From Tsukamurella ocularis (lineage in GTDB: Bacteria; Actinomycetota; Actinomycetes; Mycobacteriales; Mycobacteriaceae), in NCBI RefSeq assembly GCF_024807615.1, contig NZ_JANUCJ010000003.1:558001-622000 (forward strand): 64,000 bases of DNA, given 5' to 3'. Each line of letters opens with the position of its first letter. Position 1 is the first letter of the stretch. The translations under genes were made by a program, and so were the position numbers. This document shows positions 1 through 64,000 of the stretch, in pieces. The notes under the pieces are model-generated. The model saw nothing but the letters and a program-made list of their open reading frames with translations, searched no databases and had not been told where the DNA came from.

Positions 1-1
1 C

Positions 2-376
2 GAATTGGACCGGGTGAGCCGGGAGCGCGGTTGGGGCATCACCAGCAATCTGTCCCACCCCGGCGTCGCCCCGACCAACCTCCTGGCGGCGCGACCGGAG
101 ATCGGCCGCGACGGTGACACCCTGGGGGTGCGGGTCATCCGCCGATTGTCGGCACTGGGGCTCGTGGTCGGTACCGCGGAGACAGCCGCCCTCCCCGCCC
201 TCTTGGCCGCGACGACGCCGGACGCGACGGGCAGGTTGTACGGCCCCAAGGGCTTCATGCACCTCGGGGGCCCGCCCGCAGAACAGCCCCTCTACAGCAG
301 GATCCGCAGCGAGGAGGAGGCCCGCCGCATGTGGCTGATCTCGGAGGGCATGACCGGGGTCGCCTTCCCGGCCTGA
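2..376 (+). CDS. Short-chain dehydrogenase/reductase, C-terminal fragment
   Basis: The reading frame is already open at the window edge, so the start lies upstream; about 124 C-terminal residues are visible. The stretch SHPGVAPTNL resembles the segment that follows the catalytic YxxxK in retinol-dehydrogenase-like SDRs, and LYGPKGFMHLGG fits their substrate-side C-terminal region. The Rossmann fold and the catalytic Tyr/Lys lie outside the window. It is probably an NAD(P)-dependent oxidoreductase of unknown substrate. It converges on the Cds1-like gene with about 30 bp between the stops. Family confident, function not. Confidence 0.7.
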   Translation, partial: ELDRVSRERGWGITSNLSHPGVAPTNLLAARPEIGRDGDTLGVRVIRRLSALGLVVGTAETAALPALLAATTPDATGRLYGPKGFMHLGGPPAEQPLYSRIRSEEEARRMWLISEGMTGVAFPA

Positions 377-408
377 CTCCGGCGACCGCGGGCGGCGGAC
401 GTTCGGCC

Positions 409-1509
409 CTACTCCCGCCAGGACCCGTCGGCCAGGAAGCGCTCGACGGTCAGGGTCGGCGGGATGAGGTCGAAGCCGCGCGACTGCACCCAGCCGTCGT
501 CGAAGTAAGTGTCGAGGTAGCGGTCACCGTCGTCGGCGAGAAGGGTGACGACGCTGCCGGACCGGCCGGCCTGCAGCATCTCGGCGATCACACCGAAGGC
601 GCCCCACAGGTTCGTGCCGGTGGAGCCGCCCACGCGGCGGCCGAGTATCGACGAGGCGATCCGCGCCGCGGCGATCGAGCCGGCATCGGGCACGCCCACC
701 ATCCGGTCGACGATCTCCGGGATGAACGAGGGCTCCACCCGCGGACGGCCGATGCCCTCGATGCGGGAGGACTGCCCCGTCTGCACCGTGCAGTCCCCGG
801 CGATGTAGCCGGGCAGGAAGCTGGAGTTCTCCGGGTCCACCACGCACAGTCGGGTGGCGTGCCGGCGGTAGCGGATGTAGCGGCCGATGGTCGCCGACGT
901 GCCGCCGGTGCCCGCGCCGACCACGATCCACGCCGGCTCCGGGTGATCCTCCAGCGAGAGTTGCGAGAAGATCGACTCGGCGATGTTGTTGTTGCCCCGC
1001 CAATCCGTCGCGCACTCGGCGTGGGTGAACTGATCCATGTAGTGGCCGCCGCGGTCCTCCGCGAGCCGGGCGGCCTCGGTGTACACCTCGTCGGCGCGGT
1101 CCACGAAGTGGCACGTGCCGCCCTCGCGCTCGATGAGCGCCACCTTCGCGGGCGACGTCGTCTTCGTCATCACCGCGATGAACGGCAGGCCCAGCAGCTT
1201 GGCGAAGTACGCCTCGGACACCGCGGTCGAGCCCGACGAGGCCTCGATCACCGTCGTGCCCTCGCGCACCCACCCGTTGCACAGGGAGTACAAGAACAGC
1301 GAGCGGGCCAGACGGTGCTTCAGGCTGCCCGTGATGTGCGTGGTCTCGTCCTTGAGGTACAGGTCGATCCCCGCGCCCCGCGCCCACCCCTCCAGGGGGA
1401 AGCGCAGCAGGTGGGTGTCGGCGCTGCGCCGCGCGTCGGCCTCGATCAGCCGGACGGCGTTGTCGACCCAGGACCGGTCCGCGGACCGGTCGTGCACGAC
1501 GGTCGTCAC
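409..1509 (-). CDS. cds1: PLP-dependent cysteine synthase-family lyase, Cds1-like (cysteine desulfhydrase)
   Basis: A 366-residue fold-type II PLP enzyme. The Schiff-base lysine is K64 in TGSLKHR, the phosphate-binding loop is SSGST at residues 91-95, and a glycine-rich GAGTGGTSA segment follows mid-protein. From memory it resembles mycobacterial Rv3684 (Cds1), which breaks L-cysteine down to sulfide, pyruvate and ammonia, including the N-terminal [12 protein letters not shown]. The GTG start overlaps the stop of the DUF4229 gene (GTGA), so the two are probably translated together. A cystathionine- or O-acetylserine-dependent synthase role cannot be excluded from sequence. Cytoplasmic. Confidence 0.75.
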
Positions 1510-1805
1510 TCGTCCACGCCCTGCAGCCGCCGCCGGAAGTCGTTGCGCTTCTCCTTGCGCGCCTCGTCGATCACGGCGGCGCTCTCGTTCACGCGCGTCC
1601 GCAACTTCTTGCCGAGCACCATCGACAGCGGCAGCGAGACCACGAGTGCGAACAGGAAGACAGGAATGGGCGGCACCTCGTCGAGGAACAACATCCCGAT
1701 CCCGTAGAGCGCCGCGAAGACGGCGACGACGAGCCCCAGGCGGAACAGCGTATAGAAAAAGATGTCGCGTGCCAGGGCCCGTGTGGCCGTACCCGTATCG
1801 GTCAT
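1506..1805 (-). CDS. DUF4229-type small membrane protein
   Basis: A 99-residue protein with two hydrophobic helices (about residues 17-40 and 45-66) separated by a short PPIP turn, then a strongly charged tail ([22 protein letters not shown]) predicted to face the cytoplasm. The layout matches the actinobacterial DUF4229 family, which has no assigned function. Its stop overlaps the GTG of the Cds1-like gene, so it is the first gene of a two-gene unit. The ATG at 1805 was chosen because the upstream extension is low-complexity and antisense to the BldC-like gene. Confidence 0.7.
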
Positions 1806-1904
1806 GGGGCACAGTTTACTCCCCGTCCGAAATACGACTTTACCAATTCTTGACACTCGGATAGAGGTTCGAGTACTCGGGCAAATCGCTGCATACTGGG
1901 CATC

Positions 1905-2144
1905 ATGACCACGGCACACCCGAACCTCGCCCAGCGCGCAGCGGACCCCCGGGCCGCTGTTCCCCGTCAGCCCGAGCGCCTCATGACCCCAGGCCAGGTG
2001 GCCGCGCTGTTCAACGTGAACCCCAAAACGGTCACCCGATGGGCCGGTGCAGGCCTCCTGGGGTCCGTCCGCACCCCCGGCGGGCACCGTCGGTTCCGTG
2101 CATCGGAGGTCTTTGCTCTGTTGAACCAGAACACGACGGCGTAA
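1905..2144 (+). CDS. BldC-like MerR-superfamily HTH regulator
   Basis: A 79-residue protein that is almost entirely one winged-HTH domain. LMTPGQVAALFNVNPKTVTR is the helix-turn-helix and TPGGHRRFRASEV is the wing, the layout of Streptomyces BldC and its relatives. Such proteins lack the effector domain of classical MerR proteins and bind direct repeats cooperatively. A CATACT hexamer ends 8 bases before the ATG, so the mRNA may be leaderless. A near-perfect terminator follows. Targets cannot be read from the window. Confidence 0.8.
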   Translation: MTTAHPNLAQRAADPRAAVPRQPERLMTPGQVAALFNVNPKTVTRWAGAGLLGSVRTPGGHRRFRASEVFALLNQNTTA

Positions 2145-2151
2145 CCCCGCA

Positions 2152-2206
2152 TACGACAAGGGCGCCGCTCCACCGAGATCCTCGGCGGGGCGGCGCCCTT
2201 GTCGTA
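2152..2206. terminator. Bidirectional intrinsic terminator
   Basis: A perfect 17-bp inverted repeat (arms 2152-2168 and 2190-2206) whose loop carries a second short dyad (CCGAG/CTCGG). It lies between the convergent BldC-like gene and ccsB and can serve both strands. No long U-tract is present, which is usual in high-GC actinobacteria. Confidence 0.85.
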
Positions 2207-2223
2207 CGGGGGTACCCGGGGGC

Positions 2224-3228
2224 TCAGCCGGCGTACGAGTGCAGGCTGCCCGTCGCGAAGTAGTTGATGATGAACAGGTTGAAGACGATGACGGCGAAGC
2301 CGAGCAGGTTCAGGTAGGGCGCGGCCTTCCGCCACACCGACGTCGCCCGCGCGTGCAGGTAGGCCGCGTAGAGGACCCACGCGATGAACGAGGTGGTCTC
2401 CTTCGGATCCCAGCCCCACGGCCGGCCCCACGCCGCCTCGGCCCAGACCGCGCCGCAGATCACGCCAGCGCTGAACAGCGGGAACGCGACGATCACGGTG
2501 CCGTACGCCACGCGGTCGAGCACCTGCTTGGACGGGATGGCCTGCAGCAGCCGGCCGCCGACGCCGGAGGTCACGGTGACGGACCCGTCGGGTAGCTCGA
2601 ACCGGCGACGGATCAGGTACAGCAGGCTGGCGACGCCGGAGACCAGGAAGATGCCGGCACCGATCGACACGATCGAGACGTGGATCGCGAGCCAGTAGGA
2701 CTTCAGCGACGGCACCACGGGGCCGGCGGTCGTGTACAGCACGCCCTCTGCGACGAACATGAAGATCAGAATCGGGACCAGCACGAAGCCGAGGATCGGA
2801 CGGGCCTCGGGCTTGCGCAGCAGCACCAGCGAGGCCAGGACCGCGCCCGCGCACATGATGGACATGAACTCGTACATGTTGCCCCAGGGCATGCGGCCCG
2901 TCGCCACGCCGCGCAGCACGATCGAGGTGACGTGGACGAGCAGGCCCGCGACCACGAGGGCGTAGCCCATCCGGCCGATCCGCTCGGACTTCGTGCGACG
3001 GGGACCGTCGTCCACGACCCGCCCGGGGGTGGAGTCGGTGGCGATCGGTCCGCCGCCGGCAGCGACGAGCTCCCGCTTGCGGTCGCGTGCGGCCGTCGCG
3101 TCCACCCGCGACGTCGCGAGCTCGACGACCATCAGGACCAGCGCGAGCGCGTAGATCCCGGTCGCGCTGGTGAACAGCACGTCGGCGAAGTTCGCCAGGT
3201 CGACGTTCGTCTCGGTTCCCATGGTCAC
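2224..3228 (-). CDS. ccsB: System II cytochrome c biogenesis protein CcsB/CcsA (heme handling)
   Basis: A 334-residue polytopic membrane protein with about eight helices. It carries the tryptophan-rich WGWDPKETTSF motif that presents heme at the outer membrane face, and histidines such as LVHVTS and AIHVSIV that can serve as axial ligands. With ResB it forms the synthase that attaches heme to CXXCH apocytochromes. It is called CcsA in mycobacteria (Rv0529, from memory). The GTG at 3228 overlaps the resB stop (GTGA); an ATG two codons later is an alternative start. Last gene of the hemL operon. Confidence 0.93.
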   Translation of the reverse strand: MTMGTETNVDLANFADVLFTSATGIYALALVLMVVELATSRVDATAARDRKRELVAAGGGPIATDSTPGRVVDDGPRRTKSERIGRMGYALVVAGLLVHVTSIVLRGVATGRMPWGNMYEFMSIMCAGAVLASLVLLRKPEARPILGFVLVPILIFMFVAEGVLYTTAGPVVPSLKSYWLAIHVSIVSIGAGIFLVSGVASLLYLIRRRFELPDGSVTVTSGVGGRLLQAIPSKQVLDRVAYGTVIVAFPLFSAGVICGAVWAEAAWGRPWGWDPKETTSFIAWVLYAAYLHARATSVWRKAAPYLNLLGFAVIVFNLFIINYFATGSLHSYAG

Positions 3229-4817
3229 GCCACTTTCTCACCGTTGGAGCCGACCAGACGGTCGGCCAGTGCTTCGAAGTCCTCTGTCCATCCGGCCTCG
3301 TCGGTGCGGGCCAGTCCGGCGATCTCCATCACGGTACCGCCGCCCTCGCGCGGGGTCAGCCGCAGGAACACCCGCCGGCGCCGCACGGTGAGCGAGACGA
3401 TGAGCCCGCCCAGCATCCCGATCGCGAAGACCAGCGTCCAGTTCTGCGCCGGGTTATGACTGACCTGCAGGGCCGCGAAGTTCGTCACGCCGTCGAACCG
3501 CACCTGGGTGCCGTCCTCGATCGTGGTCGACTGCCCGACGGTCAGGTTCACGCGCGCCTTCTTCGACAGCCGGCCGGAGTCGATCTGATCGCGGCTGAGC
3601 GAGAAGATGTTCTGTGGCTTGCCGGTGTCGAGGCCTGTGTCGCCCTGATAGATGTCGATCGCGACGGCCGGATCGTTCGGCGCGGGGAACCGGGAGGTGA
3701 GCAGCGTCCCGTCGAGCTGCTTAGTGGGGGCGAGCAGGCCCTCGATCCCGATCTGCTTGGTGCGCCGCTCATCCGCGGAGGGGTAGAGCTCTGCGGGCGG
3801 ATCGAAGCGCAGGGCGCCGGAGGAGAGGAAGTTGATCTTGTCCTGGGGCGCGAACTGCATGGTCTGGGTGCGGACGGCGCCGTTGGGGTAGGTCACGGTG
3901 AAGGTGCCGGCGTAGCCGTGGCCCAGCATGTAGATGCGCACGCCGTCCATCCGGAGCGGCTTGTTCACCTCGATGGCGTACTTCTTCCAGGTGTCGTTCT
4001 TCAGCGCCTCGCCGTCCTGGTACGAGGCCATCGTGCGGAACATGTCGGGCTGCGCGTTCGGCAGGAAGGTCGCTTGCACCTCGTCGGCCTTGAGGCAGAA
4101 GGGCGCGAGCCCGGTCCCGTCGACGAGGTTGCCCGCTCGGAAGTTGTCGTAGTTCGACGAGGTGTTGCAGAAGCCCTCGTCGCCCGCGATGACGATGCGC
4201 GAGCCCTCGTAGGAGAACTGCTGGCCCACGCCGATGGCGATGAGGATGCCCACCAGCGAGATGTGGAAGACCAGGTTGCCGGCCTCGCGGAGGTAGCCCT
4301 TCTCGGCGGAGACGGTGACGGCGCCCTCGGCCTCGCCTCCACCGCCCGGCCGCGAGATCTTGCGCCAGCCGCGCAGCCCGGCGAGCACCGTCTGCGCGGC
4401 TGCCTGGGGATCCTGGTCGCTCTCGCGCGTGGTGTGCCGCGGCAGCCGGGACAGGTTGCGCGGCGTCGCGACGGGCGGTGTGCGCAGGGCGCGGAAGTGC
4501 TCGACGCACCGCGGCAGGATGCAGCCGACCAGCGAGACGAACAGCAGCGCGTAGATCGACGTGAACCACACCGACTTGAAGACGCCGAAGAACTGCAGCT
4601 TGTCCAGGATCTCGCCGAGCGAGCCGTGGTCGTCGATCCACTTCGCGGTGGCGGCGGAGTCGACGTCGCGCTGCGGCAGCAGCGCGCCGGGCATGGCGGC
4701 GACGGCCAGCAGGAAGAGCAGGACCAGCGCGGTCTTCATCGACGTGAGCGAGCGCCACGCGTTGCGGACCGCGGCGAGGGCGCGCCGGGGCGAGGACTGC
4801 TTGACGGGGGTACTCAT
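3225..4817 (-). CDS. resB: Cytochrome c biogenesis protein ResB
   Basis: A 530-residue partner of CcsB. An N-terminal arginine-rich tail is followed by three helices (around residues 25-45, 78-98 and the LVFHISLVGILIAIGVG segment), a large extracytoplasmic domain, and a last helix (WTLVFAIGMLGGLIVSLTV) before a cytoplasmic tail. This is the ResB/Ccs1 topology. Its start overlaps the ccdA stop by one base (TGATG) and its stop overlaps ccsB, so the genes are tightly coupled. It acts in the membrane in delivery of heme and apocytochrome. Confidence 0.93.
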   Translation of the reverse strand: MSTPVKQSSPRRALAAVRNAWRSLTSMKTALVLLFLLAVAAMPGALLPQRDVDSAATAKWIDDHGSLGEILDKLQFFGVFKSVWFTSIYALLFVSLVGCILPRCVEHFRALRTPPVATPRNLSRLPRHTTRESDQDPQAAAQTVLAGLRGWRKISRPGGGGEAEGAVTVSAEKGYLREAGNLVFHISLVGILIAIGVGQQFSYEGSRIVIAGDEGFCNTSSNYDNFRAGNLVDGTGLAPFCLKADEVQATFLPNAQPDMFRTMASYQDGEALKNDTWKKYAIEVNKPLRMDGVRIYMLGHGYAGTFTVTYPNGAVRTQTMQFAPQDKINFLSSGALRFDPPAELYPSADERRTKQIGIEGLLAPTKQLDGTLLTSRFPAPNDPAVAIDIYQGDTGLDTGKPQNIFSLSRDQIDSGRLSKKARVNLTVGQSTTIEDGTQVRFDGVTNFAALQVSHNPAQNWTLVFAIGMLGGLIVSLTVRRRRVFLRLTPREGGGTVMEIAGLARTDEAGWTEDFEALADRLVGSNGEKVA

Positions 4818-5602
4818 CAGATCGGCATCACTGTGTTGGAGACGAAGAGGCGGCGGACGAGGTCGATGAACTCGGCCCAGTAGCCGGTGACCAGCGCGAC
4901 GCCGACGGCGATCATCAGCACGCCGCCGAAGACCTGGATGCGGCGCGAGTTGCGGCGCAGCCACCCGACGGCGCGGACGGCCACCGTCGACCCGAGGGCC
5001 AGGACGATGAAGGGCAGGCCCAGCCCGGCGCAGTAGGCGACGATGAGGATCGCGCCGCGGGCGGGCTCGGCGTCGGTGCCGACGACGATGGACAGGATCC
5101 CCGCCAGCGTCGGGCCGATGCACGGGGTCCAGCCGAGGGCGAAGACGCCGCCGAGCAGGGGCGCACCCGCGAGCGTGGTCCACTGCCGGGGCGCGAACCG
5201 GACGTCGCGCTCGAGCATCGGGACCAGGCCGATGAAGGCGAGGCCCATGACGATGGTGACGACGCCGCCGATCCGCATCAGGGTGTCGGCGTTGAGCCGG
5301 ATCGACGTGGCGAGCCCGAAGACCGACATCGTCATCAGCAGGAAGACGGCGGTGAAGCCGGCGACGAAGAGGATCGCCGCGCCCATGACGCGCCAGCGCC
5401 CGGCCCGCACGCCGGCGCGGGCCTCGTCGACGGTGGCGGCGGGCGCCTCGGCCCCGACGAGCCCGGCCAGGTACGACAGGTAGCCGGGCACGAGCGGCAC
5501 GATGCACGGCGAGGCGAACGAGACGAGCCCCGCGAGCAGGCACGCACCGAGCGCGAGCAGCAGCGGGCCCGAGACGGCCGCGGTGGCGAAGGCCTCTCCC
5601 AT
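4817..5602 (-). CDS. ccdA: Thiol-disulfide electron carrier CcdA
   Basis: A 261-residue protein with six predicted helices and the two redox cysteines in the expected settings: [17 protein letters not shown] in the first helix and [13 protein letters not shown] near the middle. The family passes electrons from cytoplasmic thioredoxin across the membrane to a ResA/CcsX-type thioredoxin, keeping apocytochrome CXXCH cysteines reduced. It overlaps both neighbours by one base (TGATG at each junction), so the order resA-like, ccdA, resB, ccsB is one translationally coupled unit. Confidence 0.93.
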
Positions 5603-6192
5603 CAGCCCTCCCCCAGCACCTTCTCGATGGTGTCCGTGAGTTCCTTCTCGCCGACGGTGGTCAGATAGGACGCGGCCACCCGGTGCTGCCGGTCGAGCAC
5701 GAAGGTCATCGGCACGACGGTGGTCGGGTACTGCTCACCGATCGCCAGCAGCGTCTTACCGGGCGGGTCGTAGATCGACGGGTAGGTCAGGCCCTGCGAG
5801 CCGATGAAGTCGCGGGCGGCGTCGTCGCCGGCGGTCTCGCGCACGTTGATGCCGAGGAACTGCACGCCCTTGTCCTTGGTGGCGACGAAGGTGCGCTCGA
5901 GCTCGGGCGATTCGAGGCGGCACGGGGCGCACCAACTGCCCCAGACGTTGATGACGACGACCTTGCCGGCGTAGTCGGAGAGCTTGATCGTGGTGTTCTG
6001 GTCGGTCACGCTGCGCCCGGACAGGTTCTCGACCGTGCTCCGCTGCCCGGGCTCGTAGAACTGCCGGACCTTACCGCCGGGGGCGATCACGCCGCCCTTG
6101 GCAGCCTGGTCGGAGAGCTGGACGCAGCCGGACGCGCCGAAGGCGACCGCGCCGGCGACCACGAGGGCGACGGCGCGGCGGGCGAGCCTCAC
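5602..6192 (-). CDS. resA: ResA-like thioredoxin lipoprotein
   Basis: A 196-residue TlpA/ResA-family protein. The N-terminus (VRLARR, hydrophobic stretch, ASGC) is a lipoprotein signal with the acylated cysteine at C23, so it is anchored outside the membrane. The thioredoxin-fold active site is WCAPC at residues 87-91, followed by the cis-proline segment VVPMTFV. It probably takes electrons from CcdA and reduces apocytochrome c. The GTG start overlaps the stop of the phosphatase gene (GTGA). Confidence 0.9.
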
Positions 6193-6818
6193 GCGCCGCG
6201 CACCAGCGGGTCGGTGGCGCCCGCCGGCTCGGAGTACACGATGTCGACGAGTTCGTCGCCGTCGTAGACGAGGCTGGTCAGCGAGGCGAGGGAGCACTGC
6301 CGGTTGCGCGGGTCGTGCCAGAGCCGCTTGCCCTCGAGGTGGCGGCGCAGGGTCACGACGGGCAGCTGATGGCTCACGAGGACGGCTTCGTGGCCGCGGG
6401 CTCGTTCGCGGGCGATGTCGACGACGCCGACCATGCGGTGCGCGATCTGCAGGTAGGGCTCGCCCCACGACGGGGTGAAGGGGTCGCGGAGCTTGGCCCA
6501 GTGCTTGGGCTGGCGCAGGGCACCGTCGCCGACGGCCACCTTGAGGCCCTCGAACTGGTTGCCCGCCTCGATGAGCTCGTCATCGGTGATGATCGGCAGC
6601 CCGTGCGACGCGGCGATGGGCGTCGCGGTCTCCTGGGCGCGCTGCAGCGGCGACGCGAACACGGCGGTGATGTCGTGGTCGGCGAGCGCGGCGGCCACCG
6701 TCTGCGCCTGGGCCCGGCCCTTGTCGGACAGGCGGAACCCCGGCAGGCGGCCGTAGAGGATGCCGTCGGGGTTGTGCACCTCGCCGTGCCGCATGACGTG
6801 CACGATCGTCTGGGTCAT
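6189..6818 (-). CDS. Histidine phosphatase family protein (phosphoglycerate mutase-like)
   Basis: A 209-residue branch-2-sized histidine phosphatase. RHGE at residues 10-13 holds the phospho-accepting histidine, SPLQRAQETA is the second arginine motif, and LVSHQLPV carries the second catalytic histidine. Its substrate is unknown. The position between hemL and the resA-like gene is, from memory, conserved in mycobacteria (Rv0525), which argues for a link to heme or cytochrome c assembly rather than glycolysis. The ATG directly follows the hemL stop codon. Confidence 0.88.
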   Translation of the reverse strand: MTQTIVHVMRHGEVHNPDGILYGRLPGFRLSDKGRAQAQTVAAALADHDITAVFASPLQRAQETATPIAASHGLPIITDDELIEAGNQFEGLKVAVGDGALRQPKHWAKLRDPFTPSWGEPYLQIAHRMVGVVDIARERARGHEAVLVSHQLPVVTLRRHLEGKRLWHDPRNRQCSLASLTSLVYDGDELVDIVYSEPAGATDPLVRGA

Positions 6819-8150
6819 CTACTGCTCCTGCTCAGCGGCGGCGGCCGCGCGCGCGGCGGCCGGGAGGGCCGCCTCGATGGTCTCGAAGTCGTTCTCGGTG
6901 AGGGCCGCCGAGACGAACCACGCCTCGAAAGCGCTGGGCGGCGGGTAGATCCCCTGCTCGAGCAGGGCGTGGAAGAAGGGCGCGAAGCGGAAGGTCTCGG
7001 CGGACTTGGCCTGCGCGTAGTCCTTGACGGGCCCGTCGGCGAAGAAGACGGAGACGAGGTTGCCCGCGTACTGGACGTGGTGGCGCACGCCCTCCGCGGT
7101 GAGCGCGTCGCCGATGAGCCCGCCGAGGCGGATCGAGTTGGCGTTGAGCTTGGCGTACACCTCGTCGGTGGCGTTCCGCAGCGTCGCGAGGCCGGCAGCC
7201 ACGGCGACGGGGTTCCCGGACAGCGTCCCGGCCTGGTAGACGGGGCCGAGCGGCGCGAGATGCCCCATGACGTCCGCCGATCCGCCGAATGCCGCAGCGG
7301 GCAACCCGCCCGACATGACCTTGCCGAAGGTGAACAGGTCCGCGTCCACGGGGTCGAGGCCGTACCAGCCGGCCTTGCTGACGCGGAAGCCCGTCATGAC
7401 CTCGTCGAGGATGAGCAGGGCGCCGTCGGCCCTGGTGATCGTACGCAGGCCCTCGTTGAAGCCCGGCTGCGGCGGGACGGCGCCCATGTTGCCGGCGGCG
7501 GCCTCGGTGATGACGGCGGCGATCTGTCCGGGGTACTGGGCGAAGGCCTCGCGCACGGCGGTCAGGTCGTTGTAGGGCAGGACGACGGTGTCGGCCGCCT
7601 GCGCGCCCGTCACGCCGGGGCTCGTGGGCAGGCCCAGGGTGGCGACGCCGGAGCCGGCGTCGGCGAGCAGCGCGTCGACGTGGCCGTGGTAGCAGCCGGA
7701 GAACTTGATGATCTTGGCGCGACCGGTGACGCCGCGGGCCAAGCGCACGGCGCTCATGGTGGCCTCGGTGCCGGAGTTGACCAGGCGCACCCGCTCGACG
7801 GGGGCGACGCGGGCGATGATCTCCTCAGCGAGCGCGATCTCGGCTTCGGTGGGAGCGCCGAAGCTCAGGCCGGTGGTGGCGGCGCGCTGCACGGCGTCGA
7901 CGACGGCGGGGTGCGCGTGGCCCAGGATCATCGGGCCCCAGCTGGCGACGAGGTCGACGTAGGTCCTGCCGTCGGCGTCCGTGAGCTGCGACCCCGTGGC
8001 GCTGGTGATGAACCGCGGGGTGCCGCCGACGGCCGAGAAGGCGCGCACCGGGGAGTTCACCCCACCGGGGATCGAGCGGGCGGCGCGGTCGAACAGGGCC
8101 GCGCTGGCCGGGGCCGCAGTGTCGCTACCGGGGGTCAGGGGAGAACTCAC
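6819..8150 (-). CDS. hemL: Glutamate-1-semialdehyde 2,1-aminomutase
   Basis: A 443-residue PLP enzyme that isomerises glutamate-1-semialdehyde to 5-aminolevulinate, the step after HemA. Hallmarks are [12 protein letters not shown] near the N-terminus, [15 protein letters not shown], the aspartate motif [12 protein letters not shown], and the PLP lysine in [20 protein letters not shown] at 8150 was chosen; a longer upstream reading is low-complexity. It heads the operon that continues into cytochrome c maturation, while the other hem genes lie 20 kb away. Confidence 0.95.
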
Positions 8151-8517
8151 GGCCTCCAGTCTCCCATCACCGCGCAAATCGTCAACTACAGGGCGTAGGA
8201 GATCGCCGACGGACCGGCCTCGCCGCACCCGATCGGACGGTCCACACCTACTACGGCGAGCCATGAGCGCCAGACATCCCCTCGATACCTCCAGCTCAGA
8301 ACCCATTTCCGACGGCGTCGGCCACGCGCGGGACGCATGCCCGTCGACCATCCGCGCCCCGCCTCCCCCTGCCCCGGTCACCGCGGCGAGGGGGTATGCC
8401 CGGCACACACACCCTTTCCGCACGACACCTGCCCTCCGCCGCCCGCCCACCTCTATGGTGGAACAGGTTCCATCTAGCGGAGCTGTACATCACCACCGAC
8501 ACCACTGGGGGCACGCC
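8151..8517. other. Non-coding divergent interval between hemL and the wax ester synthase gene
   Basis: This 367-bp interval lies between divergently transcribed genes and must hold both promoters. No convincing gene was found: short open frames lack a start with a ribosome-binding site and look like GC-biased noise. The one clear element is the 14-bp palindrome at 8459-8472. The part next to hemL shows no obvious dyad. Confidence 0.6.
8459..8472. promoter_or_regulatory. 14-bp palindrome matching the KstR operator consensus
   Basis: TGGAACAGGTTCCA is a perfect palindrome ending 45 bp before the wax ester synthase ATG. It fits TNNAACNNGTTNNA, the published KstR (TetR-family, sterol catabolism) consensus, at every fixed position. 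The dyad is direct observation; the regulator is inferred, and no kstR gene is in the window. Confidence 0.55.
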
Positions 8518-9936
8518 ATGGAACGACTCAGCGGACTGGACGCCTCCTTCTTGTATCTCGAGTCCAGGTCCCAGCTCATGCATGTGAGTGGGCTGCTCGA
8601 GCTGGACCCCGCCACCGTCGAGGGCGGCTACCGGTTCGAGGACCTGCGCAGCGAGCTCGCGCGGCGGATCACGGCGATGCCCGCGTTCCGGCGCAAGCTG
8701 CACGACTCCGTGGCCAACCTCGACCACCCCGTCTGGGTCGAGGACGAGTCCTTCGACATCGAGGCGCACGTGCACCGCATCGCGGTCCCCGCGCCCGGCG
8801 GCGAGCTGGAGCTCGCCGATCTCTGCGCGCACATCGCGGGCCAGGCGCTGGACCGCAGCAAGCCGCTGTGGGAGATGTGGGTCATCGAGGGCCTGGCCGA
8901 CGGCCGGATCGCGATCATGATGCGCATGCACCACGCGGGCGTCGACGGGGTGACCGGCGCCGGTCTCATGGCCCAGCTGTGCTCGCTCACCCCCGAGCCG
9001 CCCGCCCTCGACCCGGCGATGGTGGACAAGTCGACCGGCGGCGCACCCCTGCTCGCACTCGCCGCCGACGGGGCGAAGAACGTCCTGCTCCGGCCGTTGT
9101 CATTGGTGTCACTGCTCCCGCGCACCGTCCCGGTGCCCGTCCGCTGGTGGACCCGCTCGCGCCGCGGCGCCGCCATGCCCGCCCCGTTCAGCGCGCCCCG
9201 CACCTCGCTCAACGGCTCGATCACGGGCCACCGCGCGATCGCCTTCGCCTCCGTGCCGCTGGCCGACGTGAAGAAGATCAAGGACCACTTCGATGTCAAG
9301 GTCAACGACGTGGTGCTGGCGGCGTGCTCGGGCGCGATGCGCGAGTTCCTGCACGACCGCGGCGAGCTCCCCGAGCAGCCGCTGGTCGCGATGATCCCGG
9401 TCTCCGTGCACGAGGCGGAGATCGGAGCGACGCTCACGGAGGGCACCAACAAGGTCACCGGCATGTTCACCCGGATGACCACGGACGTCGACACCCCCGT
9501 CGCACGGCTGGAGACGATTCGCCAGCGGGTCGCGACGAGCAAGGAGCACCACGGCGAACTGGACGACAACCTGCTCCGCTCCTGGGCGCAGTTCGCGCCG
9601 GCGTCGATCATGCAGCTCGGTGCCCGGCTCTACGGCGACAACAACCTGCCCGAGCTGCACCCCGTGATCTACAACCTGGTGATCTCCAACGTGCCGGGCC
9701 CCGACATCCCGCTGTACTTCCTGGGCGCACGGATTCACTCGATGTACCCGCTGGGCCCGGTCTTCCACGGCGCGGGCCTCAACGTGACGGTCTTCTCACA
9801 GGAGGGCACACTGAACATCGGTGTGATCGCCTGCAAGAAGCAGGTGCCCGACCCGTGGCCGATCGTCCGCGCCTTCGAGCGCGACATGGCGGCGCTGGTC
9901 GCGGCCGTCGACGCGGCGGGCACCGAGGAAGGCTGA
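8518..9936 (+). CDS. Wax ester synthase / acyl-CoA:diacylglycerol acyltransferase (WS/DGAT)
   Basis: A 472-residue member of the bacterial WS/DGAT family, which esterifies fatty alcohols or diacylglycerol with acyl-CoA to make storage lipid. The N-terminal RLSGLDASFLYLE and the catalytic HHxxxDG (H138, H139, D143 in HHAGVDG) are intact, and the C-terminal NLVISNVPGP and later PLGPVFHGAGLN motifs are present. The protein is peripheral to the membrane or lipid droplets. The esterase gene starts 2 bp after its stop, suggesting one transcript. It may be under KstR-like control. Confidence 0.93.
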   Translation: MERLSGLDASFLYLESRSQLMHVSGLLELDPATVEGGYRFEDLRSELARRITAMPAFRRKLHDSVANLDHPVWVEDESFDIEAHVHRIAVPAPGGELELADLCAHIAGQALDRSKPLWEMWVIEGLADGRIAIMMRMHHAGVDGVTGAGLMAQLCSLTPEPPALDPAMVDKSTGGAPLLALAADGAKNVLLRPLSLVSLLPRTVPVPVRWWTRSRRGAAMPAPFSAPRTSLNGSITGHRAIAFASVPLADVKKIKDHFDVKVNDVVLAACSGAMREFLHDRGELPEQPLVAMIPVSVHEAEIGATLTEGTNKVTGMFTRMTTDVDTPVARLETIRQRVATSKEHHGELDDNLLRSWAQFAPASIMQLGARLYGDNNLPELHPVIYNLVISNVPGPDIPLYFLGARIHSMYPLGPVFHGAGLNVTVFSQEGTLNIGVIACKKQVPDPWPIVRAFERDMAALVAAVDAAGTEEG

Positions 9937-9938
9937 GT

Positions 9939-11432
9939 ATGACCGAGGGCCCGCGGGTGCGCATCGACAGCGGCGAGATCTCCGGCCGCGACCAGCGGAC
10001 GGTGCACGCCTTCCGCGGCATCCCGTACGCGCAGCCGCCCGTCGGGCCGCTGCGCTACCGGGCGCCGCAGCCGGTGGAGCCCTGGGACGGGGTCCGCGCG
10101 GCGACGGAGTTCAGCGCCGCGGCGCCGCAGAACAAGAAATACACGCTGATCGGCTTCCGCGAGTACCAGCCGACCAGCGAGGACTCGCTCACCCTCAACG
10201 TGGTCGCCCCGGCGCGGGAGGCCACGGCGCCGCGCCCGGTGATGGTCTTCATCCACGGTGGCGCCTACCTCATGGGCAGCTCGGCGACGCCGCTGTACTA
10301 CGGCAATTCGCTGGTCGAGCGGGGCGACGTCGTCTTCGTCTCGATCAACTACCGCCTCGGGGCCCTCGGCTACCTCGACCTGACGGACTTCTCCACGGAC
10401 GAGCGCCCGATCGACGGCAATCTCGGCCTGCGCGATCAAGTCGCGGCCCTGCAGTGGGTGCACCGCAACATCGCGGCCTTCGGCGGCGACCCGGACAACG
10501 TCACGATCTTCGGCGAGAGCGCGGGCGGCAACGCCGTCACCACGCTGCTCGCCACGCCGGCCGCGCGGGGCCTGTTCCATCGCGCCATCGCGCAGAGCTC
10601 GGCCCCGAAGCTCACCGTCGACGCGGTCACCGCGCGCGGCTGGGGCAAGCGCTTCGTGGAGATCGTCGGCGGCCCCGAGCAGATCAACAGCGCCACCTCT
10701 GAGGAGCTGGGCCGCGCCGGCAATCGCCTCATGGGCGAGCTCAACCGGGAGCAACTCGGCGTGGTGCCCTTCGGCCCCACGGTCGACGGTGACTACCTCC
10801 CGGAGGATCCGGAGGTCGCCATCGCGGCCGGACGGGGCGCGCAGGTGCCGCTGATCATCGGCACGAACCGCACCGAGGCCACGCTGTTCACGAAGATGCC
10901 CGGCATGGGCAAGCCGTCGGCCGACCGCGCGGCGCACACCGTCGGCGGCACGCCGGAGGGCTTCGCCGCGCTGTCCGCGGCGTACCCCGGCTTCCCTGAC
11001 GTCGCCTCGCTGAACCGGATCATCGGCGATTTCATGTTCTGGGCGCCGTCGCTGCGGATCGCGCAGGCGCACGCCAAGCACGCGCCGACGTACTTCTACC
11101 GGTACGACTTCTCCCCGAAGACGCTGGACCTGTTGGGCTACGGCGCGACGCACGCCTCGGAGCTGATGGCCGTCTTCGGCGTGTACCACGGGACGACGGG
11201 GTGGGTCCTCGGCGCGCTCGGCGACCGCCGGATCGCGATGCGCGTCTCCGACGGGATGCAGCGCGACTGGATCACGTTCGCACGCACCGGCCGTCCGGCC
11301 GGCGAGTGGCCGACGTACAACGGCACCTCCCGCGCGACGCTGGTGATCGACGACCGCAACCGCATCGTCTACGACCCCTCCCCCGAGATCCGTCGCGCCT
11401 GGGACCAGTTCACACACGCAGCAGCGCGATGA
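9939..11432 (+). CDS. Type B carboxylesterase/lipase
   Basis: A 497-residue alpha/beta hydrolase of the carboxylesterase/cholinesterase family. It begins with FRGIPYAQPPVGPLR, has the oxyanion-hole FIHGGAYL, the nucleophile S194 in FGESAGG, an acidic residue in GTNRTEATLF, and a histidine in GATHASEL. No signal peptide is seen, so it is probably cytoplasmic. The 2-bp gap after the WS/DGAT gene suggests they act on related esters. Its last 23 bases overlap the end of the convergent PdxR-like gene. Confidence 0.9.
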   Translation: MTEGPRVRIDSGEISGRDQRTVHAFRGIPYAQPPVGPLRYRAPQPVEPWDGVRAATEFSAAAPQNKKYTLIGFREYQPTSEDSLTLNVVAPAREATAPRPVMVFIHGGAYLMGSSATPLYYGNSLVERGDVVFVSINYRLGALGYLDLTDFSTDERPIDGNLGLRDQVAALQWVHRNIAAFGGDPDNVTIFGESAGGNAVTTLLATPAARGLFHRAIAQSSAPKLTVDAVTARGWGKRFVEIVGGPEQINSATSEELGRAGNRLMGELNREQLGVVPFGPTVDGDYLPEDPEVAIAAGRGAQVPLIIGTNRTEATLFTKMPGMGKPSADRAAHTVGGTPEGFAALSAAYPGFPDVASLNRIIGDFMFWAPSLRIAQAHAKHAPTYFYRYDFSPKTLDLLGYGATHASELMAVFGVYHGTTGWVLGALGDRRIAMRVSDGMQRDWITFARTGRPAGEWPTYNGTSRATLVIDDRNRIVYDPSPEIRRAWDQFTHAAAR

Positions 11433-12789
11433 TCGCGTCGGCGCGGGTCTCGGGGATCAGCGCGAAGGACAGCAGCAGCGCGGTGTCGGCGACATCGCCG
11501 TGTGTGAGGGCGTGTTCGGCGAGCGTCGACACGCGGTAGCGGTGCCGGGTCAGCGTCGCCCTCGCCGCGGCGAGCGCCGCCTCGGAGCCCAGGTCCACGG
11601 TGAGGTGGAGCCCGGCGTCGGCGCCGAGAACGAGCGCGTCGGGCAGGTGCTCGGCAAGCGCTCGCCGGACGGCGGCACGCCGCGCCCCGTAGGTGCGGGC
11701 GGCCCGCGCGACGTGGGCGTCCCAGGCACCGGAGTCGAGGAAGTGCGCGAGCATCGAAGCCGCGGCGCCGTCGACGCCCGCGCTCGAGCCGTGCCCCGCG
11801 TGCGGCAGCCCGCGCAGCGGCTCGGGGATCGCGGCCCACGCGAGCCGCAGCTGCGGGGTCAGCGCCTTCGAGGCGGTGCCGAGGTAGACGACATGGTCGG
11901 GCGCGAGGGTCTGCAGCGCGGGCAGCGGCGCCACGTCGTAGGAGAACTCGCCGTCGTAGTCGTCCTCGACGATCACACTGTCCGTCTCCCGCGCCCAGTC
12001 CACGAGGTCGAGCCGCCGCGCCATCGAGAGCCGCACGCCGGTCGGGTACTGGTGCGCGGGGGTGGTGTAGACGAGGCACCGTCGGCGCGGCAGCCGGTCG
12101 ACGATCAGGCCGTCGGCGTCGACGGGCACCCCCACGACCTCGCCGCCCGTCGCGCGGAAGGCGTCGAAGGCCCGCCGGTAGCCGGGCGTCTCCACCGCGA
12201 TCGGGGTGCCGAGCTCACCGGCGATCGCGGTGAGGGCCGGGTTCACGCCCGGGAACAGGCGTACGTCGCCGGGCGCGGCCCGCACCGCGCGCCGGCGCCG
12301 CAGGTGCACGGCGAGGGCCTCCTGCAGCGTCGCGACGTGCGGCGCCGCCGAGGTCGTGGGCGGGAGCGCGGCCGCATGCCGCCACGACCGCCGCCAGCGC
12401 CGCTCGTCGATGAGGGACACGTCGGGCACGCCCGGCACCAAGCTTCCCTCCCAGGTGTCCGACGGCGCCTCCTCCTCGCGTCGCGGGGCGCGCGCGGCGT
12501 GCATCGCGTGCGCGAAGCGGTCGGTGCCCGGGGCGATCCGGGTGCCACTGCCGGGGACCGTGGCCGTGACGCCCATGGCCGCGAGCGTGTCGTAGGCGGC
12601 GATCACCGTGTTCCGGGCGACGCCCAACCCGGCGGCGAGGGCCCGGGAGGAGGGCAGCAGGTCGCCGGGATGCAGGGCGCCGCGATCGAGCCCGTCGATG
12701 ATCGCGTCGACGATCGCTCCTTTCGGAAGTGCACCACCGTGCGCGAGCGTCGACCAGAAGTCGGGCAGGGACGCGGGAGGACGGGGCAT
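11410..12789 (-). CDS. pdxR: PdxR/MocR-family regulator (GntR HTH fused to aminotransferase domain)
   Basis: A 459-residue fusion. An N-terminal GntR winged helix (LPSSRALAAGLGVARNTVIA) is joined to a fold-type I aminotransferase-like domain with PLP lysine in GTASKALTPQLR and the HQYPTG and EDDYDGEFSYD motifs. PdxR proteins sense PLP and control vitamin B6 genes. It is divergent from a pyridoxamine-phosphate-oxidase-like gene, with repeated TTCT blocks between them, the usual MocR arrangement. The symbol is given for the family; the exact target is inferred. Confidence 0.82.
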   Translation of the reverse strand: MPRPPASLPDFWSTLAHGGALPKGAIVDAIIDGLDRGALHPGDLLPSSRALAAGLGVARNTVIAAYDTLAAMGVTATVPGSGTRIAPGTDRFAHAMHAARAPRREEEAPSDTWEGSLVPGVPDVSLIDERRWRRSWRHAAALPPTTSAAPHVATLQEALAVHLRRRRAVRAAPGDVRLFPGVNPALTAIAGELGTPIAVETPGYRRAFDAFRATGGEVVGVPVDADGLIVDRLPRRRCLVYTTPAHQYPTGVRLSMARRLDLVDWARETDSVIVEDDYDGEFSYDVAPLPALQTLAPDHVVYLGTASKALTPQLRLAWAAIPEPLRGLPHAGHGSSAGVDGAAASMLAHFLDSGAWDAHVARAARTYGARRAAVRRALAEHLPDALVLGADAGLHLTVDLGSEAALAAARATLTRHRYRVSTLAEHALTHGDVADTALLLSFALIPETRADAIIALLRV

Positions 12790-12805
12790 CACCTCAGGAT
12801 ACTGG

Positions 12806-12835
12806 TTCTCAGAATTCTCTGATTCTGGATCTTCC
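12806..12835. promoter_or_regulatory. Direct TTCT repeats, probable PdxR/MocR operator
   Basis: TTCT occurs at 12806, 12815 and 12823, and TTCC at 12832, giving spacings of 9, 8 and 9 bases. The central AGAATTCT is also a perfect 8-bp palindrome. The repeats sit between the divergent regulator and the flavin-protein gene, in unusually AT-rich sequence. MocR/PdxR proteins typically bind direct repeats in such intergenic regions. Confidence 0.55.
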
Positions 12836-12858
12836 ACTGCGCCGGTATCCGCCCGAAG

Positions 12859-13506
12859 ATGGACTGCATGGACAAGCTCACCCGGTATCCCCAGCGCGGC
12901 GGCGACCGCCGCCTCCTCGACGAGATCCTGGACGAGGGCGTGGTCGCCGTACTGTCGACGGTGGCCGACGGCCTGCCGTGGTCCGTGCCGATCGCGTACG
13001 CCCGCCTCGGCGACCGGATCGTGCTCCACGGTTCGACGGGGGCCGGCGCGCTGCGACACGTCGCCGCCGGCGCCCCCGCGACACTGACAGTGACCCACGT
13101 CGACGCGCTGATCGTGGCCGACACCGCCTTCGACCACTCGATGAACTACCGCTCCGCGGTGCTGCGCGGCGCGCTCACGCCGGCGGCGGTCGACGGCGCG
13201 GAGCTGCTCGAGGCGTTCACCGACAAACTGCTCCCGGGGCGCAGTGCGGAGCTCCGCGCCAACACCCGCAAGGAGCTCGCCGCGACCACCGTTCTCACCT
13301 TCCCGATCACCACCGACAACTGGATCGCCAAGGCGCGCACCGGCGGAGCGTCGTCGAGCGAGGGCGGCTGGTCCGGCGTGCTGCCTTTGCGGAAGGGCTA
13401 CGCGCGCGTCGATCCGACGCCCGGCCACGAGCTCCCGGTGCCCGCTTCGGTGCGGGCGGCGCTCGACGCGAGCGAGGACGGGGCCCGCTGCGCGTCGGTC
13501 TCGTGA
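12859..13506 (+). CDS. Pyridoxamine 5'-phosphate oxidase-like flavin split-barrel protein
   Basis: A 215-residue member of the PNPOx-like split-barrel family (pyridox_oxase_2 type). Visible features are the N-terminal LLDEILDEGVVAVLSTV strand, PIAYARLGDRIVLHGSTGAG, which fits FMN or flavin binding, and NYRSAVLRG. Divergence from a PdxR-like regulator suggests a B6 role, but split-barrel proteins also bind F420 or heme and the substrate is open. A second ATG three codons downstream (12868) is an equally possible start. Confidence 0.78.
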   Translation: MDCMDKLTRYPQRGGDRRLLDEILDEGVVAVLSTVADGLPWSVPIAYARLGDRIVLHGSTGAGALRHVAAGAPATLTVTHVDALIVADTAFDHSMNYRSAVLRGALTPAAVDGAELLEAFTDKLLPGRSAELRANTRKELAATTVLTFPITTDNWIAKARTGGASSSEGGWSGVLPLRKGYARVDPTPGHELPVPASVRAALDASEDGARCASVS

Positions 13507-13557
13507 TTCCCCTCTCGGAACCGACACGAATCGCCCGCGCTGGGTACGGTTGAGGCC

Positions 13558-15531
13558 ATGAGTGCTCCGACCTCGCCGGCATCGTCGCCCGAACTGACCG
13601 CAGCGCTGCGCGCCATCCTGGACGGCCGGTGGGCCGCGACGAGGGACGTGGTGCGCGACCAGATCCACGACGGGAACGTGGTCCCTCAGGCGGGGCTGAG
13701 CCTGGACGAGTACCGCGAGCTCGTGCTCGGCCAGATGAAGGCGATGGTGCCGCTGGGCTTCCCGGCCGACGGCTTCAAGACCGAGCACGGCGGCACGGGC
13801 GACGTGGGCGCCGCGGTCACCGCGATCGAAACCCTCGGCTACGGCGACCTCTCCCTGATGGTCAAGGCGGGCGTGCAGTGGGGCCTGTTCGGCGGCGCGG
13901 TGGAGAACCTGGGCACCGACTACCACCACGACACGTACGTCAAGGGCCTCATCGACCTCGACGTGCTCGGCTGTTTCGCGATGACCGAAACTGGCCACGG
14001 CTCCAACGTGCAGGAGCTCGAGACCACCGCCACCTACCTGCCGGAGACGGGTGAGTTCGAGATCCACTCCCCCACCTCCAGCGCCCGCAAGGACTACATC
14101 GGCGGCGCCGGGAAGCACGCGCGATGGGCCTCCGTCTTCGCGCAGCTCGTCACCGGCGGCCCGGGCGAGGAGCCGACCGGCCGCGGCGTGCACTGCTTCG
14201 TCGTGCCGATCCGCGACGAGAACGGCGACGACCTACCCGGCGTCACCACGTCCGACTGCGGCTACAAGGGCGGCCTCCCCGGCGTCGACAACGGCCGCAT
14301 CGTCTTCGACCGCGTGCGCATCCCGCGACGCGAGCTGCTGAACCGGTACGCAGACGTCGCGGAGGACGGAACCTATTCCAGCCCCATCGAATCCGACAAC
14401 AAGCGCTTCTTCACGATGCTCGGAACCCTGATCCGCGGCCGCGTCACCGTGGGCGCCGCGGCGGGCGCCGCCGGGCGGCTCGGCATCACCCTCGCGACCA
14501 AGTACGCGCTGGTGCGCCGCCAGTTCGACGCGCCCGGCGGCGACAACGAGCTGCTGCTGCTGGACTACCGCACGCATCAGCGCCGGCTGCTGCCACTGGT
14601 GGCGCGGGCCTACGCCTTCGCCATCGCGCAGAACGAGCTCACCGCGGAACTCCACGAGCTGCAGACCGGTGACCCCGCGGCGGTCGACCCCGCCTACGCG
14701 CGCGAGATCGAGGGCAAGGCCGCCGCGATCAAGGCCGGCCACACCCGCCTGGCATCGGACGCGATCAGCGCGGCCCGCGAGGCCTGCGGCGGCGCCGGCT
14801 ACCTCTCGGAGAACCGGCTTCCGTTGCTGCGCGGCGACATCGACGTCTTCACCACCTTCGAGGGCGACAATCTGGTGCTCACCCAGCTGGTCGCCAAGGA
14901 GCAGCTGACCGCGTACGCCGGCGATGTGCAGGGGCTCGACGCGGTGGGCTGGGTGCGGTTCGTCGCGAACATGGCCAAGGACGTCGTCCTGGAGAAGACC
15001 GCCGCTCGCCAGGTGGTGCAGACGCTGCTCGACGACTCGGACGAGGACACCGAGGAGAGCGAGCTCACCCACCCGGGCACGCAGCTGCGGCTGCTGCGGA
15101 ACCGCGAGGACCACCTGCTGCGCACAGCCGCCGCCCGCATGCGGCGGGCGAAGGAGCCCGACGAGGATCCGCTCGAGGTCTTCAGCGAGACCCAGGACCA
15201 CCTGATCAAGGTGGGCGACGCGCACATCGAGCGGATCGTGCTGGAGGCCTTCGTCGACGCGATCACCGACGTCCAGGACCGCGAGACGCGCGACGCGCTC
15301 AAGCTCATGCGCAACCTGTACGTGTACTCGTTGCTCGAGCGCGACCTCGGCTGGTACCTCATGCACCGGCACATCTCGGTGGAGCGCGCCAAGGCGATCC
15401 GCCGCGGCGTGAACGAGCTGTGCGGCAAGGCGCGCCCGCTCGCGGAGTCGCTGGTGGACGCCTTCGGCATTCCCGCCGCCGCCCTCGCCGTGCCGATGCT
15501 CGACCCCGCGAACAGCGTCGCCGTCCGGTAA
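13558..15531 (+). CDS. Acyl-CoA oxidase/dehydrogenase family protein
   Basis: A 657-residue flavoprotein of acyl-CoA oxidase length. CFAMTETGHGSNV is the flavin/substrate motif with the serine/threonine pair seen in the superfamily, SDCGYKGGLPGVDNG and RRQFDAPGG are typical of ACOX proteins, and the catalytic base is probably the glutamate in FTTFEGDNLVL. It would oxidise acyl-CoA to the trans-2-enoyl-CoA in the cytoplasm, using oxygen or another acceptor. It is transcribed alone and faces the metQ-like gene, with a hairpin over the 3' ends. Confidence 0.9.
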   Translation: MSAPTSPASSPELTAALRAILDGRWAATRDVVRDQIHDGNVVPQAGLSLDEYRELVLGQMKAMVPLGFPADGFKTEHGGTGDVGAAVTAIETLGYGDLSLMVKAGVQWGLFGGAVENLGTDYHHDTYVKGLIDLDVLGCFAMTETGHGSNVQELETTATYLPETGEFEIHSPTSSARKDYIGGAGKHARWASVFAQLVTGGPGEEPTGRGVHCFVVPIRDENGDDLPGVTTSDCGYKGGLPGVDNGRIVFDRVRIPRRELLNRYADVAEDGTYSSPIESDNKRFFTMLGTLIRGRVTVGAAAGAAGRLGITLATKYALVRRQFDAPGGDNELLLLDYRTHQRRLLPLVARAYAFAIAQNELTAELHELQTGDPAAVDPAYAREIEGKAAAIKAGHTRLASDAISAAREACGGAGYLSENRLPLLRGDIDVFTTFEGDNLVLTQLVAKEQLTAYAGDVQGLDAVGWVRFVANMAKDVVLEKTAARQVVQTLLDDSDEDTEESELTHPGTQLRLLRNREDHLLRTAAARMRRAKEPDEDPLEVFSETQDHLIKVGDAHIERIVLEAFVDAITDVQDRETRDALKLMRNLYVYSLLERDLGWYLMHRHISVERAKAIRRGVNELCGKARPLAESLVDAFGIPAAALAVPMLDPANSVAVR

Positions 15532-15540
15532 CGCCCGGCA

Positions 15541-15557
15541 CCGCTGTCCTACAGCGG
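15541..15557. terminator. Short hairpin between convergent genes
   Basis: A perfect 7-bp inverted repeat (15541-15547 and 15551-15557) with a 3-base loop, lying 10 bp after the acyl-CoA oxidase stop and spanning the metQ-like stop codon. A compact bidirectional terminator is likely. Confidence 0.55.
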
Positions 15558-16469
15558 CAACAGGATGTCCTTCACCCGCGGGTCGGTGCGCAGGAACTCC
15601 TGCACCGCAGGGTCCTTGAACGCGGCAACCAGGTTCCTGATGTTCTCAGTGTCCTTCCACCGCGTGCCGATGGTCAGCTGGCCGGCGAACTCGTCGGGAG
15701 CGGGCGGCGCGAAGATCTCCTTCTCGATGCTCACCCCCGCGGCGAGGTAGTACTCGGTGTAGCCGACAGCGGCATCGAGGTCGGGAAGAGCGCGGGTCTG
15801 CGCGGCGAAATCGAGCAGGGTGAACTGCAGGTTCTTCGGATTCGTCGCGATGTCCTTGACGGTGGCCTGCCACTTGTTGACGTCCGGCTTGAGAGTGATG
15901 AGCCCGGCGCGCTCGAGGAACCACAGCCCCTGAGCCTCGTTGGCCGGATCGGAGTACAGGGAGACCTTCGCGTTCTGCGGCAGTTGCTGCGGGTCGGTGT
16001 ACTTGTCGGAGAAAAGCCCGAAGCCCCACCGGAAGACCGGCGTCGCGGCCTCCTCCCGGAAGTCCGGGTTCGCCTGCAGCACCTGGCCGAGCCACAGCTT
16101 GTGTTGATAGACGGTGGCCGCCACCTCGCCCTCGCTGACGGCGCGGTTGATCGTGGTGGAGTCGGCGAGGCCCTTGAAGGCCACGGTGATCCCGTGCCGC
16201 GGGGCGACGTCCTTGGCGATGAACTCGATGAGCGCCTGCTCCGCCGCGTTGCCCTCGGTAGTGGCGACCAGCAGGGTGGCGCCGGCGGTCTCATTGGCGG
16301 TCTTCGCGTCGGAGCCGCCGAAGGCGCGCCAGCCCACGAATCCGGCGACGACGAGAACGACGAGGATCACCACGCCGATGATCAGGGGCCGGCGCGAGCC
16401 GCGTGTGCTGAAGCCATGGTCGTCGTCGGCGGGCGGAGCGGCGGGCGTGGGGGTTTCGGTATCGCTCAT
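15549..16469 (-). CDS. metQ: MetQ/NlpA-family substrate-binding protein, membrane-anchored
   Basis: A 306-residue solute-binding protein of the methionine importer type. The binding domain (from about residue 62) includes AFKGLADSTTINRAVSEGEV, YQHKLWL and VGYTEYYLAAG. Unlike most NlpA proteins it has no lipobox: a Pro/Asp-rich cytoplasmic tail and one transmembrane helix (LIIGVVILVVLVVAGFVGW) anchor it instead. The ATG overlaps the permease stop (ATGA). It is third in an ATPase, permease, binding-protein operon. Methionine is the family default ligand, not proven. Confidence 0.85.
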   Translation of the reverse strand: MSDTETPTPAAPPADDDHGFSTRGSRRPLIIGVVILVVLVVAGFVGWRAFGGSDAKTANETAGATLLVATTEGNAAEQALIEFIAKDVAPRHGITVAFKGLADSTTINRAVSEGEVAATVYQHKLWLGQVLQANPDFREEAATPVFRWGFGLFSDKYTDPQQLPQNAKVSLYSDPANEAQGLWFLERAGLITLKPDVNKWQATVKDIATNPKNLQFTLLDFAAQTRALPDLDAAVGYTEYYLAAGVSIEKEIFAPPAPDEFAGQLTIGTRWKDTENIRNLVAAFKDPAVQEFLRTDPRVKDILLPL

Positions 16470-17176
16470 GCGAGGGCCTTTCGGAGGACGGTCTGTTCGG
16501 GGGTGAGGTGGCGCACGAGGGCGTCGCCGACGAGCTGGATCGTGGTGACCACGACGATGAGGACCACGATGGTCGCGATCATGACGCCGTGGTCGAAGCG
16601 CTGATAGCCGTAGGTCACGGCGACGTAGCCGAGTCCGCCCGCGCCGATGGTGCCGGCGATCGTCGAGTATTCGATCATGGCGATGGTGTTGATGGTGAGG
16701 CCGCCGACGATGCCGGGCAGCGCCTCGGGGATCTGTGCGCCCCAGATGATCTGGGCGTTGGATCCGCCCGAGGCCTTGGCGACGGTCACCACGTCGGGCG
16801 GTAGCGCCCGCAGGCTGTTCTCGACGATGCGGGCGAAGAAGGCGATGCCCGCGATGGACATCGGGACGACCGCGGCGGCGATGCCGATGTTGGTGCCGGT
16901 GAGGAACCGGGTGAACGGGATGATCGCGGTCATGAGCACGAGGAAGGGCAGCGACCGACCGATGCTGATGACCCACGTGAGCGGTTGGTGCAGAGCCGGT
17001 CTCGCGAGCAGGCCGCCCGGCGCGAGGTTGTGCACCAGGGCGCCGAGCGGCACGCCGACGACGAGCACGATCACCATGACGAGCCCGACCATGATCACGG
17101 TGTCGCGGAGCGCGGGCAGCACCAGGTCGGGGATGTCGCTGAGCGGCACCGTGATCCCGGAGGCGAGGCAGGTCAT
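16466..17176 (-). CDS. metI: MetI-type ABC importer permease
   Basis: A 236-residue inner-membrane permease with five predicted helices and the BPD_transp_1 EAA loop (EALPGIVGGLTINT), where the ATPase docks. The N-terminal LPALRDTVIMVGLVMVIVLVVG and later SIGRSLPFLVLM resemble MetI proteins. Both ends overlap neighbours by ATGA, so metN-metI-metQ are translated together. Probable role: methionine or related amino acid uptake. Confidence 0.88.
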   Translation of the reverse strand: MTCLASGITVPLSDIPDLVLPALRDTVIMVGLVMVIVLVVGVPLGALVHNLAPGGLLARPALHQPLTWVISIGRSLPFLVLMTAIIPFTRFLTGTNIGIAAAVVPMSIAGIAFFARIVENSLRALPPDVVTVAKASGGSNAQIIWGAQIPEALPGIVGGLTINTIAMIEYSTIAGTIGAGGLGYVAVTYGYQRFDHGVMIATIVVLIVVVTTIQLVGDALVRHLTPEQTVLRKALA

Positions 17177-18168
17177 GCCGGCACCGCCTCGCGGGCGCCC
17201 GCGTCGGTGCGCAGCCCCAGGGCGCGCGCCGAATCCAGGACGCGGGTGAGGGCACCGTCGTCCACGCCGATCGTGACCGTCCCGACGGTGACGCCCCCGA
17301 CGGCCTGCACGGACGCGGAGAGCATTGCGACGGCGGCGCCCGTCTCGAGCGTGACGCGACTGAGCCAGTCGGCCGGCACCGTCGTGTCGTAGGTCAGGTG
17401 CACCGTCGTCTGGCCCGACGGTGCCGTCGCGGCAGGCCCGGCGGATCGGAGGGCCTCGCCGAGGACCGATTCCGGGTCGGTGAGCAGGCCGACGAGGGCG
17501 CCCTGTTCGGCGAGGATGCCGTGGTCGAGACGCGCGGCGCTGTCGGCGACGCGGACGATGGTGTCCATCTCGTGGGTGATGAGCACGACAGCGAGATCCA
17601 GCTCGTCGCGCACGTCCCGGAGCAGGTCGAGGTACTGCGCGGTGGCCTCCGGGTCGAGGCCCGACGTGGCCTCGTCGGAGAGCAGGACCTTGGGCCGCAG
17701 CGCCAGCGCGCGGGCGATCCCCACGCGCTGGCGCTGGCCGCCGGAGAGCTGGTGCGGGTAGTGGCCGGCCTTGTCCGCCAGCCCCACCCGGTCGAGCAAC
17801 TCGGCGACCCGCGCCCGCGTCTCCCCCTTGGTGACGCCCAGGTACTCCAGCGGCAGCGCGACGTTCTCGGCCGCGGTGCGACGGCGCAGCAGGCTGGACG
17901 CCTGGAAGACAGTGCCGATCCGGCGGCGGGCCGCCCGCAGCTGGCCCTCCGGCAGCGCCGTCAGGTCCTGCCCACCGATCACGACGGTGCCGCTCGTCGG
18001 CCGCTCCAACAGGTTCAGGCACTGCGCAAGCGTCGACTTGCCGGCGCCGCTGGGGCCCACGACGGCGAAGATCTCGCCCGCGGCCACCGTGAAGCCCACG
18101 TCGCGCAGCACGGGCGTCGCCGCCGCGCCGGTCCCGTAGGTCTTGGTGAGGTTCCGCACCTCGATCAT
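17173..18168 (-). CDS. metN: MetN-type ABC importer ATPase
   Basis: A 331-residue ATPase. Walker A is GPSGAGKST, the signature is LSGGQRQR, Walker B is KVLLSDEATSGLD, and the H-loop is VLITHEMD. A C-terminal regulatory region (from about residue 245) ends in VGTVTIGVDDGALTRVLD, resembling the NIL domain that senses cytoplasmic methionine in MetN. The ATG at 18168 follows a GAGGAGGACAG ribosome-binding site, which decides it over an upstream in-frame start. First gene of the importer operon. Confidence 0.9.
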   Translation of the reverse strand: MIEVRNLTKTYGTGAAATPVLRDVGFTVAAGEIFAVVGPSGAGKSTLAQCLNLLERPTSGTVVIGGQDLTALPEGQLRAARRRIGTVFQASSLLRRRTAAENVALPLEYLGVTKGETRARVAELLDRVGLADKAGHYPHQLSGGQRQRVGIARALALRPKVLLSDEATSGLDPEATAQYLDLLRDVRDELDLAVVLITHEMDTIVRVADSAARLDHGILAEQGALVGLLTDPESVLGEALRSAGPAATAPSGQTTVHLTYDTTVPADWLSRVTLETGAAVAMLSASVQAVGGVTVGTVTIGVDDGALTRVLDSARALGLRTDAGAREAVPA

Positions 18169-18257
18169 CTGTCCTCCTCGGAATGTGAGGAGAACAGTGC
18201 GGCACACGACTCCGCGAGAGAACGGTTGCGGTCACCCTGATTCGGGACCGCCCCGGC

Positions 18258-19670
18258 TCAGGAGTCGGAGGCGGAATAGATCATCTCGGCCGGCGCGCGG
18301 GACGTGCGCTTGGCGAGCGGGTAGTAGATCGCCGCGGTGCCGAGCAGCCCGACGATCCACGAGATGTCCGCGCCGCCGAGCATGTCCGTGACGGGCCCGG
18401 TGTACATCTTCTGCGCGAGGAACGGGATCTGGATGACGATGCCCGCGGCGTAGGCGAAGAGCGCCGCCCACTGCCACGATCCGTACCGGCCGGCCGGGTC
18501 GTAGAGCGCGGGGATGTCGATGCGCTCCTTGGAGATCACGTAGTAGTCGATGAGGTTGATCGCGCTCCACGGCGTGAACACCATGAGCAACACCAGCACG
18601 AAGTTCTTGAAGTTCTCCAGGAAGTCCGCGCTCGCGGCGATCGCGATGATCACGGAGACGGCGACGAAGCCGACGATGTACAGCGTGCGGGCGAGCGACG
18701 AGATCCGCGAGCCGCCGCCGAACGCGGTGACGGTGGTGAGCACCGACATGAAGCCGCCGTAGGCGTTGAGGACGTTGACCGTCAGCTTGCCCACCACGAT
18801 CACGAGATAGACGACAGCGGCCGCGGCGGCGGGTCCGGCGAGGTCGCCGAGGAAGCCGACCTGGTTGCTCAGGAAGGCCTTCGAGGCGCAGGCGGCGACG
18901 AGGGCTCCGAAGGTCATCGAGATCTGCGAGCCGATCACGCTGCCCGCGAACGTCGCCCAGAAGGTCGTGCGCTCCGGCGTCGACCGCGGCAGGTAGCGCG
19001 AGTAGTCCGCGACGTACGGGCCGAAGGTGAGCTGCCAACCGGCGCCGAGGGAGATCGCGAGCAGGAAGGTGACGATGTCGAAACCCTTGACGCCCACGAC
19101 GGCGCCCACGTCGTACGCGGAGAACAGGCGCACCATCAGGTACCCGATGCCGACGATCCCGACCACCGTGGCGATCCGACCGACGATGTGGATCAGCCGG
19201 TAGCCGACCACCGCGACGACCGCGGTCAGGGCGCCGAAGATCACGATCCCGACGGCGGGCTCGTCCACCCCGATCAGGCGGTTGATCGCCTGCCCGGAGA
19301 GCACCGTCCCCGTGGCCGCGAAGCCCAGGTACATGAGGATCACCAGCACCAGCGGCACCGCCGCGCCCTTCACCCCGAACTGCGCGCGACTGGAGATCAT
19401 CTGCGGCAGGCCCAGCCGCGGGCCCTGTGCCGCGTGCAGTGCCATGACGGCGCCGCCGAGCACGTTGCCGATCAGCACGCCGATGATCGCCCAGAGCGCG
19501 TCGGCGCCGAAGACGACGGCGAGGGCACCGTCGACGATGGCGGTGATCTGCAGGTTCGCCCCGAACCACAGCGTGAACTGGCTACGGGGCGTGCCGTGCC
19601 GCTCGGAGTCGGGCACCACGTCGATGGTGCGGCGTTCCCGCAGCGATGCCTTCGCGTTCGTCGTCTCCAT
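18258..19670 (-). CDS. NCS1-family nucleobase/allantoin-type permease
   Basis: A 470-residue permease with about twelve helices. FTLWFGANLQITAIVDGAL near the N-terminus, SRAQFGVKGA and YVADYSRYLPRST are signature stretches of the cytosine/purine/thiamine/allantoin (NCS1) family. The substrate cannot be assigned because no catabolic genes adjoin. It has its own promoter, overlapped by two palindromes, and is not joined to the tetR gene upstream (155-bp gap). Confidence 0.87.
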   Translation of the reverse strand: METTNAKASLRERRTIDVVPDSERHGTPRSQFTLWFGANLQITAIVDGALAVVFGADALWAIIGVLIGNVLGGAVMALHAAQGPRLGLPQMISSRAQFGVKGAAVPLVLVILMYLGFAATGTVLSGQAINRLIGVDEPAVGIVIFGALTAVVAVVGYRLIHIVGRIATVVGIVGIGYLMVRLFSAYDVGAVVGVKGFDIVTFLLAISLGAGWQLTFGPYVADYSRYLPRSTPERTTFWATFAGSVIGSQISMTFGALVAACASKAFLSNQVGFLGDLAGPAAAAAVVYLVIVVGKLTVNVLNAYGGFMSVLTTVTAFGGGSRISSLARTLYIVGFVAVSVIIAIAASADFLENFKNFVLVLLMVFTPWSAINLIDYYVISKERIDIPALYDPAGRYGSWQWAALFAYAAGIVIQIPFLAQKMYTGPVTDMLGGADISWIVGLLGTAAIYYPLAKRTSRAPAEMIYSASDS

Positions 19671-19733
19671 CGGGTTCCTTCGTTCTGGAGCGGAACTGCC
19701 ACGGGGCAGTGACGAGGATCACCCCGGCCATTC

Positions 19734-19764
19734 GTATAGTGCTGTCTATACAAATGTTTGTCAA
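19734..19764 (-). promoter_or_regulatory. Promoter of the NCS1 permease with two abutting palindromes
   Basis: On the minus strand TTGACA (19764-19759) and CACTAT (19741-19736) are 17 bp apart. The dyad GTATAGTGCTGTCTATAC (19734-19751) covers the -10 region and ACAAATGTTTGT (19750-19761) fills the spacer next to the -35. The placement suggests repression by a dimeric regulator, identity unknown. Confidence 0.6.
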
Positions 19765-19825
19765 GCCCCTTGCAGCTGCCAACGAGCAGGTCACGAGCGT
19801 TGTCACCCGATAGTTGACGTGCGCT

Positions 19826-20503
19826 TCAGCCGCCGCGGAGCTCCCGGACCAGGGCGAGGGCGGCGGCACCGTCGGGCAACTCGTCCATCCCCGCGGTGAG
19901 GGCGATCCCGAGGCAGGCGCCGCTGATCACGCGGTCGGCGTACTCGATCGGATCACCCCACGGCAGGAAGGGCTTGGCGACGAGCAACGAGGCGACGCCG
20001 TGCACGACGGTGAGCATGCGCAGCGCGATCGGCTGCGGATCGCCGGGCGGGTAGTAGCCCACCTCCTGCAGCTCGCGCACGTTCTGCTCGAGGTGTGCGA
20101 ACGCCGCGGTGGTCAGGACGACATCCACGGCCGAGGCGTCGTCGGACGGGGTCATGGCGGCGAGGCGATAGAGCTCGGGTGTCTCGAGCGCGAATCGGAC
20201 GTACCCCAGCCCCTGCGCACGCGCCGCGTCGAGCGGCGTCGGTGCCCCCTCCTCCGCCTCGGTGAGGACATCGTCGAGCTGGCCGAGGTACCGCGCGACG
20301 ACGGCGGTCAGCAGCGCCCCCTTGTCGGGGAAGTGCAGATAGATCGACGGCGGCGTGACACCGGCGCGCTGCGCCACCGCGCGGATCGAGACCGCGTCGG
20401 CGCTGCCCGTCTCGATGAGCAGATCGGTGGCGGCGTCGAGGATCTCGGTGGCGAGCCGCTCCCCGTCGCCGCGCTTGTTGCGCCGCCGTCGTCCCTGCTC
20501 CAT
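19826..20503 (-). CDS. TetR-family transcriptional regulator
   Basis: A 225-residue repressor. A basic N-terminal arm precedes the HTH (VSIRAVAQRAGVTPPSIYLHFPDKGALL, helices 2-3 around residues 38-60). The C-terminal domain contains PWGDPIEYADRVISGACLG, typical of TetR_C_13-like ligand domains. It starts 5 bp after the mmpL stop, so it is co-transcribed with the transporter and probably represses the pair through the tandem palindromes at 22697-22723. Confidence 0.88.
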   Translation of the reverse strand: MEQGRRRRNKRGDGERLATEILDAATDLLIETGSADAVSIRAVAQRAGVTPPSIYLHFPDKGALLTAVVARYLGQLDDVLTEAEEGAPTPLDAARAQGLGYVRFALETPELYRLAAMTPSDDASAVDVVLTTAAFAHLEQNVRELQEVGYYPPGDPQPIALRMLTVVHGVASLLVAKPFLPWGDPIEYADRVISGACLGIALTAGMDELPDGAAALALVRELRGG

Positions 20504-20508
20504 GGTGC

Positions 20509-22674
20509 CTACGATTCTCGCAGACCGACGCGGTCGTACAGCCGCTTCATCGGCGCCGGCGCCCACCAGTTCCACACCCCAGCCACCCGCATGAACGCGG
20601 GCACGAGCAGCATACGGATCAGGGTGGCGTCCAGCAGCACCGCGATCATCATGCCCACGCCGAACATCTTCATGAAGGAGACGCCGGCGAAACCGATGGC
20701 GGCGAAGACGATCGCCATGAGTAGCGCGGCGGCGGTCACCACCCGGCCGGTGCGGGTGATGCCCATCGCCACGGCCTCGTCGTTGGCCGCGTGATCCTTG
20801 GTCTCCGAGTGGTCCCAGAACTCCTTGATGCGGGAGAGCAGGAAGACCTCGTAGTCCATCGAGAGCCCGAAGGCGATGCAGAACATCAGCACCGGCATGT
20901 TCGCGATGATCGCGCCGGTCACCGTCGTGTCGAGCCCGCCGAGCCAGCCCCACTGGAAGATCGCGACCAGCGCGCCGAACACCGCCGACAGCGAGATCAC
21001 GTTCATCACCAGCGCCTTGATCGGCAGGACCAGGCTGCCGGTCAGCAGGAACAGCAGTATGAAGGTGGTCACCGCGATCACGATGAGCACCGTCGGGAGC
21101 GTGTCGAGGATCGACTGCACCGAGTCGCGATTGAGCTGCGCGGAGCCGCCGAAGGTCGGAGGCGCGGGAGCCTGTACCTCGTGCAGCCGGTCGAGCTGGT
21201 CGGAGGCGGCCTGCGACAGCGGGTCGAGCTTCGACGAGACCAGCAGCAGCGCCGTCCCGTTCGCAGCCCGGGCGGTCGGGTCACCGTCGGCGACGCGCTG
21301 CCCGGCGAGGTACGTGCCCGACGGGGCCACCACCGCACCGGTGTCCGGGACCTGCGAGAGACGCACGGCGTAGTCGGCCACGGCGCCGTCGTCGACGGTG
21401 CTCGTGAGGACGACGCTGACCTGCCCCGAGGCGTCCTCGGCGAAGTCGGAACGGATGGTGTCGCCCACCTGGTGGGAGCTCGACGACGACGGCAGTACTC
21501 GGTCGTCGGGAAAGCCGAAATGGATACTGAGGAAAGGTGTTCCGAGGATCAGCAGGAGCGCGACGAGCGCGAGGCCGATGGGCACGGCGCGGCGCAGGAC
21601 CGCGCGAGTCAGCCGGTAGAAGAGGCTGTCCTGCGGCGCGGGTTCCACACGGCGGCGGCCGATCGTCAGCGCGTCCACGCGGTCGCCGAGCACCGTGAGG
21701 ATCGCGGGCGTGAGGATCAGCGTGGCGAGGGCCGCGAAGACCACCACCGCGACACCCGCGTAGGCGAAGGAGCGCAGGAAGTACATGGGGAAGATGGCCA
21801 TCGCGGCGAGCGAGAGCCCGACGATGACCGCGGAGAAGAGCACGGTGCGGCCCGCAGTGTTCATGGTGCGGCGCAAGGCTTCCGGGCGGTCGCTGCCCGC
21901 GGCCACTTCCTCGCGGTAGCGGGAGATCACCAGCAGCGTGTAGTCGATCGCGAGCGCGAGCCCCATCGCGGTGGTGAGGTTGAGCGCGAAGATCGAGACG
22001 TCCGTGAACGTGGTGAAGGCGCGCAGGATGCCCGTGGTCGCGATGATCGCGGCGATGCCGACGAGCACGGGGATCGCCGCAGCGACCAGGCCGCCGAAAA
22101 CCCACACGAGCACGAGGAAGGTGATGGGAATGGCGACGGCCTCGGCGAGCAGCAGGTCACGCGAGGACTGGTCGTTGATCTGCGCGTAGCTGTATGCCTG
22201 GCCGCCGGGAGTCATGGTGACCGACGGGGGCGGCTGCGGCAGATCGCCGACGATGGCCTTCGCGTTGAGCGGGGCCTGGGATTCGCCGCCCGCGATGGCA
22301 GCGACGATCAGCGCCGTGCGCTTGTCCTCGCTGAGCAGCATCGGCGTTGGCGTGCTGAAGCCGTCGACGACGCTCTCGACGCGACCGTCGGCCTTGAGGC
22401 GGTCGACCAGGCCGCGGCCGTAGGCGCCCGCTGCCGCCTCCTGCCCTTCGGGGACCGAGACGGCGAGCACCAATGGCAGCCCGCCGCGGTGGAAATCGTC
22501 GGCCATGCGATCGTATGTCCGCATCGCCTCGGCCTGCGGGTCGACGTAGCCGCCGGCCTGCAGCTTGTCGGCGACACCGACGCCCGCGAGCCCGAGCCCC
22601 GCCAGCAGCAGCACGGCCAGTAGCAGCACGGCCTTCGCGCGGCGCGCGACGAAGCGGGTGAGTGCGTCGATCAT
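20509..22674 (-). CDS. MMPL-family RND transporter
   Basis: A 721-residue exporter with about twelve helices in two halves, each with a large extracytoplasmic loop after the first helix. TTAMGLALAIDYTLLVISRYREE and CIAFGLSMDYEVFLLSRIKE are the paired MMPL proton-relay segments. The family exports lipids, siderophores or drugs. With no lipid-synthesis gene beside it and a TetR gene in the same operon, a substrate-induced efflux pump is more likely than a dedicated cell-wall lipid exporter. Confidence 0.9.
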   Translation of the reverse strand: MIDALTRFVARRAKAVLLLAVLLLAGLGLAGVGVADKLQAGGYVDPQAEAMRTYDRMADDFHRGGLPLVLAVSVPEGQEAAAGAYGRGLVDRLKADGRVESVVDGFSTPTPMLLSEDKRTALIVAAIAGGESQAPLNAKAIVGDLPQPPPSVTMTPGGQAYSYAQINDQSSRDLLLAEAVAIPITFLVLVWVFGGLVAAAIPVLVGIAAIIATTGILRAFTTFTDVSIFALNLTTAMGLALAIDYTLLVISRYREEVAAGSDRPEALRRTMNTAGRTVLFSAVIVGLSLAAMAIFPMYFLRSFAYAGVAVVVFAALATLILTPAILTVLGDRVDALTIGRRRVEPAPQDSLFYRLTRAVLRRAVPIGLALVALLLILGTPFLSIHFGFPDDRVLPSSSSSHQVGDTIRSDFAEDASGQVSVVLTSTVDDGAVADYAVRLSQVPDTGAVVAPSGTYLAGQRVADGDPTARAANGTALLLVSSKLDPLSQAASDQLDRLHEVQAPAPPTFGGSAQLNRDSVQSILDTLPTVLIVIAVTTFILLFLLTGSLVLPIKALVMNVISLSAVFGALVAIFQWGWLGGLDTTVTGAIIANMPVLMFCIAFGLSMDYEVFLLSRIKEFWDHSETKDHAANDEAVAMGITRTGRVVTAAALLMAIVFAAIGFAGVSFMKMFGVGMMIAVLLDATLIRMLLVPAFMRVAGVWNWWAPAPMKRLYDRVGLRES

Positions 22675-22696
22675 CGTGCGTCCCCTTCCAGTTGTA

Positions 22697-22723
22697 TTAA
22701 CGGCGTTAAGTTAACAACGTTAA
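22697..22723. promoter_or_regulatory. Tandem TetR-type operator TTAACNNNGTTAA
   Basis: Two 13-bp palindromes lie side by side: TTAACGGCGTTAA (22697-22709) and TTAACAACGTTAA (22711-22723), centres 14 bp apart, nested in a larger dyad (TGTATTAACG/CGTTAATACA, 22693-22727). They sit 23-49 bp upstream of the mmpL start. The geometry suits two repressor dimers, most simply the co-transcribed TetR protein. Confidence 0.75.
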
Positions 22724-22782
22724 TACAGCGCCGTCAACCGCCCGGGGGCGGAGATCTCTGTCACCGGAAGACTGAAGTGGGC

Positions 22783-23406
22783 CTAGACGCCGCCGAGGCG
22801 ATTCTCACCGAGGGAATGCACGAACCGCGGGCCGAGGAGGGCCAGCTCGCGGGTGTACGTCTCGGACCAGCCACCGAAGGGCACGTGCGCGAGGTACTCG
22901 TTGCGGAAGCGCTCATCCTCGGAGACCTCGGTGACGCAGAAGTCGGGGATCGCGAGGTCCACGACGGGGCCCCCACGCTCCACCTCCGCCATCACGAGCG
23001 GGGCGTTGGCGCCGAGGAAGTCGTCGATGATCCACCCGTCCTCGCCGAGCCACATCGAGTAACGAACCTTGGCGACGACGTGCTCTGCGCGGCGTACGAT
23101 CTGCCCGGCGACCAGGGCGTCGAGCTCGCGCTCGGCCTCGTACCGGGTGCCGCTCACGGCGGGCCCCTTGGCGGTCATGGTGCCGGTGGTCACGCCGTCG
23201 AGGGCGTCGACGAGCGCGCCGGGATCGTCGGTCAGTTCGGCCGGTGCGGGGCCCTGCACGCGTACTCGGACGGCGTAACCGTCGGCGGCGAACAGGTAGG
23301 CCTGCACGATGAGGGTCGGCGTGGGGTCGAGGGCAGCGGCCTCGGGGACCTCACGGACGAAGAACTTTCGCTCGAACTCGAAGTCCCCGAAACCCTGCTC
23401 AGACAT
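22783..23406 (-). CDS. CYTH-domain protein (triphosphate tunnel metalloenzyme)
   Basis: A 207-residue protein with the signature ExExK as E10-x-E12-x-K14 (EFERK) at the start of strand 1. Further alternating charged strands follow, such as YAVRVRVQG, TMTAKGP and WIIDDFLG. CYTH enzymes act on triphosphates (inorganic triphosphate, thiamine triphosphate, or adenylate cyclase class IV). The length and soluble character fit a bacterial triphosphatase; the substrate is unknown. Transcribed alone. Confidence 0.82.
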   Translation of the reverse strand: MSEQGFGDFEFERKFFVREVPEAAALDPTPTLIVQAYLFAADGYAVRVRVQGPAPAELTDDPGALVDALDGVTTGTMTAKGPAVSGTRYEAERELDALVAGQIVRRAEHVVAKVRYSMWLGEDGWIIDDFLGANAPLVMAEVERGGPVVDLAIPDFCVTEVSEDERFRNEYLAHVPFGGWSETYTRELALLGPRFVHSLGENRLGGV

Positions 23407-23455
23407 GCCCCCACCGTAGCCGGTCAGGGCGGCGATCCGCGCGAAGCGGGACCGC

Positions 23456-23662
23456 TCAGACCAGCGTGTACCCGGCCTCCTTGACCGCAGCCTCGACGGC
23501 GTCGCGCGTCAGCTCGGCGTCGCTGGCGACGGTGACCGCACCGGTCTCCACGTTCACATCGACGCCGGTGACGCCGCCGATCTCCGAGATCTCCTCACGC
23601 ACCGAGGATGCGCAGTGTCCGCAGGTCATGCCGGTCACGGTGTAGGTGGTCTCCACTGCCAT
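23456..23662 (-). CDS. copZ: Heavy-metal-associated (CopZ-like) copper chaperone
   Basis: A 68-residue ferredoxin-like HMA domain with the metal site GMTCGHC (C14, C17). It binds Cu(I) and usually delivers it to a CopA ATPase, which is not in the window. The ATG at 23662 gives the standard length. A perfect CsoR-type palindrome lies 54-70 bp upstream, so copper induction is likely. The neighbours are unrelated, so this is a stand-alone member of a copper regulon. Confidence 0.9.
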   Translation of the reverse strand: MAVETTYTVTGMTCGHCASSVREEISEIGGVTGVDVNVETGAVTVASDAELTRDAVEAAVKEAGYTLV

Positions 23663-23715
23663 TTCTCGCTCCTTCAACAACTGACGCGATCGCGGATCGT
23701 CGCGCACCATCGATC

Positions 23716-23732
23716 ATACCCCCTAGGGGTAT
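23716..23732. promoter_or_regulatory. CsoR-type copper operator
   Basis: ATACCCCCTAGGGGTAT is an uninterrupted 17-bp palindrome of the form seen at CsoR-controlled copper genes (TACCC...GGGTA flanking a short centre). It lies directly upstream of the CopZ-like gene and touches the stop codon of the preceding serine hydrolase gene. No csoR gene is visible, so the regulator would act in trans. Confidence 0.72.
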
Positions 23733-24856
23733 TAGGCTGGCATCGCAGCCGTACAGAACCGCTCGATCGCCCCGCCCTCCGCGGGACCGGTGAGCTGCAA
23801 CTGTCCGAGCCACACCGCGATCCTGCCCGAGCCCGGATAGAAGTAGAACGCCGTACCCGATCCGCCGACCCAGCCGTACCGTCCCGGCACACTCCATGGG
23901 CGGGCGCGATCGACATCCACCGCGCCACCGTAGCCCCACGCGGCACCGTCGAGGAAGACGTTGCCCGGCTGGGGCGGCACCTGCACCGATGTCATCGCGG
24001 CCACAGACTCGGGGCGCAGGACGCGCGCCCCGTCGGACTCCCCTGCACCGCGCAGCATCCGGCCGAAGCGGAGCAGGTCGTCGAGGGTGGAGAGCAGGCC
24101 ACCACCACCGGATTCGAAGACCGGCTCGGCGAGGAAGGCACCGTCGGCCGGGTCGACGATCGCGAGTCCCTCCGGCGTCGACATCACGGCGTCGCCGAGC
24201 CGCGGCCGCATCGCCTCGGTCGCGCGGAAGGCAGTGTCGGCCATACCCAGCGGGTCGAGCACGGCGTCGCGCAGCACGTCGTCGAGCCTGCCGCCGGCGG
24301 CGCGGGCGAGAAGCACGCCGAGGAGGTCGGCACCCGTGTTGTAGGTCCACCCCTCCCCCGGCTGGTGTGCCAGCGGCAGGCGCGCGGCGGCCGCGAGCCA
24401 CTCGTCGGGCGGTGGGGTGCCGAGCGGGTCGACGGGGCCCTGGTGGAGGGTCCCGAATAGCTCCTGCATCAGAGGCGCCTCGAAGTCGGAAATCATGCCG
24501 AGGCCGCCGGTGAACGAGAGCAGGTGCCGCACGGTGATGGGGCGGACCGCGGGGACCGTGTCGTCGAGCGGGCCGCTCGGATCGCGGAGGACGCGGGGTT
24601 CGGCGAGATCAGGGAGCCAGCGCGCCACCGGGTCGTCCAGCCCGACGGTGCCGCGTTCGACGTGCACCAACGCCGCTGTCACGAGGATCGGCTTGCTCAG
24701 CGACGCGATGCGGAAGACGGTGTCGCGGGTCATCGGCACGCCCGCCGCCCGCTCGCCGCCGACGGCGACGTCGACGCCGGCGGGGTCGTCGAACGCCGCC
24801 ACCGCGCCCGGCAGGGGGCCCTGCACGATTTCCCGCTCGATCAGCTCGCTCAGCAT
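23732..24856 (-). CDS. Serine hydrolase, beta-lactamase/esterase family (class C-like)
   Basis: A 374-residue protein with the SxxK nucleophile motif at S52-L-S-K55, the second-motif tyrosine in WTYNTG, and a GGSGTAFYF segment in the position of the KTG-like third motif. There is no signal peptide, so it is more like EstB-type esterases of cytoplasmic location than a periplasmic beta-lactamase. Substrate unknown. It is divergent from the Nudix gene with about 40 bp between starts. Confidence 0.85.
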   Translation of the reverse strand: MLSELIEREIVQGPLPGAVAAFDDPAGVDVAVGGERAAGVPMTRDTVFRIASLSKPILVTAALVHVERGTVGLDDPVARWLPDLAEPRVLRDPSGPLDDTVPAVRPITVRHLLSFTGGLGMISDFEAPLMQELFGTLHQGPVDPLGTPPPDEWLAAAARLPLAHQPGEGWTYNTGADLLGVLLARAAGGRLDDVLRDAVLDPLGMADTAFRATEAMRPRLGDAVMSTPEGLAIVDPADGAFLAEPVFESGGGGLLSTLDDLLRFGRMLRGAGESDGARVLRPESVAAMTSVQVPPQPGNVFLDGAAWGYGGAVDVDRARPWSVPGRYGWVGGSGTAFYFYPGSGRIAVWLGQLQLTGPAEGGAIERFCTAAMPA

Positions 24857-24895
24857 GTCGCTCCCTCGACAGGATCGGTACGTACCCTCACAAGC

Positions 24896-25372
24896 ATGCC
24901 CATTCCCGAGTACGTGCGCAGCATCCGCGAGAAGATCGGCACCGACCTGCTGTGGCTGCCCGGCGTCGCCGCGGTCGTCGTCAACGAGACCGGCGAGGTG
25001 TTGCTCGGACGCCGCGCCGACACCGGCGAGTGGGCGTCGATCGCCGGCATCCTCGAGCCGGGTGAGCAGCCGGCGGAGGCCATCGTCCGCGAGATCCGCG
25101 AGGAGGCGGGTGTCGAGGCGGAGGTGCTCGATCTGCTCGCGGTCCGCACCGACGAGCCCGTGCACTACCCGAACGGCGATGTCGCGCAGTACCTCACGCT
25201 GCTGTTCCTGTGCCGATACCTCGCCGGTGAGGCGCACGTGGCCGACGACGAGTCGCTGGACATCGCGTGGTTCCACCCCGAAGCGCTGCCGCCGATGTCG
25301 CCGCGGCAAACGGAACGGGTGCGCCGGGGCCTCGCCGCCCTGCGCGGAGACACCCGCCCAGCGTGGCAGTAG
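24896..25372 (+). CDS. Nudix hydrolase
   Basis: A 158-residue protein with a complete Nudix box (Gx5Ex7REUxEExGU) beginning at GILEPGE and ending in REEAGV, about residues 50-72. It would hydrolyse a nucleoside diphosphate linked to another moiety, with Mg2+. The N-terminal YVRSIREKIGTDLLWLPGV and the WFHPEALP tail resemble ADP-ribose/NDP-sugar-type actinobacterial Nudix proteins. Substrate not assignable. Transcribed alone. Confidence 0.88.
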   Translation: MPIPEYVRSIREKIGTDLLWLPGVAAVVVNETGEVLLGRRADTGEWASIAGILEPGEQPAEAIVREIREEAGVEAEVLDLLAVRTDEPVHYPNGDVAQYLTLLFLCRYLAGEAHVADDESLDIAWFHPEALPPMSPRQTERVRRGLAALRGDTRPAWQ

Positions 25373-25409
25373 ACGTTCCGAAAATCGGGTTCAGCTGCGC
25401 TTGGCGGCA

Positions 25410-25446
25410 AGATTCGCCTGCACAGGACCGTGAAACGCTACTTTCG
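25410..25446 (+). repeat. Left copy of a 37-bp spaced repeat flanking the AbiEi-like gene
   Basis: Contains AGATTC, then 12 bases, CCGTGAAA, 4 bases, and ACTTTCG. The copy at 26431-26467 has the same three blocks at identical spacing (27 of 37 positions match). It ends 89 bp before the AbiEi-like start codon. Confidence 0.6.
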
Positions 25447-25535
25447 GTCGGGGATTCCTCCACACCTTCGCGTACATAACCTGATTTCTCCACAGGCACC
25501 CGGTCCTGCGACCGTTCCACAGCGGAGAGCGCCGC

Positions 25536-26402
25536 ATGATCGACGCCATGGACCCACGGATCCCCATAATCGCCGCCGAGAGCGGTGGCGTGCTCTCCCG
25601 CCGTCACCTGCTACGGATCGGTGTCGATCCCGTGGAACTCGCCACCCTGCGACGGACCGGGACGATCACGGTCCTTCGTCGCGGCTGGTACGCCACCACC
25701 ACGGCACGGCCCACGGTCATCGCCGCGGTCCGGTCCGGCGCCGTGGTGACCTGCGTGTCGGCGCTCGAATACACGGCCGGGCTGTGGGTGCCACCCGGAA
25801 TCGCGCGGATGCACCTGCGGTGGCCGCGGCACACGCCGGTCGCCGCTCGGTCGCACCCGTCGTGCCGCAGTCACCGGCCCTTGCCGATGCCGCTGCGCGC
25901 GGTGGACTCGCTGCCGGTCGCGCTCCAGTGCGCGGCGAACTGCCTTCCCTCGGACGAGTTCATCGCGGTGCTTGACTCGACGCTGCGGATGCCTCGGCCG
26001 TACACGGAGAGCGTGCTCGCGGAGATCTTCGTCGGCGCCTCGCGGCGCGTGCTCCGGCTCGTCGGGCTCGTCGACCCCGCGGCGGGTTCGGGCACGGAAT
26101 CACTGGTCCGATATCGCCTGGTGTGCGCTGGTATCCGCGTCCGCTCGCAGGTCACGATCCGTGGCGTCGGACGGGTGGACCTCCTCGTCGGCGACAAACT
26201 CATCATCGAGTGCGACAGCGAGGGGTACCACGGCGGTGCGCAGCGCCGGTCCGACAATCGCCGCGACCGCACAGCGACCATCGGGGACTACCGAGTTCTT
26301 CGCATCGACTACGCCGATGTGCTGTACGACTGGGATGCGACCCTGCACGACATCCTCGCGATCGTGCGCAGTGGCCGCCACCGCGGCCGCACTCGATTTT
26401 GA
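25536..26402 (+). CDS. AbiEi antitoxin-like / DUF559-type nuclease-fold protein
   Basis: A 288-residue protein of a common actinobacterial orphan family. The N-terminal part (VLSRRHLLRIGVDPVELATLRR, then a wing TVLRRGWYA) is an AbiEi-type winged helix. The C-terminal part has VRVDLL-like strand GVGRVDLLVGDKLIIECD and later RRDRTATIGDYRVLRIDYADVL, matching the DUF559/Vsr-like restriction-endonuclease fold with a possible D...E core. No AbiEii toxin adjoins. GGAGAG precedes the ATG at 25536. Flanking repeats are listed separately. Function unknown. Confidence 0.75.
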   Translation: MIDAMDPRIPIIAAESGGVLSRRHLLRIGVDPVELATLRRTGTITVLRRGWYATTTARPTVIAAVRSGAVVTCVSALEYTAGLWVPPGIARMHLRWPRHTPVAARSHPSCRSHRPLPMPLRAVDSLPVALQCAANCLPSDEFIAVLDSTLRMPRPYTESVLAEIFVGASRRVLRLVGLVDPAAGSGTESLVRYRLVCAGIRVRSQVTIRGVGRVDLLVGDKLIIECDSEGYHGGAQRRSDNRRDRTATIGDYRVLRIDYADVLYDWDATLHDILAIVRSGRHRGRTRF

Positions 26403-26430
26403 GTATCCGGTCTACCGATGCACCGCCGCC

Positions 26431-26467
26431 AGATTCTGCAGCGGAGGGCCGTGAAAGTCGACTTTCG
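26431..26467 (+). repeat. Right copy of the 37-bp spaced repeat
   Basis: AGATTC, 12 bases, CCGTGAAA, 4 bases, ACTTTCG, as in the left copy at 25410. Here the second half forms a perfect 14-bp palindrome, GAAAGTCGACTTTC (26453-26466). It begins 28 bp after the AbiEi-like stop codon. The remaining sequence to 26647 shows no gene. Confidence 0.6.
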
Positions 26468-26647
26468 AAACTCAGACGGCCTGGAAAGTTGGCCGCCATC
26501 GCGAGGTCGACGACTTCCGCCCAGGTGCCCGAGGGCGCGGAGCTACTGGCTCACCACCGACCCGAGCCGGTGCTCGGGCGAGCCATCGGCGCTGTGCGCG
26601 CGGCGCCCGGCCAGACGATACCGCCGTCGACGAGGTGGCGGCGCAGA

Positions 26648-27145
26648 TCAGCGCCCCTCGCCGGAGGCCAGCAGCGGCTCGAGGGCCGCGCGCAGCGCGT
26701 AGTCGTTGCGGGCCCAGGCTTGCACCGTCGAGCCGTCGACGAGCTCGATACCCATCCCGTAGCGGCGGCGCGGTACGGTGCTCAGCCGCCCCATCGCGCG
26801 TGCCGAGGACCACGCCGGGAAATCCTCCGGCTTGGCCCTGCGCGGGTGATCGGGGGACTTGCCGGGCAGGATCCGCGCGATCTCGGCGACGGGGATCGTC
26901 TCCTCCCCGCAGCGCAGCTCCTCGGGGGTGACCGCCATCGAGACGTGGGTGCGTCCCGCGGTCACCTGCAGCCACACGAAGCCCTGCGTCGCAAGTCCCA
27001 GCAGCAACCAGATCCACCACTCGGAGGTGCGGCCGGCGAGCAGCCACTGGGTGAGGATCATCGCCACGGTCGCGAGGGGCACCAGTACCAGCCAGATGCG
27101 GGAAAGGCCCCGCTCGGCGTACAGCGGGGTCAGCGGCCCGGTCAC
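26648..27145 (-). CDS. Small two-helix membrane protein, DUF3093-like
   Basis: A 165-residue protein with two adjacent transmembrane helices (IWLVLVPLATVAMILTQWLL and WWIWLLLGLATQGFVWLQV) and a C-terminal cytoplasmic domain (TPEELRCGEETIPVAEIARI, then PAWSSARAMGRL), a PH-like layout typical of the DUF3093 family. From memory, an unannotated membrane protein (Rv0513) follows hemB in mycobacteria. The GTG start overlaps the previous stop (GTGA). Function unknown, position suggests a heme link. Confidence 0.65.
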   Translation of the reverse strand: MTGPLTPLYAERGLSRIWLVLVPLATVAMILTQWLLAGRTSEWWIWLLLGLATQGFVWLQVTAGRTHVSMAVTPEELRCGEETIPVAEIARILPGKSPDHPRRAKPEDFPAWSSARAMGRLSTVPRRRYGMGIELVDGSTVQAWARNDYALRAALEPLLASGEGR

Positions 27146-27714
27146 CGCCGGGCCGCCACGGAGCCCGGTGAGAAGTACGCGAGGGAATCCCGGCTGTTCG
27201 CCGCAAGGATCGCACCGACGACGGCTATCGCCGCGAGGATGGCCGGAACCGCGATCGTGGCATTCCCGGAGAAGAAACCGAGCACACCCTGCACAAGTAC
27301 GAAGGCCGCGACGAACTGCAACACGAGCCGCGCCCAGTTCTGTCCGCGCCACAGGAAGTAGACGAGACCCGCCGCCACCGCGACGCCCACGACGACCATC
27401 ACGATGGCGAGCACGAAGGTCATGGTGTCGAACTGCTCGAAGGTCTTGTACTGCTCGCGGGAAGAGCGGGCGATGATGCCGTCGCCCTCGCGCATCCGGT
27501 CGAACTGCTCGCGCAGCTCGGCGGAGCCGCGGGTCGAGATCGCCTGCGCGACGCGAGAGATCGCCGAGGCGATGATGACGAAGATCCACAGCTGCGCGGA
27601 GAGCTTCACGTCGTCGGGGCGCGGGCCCCGCGCGGGCTTCGGCACGGGCGGCGGTGCCGGCCAGGTGGGTGGCTGCGGTCCGGGACCGGGCCAGACGGGG
27701 CCCTGCTGGTGCAT
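27142..27714 (-). CDS. Four-helix membrane protein downstream of hemB
   Basis: A 190-residue protein: a Pro-rich N-terminal tail (about 35 residues), a first helix (LWIFVIIASAISRVAQAI), an amphipathic stretch, and three further helices ending in AILAAIAVVGAILA. No domain recognised. It follows hemB by two bases; GTG at 27720 overlapping the hemB stop is an alternative start. From memory, mycobacteria have a comparable membrane gene pair (Rv0513-Rv0514) in this position. Confidence 0.65.
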   Translation of the reverse strand: MHQQGPVWPGPGPQPPTWPAPPPVPKPARGPRPDDVKLSAQLWIFVIIASAISRVAQAISTRGSAELREQFDRMREGDGIIARSSREQYKTFEQFDTMTFVLAIVMVVVGVAVAAGLVYFLWRGQNWARLVLQFVAAFVLVQGVLGFFSGNATIAVPAILAAIAVVGAILAANSRDSLAYFSPGSVAARR

Positions 27715-27716
27715 GC

Positions 27717-28709
27717 TCACCAGGTTCCCCTGTTCAGCCAACCCGCGGCCTCAGTGGCCCAGTAGGTCAGCACGATGTCGGCTCCGGCACGGCGGATCGA
27801 TACCAGCGACTCACGGATCGCCGCGTCGCGGTCGATCCAGCCGTTCTGGGCGGCGGCGGTGATCATCGCGTACTCCCCCGAGATCTGGTACGCCCCCACC
27901 GGAACCGGCGAAGCGGCGGCCACGTCGGCGAGCACGTCGAGGTAGCTCATCGCGGGCTTGACCATCACGATGTCGGCGCCCTCGGCGAGGTCCAGTTCGA
28001 GCTCACGCAGCGCCTCACGGCGGTTCGCCGAATCCTGCTGGTAGGTCCGCCGATCGCCCTGCAGCGACGAGCCGACGGCCTCGCGGAACGGTCCGTAGAA
28101 CGGCGACGCGTACTTCGCGGTGTACGCGAACAGCGAAACATCCTGGTGCCCAGCGGAATCTAGCGCGGAGCGCAGCACGCCGATCTGGCCGTCCATCATC
28201 CCTGACGGTCCCAGCATGTGCGCCCCGGCATCGGCCTGAGCCACACCCATCAAGGCGTACCGCTCCAGGGTGGCGTCGTTGTCGACACGCCCAGCGCCGT
28301 CGAGTACGCCGCAGTGCCCGTGCGAGGTGAACTCGTCCAGGCACGTATCGGCCATGATCACGATGTCGTCACCCAGGTCGTCCCGCAGAGCCCGCAGCCC
28401 GCGGTTGAGCACCCCGTCGGGATTCCACGAGGCGCTGCCCTCGGCGTCCTTGTCGGCGTCGTCGGGGACACCGAACAGCATGATCCCACCGACACCCTCG
28501 CGGACGGCCTCCTCGGCTGCGGCGCGCAGCGAATCGGACGTGTGCTGGACGACGCCCGGCATCGACGAGATCGGCAACGGCGCCTCGATCCCGTCGCGCA
28601 CGAACATCGGCAGCACCAACTGCCGCGGCTCCACCGACACCTCGGCGACGAGCCGCCGGACGGCGGGCGTCGTGCGCAGCCTGCGAGGACGGACGTGAGG
28701 AAAACTCAT
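27717..28709 (-). CDS. hemB: Porphobilinogen synthase (delta-aminolevulinate dehydratase)
   Basis: A 330-residue enzyme condensing two 5-aminolevulinates to porphobilinogen. Both Schiff-base lysines are present: [14 protein letters not shown] and VMVKPAMSY. The metal loop reads [14 protein letters not shown], so the middle cysteine of the zinc-type CXCX..C cluster is replaced by Asp, intermediate between zinc and magnesium enzymes. It follows the cobA-hemD fusion by 10 bp. Confidence 0.95.
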
Positions 28710-28719
28710 GCCGTCCAGT

Positions 28720-30432
28720 CTACGAGCGGGAGCGGCGCGGCTTCTTCCGCGGCGGGGGCAGGGCGCCCTCCGCGCGGAGCCGGGAAGCGTGCGCGGCCAG
28801 AGCCTCGACGAGGTCCTCCACCGACGCGGTCTCCGGCTGCACGTCCACTCGCAGGCCGAACTCGATCGCGGTCTCGGCCGTCTTCGGCCCGATGCACGCG
28901 ACGATGGTGCGGGTGTGCGGCTTACCGGCGATCCCGACCAGGTTGCGCACCGTCGAGCTGGAGGTGAAGCAGACCGCGTCGAAGTCGCCGGACTTGATCA
29001 TCTCGCGGGTCGAGGCGGGCGGCGGAGCGGCGCGCACCGTGCGGTACGCGGTCACGTCGTCAATCTCCCAGCCGCGGTCGCGCAGGCCCTCTGCGAGGGT
29101 CTCGGTGGCGATGTCGGCGCGCGGCAGCAGGACCCGGTTGACCGGGTCGAAGACGTCGTCGAAGGGCGGGAAGACCTCGAGCATGCCCAGGCTGGACTGC
29201 TCGCCCGTCGGAATGAGCTCGGGCTCGATGCCGAAGGCGCGGACCTTGGCGGCGGTCTGCTCGCCGACGCAGGCGATCTTCACGCCGGAGAAGGCACGGG
29301 CGTCCAGGCCGAACTCGATGAACTTCTCCCACACGGCGCGCACGGCGTTCGTGGAGGTGAAGACGACCCACTGGTAGCGGCCGTCGACGAGGCCTTTGAC
29401 CGCGCGCTCCATCTGCGCGGGGCTGCGCGGCGGCTCGACGGCGATCGTCGGGACCTCCATGGGAATGGAGCCGTGGGCGCGCAGCCGGTTCGACATCTCG
29501 GCGGCCTGGTCCTTGGTGCGGGGCACGAGCACGGTCCAGCCGTACAGCGCGCGCGACTCCCACCAGGAGAGCTTGCTCCGCTGGCCCACGACCTTGCCGA
29601 CGGTGACCACGAGTGGACCGGGCAGGCCCGCGCCCGCCTCGTTCAGCGTCGCGAGGGTGGCCTCGACGGTCTTCTGCTTGCAGGTCGAGCCCTGCGCGGT
29701 GACGGCGACGGGGGTCTGCGGCGCGAGGCCGTTCTCGACCAGCGCGGAGGCGGTGTCGGCGAGGTGCTCGGCGGTCGCGCTCAGCACCAGGGGCGACGGG
29801 GCCGCGGCCAGCGCCGCCCAGTCGACCTCGCCGCGCACGTCGGCCTCGGTGTGCGCCGAGCCCAGCGCCATGCCGGCGTAGGTGGGGACCGCCGTCGCGG
29901 GCGCGAGGCCCGGGACGATCTCGAAGGCGACCTGAGTACGGGCGACGGCGTTGACCTCTGCCAGCACCGCGTCCGAGGACAGCGGGTCGCCGGCGACGAG
30001 GCGCACGACGTCTTCGCCGTGGCGGGCCTGCGCCAGCAAGGTCTTGGCGACCTCGGCGGGCTCGCCCAGCGCGGGCACGACCGTGGCGGGGTTGCGCACG
30101 ACGGGCTCGCCCTTGCGGCCCTTCACGGCGGCCGGATCGGCGGCGTCGTCACCGGTCTCGACGGGCTCGGCCGGCAGCGCGGTGCCGACCATGTCGAGCA
30201 CGGTCTGCGGAACGTCGGGGTCTGTGTAGACCGTCCGGGCGCCCGCGATACTCTGCTCTGCACGCAGGGTCAGCAGTCCCGGATCGCCCGGGCCGGATCC
30301 CACGAAGGTGATGCGGCCCGGTGCCACCGCCCGGCCCCGGGCGGGCTTGTTCGTCTTCGCGGCGACGCGGGTGGACACCGTGTCGGTGTCGGCTGCCGTG
30401 TCGGCCTTCGCGGACTGTGCAGTGCGGCTCAT
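28720..30432 (-). CDS. hemD: Fused uroporphyrinogen-III C-methyltransferase-like / uroporphyrinogen-III synthase
   Basis: A 570-residue two-domain protein. Residues of about 40-270 form a SUMT (CobA/CysG)-like domain starting [17 protein letters not shown]; residues of about 300-550 are HemD, with [15 protein letters not shown] and [15 protein letters not shown]. HemD cyclises hydroxymethylbilane with ring D inversion. In the SUMT half the usual GGDPFxFGRGGEE loop is replaced by [15 protein letters not shown], so methyltransferase activity is doubtful. The basic, Arg/Lys/Pro-rich end resembles a linker. Lies between hemC and hemB. Confidence 0.92.
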
Positions 30433-30458
30433 GTATCGGCTCCCAGTAGTTGCGGGTG

Positions 30459-31400
30459 CTACGCGAGCAGGTCGCGTGCGCCCAGGTCGAGCAGCTCCCG
30501 TGCCAGCGCGATGCCCAGCGCGCCGGCTTCGCCCACCGGACCGACCACAGAGGCGCGGACCGAGTCGGAGCCGTCCGCCGCGAGCGCGATGCCACGCAGC
30601 GACAGCTCCTCGAAGATGCGACCGTCGTCGTCGAGGGACTCGACGACTTCCGCGATCGCACCGACGGGCGCGGTACACCCGGCCTCCAACTCGGCGAGGA
30701 GGGCACGCTCGGCGGTGACCGCCGCACGCGTGACCAGATCGTCCAGGCCGGAGAGCACGGAATGCAGTTCCGCATCGTCGCGTCGGCACTCCACCGCGAG
30801 TGCGCCCTGAGCGGGCGCCGGCAGCATCTGCACCGGATCCAGCGCCTCCGTCACCTCGTTGTGGCGACCGATCCGCTTGAGTCCGGCGAGGGCGACCACG
30901 ATCGCGTCGAGTTCGCCGTCCGCTACTTTGCGTAACCGAGAGTCAAGGTTGCCTCGTAGGGGGCGGATTTCCAAACCCAGACCCAGTGCGGTAAGCTGGC
31001 TGGCTCGTCGCGGGCTGGAGGTGCCGATCACGGACCCCGCCGGCAGCTCCCCCAGCACCAGTCCGTCGCGCGCCACGAGGGCGTCGCGCGAGTCCTCGCG
31101 GGGCGGCACGGCGGGCATCGACAGCCGGTCGTCGGGCGCGGTCGGCAGGTCCTTGTAGGAGTGCACGGCCACGTCGACCTCTCGGTTCGCGAGCGCGTCA
31201 CGCAGCGCGGACGTGAAGACGCCTACGCCGATCTTCTCGACCGGCTCGGAGCTCAGGTCGCCCGGCGTCTGCACGATCACGAGCTCGGCCGGATGACCGG
31301 CGGCGATCAGGGCATCGCGTACGGTGCCGGCCTGTGTGGTCGCCAGCAGCGAGCCGCGCGTGCCGATGCGGATGGGCTGCGGAACGGTGGGGTCAGACAC
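30459..31400 (-). CDS. hemC: Hydroxymethylbilane synthase (porphobilinogen deaminase)
   Basis: A 313-residue enzyme that polymerises four porphobilinogens. The dipyrromethane cofactor attaches to C242 in [12 protein letters not shown], the same numbering as E. coli. [20 protein letters not shown] and [11 protein letters not shown] bind the cofactor and substrate. The GTG at 31400 lies inside the end of hemA (8-bp overlap), supporting coupled translation. Cytoplasmic. Confidence 0.95.
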
Positions 31401-32730
31401 TTCGGTCGTCGGATCCTTCGGTCGCGGAGACGGCGCCGGTGGCGCCCGGCTTGAGTTCGAAGAGCTCCCGCAGCGCCTCCGCGTAGGAGTCGCCGCCCGG
31501 GGTGGCGGCCAGCTGCTTGACGCGCACCGTCGGGGCGTGCAGAAGCTTGTCGACGACGCGGCGCACCGTCTGCGCCACCTCGTCGCGATCCGTGCCCTCC
31601 AGGCTCGGGAGACGCGAATCCAGCCGCAGCAGTTCGGCTTCCACCACCTCGGCGGCACGCCGGCGCAGGGCCGTCACGGTCGGGGTGACCTCCGCCGAGC
31701 GCTGCGCGGAGAGGTACTCGGCGAGCTCGTCGGAGACGATGCTGCGGGCCTTCTCGGCGTCCTCCTCGGCGGCCTGCGTGCCCGGCTCGCGGGAGAGGGC
31801 ATCGATATCGATGACGGCCACGCCCGGAAGCCCGGCGACGGCGGGGTCCACATCCCTTGGCAGGCCCAGATCGCACACCACGAGATCGGTGTCGACGGTG
31901 CGCTGCGCCAGGGCGGAGTGCACGTCGGCGAGGCTCACGACGCTGCCGACGGCACCGGTGCAGGCGATGAGCACGTCGGCGTCGGCGAGGGCGACCACGA
32001 GGTCGTCCATGGCGACGCCGCGGGCGGCGGTCACGCCACCGTCGAGGGCGGCCTGCGCGAGCCGATCAGCCTTGTCCTGGGTGCGGTTCGCGACCGTCAC
32101 GTCGACGGCGCCGGCGCGCGCCAGGTGGGCGACGCCGAGGCCGCCCATGGCACCCGCGCCCACGACGACGGCGCGGCGCAGCGAACCGCCCTGCGCGCCG
32201 AGGATGGCCTGCGCGCGGTCGAGGGCGACGGAGACGACGGAGGCGCCGGCCTTGTCGATGCCCGTGTCGGTGTGCACGCGCTTACCGACGTGCAGGGCGC
32301 GCTGCGCGAGGTCGTGGACCACGCGGCCGGCGACCTGATGCTCGTCGGAGGCCGCGTAGGCGCCACGGATCTGGCCGAGGATCTGCTGCTCGCCGACGAC
32401 CATCGAGTCGAGGCCGGAGGCGACGGAGAAGAGGTGCTGGACGGCCGCCTCGGAGTAGCGCACGAAGGCGTGCTTGCTGAGCTCGTTGATGGTGAGGCCG
32501 GAGCGGGCGGACAGGACGTCGGAGACTGCTTCCAGTGCGGGGTGGAAGGCCTCGACGACGGCGTAGATCTCGACGCGGTTGCAGGTGGTGACGACCATGA
32601 CCTCGTCGATGTGCGGCGACTCCATGAGCTGCGCCAGCACCTTGGGACGATCGGTCTCGGTGATCGCCAGTTTCTCGAGGACCGACACCGGCGCGCTGCG
32701 GTGCGACGCGCCGAACAGCAGAACCGACAC
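31393..32730 (-). CDS. hemA: Glutamyl-tRNA reductase
   Basis: A 445-residue enzyme of the C5 pathway, reducing glutamyl-tRNA to glutamate-1-semialdehyde with NADPH. The nucleophile is C50 in [25 protein letters not shown] is the family signature, and [16 protein letters not shown] is the NADPH-binding loop. A C-terminal helical dimerisation domain follows. HemA feeds HemL, whose gene is about 23 kb away. A 30-bp inverted repeat lies just upstream of the start. Confidence 0.96.
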
Positions 32731-32755
32731 CCTCGCTGCTCCTTCGAAGATCTTG

Positions 32756-32785
32756 ACGGGTGAACTACAGTCCGTAGTTTCCCGT
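32756..32785. promoter_or_regulatory. Nested inverted repeat upstream of hemA
   Basis: AACTAC (32763-32768) pairs with GTAGTT (32774-32779) around a 5-base loop, and outside it ACGGG (32756-32760) pairs with CCCGT (32781-32785). It lies 26-55 bp before the hemA ATG. It may be an operator or a leader hairpin that tunes entry into heme synthesis; which cannot be decided from sequence. Confidence 0.5.
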
Positions 32786-32878
32786 TAAGGCACGGTACCC
32801 CGCATCCCCTGAAATGGGAAAACGCGCACAGCCTCACCTCACCCGTGCAGGTGACGAGGGGTCACCCGTCACGGTCGC

Positions 32879-33136
32879 TCAGCCCAGGATATCCGCCCGC
32901 AGCTGCGGAACGTCCGCTTCCCAATAGCTGTGCTGCTCGCCGTCGAGCAGGACCACCGGCAACATGTCGCCGTACTCGCCGCGGTACTCGGTGTTACCGG
33001 GGGCGTCGACGTCCAGTTGCCGGTAGTCGACGGGGCGGTCGGCGGCGCGGAGTTCGACGACGAGCGCGGTGAGCTCGTCGTGGGCACGGGCGCACATCCC
33101 GCACCCCTCCCTGGTGAGCAACGTGATCACGGACAT
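32879..33136 (-). CDS. Glutaredoxin-like / DUF836-type redox protein
   Basis: An 85-residue thioredoxin-fold protein with active site CGMC (residues about 12-15, in [11 protein letters not shown]) and the cis-proline segment MLPVVLLDG. It matches the short glutaredoxin-like family located before hemA in mycobacteria (Rv0508, from memory). The true reductant (mycothiol or thioredoxin) is unknown. It lies 148 bp upstream of hemA on the same strand. Confidence 0.8.
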
Positions 33137-33219
33137 GTGCCGAGTGTCCCACCCCGAGCGCGGCGCGCGCCGCTAAGGTTGAGGGGAGATCACGCACGTG
33201 GGATCACGCGAGTGGGGAG

Positions 33220-34113
33220 GTGCCCTTGTCCGAGACGGCCAGCGCCGACGAACAACGGCAGAGCGCGGCGGGCGAGGCGAGCGCCGACGCCGCCCATTCG
33301 CTGCTGCTCGAGAAGGAGGGCCGCGAAGACGGCCAAGTGCCACCCGACCTCACCGCGGCCGCCTTCTTCGACGTCGACAACACGATGGTGCAGGGCGCGT
33401 CGATCGTGCACTTCGCCCGCGGCCTCGCCGCGCGCAACTACTTCTCCTACTCCGACCTGGCGTCGGCCGTGTGGGCGCAGGCCAAGTTCCGGCTCACGGG
33501 CAAGGAGAACAGCGAGGACGTGGCGGCTGGGCGCGAGAAGGCGCTGTCCTTCATCGCCGGCCGCTCCACCGAGGAACTCAAGGCCGTCGGCGAGGAGATC
33601 TACGACGAGATCATCGCCGACAAGATCTGGCCGGGCACCCGCGCGCTGGCGCAGATGCACCTCGACGCCGGGCAGCAGGTGTGGCTGGTGACGGCCACCC
33701 CCGTCGAGCTGGCGCAGACCATCGCCGACCGGCTCGGCCTCACCGGCGCCCTCGGCACCGTCGCGGAGTCGCAGGACGGGGTGTTCACCGGCAAGCTCGT
33801 CGGCGACATCCTGCACGGCCTGGGCAAGGCGCACGCCGTCCGCTCGCTGGCGATCCGCGAGGGCCTGAACCTCAAGCGCTGCACCGCCTACAGCGACTCC
33901 CACAACGACGTGCCGATGCTGTCCCTGGTGGGCACCGCCGTCGCCATCAATCCCGACTCCGACCTGCGCGACGTCGCGCGCGTGCGGGGTTGGGAGATCC
34001 GCGACTACCGCACCGGCCGCAAGGCCGCCAAGATCGGCGTCCCCACCGCCATCGGTGTGGGCGTCGCCGTCGGCGGCGCCGCAGCACTGATCAAGCATTT
34101 CAGCGACGACTGA
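33220..34113 (+). CDS. HAD-superfamily IB phosphatase, SerB1-like
   Basis: A 297-residue HAD hydrolase. Motif I is [11 protein letters not shown] (D51, D53), motif II is LVTATPVE, and motif III is [11 protein letters not shown]. The first 45 residues are a disordered acidic tail and the last 25 include a helix ([19 protein letters not shown]) that could anchor it. The family includes phosphoserine phosphatase-like and lipid-phosphate enzymes; substrate unknown (mycobacterial SerB1, Rv0505c, from memory). GTG chosen after GGGGAG. Confidence 0.82.
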
Positions 34114-34309
34114 ACGGGCCATCCCCCATCCAAGCCCGACAACGGCTTCCGCCAACCGTCGTCGTCGAGAATATGCGATATGAAAACATACGCGTACGCC
34201 TAACGTCATCTGCCGCTATGTTTTTCAGACTGAAACGTCACCACCGGACGCCGTGAACAACGCCGTGATCTGCCTCGCGGGCCGCGTCCGATGCCTTTAG
34301 GCTTCACGT

Positions 34310-35548
34310 GTGAGTCGGACAAAAATCGGACACGTTCGGTACGTGCTCCGTACGAGTTGGGCGGTACCCGGTGTCGCCTTCCTCGCCGTGCTCATCGGTC
34401 TCGCCTCCGGCGCCGGCGCGTTCCTGATCAGCGGAACCGCGCCCGCTTCCCGTCCGGACACCACGTCAGCTAGCCCGCAGGTATCGCCGGCCGCGATCGC
34501 GCTCAAGGCGGCGGACGATTCGCGCACGATGTTCTCGCTCCTGTCCGATGCCCTCACCTCCTCGAGCACCGGCCTGATGTCCGCGACCTCGGCGATACCG
34601 CAGATCTTCGACAGCCTCGCCCGGGCCCGCGCCGGGGCCGCCGACCTCGCCACGTCGCTCGAGTCGACGTCGTCCGCGTCCCAAGCGCTCACCGAAGTCA
34701 CTGAGGTCACATCGACCTGGTCGAACAGTATCGAGCAGGCCACTGCTCTCGCTTCGCTCAGCACGTCCGTCCGTACCTCCCTACGCGACGTTCGGACCCG
34801 TTTGGCGCCCAGTACCAACCCGACCGACGTCGCGACCCGCGAGCGGATCGACGCGGTCCTCGACCAGTCCGCAGGTCTCGACGCTCTGCAAGGTGCGAAC
34901 GCGCTCCGCAGCGCGCTCGCGTCGTTGTCGAGCGCCTCGTCCCGAGGAAGCGCCGGCCTCACTTCGGCGCGCACCGCAGCCCGTCAGCTACGCGACGGCC
35001 TGACGACAATGACGAGCGCCCGCCCCGCGGCCGAGGCCGCGGTCGCGAAGCTCAATCTCGGGGTGCGGCAGTTGGGGATCGCACTGCAATCGATCGATCG
35101 CCAACTCGAGACCGTGCAGACCCAGTTACGAGCGGATTCGACCACCCACTCGACCGCCGACACCGCTCTCACCACTGCGTCCGTCGCGACCACGTCCTCG
35201 CCCGACCGGCTCGCCTACGCCGTCCTGACCGGCGCGGTCGGAGCGGTGCTCGTGTACCTGTCCGCCGCCCTGATCACCGGCCGGCGGCGCCGCACGGTCG
35301 TAGCAACCGCACCACTCGCGAACGTGGCACGCGCGTATGCCTCCGACAGCGGGACCGGAGCACTCTCGACCGATCCGAATCTGCCGGTGCTGCCTCCGCG
35401 CCCCGACCTCGTGCAGGCGCCCGGAACCGCCGACTTCACGGCACAATCCGGTACCGACGTGGCTGCACCTGAACCGGCTCAGGGACTCTCCCGCGTTCCG
35501 TCTGCACTCGATACTGGACCGGTACTCGTCCACGTCCAGCAGCCCTGA
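34310..35548 (+). CDS. Uncharacterised coiled membrane protein
   Basis: A 412-residue protein not recognised. Residues of about 15-40 form a transmembrane helix (VPGVAFLAVLIGLASGAGAFL), residues of about 50-290 are Ser/Thr/Ala-rich with a helical, probably coiled-coil pattern and no cysteines, and a second helix (AYAVLTGAVGAVLVYLSAALI, about 300-320) is followed by a Pro-rich cytoplasmic tail. Topology suggests a large extracytoplasmic loop. Starts at GTG 34310. The AT-rich upstream region with a 13-bp palindrome is unlike neighbouring DNA. Function unknown. Confidence 0.6.
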   Translation: MSRTKIGHVRYVLRTSWAVPGVAFLAVLIGLASGAGAFLISGTAPASRPDTTSASPQVSPAAIALKAADDSRTMFSLLSDALTSSSTGLMSATSAIPQIFDSLARARAGAADLATSLESTSSASQALTEVTEVTSTWSNSIEQATALASLSTSVRTSLRDVRTRLAPSTNPTDVATRERIDAVLDQSAGLDALQGANALRSALASLSSASSRGSAGLTSARTAARQLRDGLTTMTSARPAAEAAVAKLNLGVRQLGIALQSIDRQLETVQTQLRADSTTHSTADTALTTASVATTSSPDRLAYAVLTGAVGAVLVYLSAALITGRRRRTVVATAPLANVARAYASDSGTGALSTDPNLPVLPPRPDLVQAPGTADFTAQSGTDVAAPEPAQGLSRVPSALDTGPVLVHVQQP

Positions 35549-35559
35549 TCGGGCGCCGC

Positions 35560-36627
35560 TCAGAAGTCCTGGAAGATGTTCTTCCGGCGGGCGAGGATGC
35601 GATACAGCGACTGCTGGATGGTCTCGCGGACGTTGTCGGTGAGCTCGAAGACCACCATCGGGTCGTCGGCGTCGGCCTCGGTGAAGCGGTCGGTGGCGAT
35701 GGGCTCGCCGAACTCGATGTGCCACTTCGACGGCAGCGGCACCATGCCCAGCGGGCCGAGCCACGGGAACAGCGGCGTGATCGGCGCGTAGGGCAGGCCC
35801 AGCAAACGCGCGACGGGCTTGACGTCAGCGAGCATGGGGTACGTCTCCTCGGCGCCCACGATGGACACCGGGATGATCGGCACCTGCGCGCGGATCGCCG
35901 CGGTCACGAAGCCGCCACGTCCGAAGCGCTGCAGCTTGTACCGGTCGCGGTAGAGCTTCCCGATGCCCTTGAAGCCCTCGGGCCACACGGCGACGAGCTC
36001 GCCGCGGGTGAGCAGCGCCTCGGCGTCGGCGTTGCAGGCGACGGTCGCGCCCATCTTGCGGGCGACCTCGCCGATGACCGGGTACTCGAAGGCCAGGTCG
36101 GCGGCGAGCAGACGCAGGTGCCGCTGGTCGGGATGGTTGTCGTGCACCGCGACGGCGGACATCAGCCCGTCGAGCGGGATCACGCCGGAGTGGTTCGCCA
36201 CGAGCAGCGCGCCGCCCTCGCGGGGCAGGTTGTCGGCGCCGGTGGTGTCCACCCGGAACCATTTGTCGTAGACGGGCCGCAGCGCGGGCAGGAAAAGCGC
36301 GTCGGTCAGGTGCGGATCGAAGCCGAAGGGGTCGATGTCGTAGTCACCGGTGAGCCGCTCGCGGACGAAAGCGGCACCGTCGACCACCGAGTCCGCGGCG
36401 CGCTCACGCCAGCCCGGTCCGGGCTCGGCCGGTTGCGCGGCGGCGATGTAGTCGGGGTTGAGGGCATGCACCGTGGCCTCGCGACGCGGGGTCGACGACA
36501 CCGGGTTGCCGGTGAGCGCGGACGGGTGCCGCTGCTGTGCGCGCTCGCGCCCCTCGGTGCGAGCGGTGTCGATGGACACGGGCAGCTGCAGCACCTTCGC
36601 GTGCTGTGAGCCTGAAGAGTTGGTCAT
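35560..36627 (-). CDS. Lysophospholipid acyltransferase-family protein
   Basis: A 355-residue PlsC-family acyltransferase. The catalytic NHxxxxD is NHSGVIPLD, the second block is EGFKGIGKLYRD-like, and VPIIPVSIVGAEE is the third. A hundred-residue N-terminal extension precedes the domain. It would acylate a glycerol-3-phosphate or lysophosphatidate type acceptor at the membrane. It starts 4 bp after the epimerase stop, and the same pair exists in mycobacteria (Rv0501-Rv0502, from memory). Confidence 0.85.
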   Translation of the reverse strand: MTNSSGSQHAKVLQLPVSIDTARTEGRERAQQRHPSALTGNPVSSTPRREATVHALNPDYIAAAQPAEPGPGWRERAADSVVDGAAFVRERLTGDYDIDPFGFDPHLTDALFLPALRPVYDKWFRVDTTGADNLPREGGALLVANHSGVIPLDGLMSAVAVHDNHPDQRHLRLLAADLAFEYPVIGEVARKMGATVACNADAEALLTRGELVAVWPEGFKGIGKLYRDRYKLQRFGRGGFVTAAIRAQVPIIPVSIVGAEETYPMLADVKPVARLLGLPYAPITPLFPWLGPLGMVPLPSKWHIEFGEPIATDRFTEADADDPMVVFELTDNVRETIQQSLYRILARRKNIFQDF

Positions 36628-36631
36628 GTCT

Positions 36632-37714
36632 CTACCGTCCAGCCGTGCCGTACTCGGAACCGGTTCCTGCGAAGCGCCGCGCCAGCGAGGCGACTCGCCG
36701 CTCGACGCTCACGATCGAGTCCACTCCGATTGTAGGTTCTGTCCGCCCGTGGCGTGCGGCGTCTTCCGTCGCCTGCCGTGTGGTGAACCGGGGCTCGAAG
36801 CCGAGCTCCTGCCGCATGCGCGTCGTGTCGAAGGCATTGCCGAAGCTGAGGTAGGCGAGCTGCACCTTGTCCATATGGCCGCGGCCCCGGCCGCGAATAG
36901 CCGCGACAGCCGGCCCGAACGTGGGTTTGACCACGGGCAGCGGCACCCGCCCGCAGAGGCGGATGGCCTGGGACATGGAGATCGCGCCGTCGCCGGCGAT
37001 GTTGTACGTGCCGGGCTTCCCGGCCACCACGGCATGCTCCAGCGCGCCCAGGGCGTCGTCCTGGTGCAGCAGCTGCAGGCGCGCGTCGCGGCCGATGATC
37101 GACGGCACGAGGGGGCGCTCGAAGAGCGAGCCGAGCAGGGTCTCGATGTTGGGGCCGATGATCGGCGCCAGCCGCAGCACCGTGAGGTCGATGTCGGTGC
37201 GGCGGCGGGCCATGCTGCGGGCGTAGGCCTCGGCGTCGAGCAGGTCTCGCGGGTGGCCGCTGGCCGCGGCGCCGCCGACCAGATCCTCGGTGATGAGCGC
37301 GGGGTTACGGGAGCGGGAGCCGTAGACCTGGGTCGCCGAACGCATGATCACACGCTTGACGGTCTCCGACTTCTGGCACGCGGCGAAGACCCGCATGGAG
37401 CCGAAGACGATCGCGTCCTTGGTGGACGAGGACGGGAAGTGGTTGTCGGTGACCGAAGTGGAGCAGTGCACCACCGTGTCGACCTCGTTGGTCGCCATGA
37501 TCTTGCCGAAAATGTGGCTCCGGTAGTCGACGCGGATGAACTCCGCGGGCTCCATCCGCCGGTGCATGGCCTTGGTCGGCGGCACCGCATCGACGCCGAT
37601 CACACGCTCGATGTCGGGACGCTGCGCGAGCCGGCGCACGAGGTATCCGCCCACGAACGTGGACGCGCCCGTCACCATGACGACGCGTGGCGCAGTGACG
37701 GCCGACTCACTCAT
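36632..37714 (-). CDS. Atypical NAD-dependent epimerase/dehydratase-family protein
   Basis: A 360-residue extended SDR. The NAD-binding loop is VTGASTFVGGYLV, SATQVYGSR provides the serine/threonine, and IIGPNIE is conserved. The catalytic YxxxK is not found: the aligned stretch RDLLDAEAYARSM has Arg/Asp where Tyr/Lys are expected, so it may be non-catalytic. Annotated GalE2-like in mycobacteria (Rv0501, from memory). Forms an operon with the acyltransferase. Confidence 0.75.
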   Translation of the reverse strand: MSESAVTAPRVVMVTGASTFVGGYLVRRLAQRPDIERVIGVDAVPPTKAMHRRMEPAEFIRVDYRSHIFGKIMATNEVDTVVHCSTSVTDNHFPSSSTKDAIVFGSMRVFAACQKSETVKRVIMRSATQVYGSRSRNPALITEDLVGGAAASGHPRDLLDAEAYARSMARRRTDIDLTVLRLAPIIGPNIETLLGSLFERPLVPSIIGRDARLQLLHQDDALGALEHAVVAGKPGTYNIAGDGAISMSQAIRLCGRVPLPVVKPTFGPAVAAIRGRGRGHMDKVQLAYLSFGNAFDTTRMRQELGFEPRFTTRQATEDAARHGRTEPTIGVDSIVSVERRVASLARRFAGTGSEYGTAGR

Positions 37715-37740
37715 TACTGAAGGGTAACCGGAAACACGAA

Positions 37741-37765
37741 AGCCCGCCCATATCCTGGGCGGGCT
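37741..37765 (-). terminator. Intrinsic terminator after bS22
   Basis: A perfect 10-bp inverted repeat (AGCCCGCCCA / TGGGCGGGCT) with a 5-base loop, followed on the minus strand by TTTCGTGTTT. It lies 25 bp past the bS22 stop and 26 bp before the epimerase start, insulating the two. Confidence 0.85.
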
Positions 37766-37789
37766 CTCATGAAAGTGTGACCAGAAGGC

Positions 37790-37891
37790 CTACTTGCCGA
37801 GCTTCCTACGCTGCACCCGAGTGCGACGGAGCAGCTTGCGGTGCTTCTTCTTCGACATGCGCTTGCGGCGCTTCTTGATCACTGAACCCAT
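37790..37891 (-). CDS. Ribosomal protein bS22 (33 residues)
   Basis: A 33-residue, extremely basic protein, [20 protein letters not shown] at its start and ending RRKLGK. It matches the AURKAIP1/COX24-domain protein found bound to the mycobacterial 30S subunit (bS22), also encoded next to this HTH gene and the galE2-like gene (Rv0500B, from memory). It is too short for most gene finders and is easily missed. GAGGAACCC precedes the ATG; a terminator follows. Confidence 0.9.
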
Positions 37892-38054
37892 GGGTTCCTC
37901 ACGTCTCTCTATCGAATTGCCATGTTCGGTGCGCGGCGGCCGGGTACGGATGAGCCCCCGCGTCCACGCAGCAGGCTTCTACTTTACCCGTCGCGACGGC
38001 CCAGGCGAAATCCGCCCGTGCCCGCCGCTCCTGCCGACACTCTTCGACGGGGCT

Positions 38055-38300
38055 TTAGCCCGCGTCGAAGAACGAGGTCTGCAGGTAGTCGTGGACGGCC
38101 TTCTCGTGAACGCGGAAGGACCGGCCCACGCGCACCGCCGGGAGCTCCCCGTTGTGCACCAGTCGGTAGACCGTCATCTTCGACACCCGCATGAGGGTGG
38201 CGACCTCCGCCACCGTCAGGAACGACGAGCCGGCTGCCTGAGGAGCCTGGGCTCCGGCACCGATCTCGGCGGGCTTGGTGTTCTTGTTTGCAGACGCCAT
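38055..38300 (-). CDS. Excisionase-family small HTH DNA-binding protein
   Basis: An 81-residue protein with one winged helix (FLTVAEVATLMRVSKMTVYR, then the wing HNGELPAVRVGRSFRV). Despite the excisionase label it is a chromosomal regulator family conserved beside proC in Mycobacteriales (Rv0500A, from memory). ATG at 38300 gives the usual length; an in-frame ATG at 38360 would add 20 uncharacteristic residues. Targets unknown. Confidence 0.8.
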   Translation of the reverse strand: MASANKNTKPAEIGAGAQAPQAAGSSFLTVAEVATLMRVSKMTVYRLVHNGELPAVRVGRSFRVHEKAVHDYLQTSFFDAG

Positions 38301-38428
38301 GTAATCCCTAACCTCCGGCACATGTCGCGCCGCCGGCTTCCCCTCCGGCGGACCTGACACGCACGTGCTTCGAGCAGCTTAGCGGTACCAATGGGAATAA
38401 TGCGACGGGAGTGAGCTAACCGAACCTT

Positions 38429-39238
38429 TTAGGTGAGGCGTCCGAGCTCGGCCGATCGCTCCGCACAGGCCCGCGTCGCCGCATAAAACGCAGGTCGGAG
38501 GCCATTCTTCTCCAGCTCGCGGATCGCGGCGGCCGTCGTGCCGCCCGGAGAAGTCACCGCTGCCCGGAGCTCGACCGGTGACGTGGAAGTCTCAACCATT
38601 AGTGCACCCGCGCCCGCGATCGTGTGTGTGGCGAGCGTCGTCGCCTGGTCCCGGGTGAGCCCCAGGTCCACGCCGGCATCGATCATCGCCTCCGCCACCA
38701 GGAAGGCGTAGGCGGGTCCCGAGCCCGACAGCGCGGTGAGCGCGTCGAGCTTCGCCTCGGGCACGACGAGGGTGTTCCCCACCGCGTCCATGACCTCGCG
38801 CACCAGTGTCACGTGCGCCTCGGTCGCGTCGCGGCCGCCGGAGATGCCGCTCATCGACTTGCCGACGAGCATCGCCGTGTTGGGCATGACCCGCACGACG
38901 GGCGTCCCGGCGGGCAGGGCCGCCTCGTAGACGGTCGTCGGGACGCCCGCGGCCACCGAGGCCACGACGGCGCCCGACCGCAGCGCAGACGCCACGTCGG
39001 GCAGAATCGCGGTCACCACGTCGGGCTTGACGGCGATCACCACGAGGTCCGCCCCGTCGACCGCCTCCGCGACAGTGGTCACCGCCGACACTCCGTAGCG
39101 CTCCGTGAGCTCGCCGCCGCGGCCCGCGTGCGGTTCCGCCACCGTGAGTGCTCCGGGCGCGTGCCCGGCGGCGATGAGCCCGCCCAGCAGGGCCTCGCCG
39201 ATCCGCCCACCACCGATCAGCGCGATACGACCATCCAT
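38429..39238 (-). CDS. proC: Pyrroline-5-carboxylate reductase
   Basis: A 269-residue enzyme that reduces pyrroline-5-carboxylate to proline with NAD(P)H. The N-terminal dinucleotide fold is IALIGGGRIGEALLGGL, the mid-domain signature VRVMPNTAMLVGKSMSGI and the C-terminal ALSGSGPAYAFLVAEAMIDAGVDLGL are diagnostic. It is followed at 128 bp by the small HTH gene on the same strand. Cytoplasmic. Confidence 0.96.
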   Translation of the reverse strand: MDGRIALIGGGRIGEALLGGLIAAGHAPGALTVAEPHAGRGGELTERYGVSAVTTVAEAVDGADLVVIAVKPDVVTAILPDVASALRSGAVVASVAAGVPTTVYEAALPAGTPVVRVMPNTAMLVGKSMSGISGGRDATEAHVTLVREVMDAVGNTLVVPEAKLDALTALSGSGPAYAFLVAEAMIDAGVDLGLTRDQATTLATHTIAGAGALMVETSTSPVELRAAVTSPGGTTAAAIRELEKNGLRPAFYAATRACAERSAELGRLT

Positions 39239-39261
39239 GTCAGTTCTCCTCTTCCGGGACG

Positions 39262-40101
39262 TCAGTTCTTCTCGGGCTCGGGGGTCCGGCGGTCGCGGGG
39301 CATCATCGCCAGCTGCCGCGACGTCGCGACGACGTGCCCCGACTCGTCGACCAGCACGTGGTCCTCCTCGAACCAGCGCTGCCCGACGACGGGCGCGGTC
39401 GCGCGGAACCGCAACCAGCCGTTCACCGGCTCGCGCCGCACGGACGCGGTCAGCGTGATGGTGGGCGCCCAGCCGATGCCGCCGAGGTTGGCGACCACGG
39501 GCAACGAGATGTCGGTGGCGAGCAGCGCGAACAGGCCTGAGAGGGGTTCCTCGCGCAGCCGCACCCAGCCGCGGGTCTCAGCGGGGCCGGTGCGCCCCTC
39601 GATCACCGGCAGGGTCGTCGCGTCGTAGCGCACTTCGGCGACGCGGCCGACCTTGAAGATCTTGGCGGCGGGGTGCTCCGGGTCCCAGGCCAGCGCGTCG
39701 GCCGGTGGGATGGGCGGCATCTCGTCCGCCGGGATGGGCTCGGCGTAGCGCTCGTCGCCCTCGTCGCGGCGCGCGAGGGTGACCGCGGCCTGCACGTAGA
39801 CGCGCTCGCCCTGCACGGCCTCGACGTTGACGAACGAGGTGGTACGGCCGCGTTTGCGCACGTCGGTCCGCAGTTCGACGTGGCCCGGGTCAGGCGCGCC
39901 GAGGTACTCGGCGGAGATCACGACGGGCGTGACCTCGGGGTCACCCCCGTCGTCGAGGTAGGCGGCCTGCGCCGCCGAGGCGATGACGGCGAGCAGCGCT
40001 CCGCCGTGCACCTTGCTGCCCACCGACCACGTGGGATCGATGTCGGCGGTGTACCCACCGGGGGCCTTCGCGACGGAGACGAGGTCCGCGAACAAAGCCA
40101 T
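39262..40101 (-). CDS. Double-hotdog acyl-CoA thioesterase-family protein
   Basis: A 279-residue protein with two hotdog halves. The first holds the central helix region SKVHGGALLAVIASAAQAAYL, the second HVLVDESGHVVATSRQLAMM. It resembles TesB-like/4HBT_3 thioesterases (Rv0499 position in mycobacteria, from memory). The typical TesB aspartate context is not clearly recognisable, so the catalytic residue is unassigned. It starts 42 bp after the TIM-barrel gene and precedes proC on the same strand. Confidence 0.75.
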   Translation of the reverse strand: MALFADLVSVAKAPGGYTADIDPTWSVGSKVHGGALLAVIASAAQAAYLDDGGDPEVTPVVISAEYLGAPDPGHVELRTDVRKRGRTTSFVNVEAVQGERVYVQAAVTLARRDEGDERYAEPIPADEMPPIPPADALAWDPEHPAAKIFKVGRVAEVRYDATTLPVIEGRTGPAETRGWVRLREEPLSGLFALLATDISLPVVANLGGIGWAPTITLTASVRREPVNGWLRFRATAPVVGQRWFEEDHVLVDESGHVVATSRQLAMMPRDRRTPEPEKN

Positions 40102-40143
40102 CTGAGCGCTCTCCTTACCGGGGTACCGCTCGGGTACCCGACG

Positions 40144-40995
40144 TCAGGCGGCCGGGTCGCCGCGCAGGTGCTCCCGCGCGAATTCCAGCGCCTCCGTGAG
40201 CATCGCACGGCGCTCTTCGGGCGTCTTCGCCGAGCCCGTCGCTATCTCGAGGACCACATGCCCGTCGAAGCTCGAGGCAGCGAGCCGGCGGCACACCTCG
40301 GCGGCCGGCTGAGTACCGTGACCGGGCACGAGGTGCTCGTCGACGGCTGCGCCGAGGCCGTCGGTGAGGTGCAGGTGCCGCAGCCCGTCACCCATCCGAT
40401 CCATCAGTTCGAGGGCGTCGACGCCCGCGGTGGCGGTGTGCGAGAGGTCCAGGGTGTAGTTCGCGTAGCCGACGTCCGTCGGGTCGATCGACGGTGCGAA
40501 GGCCGAGACCGCAGTGCCGGGATTACCGCGCCGCTTGAGCCGCTCGACGGACTCGCCGCGGCGCCCGAAGAAGGCGTCGAGTCGCATCGGGAACATGTTC
40601 TCCACGGCGACGGCTACGTCGCTGTCGTCCTCGAGCTCGCTCACCAGATCGACGAAGTTCTCGGCGTAGCGCCGCTGCCACCGGAACGGCGGGTGCACGA
40701 CCACGGTGCTCGCGCCGAGATCCTCCGCGGCCGTCACGGCGCGGCCGAGCTTCGCCATGGGATCGGGCCCCCAGACGCGCTGGCTGATCAGCAGGCAGGG
40801 CGCGTGAACCGACAGGACGGGCATGTCGTACCGCATGGACAGCCCGGCGACGTTCGCGATGTCCTGACTGGCGGACTCGTGCCACACCATGAGCTCGACG
40901 CCGTCGTAGCCCGTCTCCGCGGCGTACCGGAAGGCGTCCTCGAGCTTCTCGGGATAGACCGAGGCCGTCGACAGTCCGACCGGTATCCCGCTCAC
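40144..40995 (-). CDS. Sugar phosphate isomerase/epimerase-like TIM-barrel protein (AP endonuclease 2 family)
   Basis: A 283-residue xylose-isomerase-like TIM barrel. Metal or substrate ligands are likely in VENMFP, LDLSH and VLEIATGS, and VHAPCLL. The family includes endonuclease IV, inosose enzymes and many proteins of unknown substrate. It sits in the conserved proC-ppx block (Rv0498, from memory). GTG at 40995 was chosen since the upstream reading overlaps the next gene. Confidence 0.75.
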   Translation of the reverse strand: MSGIPVGLSTASVYPEKLEDAFRYAAETGYDGVELMVWHESASQDIANVAGLSMRYDMPVLSVHAPCLLISQRVWGPDPMAKLGRAVTAAEDLGASTVVVHPPFRWQRRYAENFVDLVSELEDDSDVAVAVENMFPMRLDAFFGRRGESVERLKRRGNPGTAVSAFAPSIDPTDVGYANYTLDLSHTATAGVDALELMDRMGDGLRHLHLTDGLGAAVDEHLVPGHGTQPAAEVCRRLAASSFDGHVVLEIATGSAKTPEERRAMLTEALEFAREHLRGDPAA

Positions 40996-41009
40996 GTCGC
41001 CGAGCGTAC

Positions 41010-42293
41010 TCAGTTCGAGCCGAGCGCCATCAGCAGCGGTCCGAAGGTGATCACCAGGCCCACGAACAGCGCGAGCACCAGGGTCAGGTAATCGGTGGTC
41101 TTGCGCAGGTAGTGCGTGAACGTCACGATGCCGATGATCACGATGAACGCGAGCACGACGGTCAGCGCGATGGTGGGCCATCCGCCGCCCCAGTTCCACA
41201 GCTTGAAGAAGCCGTAGAACAGGCCGGCGCCGGCCGCCAGGCCGAGCACGACCTCGGCGGCGAGGGCGAGCCAGCCGCGGCCCTTGCCCGCTTCCTCGTC
41301 CCTCGCGTCCGCGCCCTCGCCACTGTCGGCGTCGCCCGGCTTCGCGAGGAAGTCGGGGGCCTCCTCGGCGCGCGCATCGTCGATCTGCTGGGCGCTGAGG
41401 GCCGCGGTGTCACGCGCGGGGGGCGCATCCAGGTGCACGTCCGGAGTCGGCGCGGCGACGGGCTTCACGTCGACGGTGTCGTCGGCCTCGATCTCGGCGA
41501 ACCGGGACTGGCGCTCGCGGACCTGGGCGGTGTTGAAGTCGGCGGTCGCCATGATCGGCGCCTCCGCCTGATCCCAGCGCGACCACGCGTAGTCACGGCC
41601 GTCCTCCGCCTGCGGGACGTCGGCCTGCACAGTGGGCTCCGCTGCGGCAGGGTCCGTGGCCTGTTCCGCCACGGCCTCAGCGGCCGGCTCCGGCGCCTGC
41701 ACAGCCTCGTGCGGCGCCTCGGCCGCCTGCGGCACCTCGGCCGCCCGGGGGCCTCGGCCCCACCGGAGCAGCCCGCCGCGCCGACCCTCGGGCTGCGCAG
41801 GAGTCTCGTCCACGGCGGGAGCCTCGGGTTCCTGCGGCGCAGGAACTTCGACGGGGCCGGGGGCAGCCACAGCGGCGGCGAGGAAGGAGGAGGTGATCGG
41901 CTCGTCGTCGTCCTGCGCAGCCTGTTCCGCCGAGGCGGCCGGCTCGGCGGCAGGAGCGTCGACCTCGGGCTCGACGACCTCGGGGGTCACGATCTCGGGC
42001 TCGTACGCGGACTGTTGCGCCGGAGCAACAGGGGCGGCCGGTGCGAACTGAGCAGCTTGCGCAGCGGGTGTCTCGGGTGCGGCCGGTACCTCGGGCTGCT
42101 CGGCCGGGGCCTCGGCAGCGCCCGGCGCGGGCTGGTCGTCGCGAATGACGGGGATCTCACCGGTCAGCTCGGCGACGGTGATCGAGTTCTCGCCGCCACG
42201 GTGGCGTCGACGGCGCCCTCCCGCCGGTGCGGGTGGAGTGCCGCCCTCCCTGGCGAGCAGCTCCGCCAGCGAAATCCTTCGCTCCTCACTCAT
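41010..42293 (-). CDS. Ala/Pro/Glu-rich membrane protein of the proC-ppx block
   Basis: A 427-residue protein. The first 45 residues hold a conserved pattern ([11 protein letters not shown] and a [10 protein letters not shown] segment), about 250 residues form an Ala/Pro/Glu-rich disordered region, and the C-terminus has three or four transmembrane helices ([59 protein letters not shown]). From memory it corresponds to Rv0497, function unknown. A TAGAAT box about 95 bp upstream may be its promoter. Confidence 0.7.
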
Positions 42294-42386
42294 GCACGTC
42301 ACCGTCCTGTGGCTCGTAGGCCTCGTGGGCCCCGCGCGTGCCGGAAAGTTCACACCCGCCACTCACGCCCTGTGTGGTCTCAGAAG

Positions 42387-42392
42387 ATTCTA
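42387..42392 (-). promoter_or_regulatory. Possible -10 element of the membrane-protein gene
   Basis: On the minus strand this reads TAGAAT, one mismatch from the sigma-70 -10 consensus, 94-99 bp before the start at 42293. No good -35 at 17 bp is visible, so the assignment is weak. Confidence 0.35.
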
Positions 42393-42454
42393 CTTGTACA
42401 CCGTCGCGCAACCGTGGTGGCACACGCGGCGGTCCGTTACATTACTTCGCGCGT

Positions 42455-43414
42455 TTAATGAGCTTTACCGCCACTCTCGGGCGTGAAACCCGCCTGGGTG
42501 TCCAGGTAGCGCAGGATCACGCCCTCGCGCAGCGCCCACGGACAGATGTCGAGTTCTTCGACCTTCATCGCCCGCATCGCGGCCTCGGCGACCAGTGCGC
42601 CGGCGACGATCTGTCCCGCACGGTCGGAGCTCAGGCCGTCCAGTTCGCGGCGATCGGACTCCGTCATCCGGCTGATGAAAGCGATCAACTGGCTCAGCCC
42701 GCGCGCCGTGAGCGTGCGTTTGACACGCGGCCCGGCGGAGGAGGGCGCCGCGCCCGTCAGGCGGGCGAGGGTGCGCATCGTCTTCGACGTGCCCGCGACG
42801 AGGTCGGGCGTTCCGACGGCCTGGAGTCGCGCGGCGGCCGGTGCGATCTCGGCGTCGAGCCAGTCACGGAGCATGGCGACGCGGCGGCGCCCGGGCGGAT
42901 CGTCGGGTAGCCACTCGCGGGTGATCCGGCCGGCGCCCAGCGGCAGCGACAGTGCGACGTCCGGCTCCTCGTCGACGCCGTTGCTCATCTCGAGTGAGCC
43001 GCCGCCGATGTCGATGTTGAGCACGCGGCCCACGCTCCAGCCGTACCAGCGGCGCACCGCGAGCGCGGTGAGGCGGGACTCATCGGCCCCGGAGAGCACC
43101 TCGACGTCGACGCCCGTGGCTTGCTTGACGTGCGCGAGGACGGTGTCGGTGTTGCTGGCGTCGCGGACCGCGGAGGTCGCGAAGGCCATCACCTCGGAGC
43201 AGCCGGAGCTGCGCGCGATCTTCGTGAATTCCTCGACGGATGCGACGAGCGCGTCCTCGCCGGCCTGACTGAGGCGGCCGCTCGGCTCGATCTTCTCGGC
43301 GAGCCGCAACGTGGCCTTGGTCGAGCTCATCGGCGTCGGGTGCGCGCCCCAGTGCGCGTCGACCACGAGCAGGTGCACCGTATTGGACCCGATGTCGAGG
43401 ACTCCCAATCTCAC
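42455..43414 (-). CDS. ppx: Exopolyphosphatase / Ppx-GppA phosphatase
   Basis: A 319-residue ASKHA-fold enzyme with [14 protein letters not shown] (phosphate 1), [22 protein letters not shown] (phosphate 2) and [15 protein letters not shown]. It removes terminal phosphate from polyphosphate or pppGpp. The short form (about 320 residues) matches mycobacterial Ppx1 (Rv0496, from memory). The GTG start is 33 bp from the divergent cysteine-rich gene. Cytoplasmic. Confidence 0.92.
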
Positions 43415-43447
43415 CCTGTCAATCTAGACCCGACTACGGTGGCCCCT

Positions 43448-44278
43448 GTGACCGACCTTCCGATGCCCGGCCTGCGGCGTCCCGTCCCGGAAGTCCCCCT
43501 GGACTTCCCACGCGAGTGGCTGGAGTTCACCGATCCCGCCGACCCGAGCCACCTGATCGCGGCGGATCTGACGTGGCTGCTTTCCCACTGGACGTGCGTC
43601 TTCGGCACCGAGTCGTGCCACGGGATCGAGCCGGGCCGCGACACGGACGGCTGCTGCAGCCACGGCGCATTCCTCTCCGACAACGACGACCGCAAGCGCC
43701 TGAAGAAGGCCGTCGCGAAGCTCACGGACGACGATTGGCAGTTCCGGAATAAGGGATTGGGCAAGAAGGGCTATCTCGAGGAGGACGACCTCGACGACGA
43801 GCCCGCGCTGCGCACTCGCCGGTACGAGGGCGCGTGCATCTTCCTCAACCGGCCGGGGTTCCCGGGCGGCGAGGGCTGCGCCCTGCACGCCATGGCCCTT
43901 CGGACCGGGGTGGAGCCGCTCACCGTCAAGCCCGACGTCTGCTGGCAGCTACCGGTCCGGCGCACCCAGGAATGGGTCGAGCGGCCCGACGGCGAGCAGA
44001 TCCTGCGCACGACGATCGGCGAGTACGACCGGCGCGGTTGGGGCGCAGGTGGACTCGACCTGCAGTGGTACTGCACCGGCTCCCCCGAAGCGCACGTCGG
44101 CGCGCAGCAGGTGTGGCAGAGCTACGCCCCGGAGCTGACCGAGTTGCTGGGCGAGGAGGCCTACGCCGCGCTGGCCAGGGAATGCGCGGCGCGTCAGGGA
44201 AAGCTGGTCGCCGTGCACCCCGCCACCGCCGCGGCGACGGAACGGCAGTCCTTCGACATGAAGTACGTCGAGCTGTAG
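43448..44278 (+). CDS. Cysteine-rich protein, DUF3109/Rv0495c-like
   Basis: A 276-residue protein with conserved cysteines at C50, C57 and the pair C69-C70 (in DGCCSHGAF), and further ones in [24 protein letters not shown] and QWYCTGS. The pattern suggests a bound metal or iron-sulfur cluster. It is divergent from ppx in the same arrangement as mycobacterial Rv0495c (from memory). Function unknown; start GTG at 43448. Confidence 0.75.
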
Positions 44279-44293
44279 CTCGCTCGGTCGGCG

Positions 44294-45535
44294 CTAGGCG
44301 ACCCTGGTCATGGCCAGCCGCGCCTGCACCCCGCCCTGGATCGGCCCGCCGACGGCGATGGGACGCGGTCCGGAATGGATGAGGCTCAGGAAGATCCGCT
44401 GACCGGCAGTGAGCGGAACGAGGCTGGAGATCACACTCACGTTCTCCCACGTCGTGGCAATGTCCGTCGCTTCCAGGATCTGCATGCCCTCGGCGTACAC
44501 CTTGCACATCAGGCTCTCGCCACCGGACGCACCCTCCCACGGTATCTGGGCGGTGACGAGGTAGACCCCGGTAGCCCTCACCGTCAGGCCCGCGCGGGTG
44601 GCCTGAGCAGAACCGTCAGGCGCGTTCAGATCCGTCTCGATGGCCCACGTAGGCATCCACGCGGTGAGCCCATTCAACTGGTGGACCCCGCACGTCACCG
44701 ACGCGGTCGGTCTCGTGTCGGCGAACGGGATCGCGTCGCCCGGCGCATCGCGTGACTCGACGGAGGCGGACGGGCCACCCTCCTCGAGCTCGGCGATCGT
44801 GGCGCTCAGAACCGCCTCATAGGCACCGAGCCCGGCGAGTAGCACCGGGTCATCGGCGAATTCGGTGCAGGCGCGTCTCAGCCAGGCGAGCATTTCCTCG
44901 TGGGAGTGCTGCCCACCGAAGCCTTCGGCGGCGAGCCCGTCCGCGTGCGACTGCCAGCGCATGCCGCGCGCGGAGAGGAAACGGTCCACAGTGACGAGCG
45001 CCGTCACCTCGGAACTCGGCGCACCACCCCCGCAGCCGTACAGCGCACGCGGCAATGGCTCGTCACCGAAGACCTCGACGAAGGCGCGGGCGACGTCGAT
45101 CTCCTCCTCACCGTCGGCGACGATGGCTTCCCACACGGGGCGGGCGATGAGTGCGAAGACGAGCGGGACGCCGTCGAACGTCGTGCCGGCACCCGAAGGC
45201 GGCTCCGCCCCCTGGTAGAGCCCCAACCAATCGGACATATTGCGAACCAGGTTGCTGATCACGTCGTGAATGGACGGATCCCAGCCGCCGGACGGCCACC
45301 CGTCGTCCGTCCAGTACCTCCCGGACTTTGTCGCCTGGGCGATTCCGGCCGCAATGAGCTCGGTGTTCCGGTTGTCGTCCGGAGCGATCCCACCGTAGTA
45401 GTCGTAGTGGTCGATCATCGGCAGCGCCGCCGGGCGGTAGACGCCGCCCGAACCCCGGCTGAGGACCACCATCGCGGCCTCGGTGTGTGTCAGGCTCACC
45501 CCGGTAATCGCGCAGTTCACGTCGTAACAGCCCAC
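44294..45535 (-). CDS. Orphan protein with a C-terminal C1q/TNF-like jelly-roll domain
   Basis: A 413-residue protein not found in the neighbouring conserved core. The N-terminus reads GCYDVNCAITGVSL and then PMIDHYDYYGGI, a pattern I associate with an uncharacterised bacterial family. The C-terminal 135 residues (from about ASVTCGVHQLNG) alternate strands with GVYLVTAQIPWEG, CKVYAEG, ENVSVISSLVPLTAGQRIFLSLIH, resembling C1q-like beta-sandwiches. No signal peptide or membrane helix. Start GTG 45535 lacks a clear ribosome-binding site; upstream starts are not available. Confidence 0.55.
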   Translation of the reverse strand: MGCYDVNCAITGVSLTHTEAAMVVLSRGSGGVYRPAALPMIDHYDYYGGIAPDDNRNTELIAAGIAQATKSGRYWTDDGWPSGGWDPSIHDVISNLVRNMSDWLGLYQGAEPPSGAGTTFDGVPLVFALIARPVWEAIVADGEEEIDVARAFVEVFGDEPLPRALYGCGGGAPSSEVTALVTVDRFLSARGMRWQSHADGLAAEGFGGQHSHEEMLAWLRRACTEFADDPVLLAGLGAYEAVLSATIAELEEGGPSASVESRDAPGDAIPFADTRPTASVTCGVHQLNGLTAWMPTWAIETDLNAPDGSAQATRAGLTVRATGVYLVTAQIPWEGASGGESLMCKVYAEGMQILEATDIATTWENVSVISSLVPLTAGQRIFLSLIHSGPRPIAVGGPIQGGVQARLAMTRVA

Positions 45536-45603
45536 GGTCGGGATGCTACAAGGGCAAGTGTCGATGACCGCTACCGTCGGCAGGCGGGCAGCCTGCGCAA
45601 GTA

Positions 45604-46290
45604 TTAGGCGAGCCCGTCCAGGCCGTGCAGGTTCTTGGCCGTCGGGCTGGTGTCGACGGTGCCGGGATCCGGGTAGGTGCCCAGCACCCGGTCGGAGGTG
45701 CCCGCGGTGGTGACCGAGAACCAGTAGTGCTCGTTCTTGAAGTGGTGCAACCGGTGGCTGCGCCAGACGGCCTTGTAGGCGCGGCCGCGCGGCTTGTAGT
45801 CGGTGTGCACGAGGTAGTGGGTCCACTCGTAGCCGAGCAGGAACACCGCCTCGACCAGCATGAAGGTGAGCGTCGCGTGCACCGGGGCGCCGATCAGGGC
45901 GCCGACTCCGAGCGGCGCGGCGACGCCCAGGCCCACGATCACCCAGGGCAGCGCGCGGGTGGGGATGAACACGAGATCCACATCGCGGGGCGCGGCGTGA
46001 TGCCGCCGGTGATCGCGCGCGAGCAGCGTGTCCAGCGTGATCGGCCCGACGGTCCGCGGCCGCCAGTGCAGCACGAAGACGTGGATCACCCACTCCAGGA
46101 ACGGGAACAGGGCCGCGAAGACGAGCGGCGCCCACAGGTCGGCGAGCCCTCCCCCGCCGACGGCGATGCGCGCGACGACGGTGCCGGCCAGGAAGGCCAG
46201 GATCATCCACGGCGTGGGGTGGCGCAGGAACTCGCGCGCGGCGTCGCCGAGGGTGACGCCGCGGCGGGCCGCGCGATCGGTCGTGGTCAT
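45604..46290 (-). CDS. Fatty acid hydroxylase / sterol desaturase-superfamily protein
   Basis: A 228-residue membrane diiron enzyme. The histidine clusters are HVFVLH, HRRHH, HYLVHTDY and HRLHHFKNEHYWFSV, matching the HX3H, HX2HH and HX2HH pattern of the superfamily. Three or four helices are predicted. Substrate is probably a lipid. Its ATG overlaps the FadR-type regulator stop (ATGA), so regulator and enzyme are co-translated. Confidence 0.85.
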   Translation of the reverse strand: MTTTDRAARRGVTLGDAAREFLRHPTPWMILAFLAGTVVARIAVGGGGLADLWAPLVFAALFPFLEWVIHVFVLHWRPRTVGPITLDTLLARDHRRHHAAPRDVDLVFIPTRALPWVIVGLGVAAPLGVGALIGAPVHATLTFMLVEAVFLLGYEWTHYLVHTDYKPRGRAYKAVWRSHRLHHFKNEHYWFSVTTAGTSDRVLGTYPDPGTVDTSPTAKNLHGLDGLA

Positions 46291-47012
46291 GACTGCTCCA
46301 TCCGGTCGAGGAATCCGCCGAGAACGCCGGTGGCGCCGCCGAGGACGGCCTGCGCGGCCGCGCGGGCGGCGGTGGCGTCGCCGTCGAGGACGGCGGCGGT
46401 GAGGACGCGGTAGCGCTCCGTGGGTTCGGCGGCCGCGACGGCGTCGGCAAGTACACCGAGCATCGGCTCGTAGACGCGCCGCATGCCGTTGAAGATGAGT
46501 GTCATCGCGATCGAGTCGGCCCCGCGCACGAGCTGCTCCCAGTAGGAGAGGGCCGCGGCCTGCTGCTCCGCGCCCGAGCGGGCGCCCTCGATCGCGGCGA
46601 GCGCCGCGGTCAGCGGGCCGGCCAGCGCGTCGGCGGAGCGGGCGGCGGCCTTCTCGGCGATCCACGGCCCGAGATGTTCGCGCACCTCCAGGACGCTGCG
46701 GACCACGGACGGGTCGACGACGGCACCGTCGGGCGCGGCGACGAGCAGGTGCGGCAGCAGGTCCAGCCCGCCCGTGCGGGTGATGTCGTTGACGACGGCC
46801 CCGTCGCCCTGGCGGACCTCGACGTGCCCCGACGTGGCGAGGCGGGCGATCGCCTCGCGAACGACGGGCCGCGAGACGCCAAGAACCTCCGCGAGCCGGC
46901 GCTCGCTGGGCAGCCGCGAGCCGACCGGCGCGGCACCACTGACCAGCTGGTTCAGCAGCTGCTCGTGCACCTCGTCGGCGGCGGACCGCTTCGTGACCGG
47001 GCTCAGTTCCAT
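46287..47012 (-). CDS. FadR-type GntR-family regulator
   Basis: A 241-residue regulator. The GntR winged helix is LPSERRLAEVLGVSRPVVREAI (about residues 34-55), followed by an all-helical FCD-like domain with LEVREHLGPWIAEKAA. Mycobacterial Rv0494 (from memory) in this position is a fatty-acid-responsive FadR. A TGGTNNNACCA dyad sits 37 bp upstream. Co-translated with the lipid hydroxylase gene, it probably autoregulates both. Confidence 0.85.
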   Translation of the reverse strand: MELSPVTKRSAADEVHEQLLNQLVSGAAPVGSRLPSERRLAEVLGVSRPVVREAIARLATSGHVEVRQGDGAVVNDITRTGGLDLLPHLLVAAPDGAVVDPSVVRSVLEVREHLGPWIAEKAAARSADALAGPLTAALAAIEGARSGAEQQAAALSYWEQLVRGADSIAMTLIFNGMRRVYEPMLGVLADAVAAAEPTERYRVLTAAVLDGDATAARAAAQAVLGGATGVLGGFLDRMEQS

Positions 47013-47048
47013 GCCGGAACCGTAGCGCTACCCGGTCCGGTGGTCAAG

Positions 47049-47059
47049 TGGTCTTACCA
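47049..47059. promoter_or_regulatory. FadR-type operator TGGTCTTACCA
   Basis: An 11-bp palindrome TGGT-CTT-ACCA, the same half-sites and 3-bp centre as the E. coli FadR core. It lies 37-47 bp upstream of the regulator start, the place expected for autorepression. The outer flanks are not symmetric. Confidence 0.6.
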
Positions 47060-47114
47060 TTCCTAGGCTTAGCAGCGAATGCCCGGTACCCCGCGTAGCA
47101 GCATCGACTGCTAC

Positions 47115-48107
47115 CTACTCAGCCGTCAGGTCCCGGAGCAAGGCGCGTTCCTCATCCCGCGTCATACCGACCGCAACCGCATCGGCCGCCGTCCGGAGCC
47201 ATTCCGCGGTATCGCGTGCCGTCTCGTCGAGAGGCCTGATCCTGAGACCGCCCTCTGCGGCAGGCCCCGCGTCGTGATCGAGCATTCCGTCGTAGGCCGG
47301 ACGTGGCAGCCACAGCGGCAACGACCGTTCCCCCGCCCAGGGCTGGGCACCCCGTGCGAGCAGGAACTCGTCGGGAGCCCACACCCAGCGAGGCCGCACA
47401 CCGAGCCCGACTGCCATCCGCTGCACGAACTCCGCCATCGGCAGAGCCGGTGCGACCGCGTCGAACGTGCCGGCCGTGCGCCGCTCGGCCAACAGCACGA
47501 GCCACGCCGCGAGATCACGCACGTCGAGCACCTGCACGCGAGCCCCGGGAGCGCCGGGCGCGAGCACGAGGTCACCGTCGGCCGCGGACGAGAGCCGACT
47601 GGGCCAGTAGGAGAACCGCCCCGTCGGATCACCGGGCCCCACGATCAACCCGGGCCGGACCACCGCCGCGTCGGCACATGCGTCGCGCACGAGCTCCTCA
47701 CAGGCCACTTTCATGGCGCCGTACGCGTCAGACCTCGCGTGGAGCGCGACATCTGACTGCAAGGCCGGAAGCAGAGGCAGGCTCGACGGTCCGCCGCCGG
47801 GTGTCGCGGTGTCGGCGTAGACACTAATGGTGGAGACGAACACCCAGTGCGCGGCGGGGATCGCGGCGACCGCGTCCCTCACCCAGGACGGGGTGCGGGC
47901 GACGTCGATGACGGCGTCGAAGGCTCCGTCGGACAGCCCGGGCGGAACAGGGTCGGCAGAACGGTCCCACCGGACCAGGGAGGCGCCGCCGGGGGCCGGC
48001 CCGGACGTGCCGCGGGCGGCGCAGGTGACGTCGTGTCCGGCGCGGACGGCCACGACCGCGATCTCGCGTGAGAGGAAGGCAGTACCACCGAGCACCAGGA
48101 GTCGCAT
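47115..48107 (-). CDS. NAD-dependent epimerase/reductase-family protein
   Basis: A 330-residue extended SDR. LVLGGTAFLSREIAVVAVRAG is the NAD(P)-binding loop in atypical GGTxFxx form, FVSTISVY provides the serine, and YGAMKVACE is the catalytic YxxxK. The family includes nucleoside-diphosphate-sugar epimerases and reductases; substrate unknown. It lies just upstream of the FadR-type gene but is separated by 103 bp. Confidence 0.78.
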   Translation of the reverse strand: MRLLVLGGTAFLSREIAVVAVRAGHDVTCAARGTSGPAPGGASLVRWDRSADPVPPGLSDGAFDAVIDVARTPSWVRDAVAAIPAAHWVFVSTISVYADTATPGGGPSSLPLLPALQSDVALHARSDAYGAMKVACEELVRDACADAAVVRPGLIVGPGDPTGRFSYWPSRLSSAADGDLVLAPGAPGARVQVLDVRDLAAWLVLLAERRTAGTFDAVAPALPMAEFVQRMAVGLGVRPRWVWAPDEFLLARGAQPWAGERSLPLWLPRPAYDGMLDHDAGPAAEGGLRIRPLDETARDTAEWLRTAADAVAVGMTRDEERALLRDLTAE

Positions 48108-48166
48108 GGCCTCAGCGTGTGCTCGCCAGCGCGTCCCGGCAAGATGGCGCTGCTCGGAGCAGCGCG

Positions 48167-48856
48167 CTAGGGCTCGAGCTTGTAGCCGAGGCCGCGGACG
48201 GTGACCAGGTGCTTCGGGTTGGCCGGATCCGCCTCGATCTTGCTGCGCAGGCGCTTGACGTGCACGTCGAGGGTCTTGGTGTCGCCCACATAGTCGGCGC
48301 CCCAGACGCGGTCGATGAGCTGCCCGCGGGTGAGCACGCGGCCGCTGTTGCGCAGCAAGTACTCGAGCAGGTCGAACTCCTTGAGCGGCAGGGTCACCGC
48401 CTCACCCGCGACGGTCACGACGTGCCGCTCCACGTCCATCCGGACGGGGCCGCCCTCGAGCACCCCGTCGTCCAAGCCGTCCGCGGCGGCGGTGTCCGCG
48501 CCGCGGCGCAGCACCGCGCGGATACGGGCGATGAGCTCGCGCGCGGAGTAGGGCTTGGTGACGTAGTCGTCGGCGCCCAGCTCAAGGCCCACGACCTTGT
48601 CGATCTCGCTGTCGCGCGCGGTCACCATGATGACCGGCACGGACGAGCGGGCCCGCAGCTGCTTGCACACGTCGGTGCCACTCATGCCGGGCAGCATGAG
48701 GTCGAGCAGGACGATGTCGGCGCCCGCGGCGTCGAAGTGCCGCAGGGCCTCGGCGCCGTCCGTGACCACGGTGGTCTCGAAGCCCTCCTTGCGCAGCAGA
48801 AAGGCCAGCGGATCGGCCAGCGATTCCTCGTCCTCGACGATCAGTACGTGTGTCAC
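48167..48856 (-). CDS. regX3: Response regulator RegX3
   Basis: A 229-residue OmpR/PhoB-type regulator. The receiver has the acidic pocket E8-D9 and phospho-acceptor D52 in IVLLDLMLPGMSG, followed by TAR and KPYSARELIARI. The C-terminal winged helix has VLTRGQLIDRVWGADYVGDTK. It is the partner of SenX3 and, in mycobacteria, controls phosphate-starvation genes. Its ATG overlaps the senX3 stop (ATGA). Confidence 0.93.
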   Translation of the reverse strand: MTHVLIVEDEESLADPLAFLLRKEGFETTVVTDGAEALRHFDAAGADIVLLDLMLPGMSGTDVCKQLRARSSVPVIMVTARDSEIDKVVGLELGADDYVTKPYSARELIARIRAVLRRGADTAAADGLDDGVLEGGPVRMDVERHVVTVAGEAVTLPLKEFDLLEYLLRNSGRVLTRGQLIDRVWGADYVGDTKTLDVHVKRLRSKIEADPANPKHLVTVRGLGYKLEP

Positions 48857-50049
48857 CGCAGTACATCCTCACTGTGGTCATCGCGCTCTGCAGGTCCCGC
48901 GCCGGGCTCGACCTGCGCCGGCAGTACCAGCGTGAAGGTCGAACCCATGCCCGGTTTGCTCCAGAGCCTAATGGTGCCGCCGTGGTTCGCGGCGACGTGT
49001 TTGACGATCGCGAGACCGAGACCGGTCCCGCCCGTCATCCGGGACCGCGCCTTGTCGACGCGGAAGAAGCGCTCGAAAACGCGCTCCTGGTCTTCGGGGG
49101 CGATGCCGATGCCCCGGTCGGTGACCGCGATCTCGACCGATGCGGCACCGTCGGGCCCGGTGGCGGGGCGCAGGCGGCGGCTGATTGAGACCTGGGTGTT
49201 CTGCGGCGAGTAGGCGATCGCGTTGGAGATGAGGTTGGAGAGCGCCGTCAGCAGCAGGGTGTCATCGCCGCGGATCTCCAGGCCGGAGGGCTCGTCGACG
49301 ATGAGCGAAATATTGTTGGCCTCCGCGGAGACCTGGGCGCGGGCCACTGCCTCGCCGACCACGTCGTCGACCTCCACGCTGCCGAGGTCGGGCAGCTTCT
49401 CCGCGCCCTGCAGGCGGGAGAGGGCGATCAGCTCGTTGACCATGTTGCCCATGCGGGTGGACTCGACGAGGACGCGGGAGCCGAAGTGCCGCACCGCCTC
49501 CGGGTCGTCATCGGATTCGAGCAGCGCCTCGGCGAGCAGGCCGATCGCACCGACCGGGGTCTTCAGCTCGTGCGAGACGTTCGCCACGAAGTCGCGGCGG
49601 GTGGCCTCCATGCGCTGGTTCTCGGTGTCGTCGTCGGCGTAGACCACGGCGTACCGCTCGTCGAGGTCGATCCCGACGATCAGATCCACCCGGCACCGCA
49701 CCGCGATGGCGGCCCGGTCGGACCGGCGGGACACCGTCAGTTCGACAGTGCGCGGCGCCCCCGTCTCGAGCACCAGGGAGGCGGCCTGCCAGACGCGATC
49801 GTCGAGGAGTTGCTCGCGGACGAGGGAGAACTCCTCGGCGCGGGGATTGCAGGCGATGACGTCGCGGAAGCGGTCGACGACCACGAGGCCGGTGGGCGAC
49901 TCGCGGATCACCGCGCGCTGCAACTCGGCCACCGTCATCCGGGCCGCACCGACAGGCTCGGCGGTGATCACCCGCTGTCGGACGCGCCGCGCAAACCATC
50001 CGATGAGGGCGCCCGCCAGGGCGGACACCACACAGAGGGCCACAGTCAC
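48853..50049 (-). CDS. senX3: Sensor histidine kinase SenX3
   Basis: A 398-residue kinase with a single N-terminal helix (VALCVVSALAGALIGWFA), a PAS-like domain, and a kinase core: H-box FVANVSHELKTPVG with phospho-His H160, N-box LSNLISNAIAYSP, G1 DRGIGIAPED and G2 GGTGLGLAIVK. SenX3 monitors phosphate status through PstSCAB/PhoU in mycobacteria. The two genes overlap directly; mycobacterial species have repeats between them, absent here. GTG start at 50049. Confidence 0.93.
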   Translation of the reverse strand: MTVALCVVSALAGALIGWFARRVRQRVITAEPVGAARMTVAELQRAVIRESPTGLVVVDRFRDVIACNPRAEEFSLVREQLLDDRVWQAASLVLETGAPRTVELTVSRRSDRAAIAVRCRVDLIVGIDLDERYAVVYADDDTENQRMEATRRDFVANVSHELKTPVGAIGLLAEALLESDDDPEAVRHFGSRVLVESTRMGNMVNELIALSRLQGAEKLPDLGSVEVDDVVGEAVARAQVSAEANNISLIVDEPSGLEIRGDDTLLLTALSNLISNAIAYSPQNTQVSISRRLRPATGPDGAASVEIAVTDRGIGIAPEDQERVFERFFRVDKARSRMTGGTGLGLAIVKHVAANHGGTIRLWSKPGMGSTFTLVLPAQVEPGAGPAERDDHSEDVLR

Positions 50050-50112
50050 GCGGTCAGTGTACCCAGGTTCTCCAGCGATTCTTCACATCGGGAACGACTG
50101 GTGAACAACGGG

Positions 50113-50409
50113 TTACCGGTCGGCGGCCACCTCGACAACGGCGGCGTACTCCGGGTGCTTCGTCACGTAGTTCGCGACGTAGGAGCACACCGCACGGGCC
50201 TTTTTTCCGGACTCGACGACGTCATCGAGCGCGGCCTTGGTGAGCACTGCAGCGTAGCCGTTGCCGCCGTACTCGGCGTCGACGACGGTGTGGGTGAGCA
50301 GGCGCACGTCCACCTCGTCGACGTAGTCGAGGTAGCCCGCCTGCTCGCCGTCGACGGTGAGCACGTAGCGCTCCTGTTCCGGGGAGTGGGTCACAGTCAC
50401 GTCAGCCAT
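50113..50409 (-). CDS. YidJ-like GNAT N-acetyltransferase
   Basis: A 98-residue single-domain member of the short GNAT (DUF1794/YidJ-type) family. VDAEYGGNGYAAVLTKAALDDV is the acetyl-CoA loop and VCSYVANYV is the conserved C-terminal CxxV...Y stretch. Substrate unknown. It lies between gpmA and senX3 on the same strand; an in-frame ATG at 50418 is an alternative start. Confidence 0.82.
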   Translation of the reverse strand: MADVTVTHSPEQERYVLTVDGEQAGYLDYVDEVDVRLLTHTVVDAEYGGNGYAAVLTKAALDDVVESGKKARAVCSYVANYVTKHPEYAAVVEVAADR

Positions 50410-50458
50410 GTGATCCAACCTATCCTCTGCGCAGCCCCGGAGGCTGAGGAGAAACTTA

Positions 50459-50491
50459 GGGGGCGGTACCGATTCGCTCGGTACCGCCCCC
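50459..50491 (-). terminator. Intrinsic terminator of gpmA
   Basis: A perfect 14-bp inverted repeat (50459-50472 and 50478-50491) with a 5-base loop, followed on the minus strand by TAAGTTTCTCC. It begins 13 bp past the gpmA stop and blocks read-through into the GNAT gene. Confidence 0.9.
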
Positions 50492-50504
50492 GTCGATCAC
50501 GGGA

Positions 50505-51251
50505 CTACTTGGCGCCCTGGTTTGCGACCGCAGCGGCGCCCGCGGCGGCGGCCTCGGGGTCGAGGTAGGTGCCGCCCGGGTTGGCGACGGTGCCGTCCTC
50601 GTTGAACGAGTAGGTCAGCGGGATGCCGGTGGGGATGTTCAGCGCCGCGATATCGGCGTCGGAGATCCCGTCGAGGTGCTTGACCAGCGCCCGCAGCGAG
50701 TTGCCGTGCGCGGCCACGAGCACCGTCTTACCCTCCGCGACCTGCGGCTCGATCACGGCCTGGTAGTAGGGGATGAAGCGCTTGACCACGTCGAGCAGGC
50801 ACTCGGTGAGCGGCACCTGCGGCAGGTGCGCGTACCGCGGGTCGCCGGTCTGGCTGTACTCGTTGTCCGCGTCGATCGCGGGCGGCGGAGTGTCGTAGCT
50901 GCGGCGCCACAGCATGAACTGCTCGTCGCCGTACTTGTCCTTGGTCTCCGCCTTGTTCAGGCCCTGCAGCGCGCCGTAGTGCCGCTCGTTGAGGCGCCAG
51001 TCGCGGACCACGGGGATCCAGTGCCGGTCGGCGGCGTTCAGCGCGATGTTCGCGGTGGTGATCGCGCGACGCAGCAGAGAGGTATAGAGGATGTCCGGCA
51101 GCAGGCCGGCCTCCTTGAGCAACTCGCCGCCGCGCTTCGCCTCGCCGCGCCCCTTCTCGGTCAGCGCCACGTCGACCCAGCCGGTGAACTGGTTGGACGC
51201 GTTCCATTCGCTCTCGCCGTGACGGAGCAGGATCAGGGTGCCGTAGGTCAT
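50505..51251 (-). CDS. gpmA: 2,3-bisphosphoglycerate-dependent phosphoglycerate mutase
   Basis: A 248-residue glycolytic enzyme. [10 protein letters not shown] (H11 phospho-acceptor), [17 protein letters not shown] and [12 protein letters not shown] (second histidine) are all present. It interconverts 3- and 2-phosphoglycerate. Adjacency to senX3-regX3 matches mycobacteria (Rv0489-Rv0491, from memory). A strong terminator closes it. Confidence 0.96.
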
Positions 51252-51411
51252 GCGCCGTAGTTTAACGCCCGCCGGATCGCCCCACGCAGGTCCGCGAGGC
51301 TCTCCTGCGTCGTTGCGCGGCACGTCGGCGTCGAACGCCGCCCGCGGCCGCTGCCCCCCGGAACCCGGGCGACGCGCCGTGGAGCGGCGTCGTGACGCTC
51401 TCCCCGGCTCG

Positions 51412-53121
<1,710 letters not shown>

Positions 53122-53188
53122 GGATCGATCGTCGGCCGCGGGAGAACCCCGCGGCAGCGGCGGACGTCCCGACCGTTGTCCCGGCGGC

Positions 53189-53602
53189 TCAGGACCAGGT
53201 GCGACCGAAGCCGCGGGCGCTGACCCGTTCCGCCAGGACCTCCACGACCTCGTACTTGCCGTCGTCGATGAAGGGACGCAAGGAGAGCGCGTCCGTGACG
53301 GACAGGGCCGACGAGTCCGTGCGCACGCGTGCGGGCCCGCGTACGATGACGCTCCAGGCCTGGTCCCCGCCGACCTCGTCCACCTCGAAGGCCACCTCGC
53401 GCGCCACCACAGCCGAGGCGAGCTTGCTGCCCGGCCCGGTTCGGAACAGGACGTTGCAGCCCTCGCCGAGCACGTAGTTCACGGGGAAGATCTCCGCATC
53501 ACCCCCGAGCGCGATCACGATGCGCCCGACGTCCTTCCGACGTAACAGCTCGATCGCCTCTTCACGATCGAGGACGGTGGTTCCGGCGGTGAAACGTTCC
53601 AT
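53189..53602 (-). CDS. PNPOx-like flavin/F420 split-barrel protein
   Basis: A 137-residue protein of the pyridoxamine oxidase-like family: [23 protein letters not shown] start, then [26 protein letters not shown], typical of the Rv2074/nitroreductase-like small split barrels that bind FMN or F420. It lies upstream in reading direction of ctaD (67 bp gap) and downstream of an F420-type LLM gene, making F420 plausible. Function unproven. Confidence 0.78.
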
Positions 53603-53618
53603 GACGCGCTCCTGGGGT

Positions 53619-53662
53619 CGGGGCGGGAGTGTTGCCCGCCGCCCCACTCTCACCCCGCCCCG
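53619..53662. terminator. GC-rich inverted repeat after the LLM gene
   Basis: A perfect 9-bp inverted repeat, CGGGGCGGG (53619-53627) with CCCGCCCCG (53654-53662), loop 26 bases. It lies in the 124-bp gap between the LLM oxidoreductase stop and the split-barrel start and could terminate the former, though it would also sit in the leader of the latter. Confidence 0.35.
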
Positions 53663-53726
53663 CGGCGCCTCACCAGGGACATTCGTCGGGTCGCACGTCC
53701 CGGCCCCGCCGGGGTTGGGGTCCCGT

Positions 53727-54503
53727 CTACTGCGAATCCCGCCAGCGCAGCAGGGCTTCGATGATCGTGTAGTCGAAGCTCGGCGCGGAAAGCTCCGCGG
53801 TGAACTGCGTGGCGCCCTCGGCGACCAGCTGGTCGGCGAATGCGAGGGCCTCGTCGGGCCCGGTACCGCGCGGGATGGCGATGTTGTGCGCGATCTCCTT
53901 CGGATCGCGGCCGATCTTCGCGCAGGCCTCGGCGAGCACCGCCGACTTGTGCCGGTAGGTCTCCAGATCCACGAAGTAGTGCCACACCGACGCGTACTGC
54001 GCCACCAGCGGCAGCGTCTTCTTCTCACCGCCGCCGCCGATGAGGATCGGGATGTCGCGCGTGGGAGCGGGATTGAGCTTGGCCCAGCGCTCGGTGATCC
54101 GCGGCAGCGCTGCGCCGAGGTCGTCGAGGCGCGAACCGGCGGTGCCGAACTCGTAGCCGTACTCGTCGTAGTCGCGCTGGAACCAGCCGGAGCCGATGCC
54201 GAGGATCAGGCGTCCCTTCGAGATGTGGTCGACGGTGCGTGCCATGTCGGCGAGCAGGTCGGGGTTGCGGTAGCTGTTGCAGGTGACGAGCGCGCCGATC
54301 TCGATCCGCGAAGTCTGCTCCGCCCAGGCGGCGAGCATCGTCCAGCACTCGAGGTGCGTGCCGTCGGGGTCGCCCGAGAGTGGGAAGAAGTGGTCCCAGT
54401 TGTAGACGACGTCGACTCCCAGGTCCTCGAGCTTGGCGACGGCGTCGCGGAGCTGCTGGTACTCGGTGAAGTGCTGGGGCTGAAGTTGGACTCCGATGCG
54501 CAT
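53727..54503 (-). CDS. LLM-class F420-dependent oxidoreductase
   Basis: A 258-residue luciferase-like TIM barrel. VQLQPQHFTEYQQ start, VVYNWDHFFPL, GALVTCNSYRNPDLLADMA, RLILGIGSGWFQRDY and ILIGGGGEKKTL are the family signature segments seen in F420-dependent enzymes. It transfers hydride between F420H2 and an organic substrate, unidentified. Follows the MFS gene on the same strand (14-bp gap). Confidence 0.82.
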   Translation of the reverse strand: MRIGVQLQPQHFTEYQQLRDAVAKLEDLGVDVVYNWDHFFPLSGDPDGTHLECWTMLAAWAEQTSRIEIGALVTCNSYRNPDLLADMARTVDHISKGRLILGIGSGWFQRDYDEYGYEFGTAGSRLDDLGAALPRITERWAKLNPAPTRDIPILIGGGGEKKTLPLVAQYASVWHYFVDLETYRHKSAVLAEACAKIGRDPKEIAHNIAIPRGTGPDEALAFADQLVAEGATQFTAELSAPSFDYTIIEALLRWRDSQ

Positions 54504-54517
54504 GGCATCGACGCTAC

Positions 54518-55744
54518 TCAGCGCTCGGCGGACGCGCTGGCCGAACCGGGAAGGACCGCTACGACCAGCACGAACGCGGCCGCGGTGGCCACGCCTACCG
54601 CGGCGGCGATCCCCGGCCAGCCGGCGGCGGTGAAGGCGAGCCCCGCCGCCGCGCCGACGACCGACGAGCCCGCGTAGTAGCAGAACAGGTACCCCGAGGA
54701 GGCCTCCGCGCGGTGCTCGGTCGCGAGTAGGCCCACCCAGCCGCTGGCGACGCTGTGCGCCGCGAAGAAGCCCGCGGTGAAGACGACCATCCCCGCGAGC
54801 ACGGCGGGCGTCGAATCCGGCAGCGTGAGCACCAGACCCGCCCCCATCGTCGCGATGGAGGTCAGGAGCACCCGTCGCCGGCCGATCCGGTCCGCGAGCC
54901 TGCCCGCCGCACCCGAGGAAACGGTGCCCGCGAGGTAGATGAGGAAGACCAGCCCGACGACGCCGGGAGCGAACGCGAAGGGCTCGGCCAGGAGCCGGAA
55001 ACCTAGGAAGTTGTAGACGCTGACGAAGCCGCCCATGAGCAGGAAGGCGAGCACGAACAGCGTCGCGAGCTCCGGCCGGCGGAGGTGGCCGAGCATGCCG
55101 CGCACCGTCGTTCCCACCGAGACCGGCTTCGGCACGTGGAACCGCGACGCCGGCAGGGTACGGATCATCACCACGGTCAGCACCGCCGCGGCGACGGCGA
55201 AGAGCTCCATGGCACCGCGCCAGGCCATGACGTCGAGCCCCACCGCCGTCACGACGCGACCGAGCAGCCCGCCGATCGTCGTGCCCGCGACGTAGCGGCC
55301 CATCGCCCCGCCGAGGTCGCGCCCGTCCACCTCCTCTGCCAGGTAGGCCATAGCGACGGCGGGCACCCCGGCGAGCGCGATCCCCTGCAGAGCACGGAGT
55401 CCCAGCAGCATCGGGAGCGTCGGAGCGAGCGGGATCAGCAGGCCCAGTACTACTGCCGCGACGGCCGACACCGTCATCACGCGGGTCCGGCCGAAGCGCT
55501 CGGACAGCGCACTGACGGGGATGATCGCCAGCGCCAGCAGGCCGGTGGTGACGGAGACCGCGAGCGCGGAGACGGCGGGTGCGGCGCCGAAGACTCGGGT
55601 CAGCTCGGGGAGCACGGCCTGGGTGGAGTACATCGAGCCGAAGGTCGTCAGGCCCGCCACGAACAGCGCCAAAGTTGTCCGACGGTACGCGGGCGTCCCG
55701 GCCCGGAGTGGCGCGGTCCCGAGGTTCTGGACGGTGGCGGTCAT
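54518..55744 (-). CDS. MFS transporter
   Basis: A 408-residue major facilitator with twelve helices. The first cytoplasmic loop has LSERFGRTRVM (GxLaDrxGRkr type), and its second-half counterpart ADRIGRRRVLLTSI. It resembles YnfM/DHA1-like multidrug efflux proteins. A LysR gene is divergent and likely controls it. Ligand unknown. ATG at 55744 chosen. Confidence 0.85.
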   Translation of the reverse strand: MTATVQNLGTAPLRAGTPAYRRTTLALFVAGLTTFGSMYSTQAVLPELTRVFGAAPAVSALAVSVTTGLLALAIIPVSALSERFGRTRVMTVSAVAAVVLGLLIPLAPTLPMLLGLRALQGIALAGVPAVAMAYLAEEVDGRDLGGAMGRYVAGTTIGGLLGRVVTAVGLDVMAWRGAMELFAVAAAVLTVVMIRTLPASRFHVPKPVSVGTTVRGMLGHLRRPELATLFVLAFLLMGGFVSVYNFLGFRLLAEPFAFAPGVVGLVFLIYLAGTVSSGAAGRLADRIGRRRVLLTSIATMGAGLVLTLPDSTPAVLAGMVVFTAGFFAAHSVASGWVGLLATEHRAEASSGYLFCYYAGSSVVGAAAGLAFTAAGWPGIAAAVGVATAAAFVLVVAVLPGSASASAER

Positions 55745-55786
55745 GGCTCTCACCCTGCGCCGGCATCACCGATGTGTGAAATGCAT

Positions 55787-55800
55787 GGATCTCCTGATCC
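55787..55800. promoter_or_regulatory. Dyad in the MFS-LysR divergent gap
   Basis: GGATC-TCCT-GATCC (55787-55800), a perfect 5-bp inverted repeat 16 bp before the LysR ATG, in the 71-bp gap to the MFS gene. A candidate LysR site, but short and not of the classical T-N11-A form. Confidence 0.4.
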
Positions 55801-55815
55801 TGATAGAAAGAAGGC

Positions 55816-56727
55816 ATGACCGCAGTTGGCAGGCACTTTCCGGGCACCTCGGACGACCTCGTGCGGTTCATCACACTGGCCGAGACACAGCACATGACCG
55901 AAGCGGCGGCCGCACTGCGGATCACCCAGCCCACGCTCTCGCGCACGCTGGCGCGCCTGGAGGCGGACATAGGGGCGCCGCTCTTCGACCGGCGCCAGGG
56001 GCGCCTCGTGCTCAACGCGAGCGGCGAGATCTACCTCGACCACGCACGGCGCGCGCACGCCGAGCTCGAAGCGGCCCGGGCCCAGATCGCGGACCTGCGC
56101 AGCCCCTCGCAGGGCACGATCCGGCTCTCCTTCCTGCACTCCTTCGGCGTCGCGCTGGTGCCGCGGCTCGTCTCCGGCTTCCGGGAGCGGGAGCCGCGCG
56201 TGACCTTCGAGCTGTCCCAGTTCGCCGCCGGGACGGTCACCGAGCGAGTGCTCGCCGACGAGGCCGACCTCGCGATCGTCTCGCCGCGGCCCGCCACCAG
56301 TGCCGTCGCCTTCGGGCTGCTCGCGGTGCAACGCCTGGCGCTGGCCGTCCCCGCCGACCACCCGCTGGCGGGGCGCCCGTCCGTGCACCTCTCCGAGGCG
56401 GCCGACGCGGACTTCATCACGATGCACCCCGAGTTCGGCCTGCGCCGCATCCTCGAGGAGCGTTGCGCCGCCGCCGGTTTCCGGCCGCGGATCGCCTTCG
56501 AGTCCTCGGAGTCCTTCACCGTCGCAGGGCTGGTCGCGGCCGGCCTCGGGGTGGCACTGCTGCCCGTCGATGAGGACCCGCTGTGGCCGCCCGGCCTCGT
56601 GCTGGTGCCCATGTCCGGTCCCGCGCCCACCCGCGAGGTGGGACTCATCTGGCGGCCCGACACCGCACTCCCCCGGGCGGTGCGCGCCTTCCGCGACTAC
56701 GCCCTGGAGCGGGCGACGCCGCCGTGA
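55816..56727 (+). CDS. LysR-family transcriptional regulator
   Basis: A 303-residue LTTR. The N-terminal winged helix reads ALRITQPTLSRTLARLEADIG, followed by LFDRRQGRLVLNASG, and the substrate-binding domain has LRSPSQGTIRLSFLHSFG and LLAVQRLALAVPADHPL. It is divergent from an MFS transporter, the usual layout for control of an efflux gene. It converges on the methyltransferase gene with 10 bp between stops. Confidence 0.9.
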   Translation: MTAVGRHFPGTSDDLVRFITLAETQHMTEAAAALRITQPTLSRTLARLEADIGAPLFDRRQGRLVLNASGEIYLDHARRAHAELEAARAQIADLRSPSQGTIRLSFLHSFGVALVPRLVSGFREREPRVTFELSQFAAGTVTERVLADEADLAIVSPRPATSAVAFGLLAVQRLALAVPADHPLAGRPSVHLSEAADADFITMHPEFGLRRILEERCAAAGFRPRIAFESSESFTVAGLVAAGLGVALLPVDEDPLWPPGLVLVPMSGPAPTREVGLIWRPDTALPRAVRAFRDYALERATPP

Positions 56728-56737
56728 GCGAGCCCGG

Positions 56738-57496
56738 CTAGACCCGCGACGCGACGACGAAGATCCGACGGAAGGGCAGGACAGTCCCGAAATCCCTTGG
56801 CGGGTAGGCGATGTTCAGCTCCGCCTTGTAGCGGGCGACGAAGTCCTCGCGCTCGGCACCGTCAAGCCGCGCGAGCACCGGTCGCGCGCCGGTGCCGGAG
56901 ATCCACTCGAAGACGGCGTCGGGTCCCTGCAGGACGTGCAGGTACGTCGTCTCCCAAGCGTCGACCTCCCAGCCGGGGCGCTGCAGCGCAGCAAGGTATT
57001 CGGCGGGATCGCGCACGTCGATGCGGCGGAAGTCGGTGATGCCGTACTCCGCGGCCAGGCGCCACAGAAGGGCATGGGAGGGCGCGTCCTGGTTGCCCGG
57101 CACCTGGAAGGCGAAGGCGCGGGCGGCACCGTCGGCGGTGGCGGGCAACAGGTCGATGTGCCGGGCGACCCACTGGTACATCGCGTTCGAGACGATCACG
57201 TCGGGGCGCTCGCCGTCGGGGCGCCACGCGGCAGCATCGCCGACCGCGAAGGTCGCGCGCGGATCGGCGACGTCGTCGCGGGCGCGCTCGATCATCTCCT
57301 CGCTGGAGTCGACCCCGTGGATCGCGGCTTCCGGCCAGCGGGCGCGGAGCGGCGGGACGTCGTTGCCCGGTCCGCAGCCGAGATCGACGACGGTGCGCGC
57401 GTCCCCGGGGATGCGAGCGAGCAGGTCGAGGAACGGACGGGTGCGCTCGTCGCCGTAGCGGAGGTACTGCGATGGATCCCAGCGATGAGAAGTCAT
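56738..57496 (-). CDS. tam: Trans-aconitate 2-methyltransferase-like SAM methyltransferase
   Basis: A 252-residue class I methyltransferase. WDPSQYLRYGDERTRPF near the start, VVDLGCGPGND (motif I), HGVDSSEEMI and NAMYQWVARH resemble E. coli Tam, which methylates trans-aconitate to relieve aconitase inhibition. PGNQDAPSHALL corresponds to the Tam PDN..EPSH segment. ATG at 57496 fits this alignment. The gene faces the ABC ATPase gene across about 36 bp. Confidence 0.75.
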   Translation of the reverse strand: MTSHRWDPSQYLRYGDERTRPFLDLLARIPGDARTVVDLGCGPGNDVPPLRARWPEAAIHGVDSSEEMIERARDDVADPRATFAVGDAAAWRPDGERPDVIVSNAMYQWVARHIDLLPATADGAARAFAFQVPGNQDAPSHALLWRLAAEYGITDFRRIDVRDPAEYLAALQRPGWEVDAWETTYLHVLQGPDAVFEWISGTGARPVLARLDGAEREDFVARYKAELNIAYPPRDFGTVLPFRRIFVVASRV

Positions 57497-57532
57497 ACAA
57501 TCATCCAATCAATTTGAGTGGAGAGGTGGACT

Positions 57533-58333
57533 GTGACTGATACCGCGCCGAACGATCCGCACGTGCTGAGCATCGACCACGTGGACCTGGTCCGCACCGG
57601 TCGCAACCTCCTCGACGACGTCTCCCTCACCGTACGCCGGGGCGAGCACTGGGTCCTGCTGGGCGCGAACGGTGCCGGGAAGTCGACACTGCTCGGCCTG
57701 TGCGGCGCCGTCACCCACCCGACCCGCGGCAGCGTCGACGTGCTCGGCAAGCGCCTCGGCCGGGTGGACATGCGCGAGCTGCGCACGCACATCGGGCACG
57801 TGAATCCGCGGCATCGCCTGGACGAGCCGCTGACGGTGCGCGACGTCGTGATCACCGGCGTGACGAATACGCCCGAGTTCCCGCCGCGCTGGGCGCCGAC
57901 CGACGCGCAACGCACCCGCGCGGAGGAGCTCGTCGAGACGCTCGGGATGTCGCGGCACGTGGAATCGCGCTGGCCCACCCTCTCCCAGGGCGAGCGGGGG
58001 CGCGCCCTGATCGCCCGCGCTCTCATGGGCGAGCCGGCACTGCTCCTGCTGGACGAGCCGGCGACGGGGCTCGACCTCGCGGCCCGCGAACGCCTCCTGA
58101 CCACCGTCGACGGTGCGCGCCGCGCCCACCCCGAGCTCGCGTCGATCCTGGTGACCCACCACCTGGAGGAGATCCCGGTGACCACCACGCACGCGGTCCT
58201 GATCCGCGACGGCCGGATCACCGCAGCGGGCGCGGTCGACGACGTGCTGACCACGGAGACGATCAGTCACGCCTTCGACCACCCGATCTCCATCACCCGT
58301 CAGGACGGTCGCTGGACGGCGCGCTCCCACTGA
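57533..58333 (+). CDS. Stand-alone ABC transporter ATPase
   Basis: A 266-residue ATPase. Walker A GANGAGKST, a signature altered from LSGGQ to LSQGERGR, Walker B LLLLDEPATGLD and H-loop VTHHLEEIPVTT. The sequence is close to molybdate-type ModF-like proteins. No permease is beside it, so it may work with a distant permease or in another role. GTG at 57533 follows GAGAGG; an upstream GTG at 57518 is in frame. Confidence 0.8.
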   Translation: MTDTAPNDPHVLSIDHVDLVRTGRNLLDDVSLTVRRGEHWVLLGANGAGKSTLLGLCGAVTHPTRGSVDVLGKRLGRVDMRELRTHIGHVNPRHRLDEPLTVRDVVITGVTNTPEFPPRWAPTDAQRTRAEELVETLGMSRHVESRWPTLSQGERGRALIARALMGEPALLLLDEPATGLDLAARERLLTTVDGARRAHPELASILVTHHLEEIPVTTTHAVLIRDGRITAAGAVDDVLTTETISHAFDHPISITRQDGRWTARSH

Positions 58334-58371
58334 CGGAGGGCACCGTAGCAGTGATGCTCCATACTGAATAC

Positions 58372-58605
58372 ATGGATGCAGGCGCCGCAGTCATCATCGT
58401 CTTCGCCATCGCGGTCACGATCGTTCCCATCATCCTCATGGTCGTCGTGCGCCGCCGACAGAAGCGCGGTGAGTGGTCGGGCGGATTCACCCTCGGCTTC
58501 CGCAAGTGGACGCTCGGTGAAGAGGACGAGTGGGGAAACGTGCCGCCGGCCAGTCACCACATCGGCAGCAGTCACCACGAACGTCCAACCACCCGCAGGC
58601 ACTGA
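58372..58605 (+). CDS. Small single-helix membrane protein
   Basis: A 77-residue protein with one helix (AAVIIVFAIAVTIVPIILMVV), then RRRQKRGEW and a hydrophilic tail rich in His and Arg. No domain recognised. The positive-inside rule puts the tail in the cytoplasm. It follows the ABC ATPase by 38 bp on the same strand and may accompany it. An in-frame ATG at 58354 is possible. Confidence 0.55.
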   Translation: MDAGAAVIIVFAIAVTIVPIILMVVVRRRQKRGEWSGGFTLGFRKWTLGEEDEWGNVPPASHHIGSSHHERPTTRRH

Positions 58606-58643
58606 CGCCCCTGCGTCGTCGAGTCACTGCGGAAGCACTGCCG

Positions 58644-59177
58644 CTACTGCGGCGTGATCACCGCGTACAGGTGATGATCGCGACGCTCGCCACGCACGAC
58701 TTTGAGGGAACGGAGGGTTCCCTCCCGGGCCATCCCGATTTTCTCCAGCACCCGGGCCGATGCCGCGTTGTCCACGTCGCACGTCGCTGCGATTCGCACG
58801 AGCCCGAGCCGTTCACGCCCGATGTCGATCAGCATCCTCGCCGCCTCGGTCGCGTAACCGTTACCCCACACATGAGGGGCCAATGAGTACCCCATCTCCC
58901 CGATCATGTTCGCCGAATCGGTCTCCCACACTGCGGCGCTGCCGACGACCTCGCCCCGCACGATCACAGCGAGGTGGTAGGCGTTCGCCGACGGTGTCAT
59001 TCGCTCCATGAGGAAACGGTGCGTATCAACGGGGCTGTTCGGCCCCCAGGTCATGAACTCGCACACGCGCAGATCAGAAGCGAAGGCATGGACGGCAGCG
59101 AAGTCATCTGGCGAGAACCAGCCCAAACTAACCCGCTCCCCGCTCGCGACCACGTATCTCTGCCCTACTGCGCCCAT
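58644..59177 (-). CDS. GNAT acetyltransferase (RimJ/RimL-like)
   Basis: A 177-residue GNAT enzyme. IGEMGYSLAPHVWGNGYATEAA is the acetyl-CoA loop (Q/RxxGxG/A form WGNGYA), and NAASARVLEKIGM plus EGTLR are typical of RimJ/RimL-type N-acetyltransferases. Acceptor unknown. It ends 39 bp from the small membrane protein on the opposite strand. ATG at 59177 chosen; a GTG at 59210 would add 11 residues. Confidence 0.85.
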   Translation of the reverse strand: MGAVGQRYVVASGERVSLGWFSPDDFAAVHAFASDLRVCEFMTWGPNSPVDTHRFLMERMTPSANAYHLAVIVRGEVVGSAAVWETDSANMIGEMGYSLAPHVWGNGYATEAARMLIDIGRERLGLVRIAATCDVDNAASARVLEKIGMAREGTLRSLKVVRGERRDHHLYAVITPQ

Positions 59178-59225
59178 ACCTGACTGCCTACCAGATCGTG
59201 TAACCCACACAGGGGCATAGATCGC

Positions 59226-60983
59226 TCAGAAGGGCGGCGGCGCGAGGGGCTGCGTGTCGTCGTAGACCACCCCGGCAGCAAGCGCCTCGGCGCGCTCCCT
59301 CTCCCTGGCACGTTCCTCCGCCACGGCGCTGCGGTGTTCGCGGTGTTCCTCGCGCAGGAGCTGGTTCTCTGCGCGGAGGGCGCGGCGGGCTTTCGCGCGT
59401 CGTTTCGCGGCGGTGGCGAGCCCGTCGGGGTTCTTCGGCTTGGGTGGTGTCGGGTCGGGGGCGTCCCAGATGATCCGTTCGAGCCCCGGCAGGAGGTCAC
59501 GGGCGGTGCCGGGTGGGACGGTGTGAACTCCTCCTGCGGGGTGCCGCCATTCGACGGTGCCATCCAGTAGAAGGTCGGAGAGCCATCCCGTCTCGGTCTT
59601 GATGCGGTGGTGGAAGCCACACAGCGGCACCAGGTTCCCTGGTGATCCACGGCCGGCGACGGTGGTGGCTCCGCCCTCGGTGGGATCGTGGTGATCGAAC
59701 TCGGTGACGTGGTCGGCCTGGCAGCGATCGGAGGGCACGGTGCACCCGGGGAAGACACAGGTGGGGTAGGTCAGGCGCATCACCAGCAGCTGGTACCAGG
59801 TGGGCCGGTACCCGCCGGCGCCGCGGGCGTGGACCTCACCGGTGGCCGGGTCGCGGCGGCCCAGGACCCGCCACTGCGTCCGCGTGGCGGCGATCAGCTG
59901 CCTGGCCTGTTCGATAGTGACCGGGCCGGTCATGCCAGGATCCCCGGTCAGAACCACCGCACCGCGACTCGCATCAACACCTTTGTCGGGGTCGCCAGCG
60001 CCGGCCTCGGCATCGGGCTCGGGCGTGAACAGGCCAGGTTCGGACGAGGCCGCGTCCGCATCGGCAGCGTCCGGGGTGGCTATGACATCGGCGAGGTCCG
60101 ATTCGTTGAGGACGATCACCGCCAGCGCTCGGATCTCTTGCGACACAGCCTCGGTCCGCGGGCGGAGCGTGCGCAGGTCGCACGATTCGGTGCCGCACAT
60201 ACAGCCCAGACTCTCGTAGCCCTCGGCCAAGGCGACGAGCGCGGCGACCTGGCGCTGCCCCACCGTCCTACCGTCGCCGCGGCACACCGACTGCACCACC
60301 GGACCAACCAGCGCCGACAGCCGCAACGCCTCCGACTTCGGCATCACCGCCTCCAGATCCACCAGCCCGTCCGCGCGGGCATGGAACTCGAGCCGTTCCC
60401 GCGGCGGAGTCGGCGGGGTTTCTCGCGCCGCCGCCGGGTCGAGCCGGGTCAGGACAGTCTTCGCAGCCTCCGTCGCCGCCCGCACCGAGAGCGACTGCCC
60501 ACTGCGGGCGGCGAGCCAGGCCGTGATCCGCTCATCGAAAACCAGCGCGACCTGCTCATCGAGGACCGCGGCAGAGGACCGCAAGACCTCCCGCACCACC
60601 GCCGGACTCACCGAACCGGCTGCGAACAGTTCGAACAGACGCGGGCAGCGCTCCCGCAGATCCAACCCGCGATGCACCGCCGAACCCGCTGCCGTCCGAC
60701 CGGCGCCCAGAGCCGCCCCGACCTCGGCGACCAACTCGTCCCAGTCATCAACGAACCTGCGCGAGGACTCCTCCCGCACACGCCGCGCGTCATCGCGCAG
60801 CTCGTAGAGCCTGGTCAGAACCGCCGACCGCTCCGCCTCCAACCGATTCTGCTCCACCGACAGCCGCCGCAACCGCGAAAGCGCTCCCGCCGCGCTGAGC
60901 CCGGACACCGCACCGTCGAACACCGCAGGCAGCGGCGTGACAACCCGCCTGCCCACCGTGAACGCGTCATCCGAATAGCTCAT
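59226..60983 (-). CDS. DUF222 (13E12 family) HNH endonuclease
   Basis: A 585-residue protein. The N-terminal and central DUF222 region (ALSRLRRLSVEQNRLEAERSA, LEFHARADGLVDLEA) is followed by a C-terminal HNH domain: CVFPGC with a second pair, QADHVTEFDHHDP, and PLCGFHHRIKTETGW. The 13E12 repeat family is present in many copies in mycobacterial and related genomes and behaves like a mobile or selfish element. No terminal repeats seen. A TAGAAT box sits next to the start. Confidence 0.88.
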   Translation of the reverse strand: MSYSDDAFTVGRRVVTPLPAVFDGAVSGLSAAGALSRLRRLSVEQNRLEAERSAVLTRLYELRDDARRVREESSRRFVDDWDELVAEVGAALGAGRTAAGSAVHRGLDLRERCPRLFELFAAGSVSPAVVREVLRSSAAVLDEQVALVFDERITAWLAARSGQSLSVRAATEAAKTVLTRLDPAAARETPPTPPRERLEFHARADGLVDLEAVMPKSEALRLSALVGPVVQSVCRGDGRTVGQRQVAALVALAEGYESLGCMCGTESCDLRTLRPRTEAVSQEIRALAVIVLNESDLADVIATPDAADADAASSEPGLFTPEPDAEAGAGDPDKGVDASRGAVVLTGDPGMTGPVTIEQARQLIAATRTQWRVLGRRDPATGEVHARGAGGYRPTWYQLLVMRLTYPTCVFPGCTVPSDRCQADHVTEFDHHDPTEGGATTVAGRGSPGNLVPLCGFHHRIKTETGWLSDLLLDGTVEWRHPAGGVHTVPPGTARDLLPGLERIIWDAPDPTPPKPKNPDGLATAAKRRAKARRALRAENQLLREEHREHRSAVAEERARERERAEALAAGVVYDDTQPLAPPPF

Positions 60984-60990
60984 ATCTTCT

Positions 60991-60996
60991 ATTCTA
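60991..60996 (-). promoter_or_regulatory. Candidate -10 box for the HNH gene, leaderless
   Basis: On the minus strand TAGAAT ends 8 bases from the ATG at 60983, placing a transcription start at or one base from the start codon. No clear -35 is seen. It suggests a leaderless message. Confidence 0.45.
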
Positions 60997-61023
60997 TGAA
61001 GTCATTTCGGACGATGATAGGTC

Positions 61024-61052
61024 TTGACACCACTTTTCTAGGGCGACATCGT
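61024..61052 (+). promoter_or_regulatory. Candidate promoter of the DinB-like gene
   Basis: TTGACA (61024-61029) and CATCGT (61047-61052) with a 17-bp spacer, about 70 bp before the ATG at 61123. The -35 is a perfect match; the -10 is weak. Confidence 0.4.
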
Positions 61053-61122
61053 GCACCGCCGATCCTTGTCAGTGGCGCACGGTTCACTGGGCTCATCCAC
61101 ACCATCAGCTAGGAGATCCTCA

Positions 61123-61707
61123 ATGCCCTTCATGGCACCCTCGGCCGATTCCGAGCGGGCGGGCCTCCGCGGCTTCCTCGCGCAGCAGCTCGGCGGCCTG
61201 CGGCACACCGCGTTCGGTCTCACGGAGACGCAGATCCGCCTCTCCCCCACCCGCAGCACGCTCACCGTAGGCGGGCTGCTCAAGCACGTCACGCTCACCG
61301 TCAACGCCTGGTCCGCGCGCGCCGAAGCCGCGCCGGAGCTGTTCTCCGATCCCCGGCTGGACGCCATGGCCGAGGGCGATGACTTCCGGCTCGGCGAGGA
61401 CGAGACGCTCGTGACTCTGCTCGCCGCCCACGACGCCGCGGCCGCGCGCGCCCTGGCCGTCGCGGACACCGCGGACCTCGATGCGGTCGCTCCCGCGCGC
61501 CCGGCATCGTGGTTCCCCGAGGGCTTCGAGGGGTGGACGGTGCGCTGGATCCTGCTCCACCTCATCGAGGAGGTCGCTCGTCACGCCGGCCACGCCGACA
61601 TCCTCCGCGAGGAGATCGACGGCGCCACCGGATACCCACTCATCGCCGCGGCCGAGGGCATGGGCGACCTGGGCTTCGTCAGGCCCTGGACACCTGAGCG
61701 CGACTGA
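61123..61707 (+). CDS. DinB-fold (DUF664) protein
   Basis: A 194-residue four-helix DinB-superfamily protein. The metal ligands are likely H55 in LLKHVTLTVNAW and the pair in ILLHLIEEVARHAGHADILRE. In actinobacteria such proteins are often mycothiol-dependent transferases or maleylpyruvate-type isomerases. The substrate is unknown. AGGAGA precedes the ATG. Next gene is 75 bp downstream. Confidence 0.82.
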   Translation: MPFMAPSADSERAGLRGFLAQQLGGLRHTAFGLTETQIRLSPTRSTLTVGGLLKHVTLTVNAWSARAEAAPELFSDPRLDAMAEGDDFRLGEDETLVTLLAAHDAAAARALAVADTADLDAVAPARPASWFPEGFEGWTVRWILLHLIEEVARHAGHADILREEIDGATGYPLIAAAEGMGDLGFVRPWTPERD

Positions 61708-61744
61708 CGCAGCACCGACGGATCAGGGCGCCTGCGAAACGGTG

Positions 61745-61775
61745 TTGACTTCGAGTGCGCTCGAAGGCTTAGCGT
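61745..61775 (+). promoter_or_regulatory. MerR-type promoter with 19-bp spacer and central dyad
   Basis: TTGACT (61745-61750) and TAGCGT (61770-61775) lie 19 bp apart, the elongated spacing of MerR-activated promoters. The perfect dyad CTTCGAG-TGCG-CTCGAAG (61749-61766) fills the spacer. The start codon begins 8 bases past the -10, so the transcript is probably leaderless. Confidence 0.8.
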
Positions 61776-61782
61776 TGCTCAC

Positions 61783-62307
61783 GTGGTCGCACACACGGAA
61801 GAACTCGCATCCATCGTCCGCTCCCGCGGACCGCTGCCCAATACCGCCGAGATCCTCGCCGGGCCGGCGCAGGAGGGCCCGCTCACCGTCGCCGAGATGG
61901 CGGATCTGGTGGGGGTCTCGGGCCACACGCTGCGCTACTACGAGCGGATCGGACTGGTCAGCGTCGACCGGGACGGCGCGGGCCACCGACGCTACGGCCC
62001 GCAGGCGATCGCGCGGGTCATCTTCCTGACTCGACTCCGCCTGTCCGGCATGCCGATCGCCGACATCACGGAGTACGTGCACCTCGTCGACGGCGGCGAC
62101 GCCACGATCCCGGCCCGCCTGGCCCTGCTCACGGCGCACCGCGCCCGCACGGCCGCGCAGGTCGAGGAGCTGCAGTACTCGCTCGCGGTCATCGACTACA
62201 AGATCGCCACCTACGGCGGCGGGCTCGGCGACTGCATCGCCGGGGCGCCTGCCGATACCGCGGCGGTCGGCACCGTCGCAGCCCACGAACTCGACCTGAA
62301 GGACTGA
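61783..62307 (+). CDS. MerR-family transcriptional regulator
   Basis: A 174-residue MerR protein. The HTH is VAEMADLVGVSGHTLRYYERIGL, the wing is GHRRYGPQAIARV, and an antiparallel coil with a short effector domain follows (LRLSGMPIADITEYV). There are few cysteines, which argues against metal sensing; an aldehyde- or redox-type signal is more likely given the aldo/keto reductase directly downstream (1-bp gap). The GTG start is set by the promoter geometry. Confidence 0.88.
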   Translation: MVAHTEELASIVRSRGPLPNTAEILAGPAQEGPLTVAEMADLVGVSGHTLRYYERIGLVSVDRDGAGHRRYGPQAIARVIFLTRLRLSGMPIADITEYVHLVDGGDATIPARLALLTAHRARTAAQVEELQYSLAVIDYKIATYGGGLGDCIAGAPADTAAVGTVAAHELDLKD

Positions 62308-62308
62308 C

Positions 62309-63307
62309 ATGCTCTCCACTCGCACCCTCGGCGACCTGCGCGTCTCCGCCCTCGGCCTCGGCTGCATGGGCATGAGCCACGCCTACGGCTCGGCCGACCC
62401 CGACGAGGCCCGCGCGACCCTCGAAGCCGCCCTCGCCGCCGGCGTGACGCTCTACGACACCGCCGACATGTACGGCAACGGCGCCAACGAGGAGTTCCTC
62501 GCCCCCTTCGTACAGGCGCACCGCGACGAGATCGTGCTCGCCACCAAATTCGGCTTCGTCAACGACGAGAACGCCAAACCCGTCGGCCTCGACGGCCGCC
62601 CCGAGCGCGTGGCCGGCTGCGTCGACGGCTCGCTTCGCCGCCTCGGTGTCGATGTGATCGACCTCTACTACCTGCACCGCGTCGACCCGCAGGTGCCCGT
62701 CGAGGAGACCGTGGGCGCGATGGCCGACCAGGTTGCGGCGGGCAAGGTCCGCGCGCTGGGGCTGTCCGAGGCGACCGCGGAGGACATCCGCAAGGCGGCG
62801 GCCGTGCACCCGATCGCCGCGCTGCAGTCCGAGTACTCGATCTTCACCCGCGATGTCGAGGACGGGCCGCTGCAGGCCGCCCGCGAGGTCGGCGCCGGCC
62901 TGGTGCCGTTCAGCCCGCTCGGGCGGGGCCTGCTCACGGCGGACCGGAAGGCCGTCGCCGCAGCGCTGGGCAGCGACGACTTCCGCCAGTCGATCCCGCG
63001 CTGGCAGGGCGAGAACCTCGAGGCGAACCTGCGGCTCGTGGACCGGATCGACGCCATCGCCGCCGACCTCACCGCCGCCGGAGCGGGGGCCGACGGTGCC
63101 CCGGTGACCGCCGCGCAGGTCGCGCTCGCCTGGGTGTTGGCGCAGGGCGAGGACGTCGTGCCGATCCCGGGCACGACGCGACGCACGCACCTCGCGGACA
63201 ACCTCGGTGCAGCCGCCGTCCCGCTCACCGCGGACCAGCTCGCCGAGCTGACCGCTCTCTCGGCCGTGGGCAGCCGCCTGCCGCAACGCACGCTGCAGCA
63301 GCGCTGA
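62309..63307 (+). CDS. Aldo/keto reductase
   Basis: A 332-residue AKR with the catalytic tetrad D50, Y55 (YDTADMYG), K80 (LATKFGF) and H123 (YYLHRVDP), and the C-terminal PIPGTTRRTHLADN for NADPH binding. It reduces aldehydes or ketones. It is co-transcribed with the MerR regulator through the 1-bp gap; the pair looks like a self-contained carbonyl-stress module. The exact substrate is unknown. Confidence 0.92.
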   Translation: MLSTRTLGDLRVSALGLGCMGMSHAYGSADPDEARATLEAALAAGVTLYDTADMYGNGANEEFLAPFVQAHRDEIVLATKFGFVNDENAKPVGLDGRPERVAGCVDGSLRRLGVDVIDLYYLHRVDPQVPVEETVGAMADQVAAGKVRALGLSEATAEDIRKAAAVHPIAALQSEYSIFTRDVEDGPLQAAREVGAGLVPFSPLGRGLLTADRKAVAAALGSDDFRQSIPRWQGENLEANLRLVDRIDAIAADLTAAGAGADGAPVTAAQVALAWVLAQGEDVVPIPGTTRRTHLADNLGAAAVPLTADQLAELTALSAVGSRLPQRTLQQR

Positions 63308-63361
63308 CACTCGGCGGTCGGCCTTGCGGCGGGACTCGCTGTACCCGCTGAAATGTGTCCG

Positions 63362-63404
63362 CCAGCGGCGCAGACCTCGGATTCCGCGGGGTTCGCGCCG
63401 CTGG
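63362..63404. terminator. Hairpin between convergent genes
   Basis: A perfect 10-bp inverted repeat, CCAGCGGCGC (63362-63371) with GCGCCGCTGG (63395-63404), loop 23 bases. It sits between the aldo/keto reductase stop and the MFS stop and can serve both. Confidence 0.5.
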
Positions 63405-63414
63405 GCGGCACAGG

Positions 63415-64000
63415 TCAGCGGACGCTGGGGGTGGCGGCCCGATCCGGCGCGGTCCAGCGAGCGACCGCGGCCAGGACCGCCGAGGCGACGAGGACCCCAC
63501 CGGCGGTGAGGAACGCCGCGTCGTAGCCGTCGCCGAGCATGGGCGCGACGACGAGCGGGCCCACGATCTGGCCGATGCCGTACCCCGCAGTCAGTACGGC
63601 GGCCGACCGGGGGATGCCGATCCGCGCGCCCGCCTCCATCGACAGTTGCACCGCGCCGATGAAGGTGCCGCCGAACAGCACCGCCGAGACGGCGGCCGCC
63701 GCCGGACCGTGGACCAGCGCGGGCAGCACCGCGGAGACCACCTGCAGCAGCAGCGCGATCACCAGCAGCGATTCCGCGGAGCGGTATCGCCGCAGCCGCG
63801 CCCAGATCAGCGGTGACACGGCGGCCGCGAAGCCGACGATCACCCACGCCGCGGGCCCCTCCCAGGGCCGCCCGCCAACCGCCACGGCCGCGACGAGGAA
63901 GGTGCCGAGCACGATGTAGCCGAGCCCCTCGAGGAAGTAGCTGATCCCGAGCGCCCACCCGGCCACGCCGGGCCGGGGCGCGGGGGCACCGTCGGGCACG
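63415..64000 (-). CDS. YbfB/YjiJ-type MFS transporter, C-terminal part
   Basis: The gene continues beyond the window, so only about 195 C-terminal residues are seen, with six helices. YFLEGLGYIVLGTFLVAAV and SAVLFGGTFIGAVQLSMEAGAR, then AAVLTAGYGIGQIVGPLVVAPML match the second half of the YbfB/YjiJ family, probably exporters of unknown substrate. The true start is outside. Confidence 0.78.
   Translation of the reverse strand, partial: VPDGAPAPRPGVAGWALGISYFLEGLGYIVLGTFLVAAVAVGGRPWEGPAAWVIVGFAAAVSPLIWARLRRYRSAESLLVIALLLQVVSAVLPALVHGPAAAAVSAVLFGGTFIGAVQLSMEAGARIGIPRSAAVLTAGYGIGQIVGPLVVAPMLGDGYDAAFLTAGGVLVASAVLAAVARWTAPDRAATPSVR

Follow-up and report, generated by a model that had tools for sequence, protein, structure and literature searches.

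The fusion gene and its translational start

In this study, the window (the whole stretch of 64,000 nucleotides analysed here) was found to carry, between a convergent gene and a fatty-acid-hydroxylase-like gene, a gene whose product joins two domains of different kinds. The features of the locus are listed in Table 1. Translation of the minus strand from 45535 to 44297 gave a protein of 413 aa with VGCYDVNCAITG as the first residues and ARLAMTRVA as the last. The frame is open upstream of the GTG codon as far as 46456; this extension, between 45535 and 46456, lies over the hydroxylase gene, which is read in a different frame, and has no counterpart among the relatives. Relatives of the N-terminal domain have MGxYD or MGxFD as their first residues, at the position of the GTG in the window. 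A TANNNT hexamer ending 6–7 nt before the GTG was observed in all five orthologues (TAGCAT, TAGGTT, TACGAT, TAGCAT, and TAGCAT); in mycobacterial leaderless genes, this element is centred 7–12 bp upstream of the TSS (PMC3898074). Because the starts of the relatives and the TANNNT spacing both fit the GTG at 45535, the coordinates 44294–45535 and the reading frame given in the initial annotation are exact, and a leaderless-type start of the fusion gene at this codon is supported. TANNNT is also found 6–7 nt before the ATG of several distant or stand-alone N-domain genes (L096, L106, and L017), and leaderless starts may be common across this family.

Table 1. Features of the fusion gene and its flanks (positions in the window)
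Feature	Position	Strand	Description	Basis or remark
Convergent flanking gene	43481..44278	+	Conserved; 3′ part is the anchor in all 16 species	Context only, outside the system
Fusion gene	44294..45535	-	413 aa, GTG start, stop 44296-44294	Translation, orthologues, dN/dS, -10 box
C1q/TNF-like jelly roll	44297..44725	-	Residues 271-413; related in sequence to the actinophage minor tail protein C-terminal domain	Profiles, predicted structure
Linker	44726..44785	-	About residues 251-270, Gly/Pro/Ser/Ala/Asp-rich	Indels between species; weakest constraint
N-terminal domain	44786..45535	-	Residues 1-250, unnamed family	MGxYDxxCxxTGxxL ... YDxxGGI ... NTEL ... DGxxLVFALIARPVWDAI ... W ... GQH
Putative -10 element	45543..45548	-	TAGCAT	7 nt before GTG, leaderless-type start
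Fatty-acid-hydroxylase-like gene	45604..46287	-	Upstream flank, variable within the genus	Context only, outside the system

Distribution in Tsukamurella

Sequence matches to database records place the window in the genus Tsukamurella. The fusion gene was present in 5 of the 16 Tsukamurella genomes (T. conjunctivitidis, T. asaccharolytica, T. spumae, genome G004, and the genome of the window itself), always at one site, and the other 11 lacked it there. Its orthologues in the four other species share 80–85% protein identity over the full length. In every carrier, the fusion gene and the convergent gene face each other with a few tens of nt between their 3′ ends. The convergent gene was found in all 16 genomes; in the 11 non-carriers it is followed by the hydroxylase gene, RegX3 or another gene, with no fusion gene between. 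The gene thus interrupts a conserved block, as had been noted at first reading. No other phage genes were found at the site, and the chromosomal neighbours are common across the genus.

In a tree of the flanking genes, the carriers were scattered: carrier G000 stood beside non-carrier G003, and carrier G011 beside non-carrier G001, the latter pair with a support of 100. Synonymous distances of the fusion gene (0.18–0.59) were similar in magnitude to the distances obtained for the flanking genes (0.18–0.46) and somewhat higher in several pairs. Both a single old gain followed by repeated loss and exchange by recombination at the site fit as the history of the fusion gene.

Selection and composition

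Pairwise dN/dS for the whole fusion gene was about 0.2 (0.16–0.30) among the five species, in all of which the reading frame is intact. Divided by part, the ratio was 0.19–0.38 for residues 1–250, 0.24–0.77 for the linker, and 0.07–0.16 for the C-terminal domain; both domains are kept by purifying selection, the C-terminal one most strictly. Because of this selection and the full-length identity of the orthologues, the fusion gene is not a chance ORF. Its GC3 of 0.85, compared with 0.90–0.96 for the neighbours, hints at a foreign origin.

An unnamed N-terminal domain family

Searches of Pfam and PADLOC, the latter restricted to described systems, with 8 N-domain members at E values up to 10 gave no match, and NCBIfam, PHROGs and PDB gave no useful one. 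The statement in the initial annotation that this part belongs to no named family therefore stands for all the libraries searched. Its description of the protein as an orphan does not: about 20 further genomes or plasmids carry relatives of the N-domain, in addition to the four orthologues of the fusion itself. A profile built without the sequence of the window (A9) matched it over the full length with an E value of 1.5e-42. Nine positions (D5, C8, L15, P35, A131, W135, A137, W194, and A222) were invariant in all 18 aligned rows.

Stand-alone relatives of approximately 250 aa, none with a C1q domain, occur in three other Tsukamurella species (L016–L018), and plasmid-borne ones in Mycobacterium avium, Streptomyces sp. 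NBC_01435, and T. tyrosinosolvens. Members of this family, for example the M. avium protein WP_095785664.1 of plasmid p1-JPH1, align over their whole length with residues 1–245 at 27–35% identity. In one other genus of the same family, with large genomes, 13 of 148 genomes carried a relative. The domain was rare in a sample of the phylum, with 2 of 396 genomes positive, one of them that of the window. No relatives were found in phage records and viral contigs, and no neighbours were conserved except between closely related loci. From its distribution, the domain has the pattern of a single-gene accessory cargo. Among the relatives in the genus with large genomes, the gene of G832 is disrupted: its start and its end fall into two different short frames (L063 and L065).

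In the AlphaFold2 model, the N-domain was predicted to be mostly helical at low to middling confidence, with short strands near residues 20–35 and 123–131 and several helices; no catalytic motif was recognisable, and the structure searches with the model were taken up by matches to the C-terminal domain. Similar proteins with a YDDYG motif may occur in other bacteria and in phages, for which the libraries searched gave no confirmation.

Several candidate matches were set aside. Ferrochelatase-like proteins (L009 and L010) matched by chance, through a short YDHFGGVSPINxQNR stretch only, and the other weak matches that were inspected (within L029–L045) shared this stretch or single short pieces. 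Weak profile matches to SipB and TetR in PDB (E 0.04 or worse) and to an HNH endonuclease in PHROGs (E 0.24) were scattered. A stretch resembling the type VII secretion motif (WLG then YxxxE, in the form WLGLYxxxE) is missing from the more distant relatives and is not conserved in the family.

The C-terminal domain has a C1q/TNF-type fold

The AlphaFold2 model, based on a 12-row alignment, had a mean pLDDT of 52 overall and of 34–68 in blocks of the C-terminal domain; prediction without an alignment gave a pLDDT of 41. The model contained a beta-sandwich at residues 277–412 with nine strands of at least 3 residues, in keeping with the roughly ten strands and 130–145 residues that characterise the C1q/TNF-like superfamily. 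Foldseek matched it to TNF, lymphotoxin, FasL, Eiger, and C1q chains with E values of 2e-6 to 1e-5 and a probability of 1.00, and VIA-align gave a Z score of 12.4 and an rmsd of 2.8 with 123 residues aligned over residues 273–412. A structure search of BFVD returned phage tail fibres and viral proteins annotated as C1q. As the confidence of the model is moderate, the assignment of the fold rests on the consistency of these matches and not on a precise model.

In single-sequence profile searches, the matches were all below threshold: BclA_C (E 0.008–0.07), TNF (E 0.14–0.21), and a PHROG virion structural protein (E 7e-5). The Pfam scores were below the curated cut-offs (16.5 bits against 38 for BclA_C and 12.6 against 23 for TNF), and the Pfam C1q family was not matched. 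When the phage relatives described below were included in the profile, CD40 ligand and C1q chain C were among the weak PDB matches. Since the Pfam scores fall under their cut-offs, membership in C1q/TNF is claimed at the level of the fold only; at that level, the predicted structure confirmed a C1q/TNF-type jelly roll. The strand pattern of this kind had been recognised from the letters in the initial annotation, which named a C1q match above 90% probability by HHpred as support; in substance such a match was obtained, with Foldseek in place of HHpred.

The domain has the same predicted fold as the heads of TNF, lymphotoxin, CD40L, BAFF, and C1q and a G-x-Y core motif in common with them; however, it shows only 8–22% identity to heads of the superfamily, and the protein has no collagen stalk and no secretion signal. 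The best Pfam match was the BclA C-terminal domain (PF18573, E 0.008); a collagen-like region is absent from the fusion.

Kinship with phage minor tail proteins

At the sequence level, the C-terminal domain is most closely related to the domains at the C-terminus of small minor tail proteins encoded by actinobacterial phages and prophages. These proteins of about 190–240 aa align through their C-terminal part with about residues 290–413 at 23–32% identity. They were found in a prophage of Tsukamurella G004, called a virus also by IMG/VR, in a prophage of G248, in Gordonia phages GRU3, GMA5, and Coeur, and in prophages of two more genera. Comparison of the two profiles by hhalign gave a probability of 96.8% and an E value of 2e-10, so the link to phage proteins suggested beforehand was borne out. 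The proteins of the Gordonia phages and actinobacterial prophages share with the fusion the pattern GLTxRxxGxYLVxAxxPW ... TWENI ... LxxGDxLRL ... RLAMT.

Where the context was read, the genes of the relatives come after a tape-measure gene and a minor-tail gene of 450–550 aa. The phage proteins have an N-terminal segment of their own (MPxxTPxYxxPYP...) and are encoded in tail operons, whereas the fusion gene is flanked by chromosomal genes and not preceded by a tape-measure gene. Because an unrelated 250-aa domain replaces the MPxxTPxYxxPYP segment, the fusion is not classified as a minor tail protein. The domain is regular in the tail operons of several genera and was met only once outside them here; transfer from phage to host is therefore considered more probable than the reverse. 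In the G004 prophage (L021:8258-12395), a short collagen-like stretch precedes the C1q head of the minor tail protein encoded after the tape-measure gene.

For Toil, a tectivirus of Rhodococcus, the proposed receptor-binding spike is a TNF/C1q head, a type of domain described as forming trimers (PMC5773508). Toil gp30, from a virus of a related actinobacterium, has 411 aa and a C-terminal TNF/C1q domain; the likeness lies in the length and in this domain, and unlike the fusion, gp30 is a virion spike (PMC5773508). Collagen-like proteins of E. coli prophages also end in a trimerising domain (PMC3368898). A search of the literature on C1q/TNF domains in prokaryotic conflict systems found nothing relevant.

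Taken by its parts, the head is a new member of a known fold with kin among known phage domains, and the N-domain family is nameless in the libraries searched. The combination was met in five Tsukamurella species only: none of the N-domain relatives found elsewhere carries the C1q domain.

Cellular location

By inspection, no signal peptide, membrane anchor or sorting motif was found in the fusion, and the stand-alone relatives likewise start directly at MGFYD. The leaderless start leaves no room upstream for a hidden signal peptide. Because of this start and the lack of an export signal, the protein would be expected to stay in the cytoplasm, and an intracellular role is likelier than an extracellular one. 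The initial annotation had seen no signal peptide, which is correct, and had asked how the protein would act outside; the leaderless start and the MGFYD start shared by the relatives speak against such action.

A surface or secreted adhesin or lectin, with the C1q head binding a ligand outside the cell, would be in line with the C1q/TNF domains of phages and of spore and surface proteins, which bind outside, and with the weak Pfam match to BclA; it is quite improbable in view of the start fixed by homologues and shared by the stand-alone relatives, the missing export signals, and the absence of the type VII-like WLGLYxxxE stretch from more distant relatives.

Proposed role

With purifying selection having kept both halves, the fusion looks like a piece of phage tail taken over by bacteria for their own use. 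We propose, with a probability of roughly 0.45, that it is a cytoplasmic accessory protein in which the unnamed N-domain is trimerised by the phage-related C1q/TNF head, and that it acts in conflict between the host and phages or mobile elements. In this chimera, an accessory actinobacterial N-domain that is otherwise free-standing is joined through a flexible linker to a head of the phage-tail-tip type. Judging from the fold, the jelly roll would form a trimer as C1q/TNF heads do and would thereby display three N-domains together in the cytoplasm; in addition, a ligand may be bound by loops exposed on the head. Conflict of the host with a phage or a mobile element is the likeliest setting, as suggested by the distribution of the gene and the origin of the head. 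No conserved partner gene was found for the fusion, and PADLOC, which covers described systems, gave no match that would tie the N-domain to defence.

Alternatively, the N-domain may be of an immunity or antitoxin type and neutralise the toxin of a plasmid or a rival, with the jelly roll adding only stability or avidity. Its occurrence as a lone accessory gene, both on plasmids and in variable sites, the lack of conserved neighbours, the size of about 250 aa, and the lack of a recognised enzyme motif are consistent with this, as is the prevalence of leaderless transcripts among the toxin-antitoxin pairs of M. tuberculosis (PMC3898074). With no toxin-like partner seen beside the fusion gene and no Pfam immunity family matched, we consider it unlikely.

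The head might instead act as a dominant-negative inhibitor of phages by co-assembling with, or blocking, the tail-tip trimers of related phages while these are being assembled, the N-domain being a bulky or disabling part. The relatedness of the head to tail-tip proteins from phages and prophages that belong to the same bacterial family, including one in a sister Tsukamurella genome, the patchy presence across species, and the constraint on the C-terminal domain, which is the strictest in the protein, point in this direction; however, an identity of 23–32% to the known phage domains is low for mixed trimers, and in other genera the N-domain occurs without the head, which makes the inhibitor improbable. 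A fuller version, in which the fusion is an intracellular trimeric restriction factor made of a domesticated phage receptor-binding head and a mobile-element-borne domain and blocks tail-tip assembly of related phages, is decidedly doubtful; if true, it would be a bacterial parallel to the restriction factors that animals have derived from viruses.

A decaying prophage remnant or a functionless accidental fusion, to which the absence from 11 of the 16 species and the slightly lower GC3 might point, is hardly credible given a dN/dS near 0.2 across pairs with dS of 0.18–0.59, five intact frames, and the lack of any other phage gene at the site.

For the proposed cytoplasmic accessory protein, the interest lies in a C1q/TNF head of the phage-tail kind that is under strong purifying selection in a bacterial, apparently cytoplasmic protein, and in an unnamed, partly plasmid-borne actinobacterial family of about 20 members that is brought to light with it. 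Should the head have kept its ability to trimerise or come into contact with phage tails, the protein would offer a manageable example of how a bacterium puts a phage attachment domain to new use; should it serve for trimerisation only, the domain architecture would still be new.

Variable content of the insertion site

In Tsukamurella, the interval between the conserved gene at 43481–44278 and RegX3 (44279–48170 in the window; L012–L015 and L084–L095) acts as a cargo site. A near-palindromic repeat (GACTTAACAGCGTTA ... TAACGCTGTTAAGTC) was observed in two species without the fusion gene (L090 and L091), in the intergenic region beside the conserved gene, and is missing from the window. Besides the fusion gene, the variable content of the interval includes a pair of hydroxylase and GntR genes, present in 7 of the 16 species, and an epimerase-like gene, present in 3.
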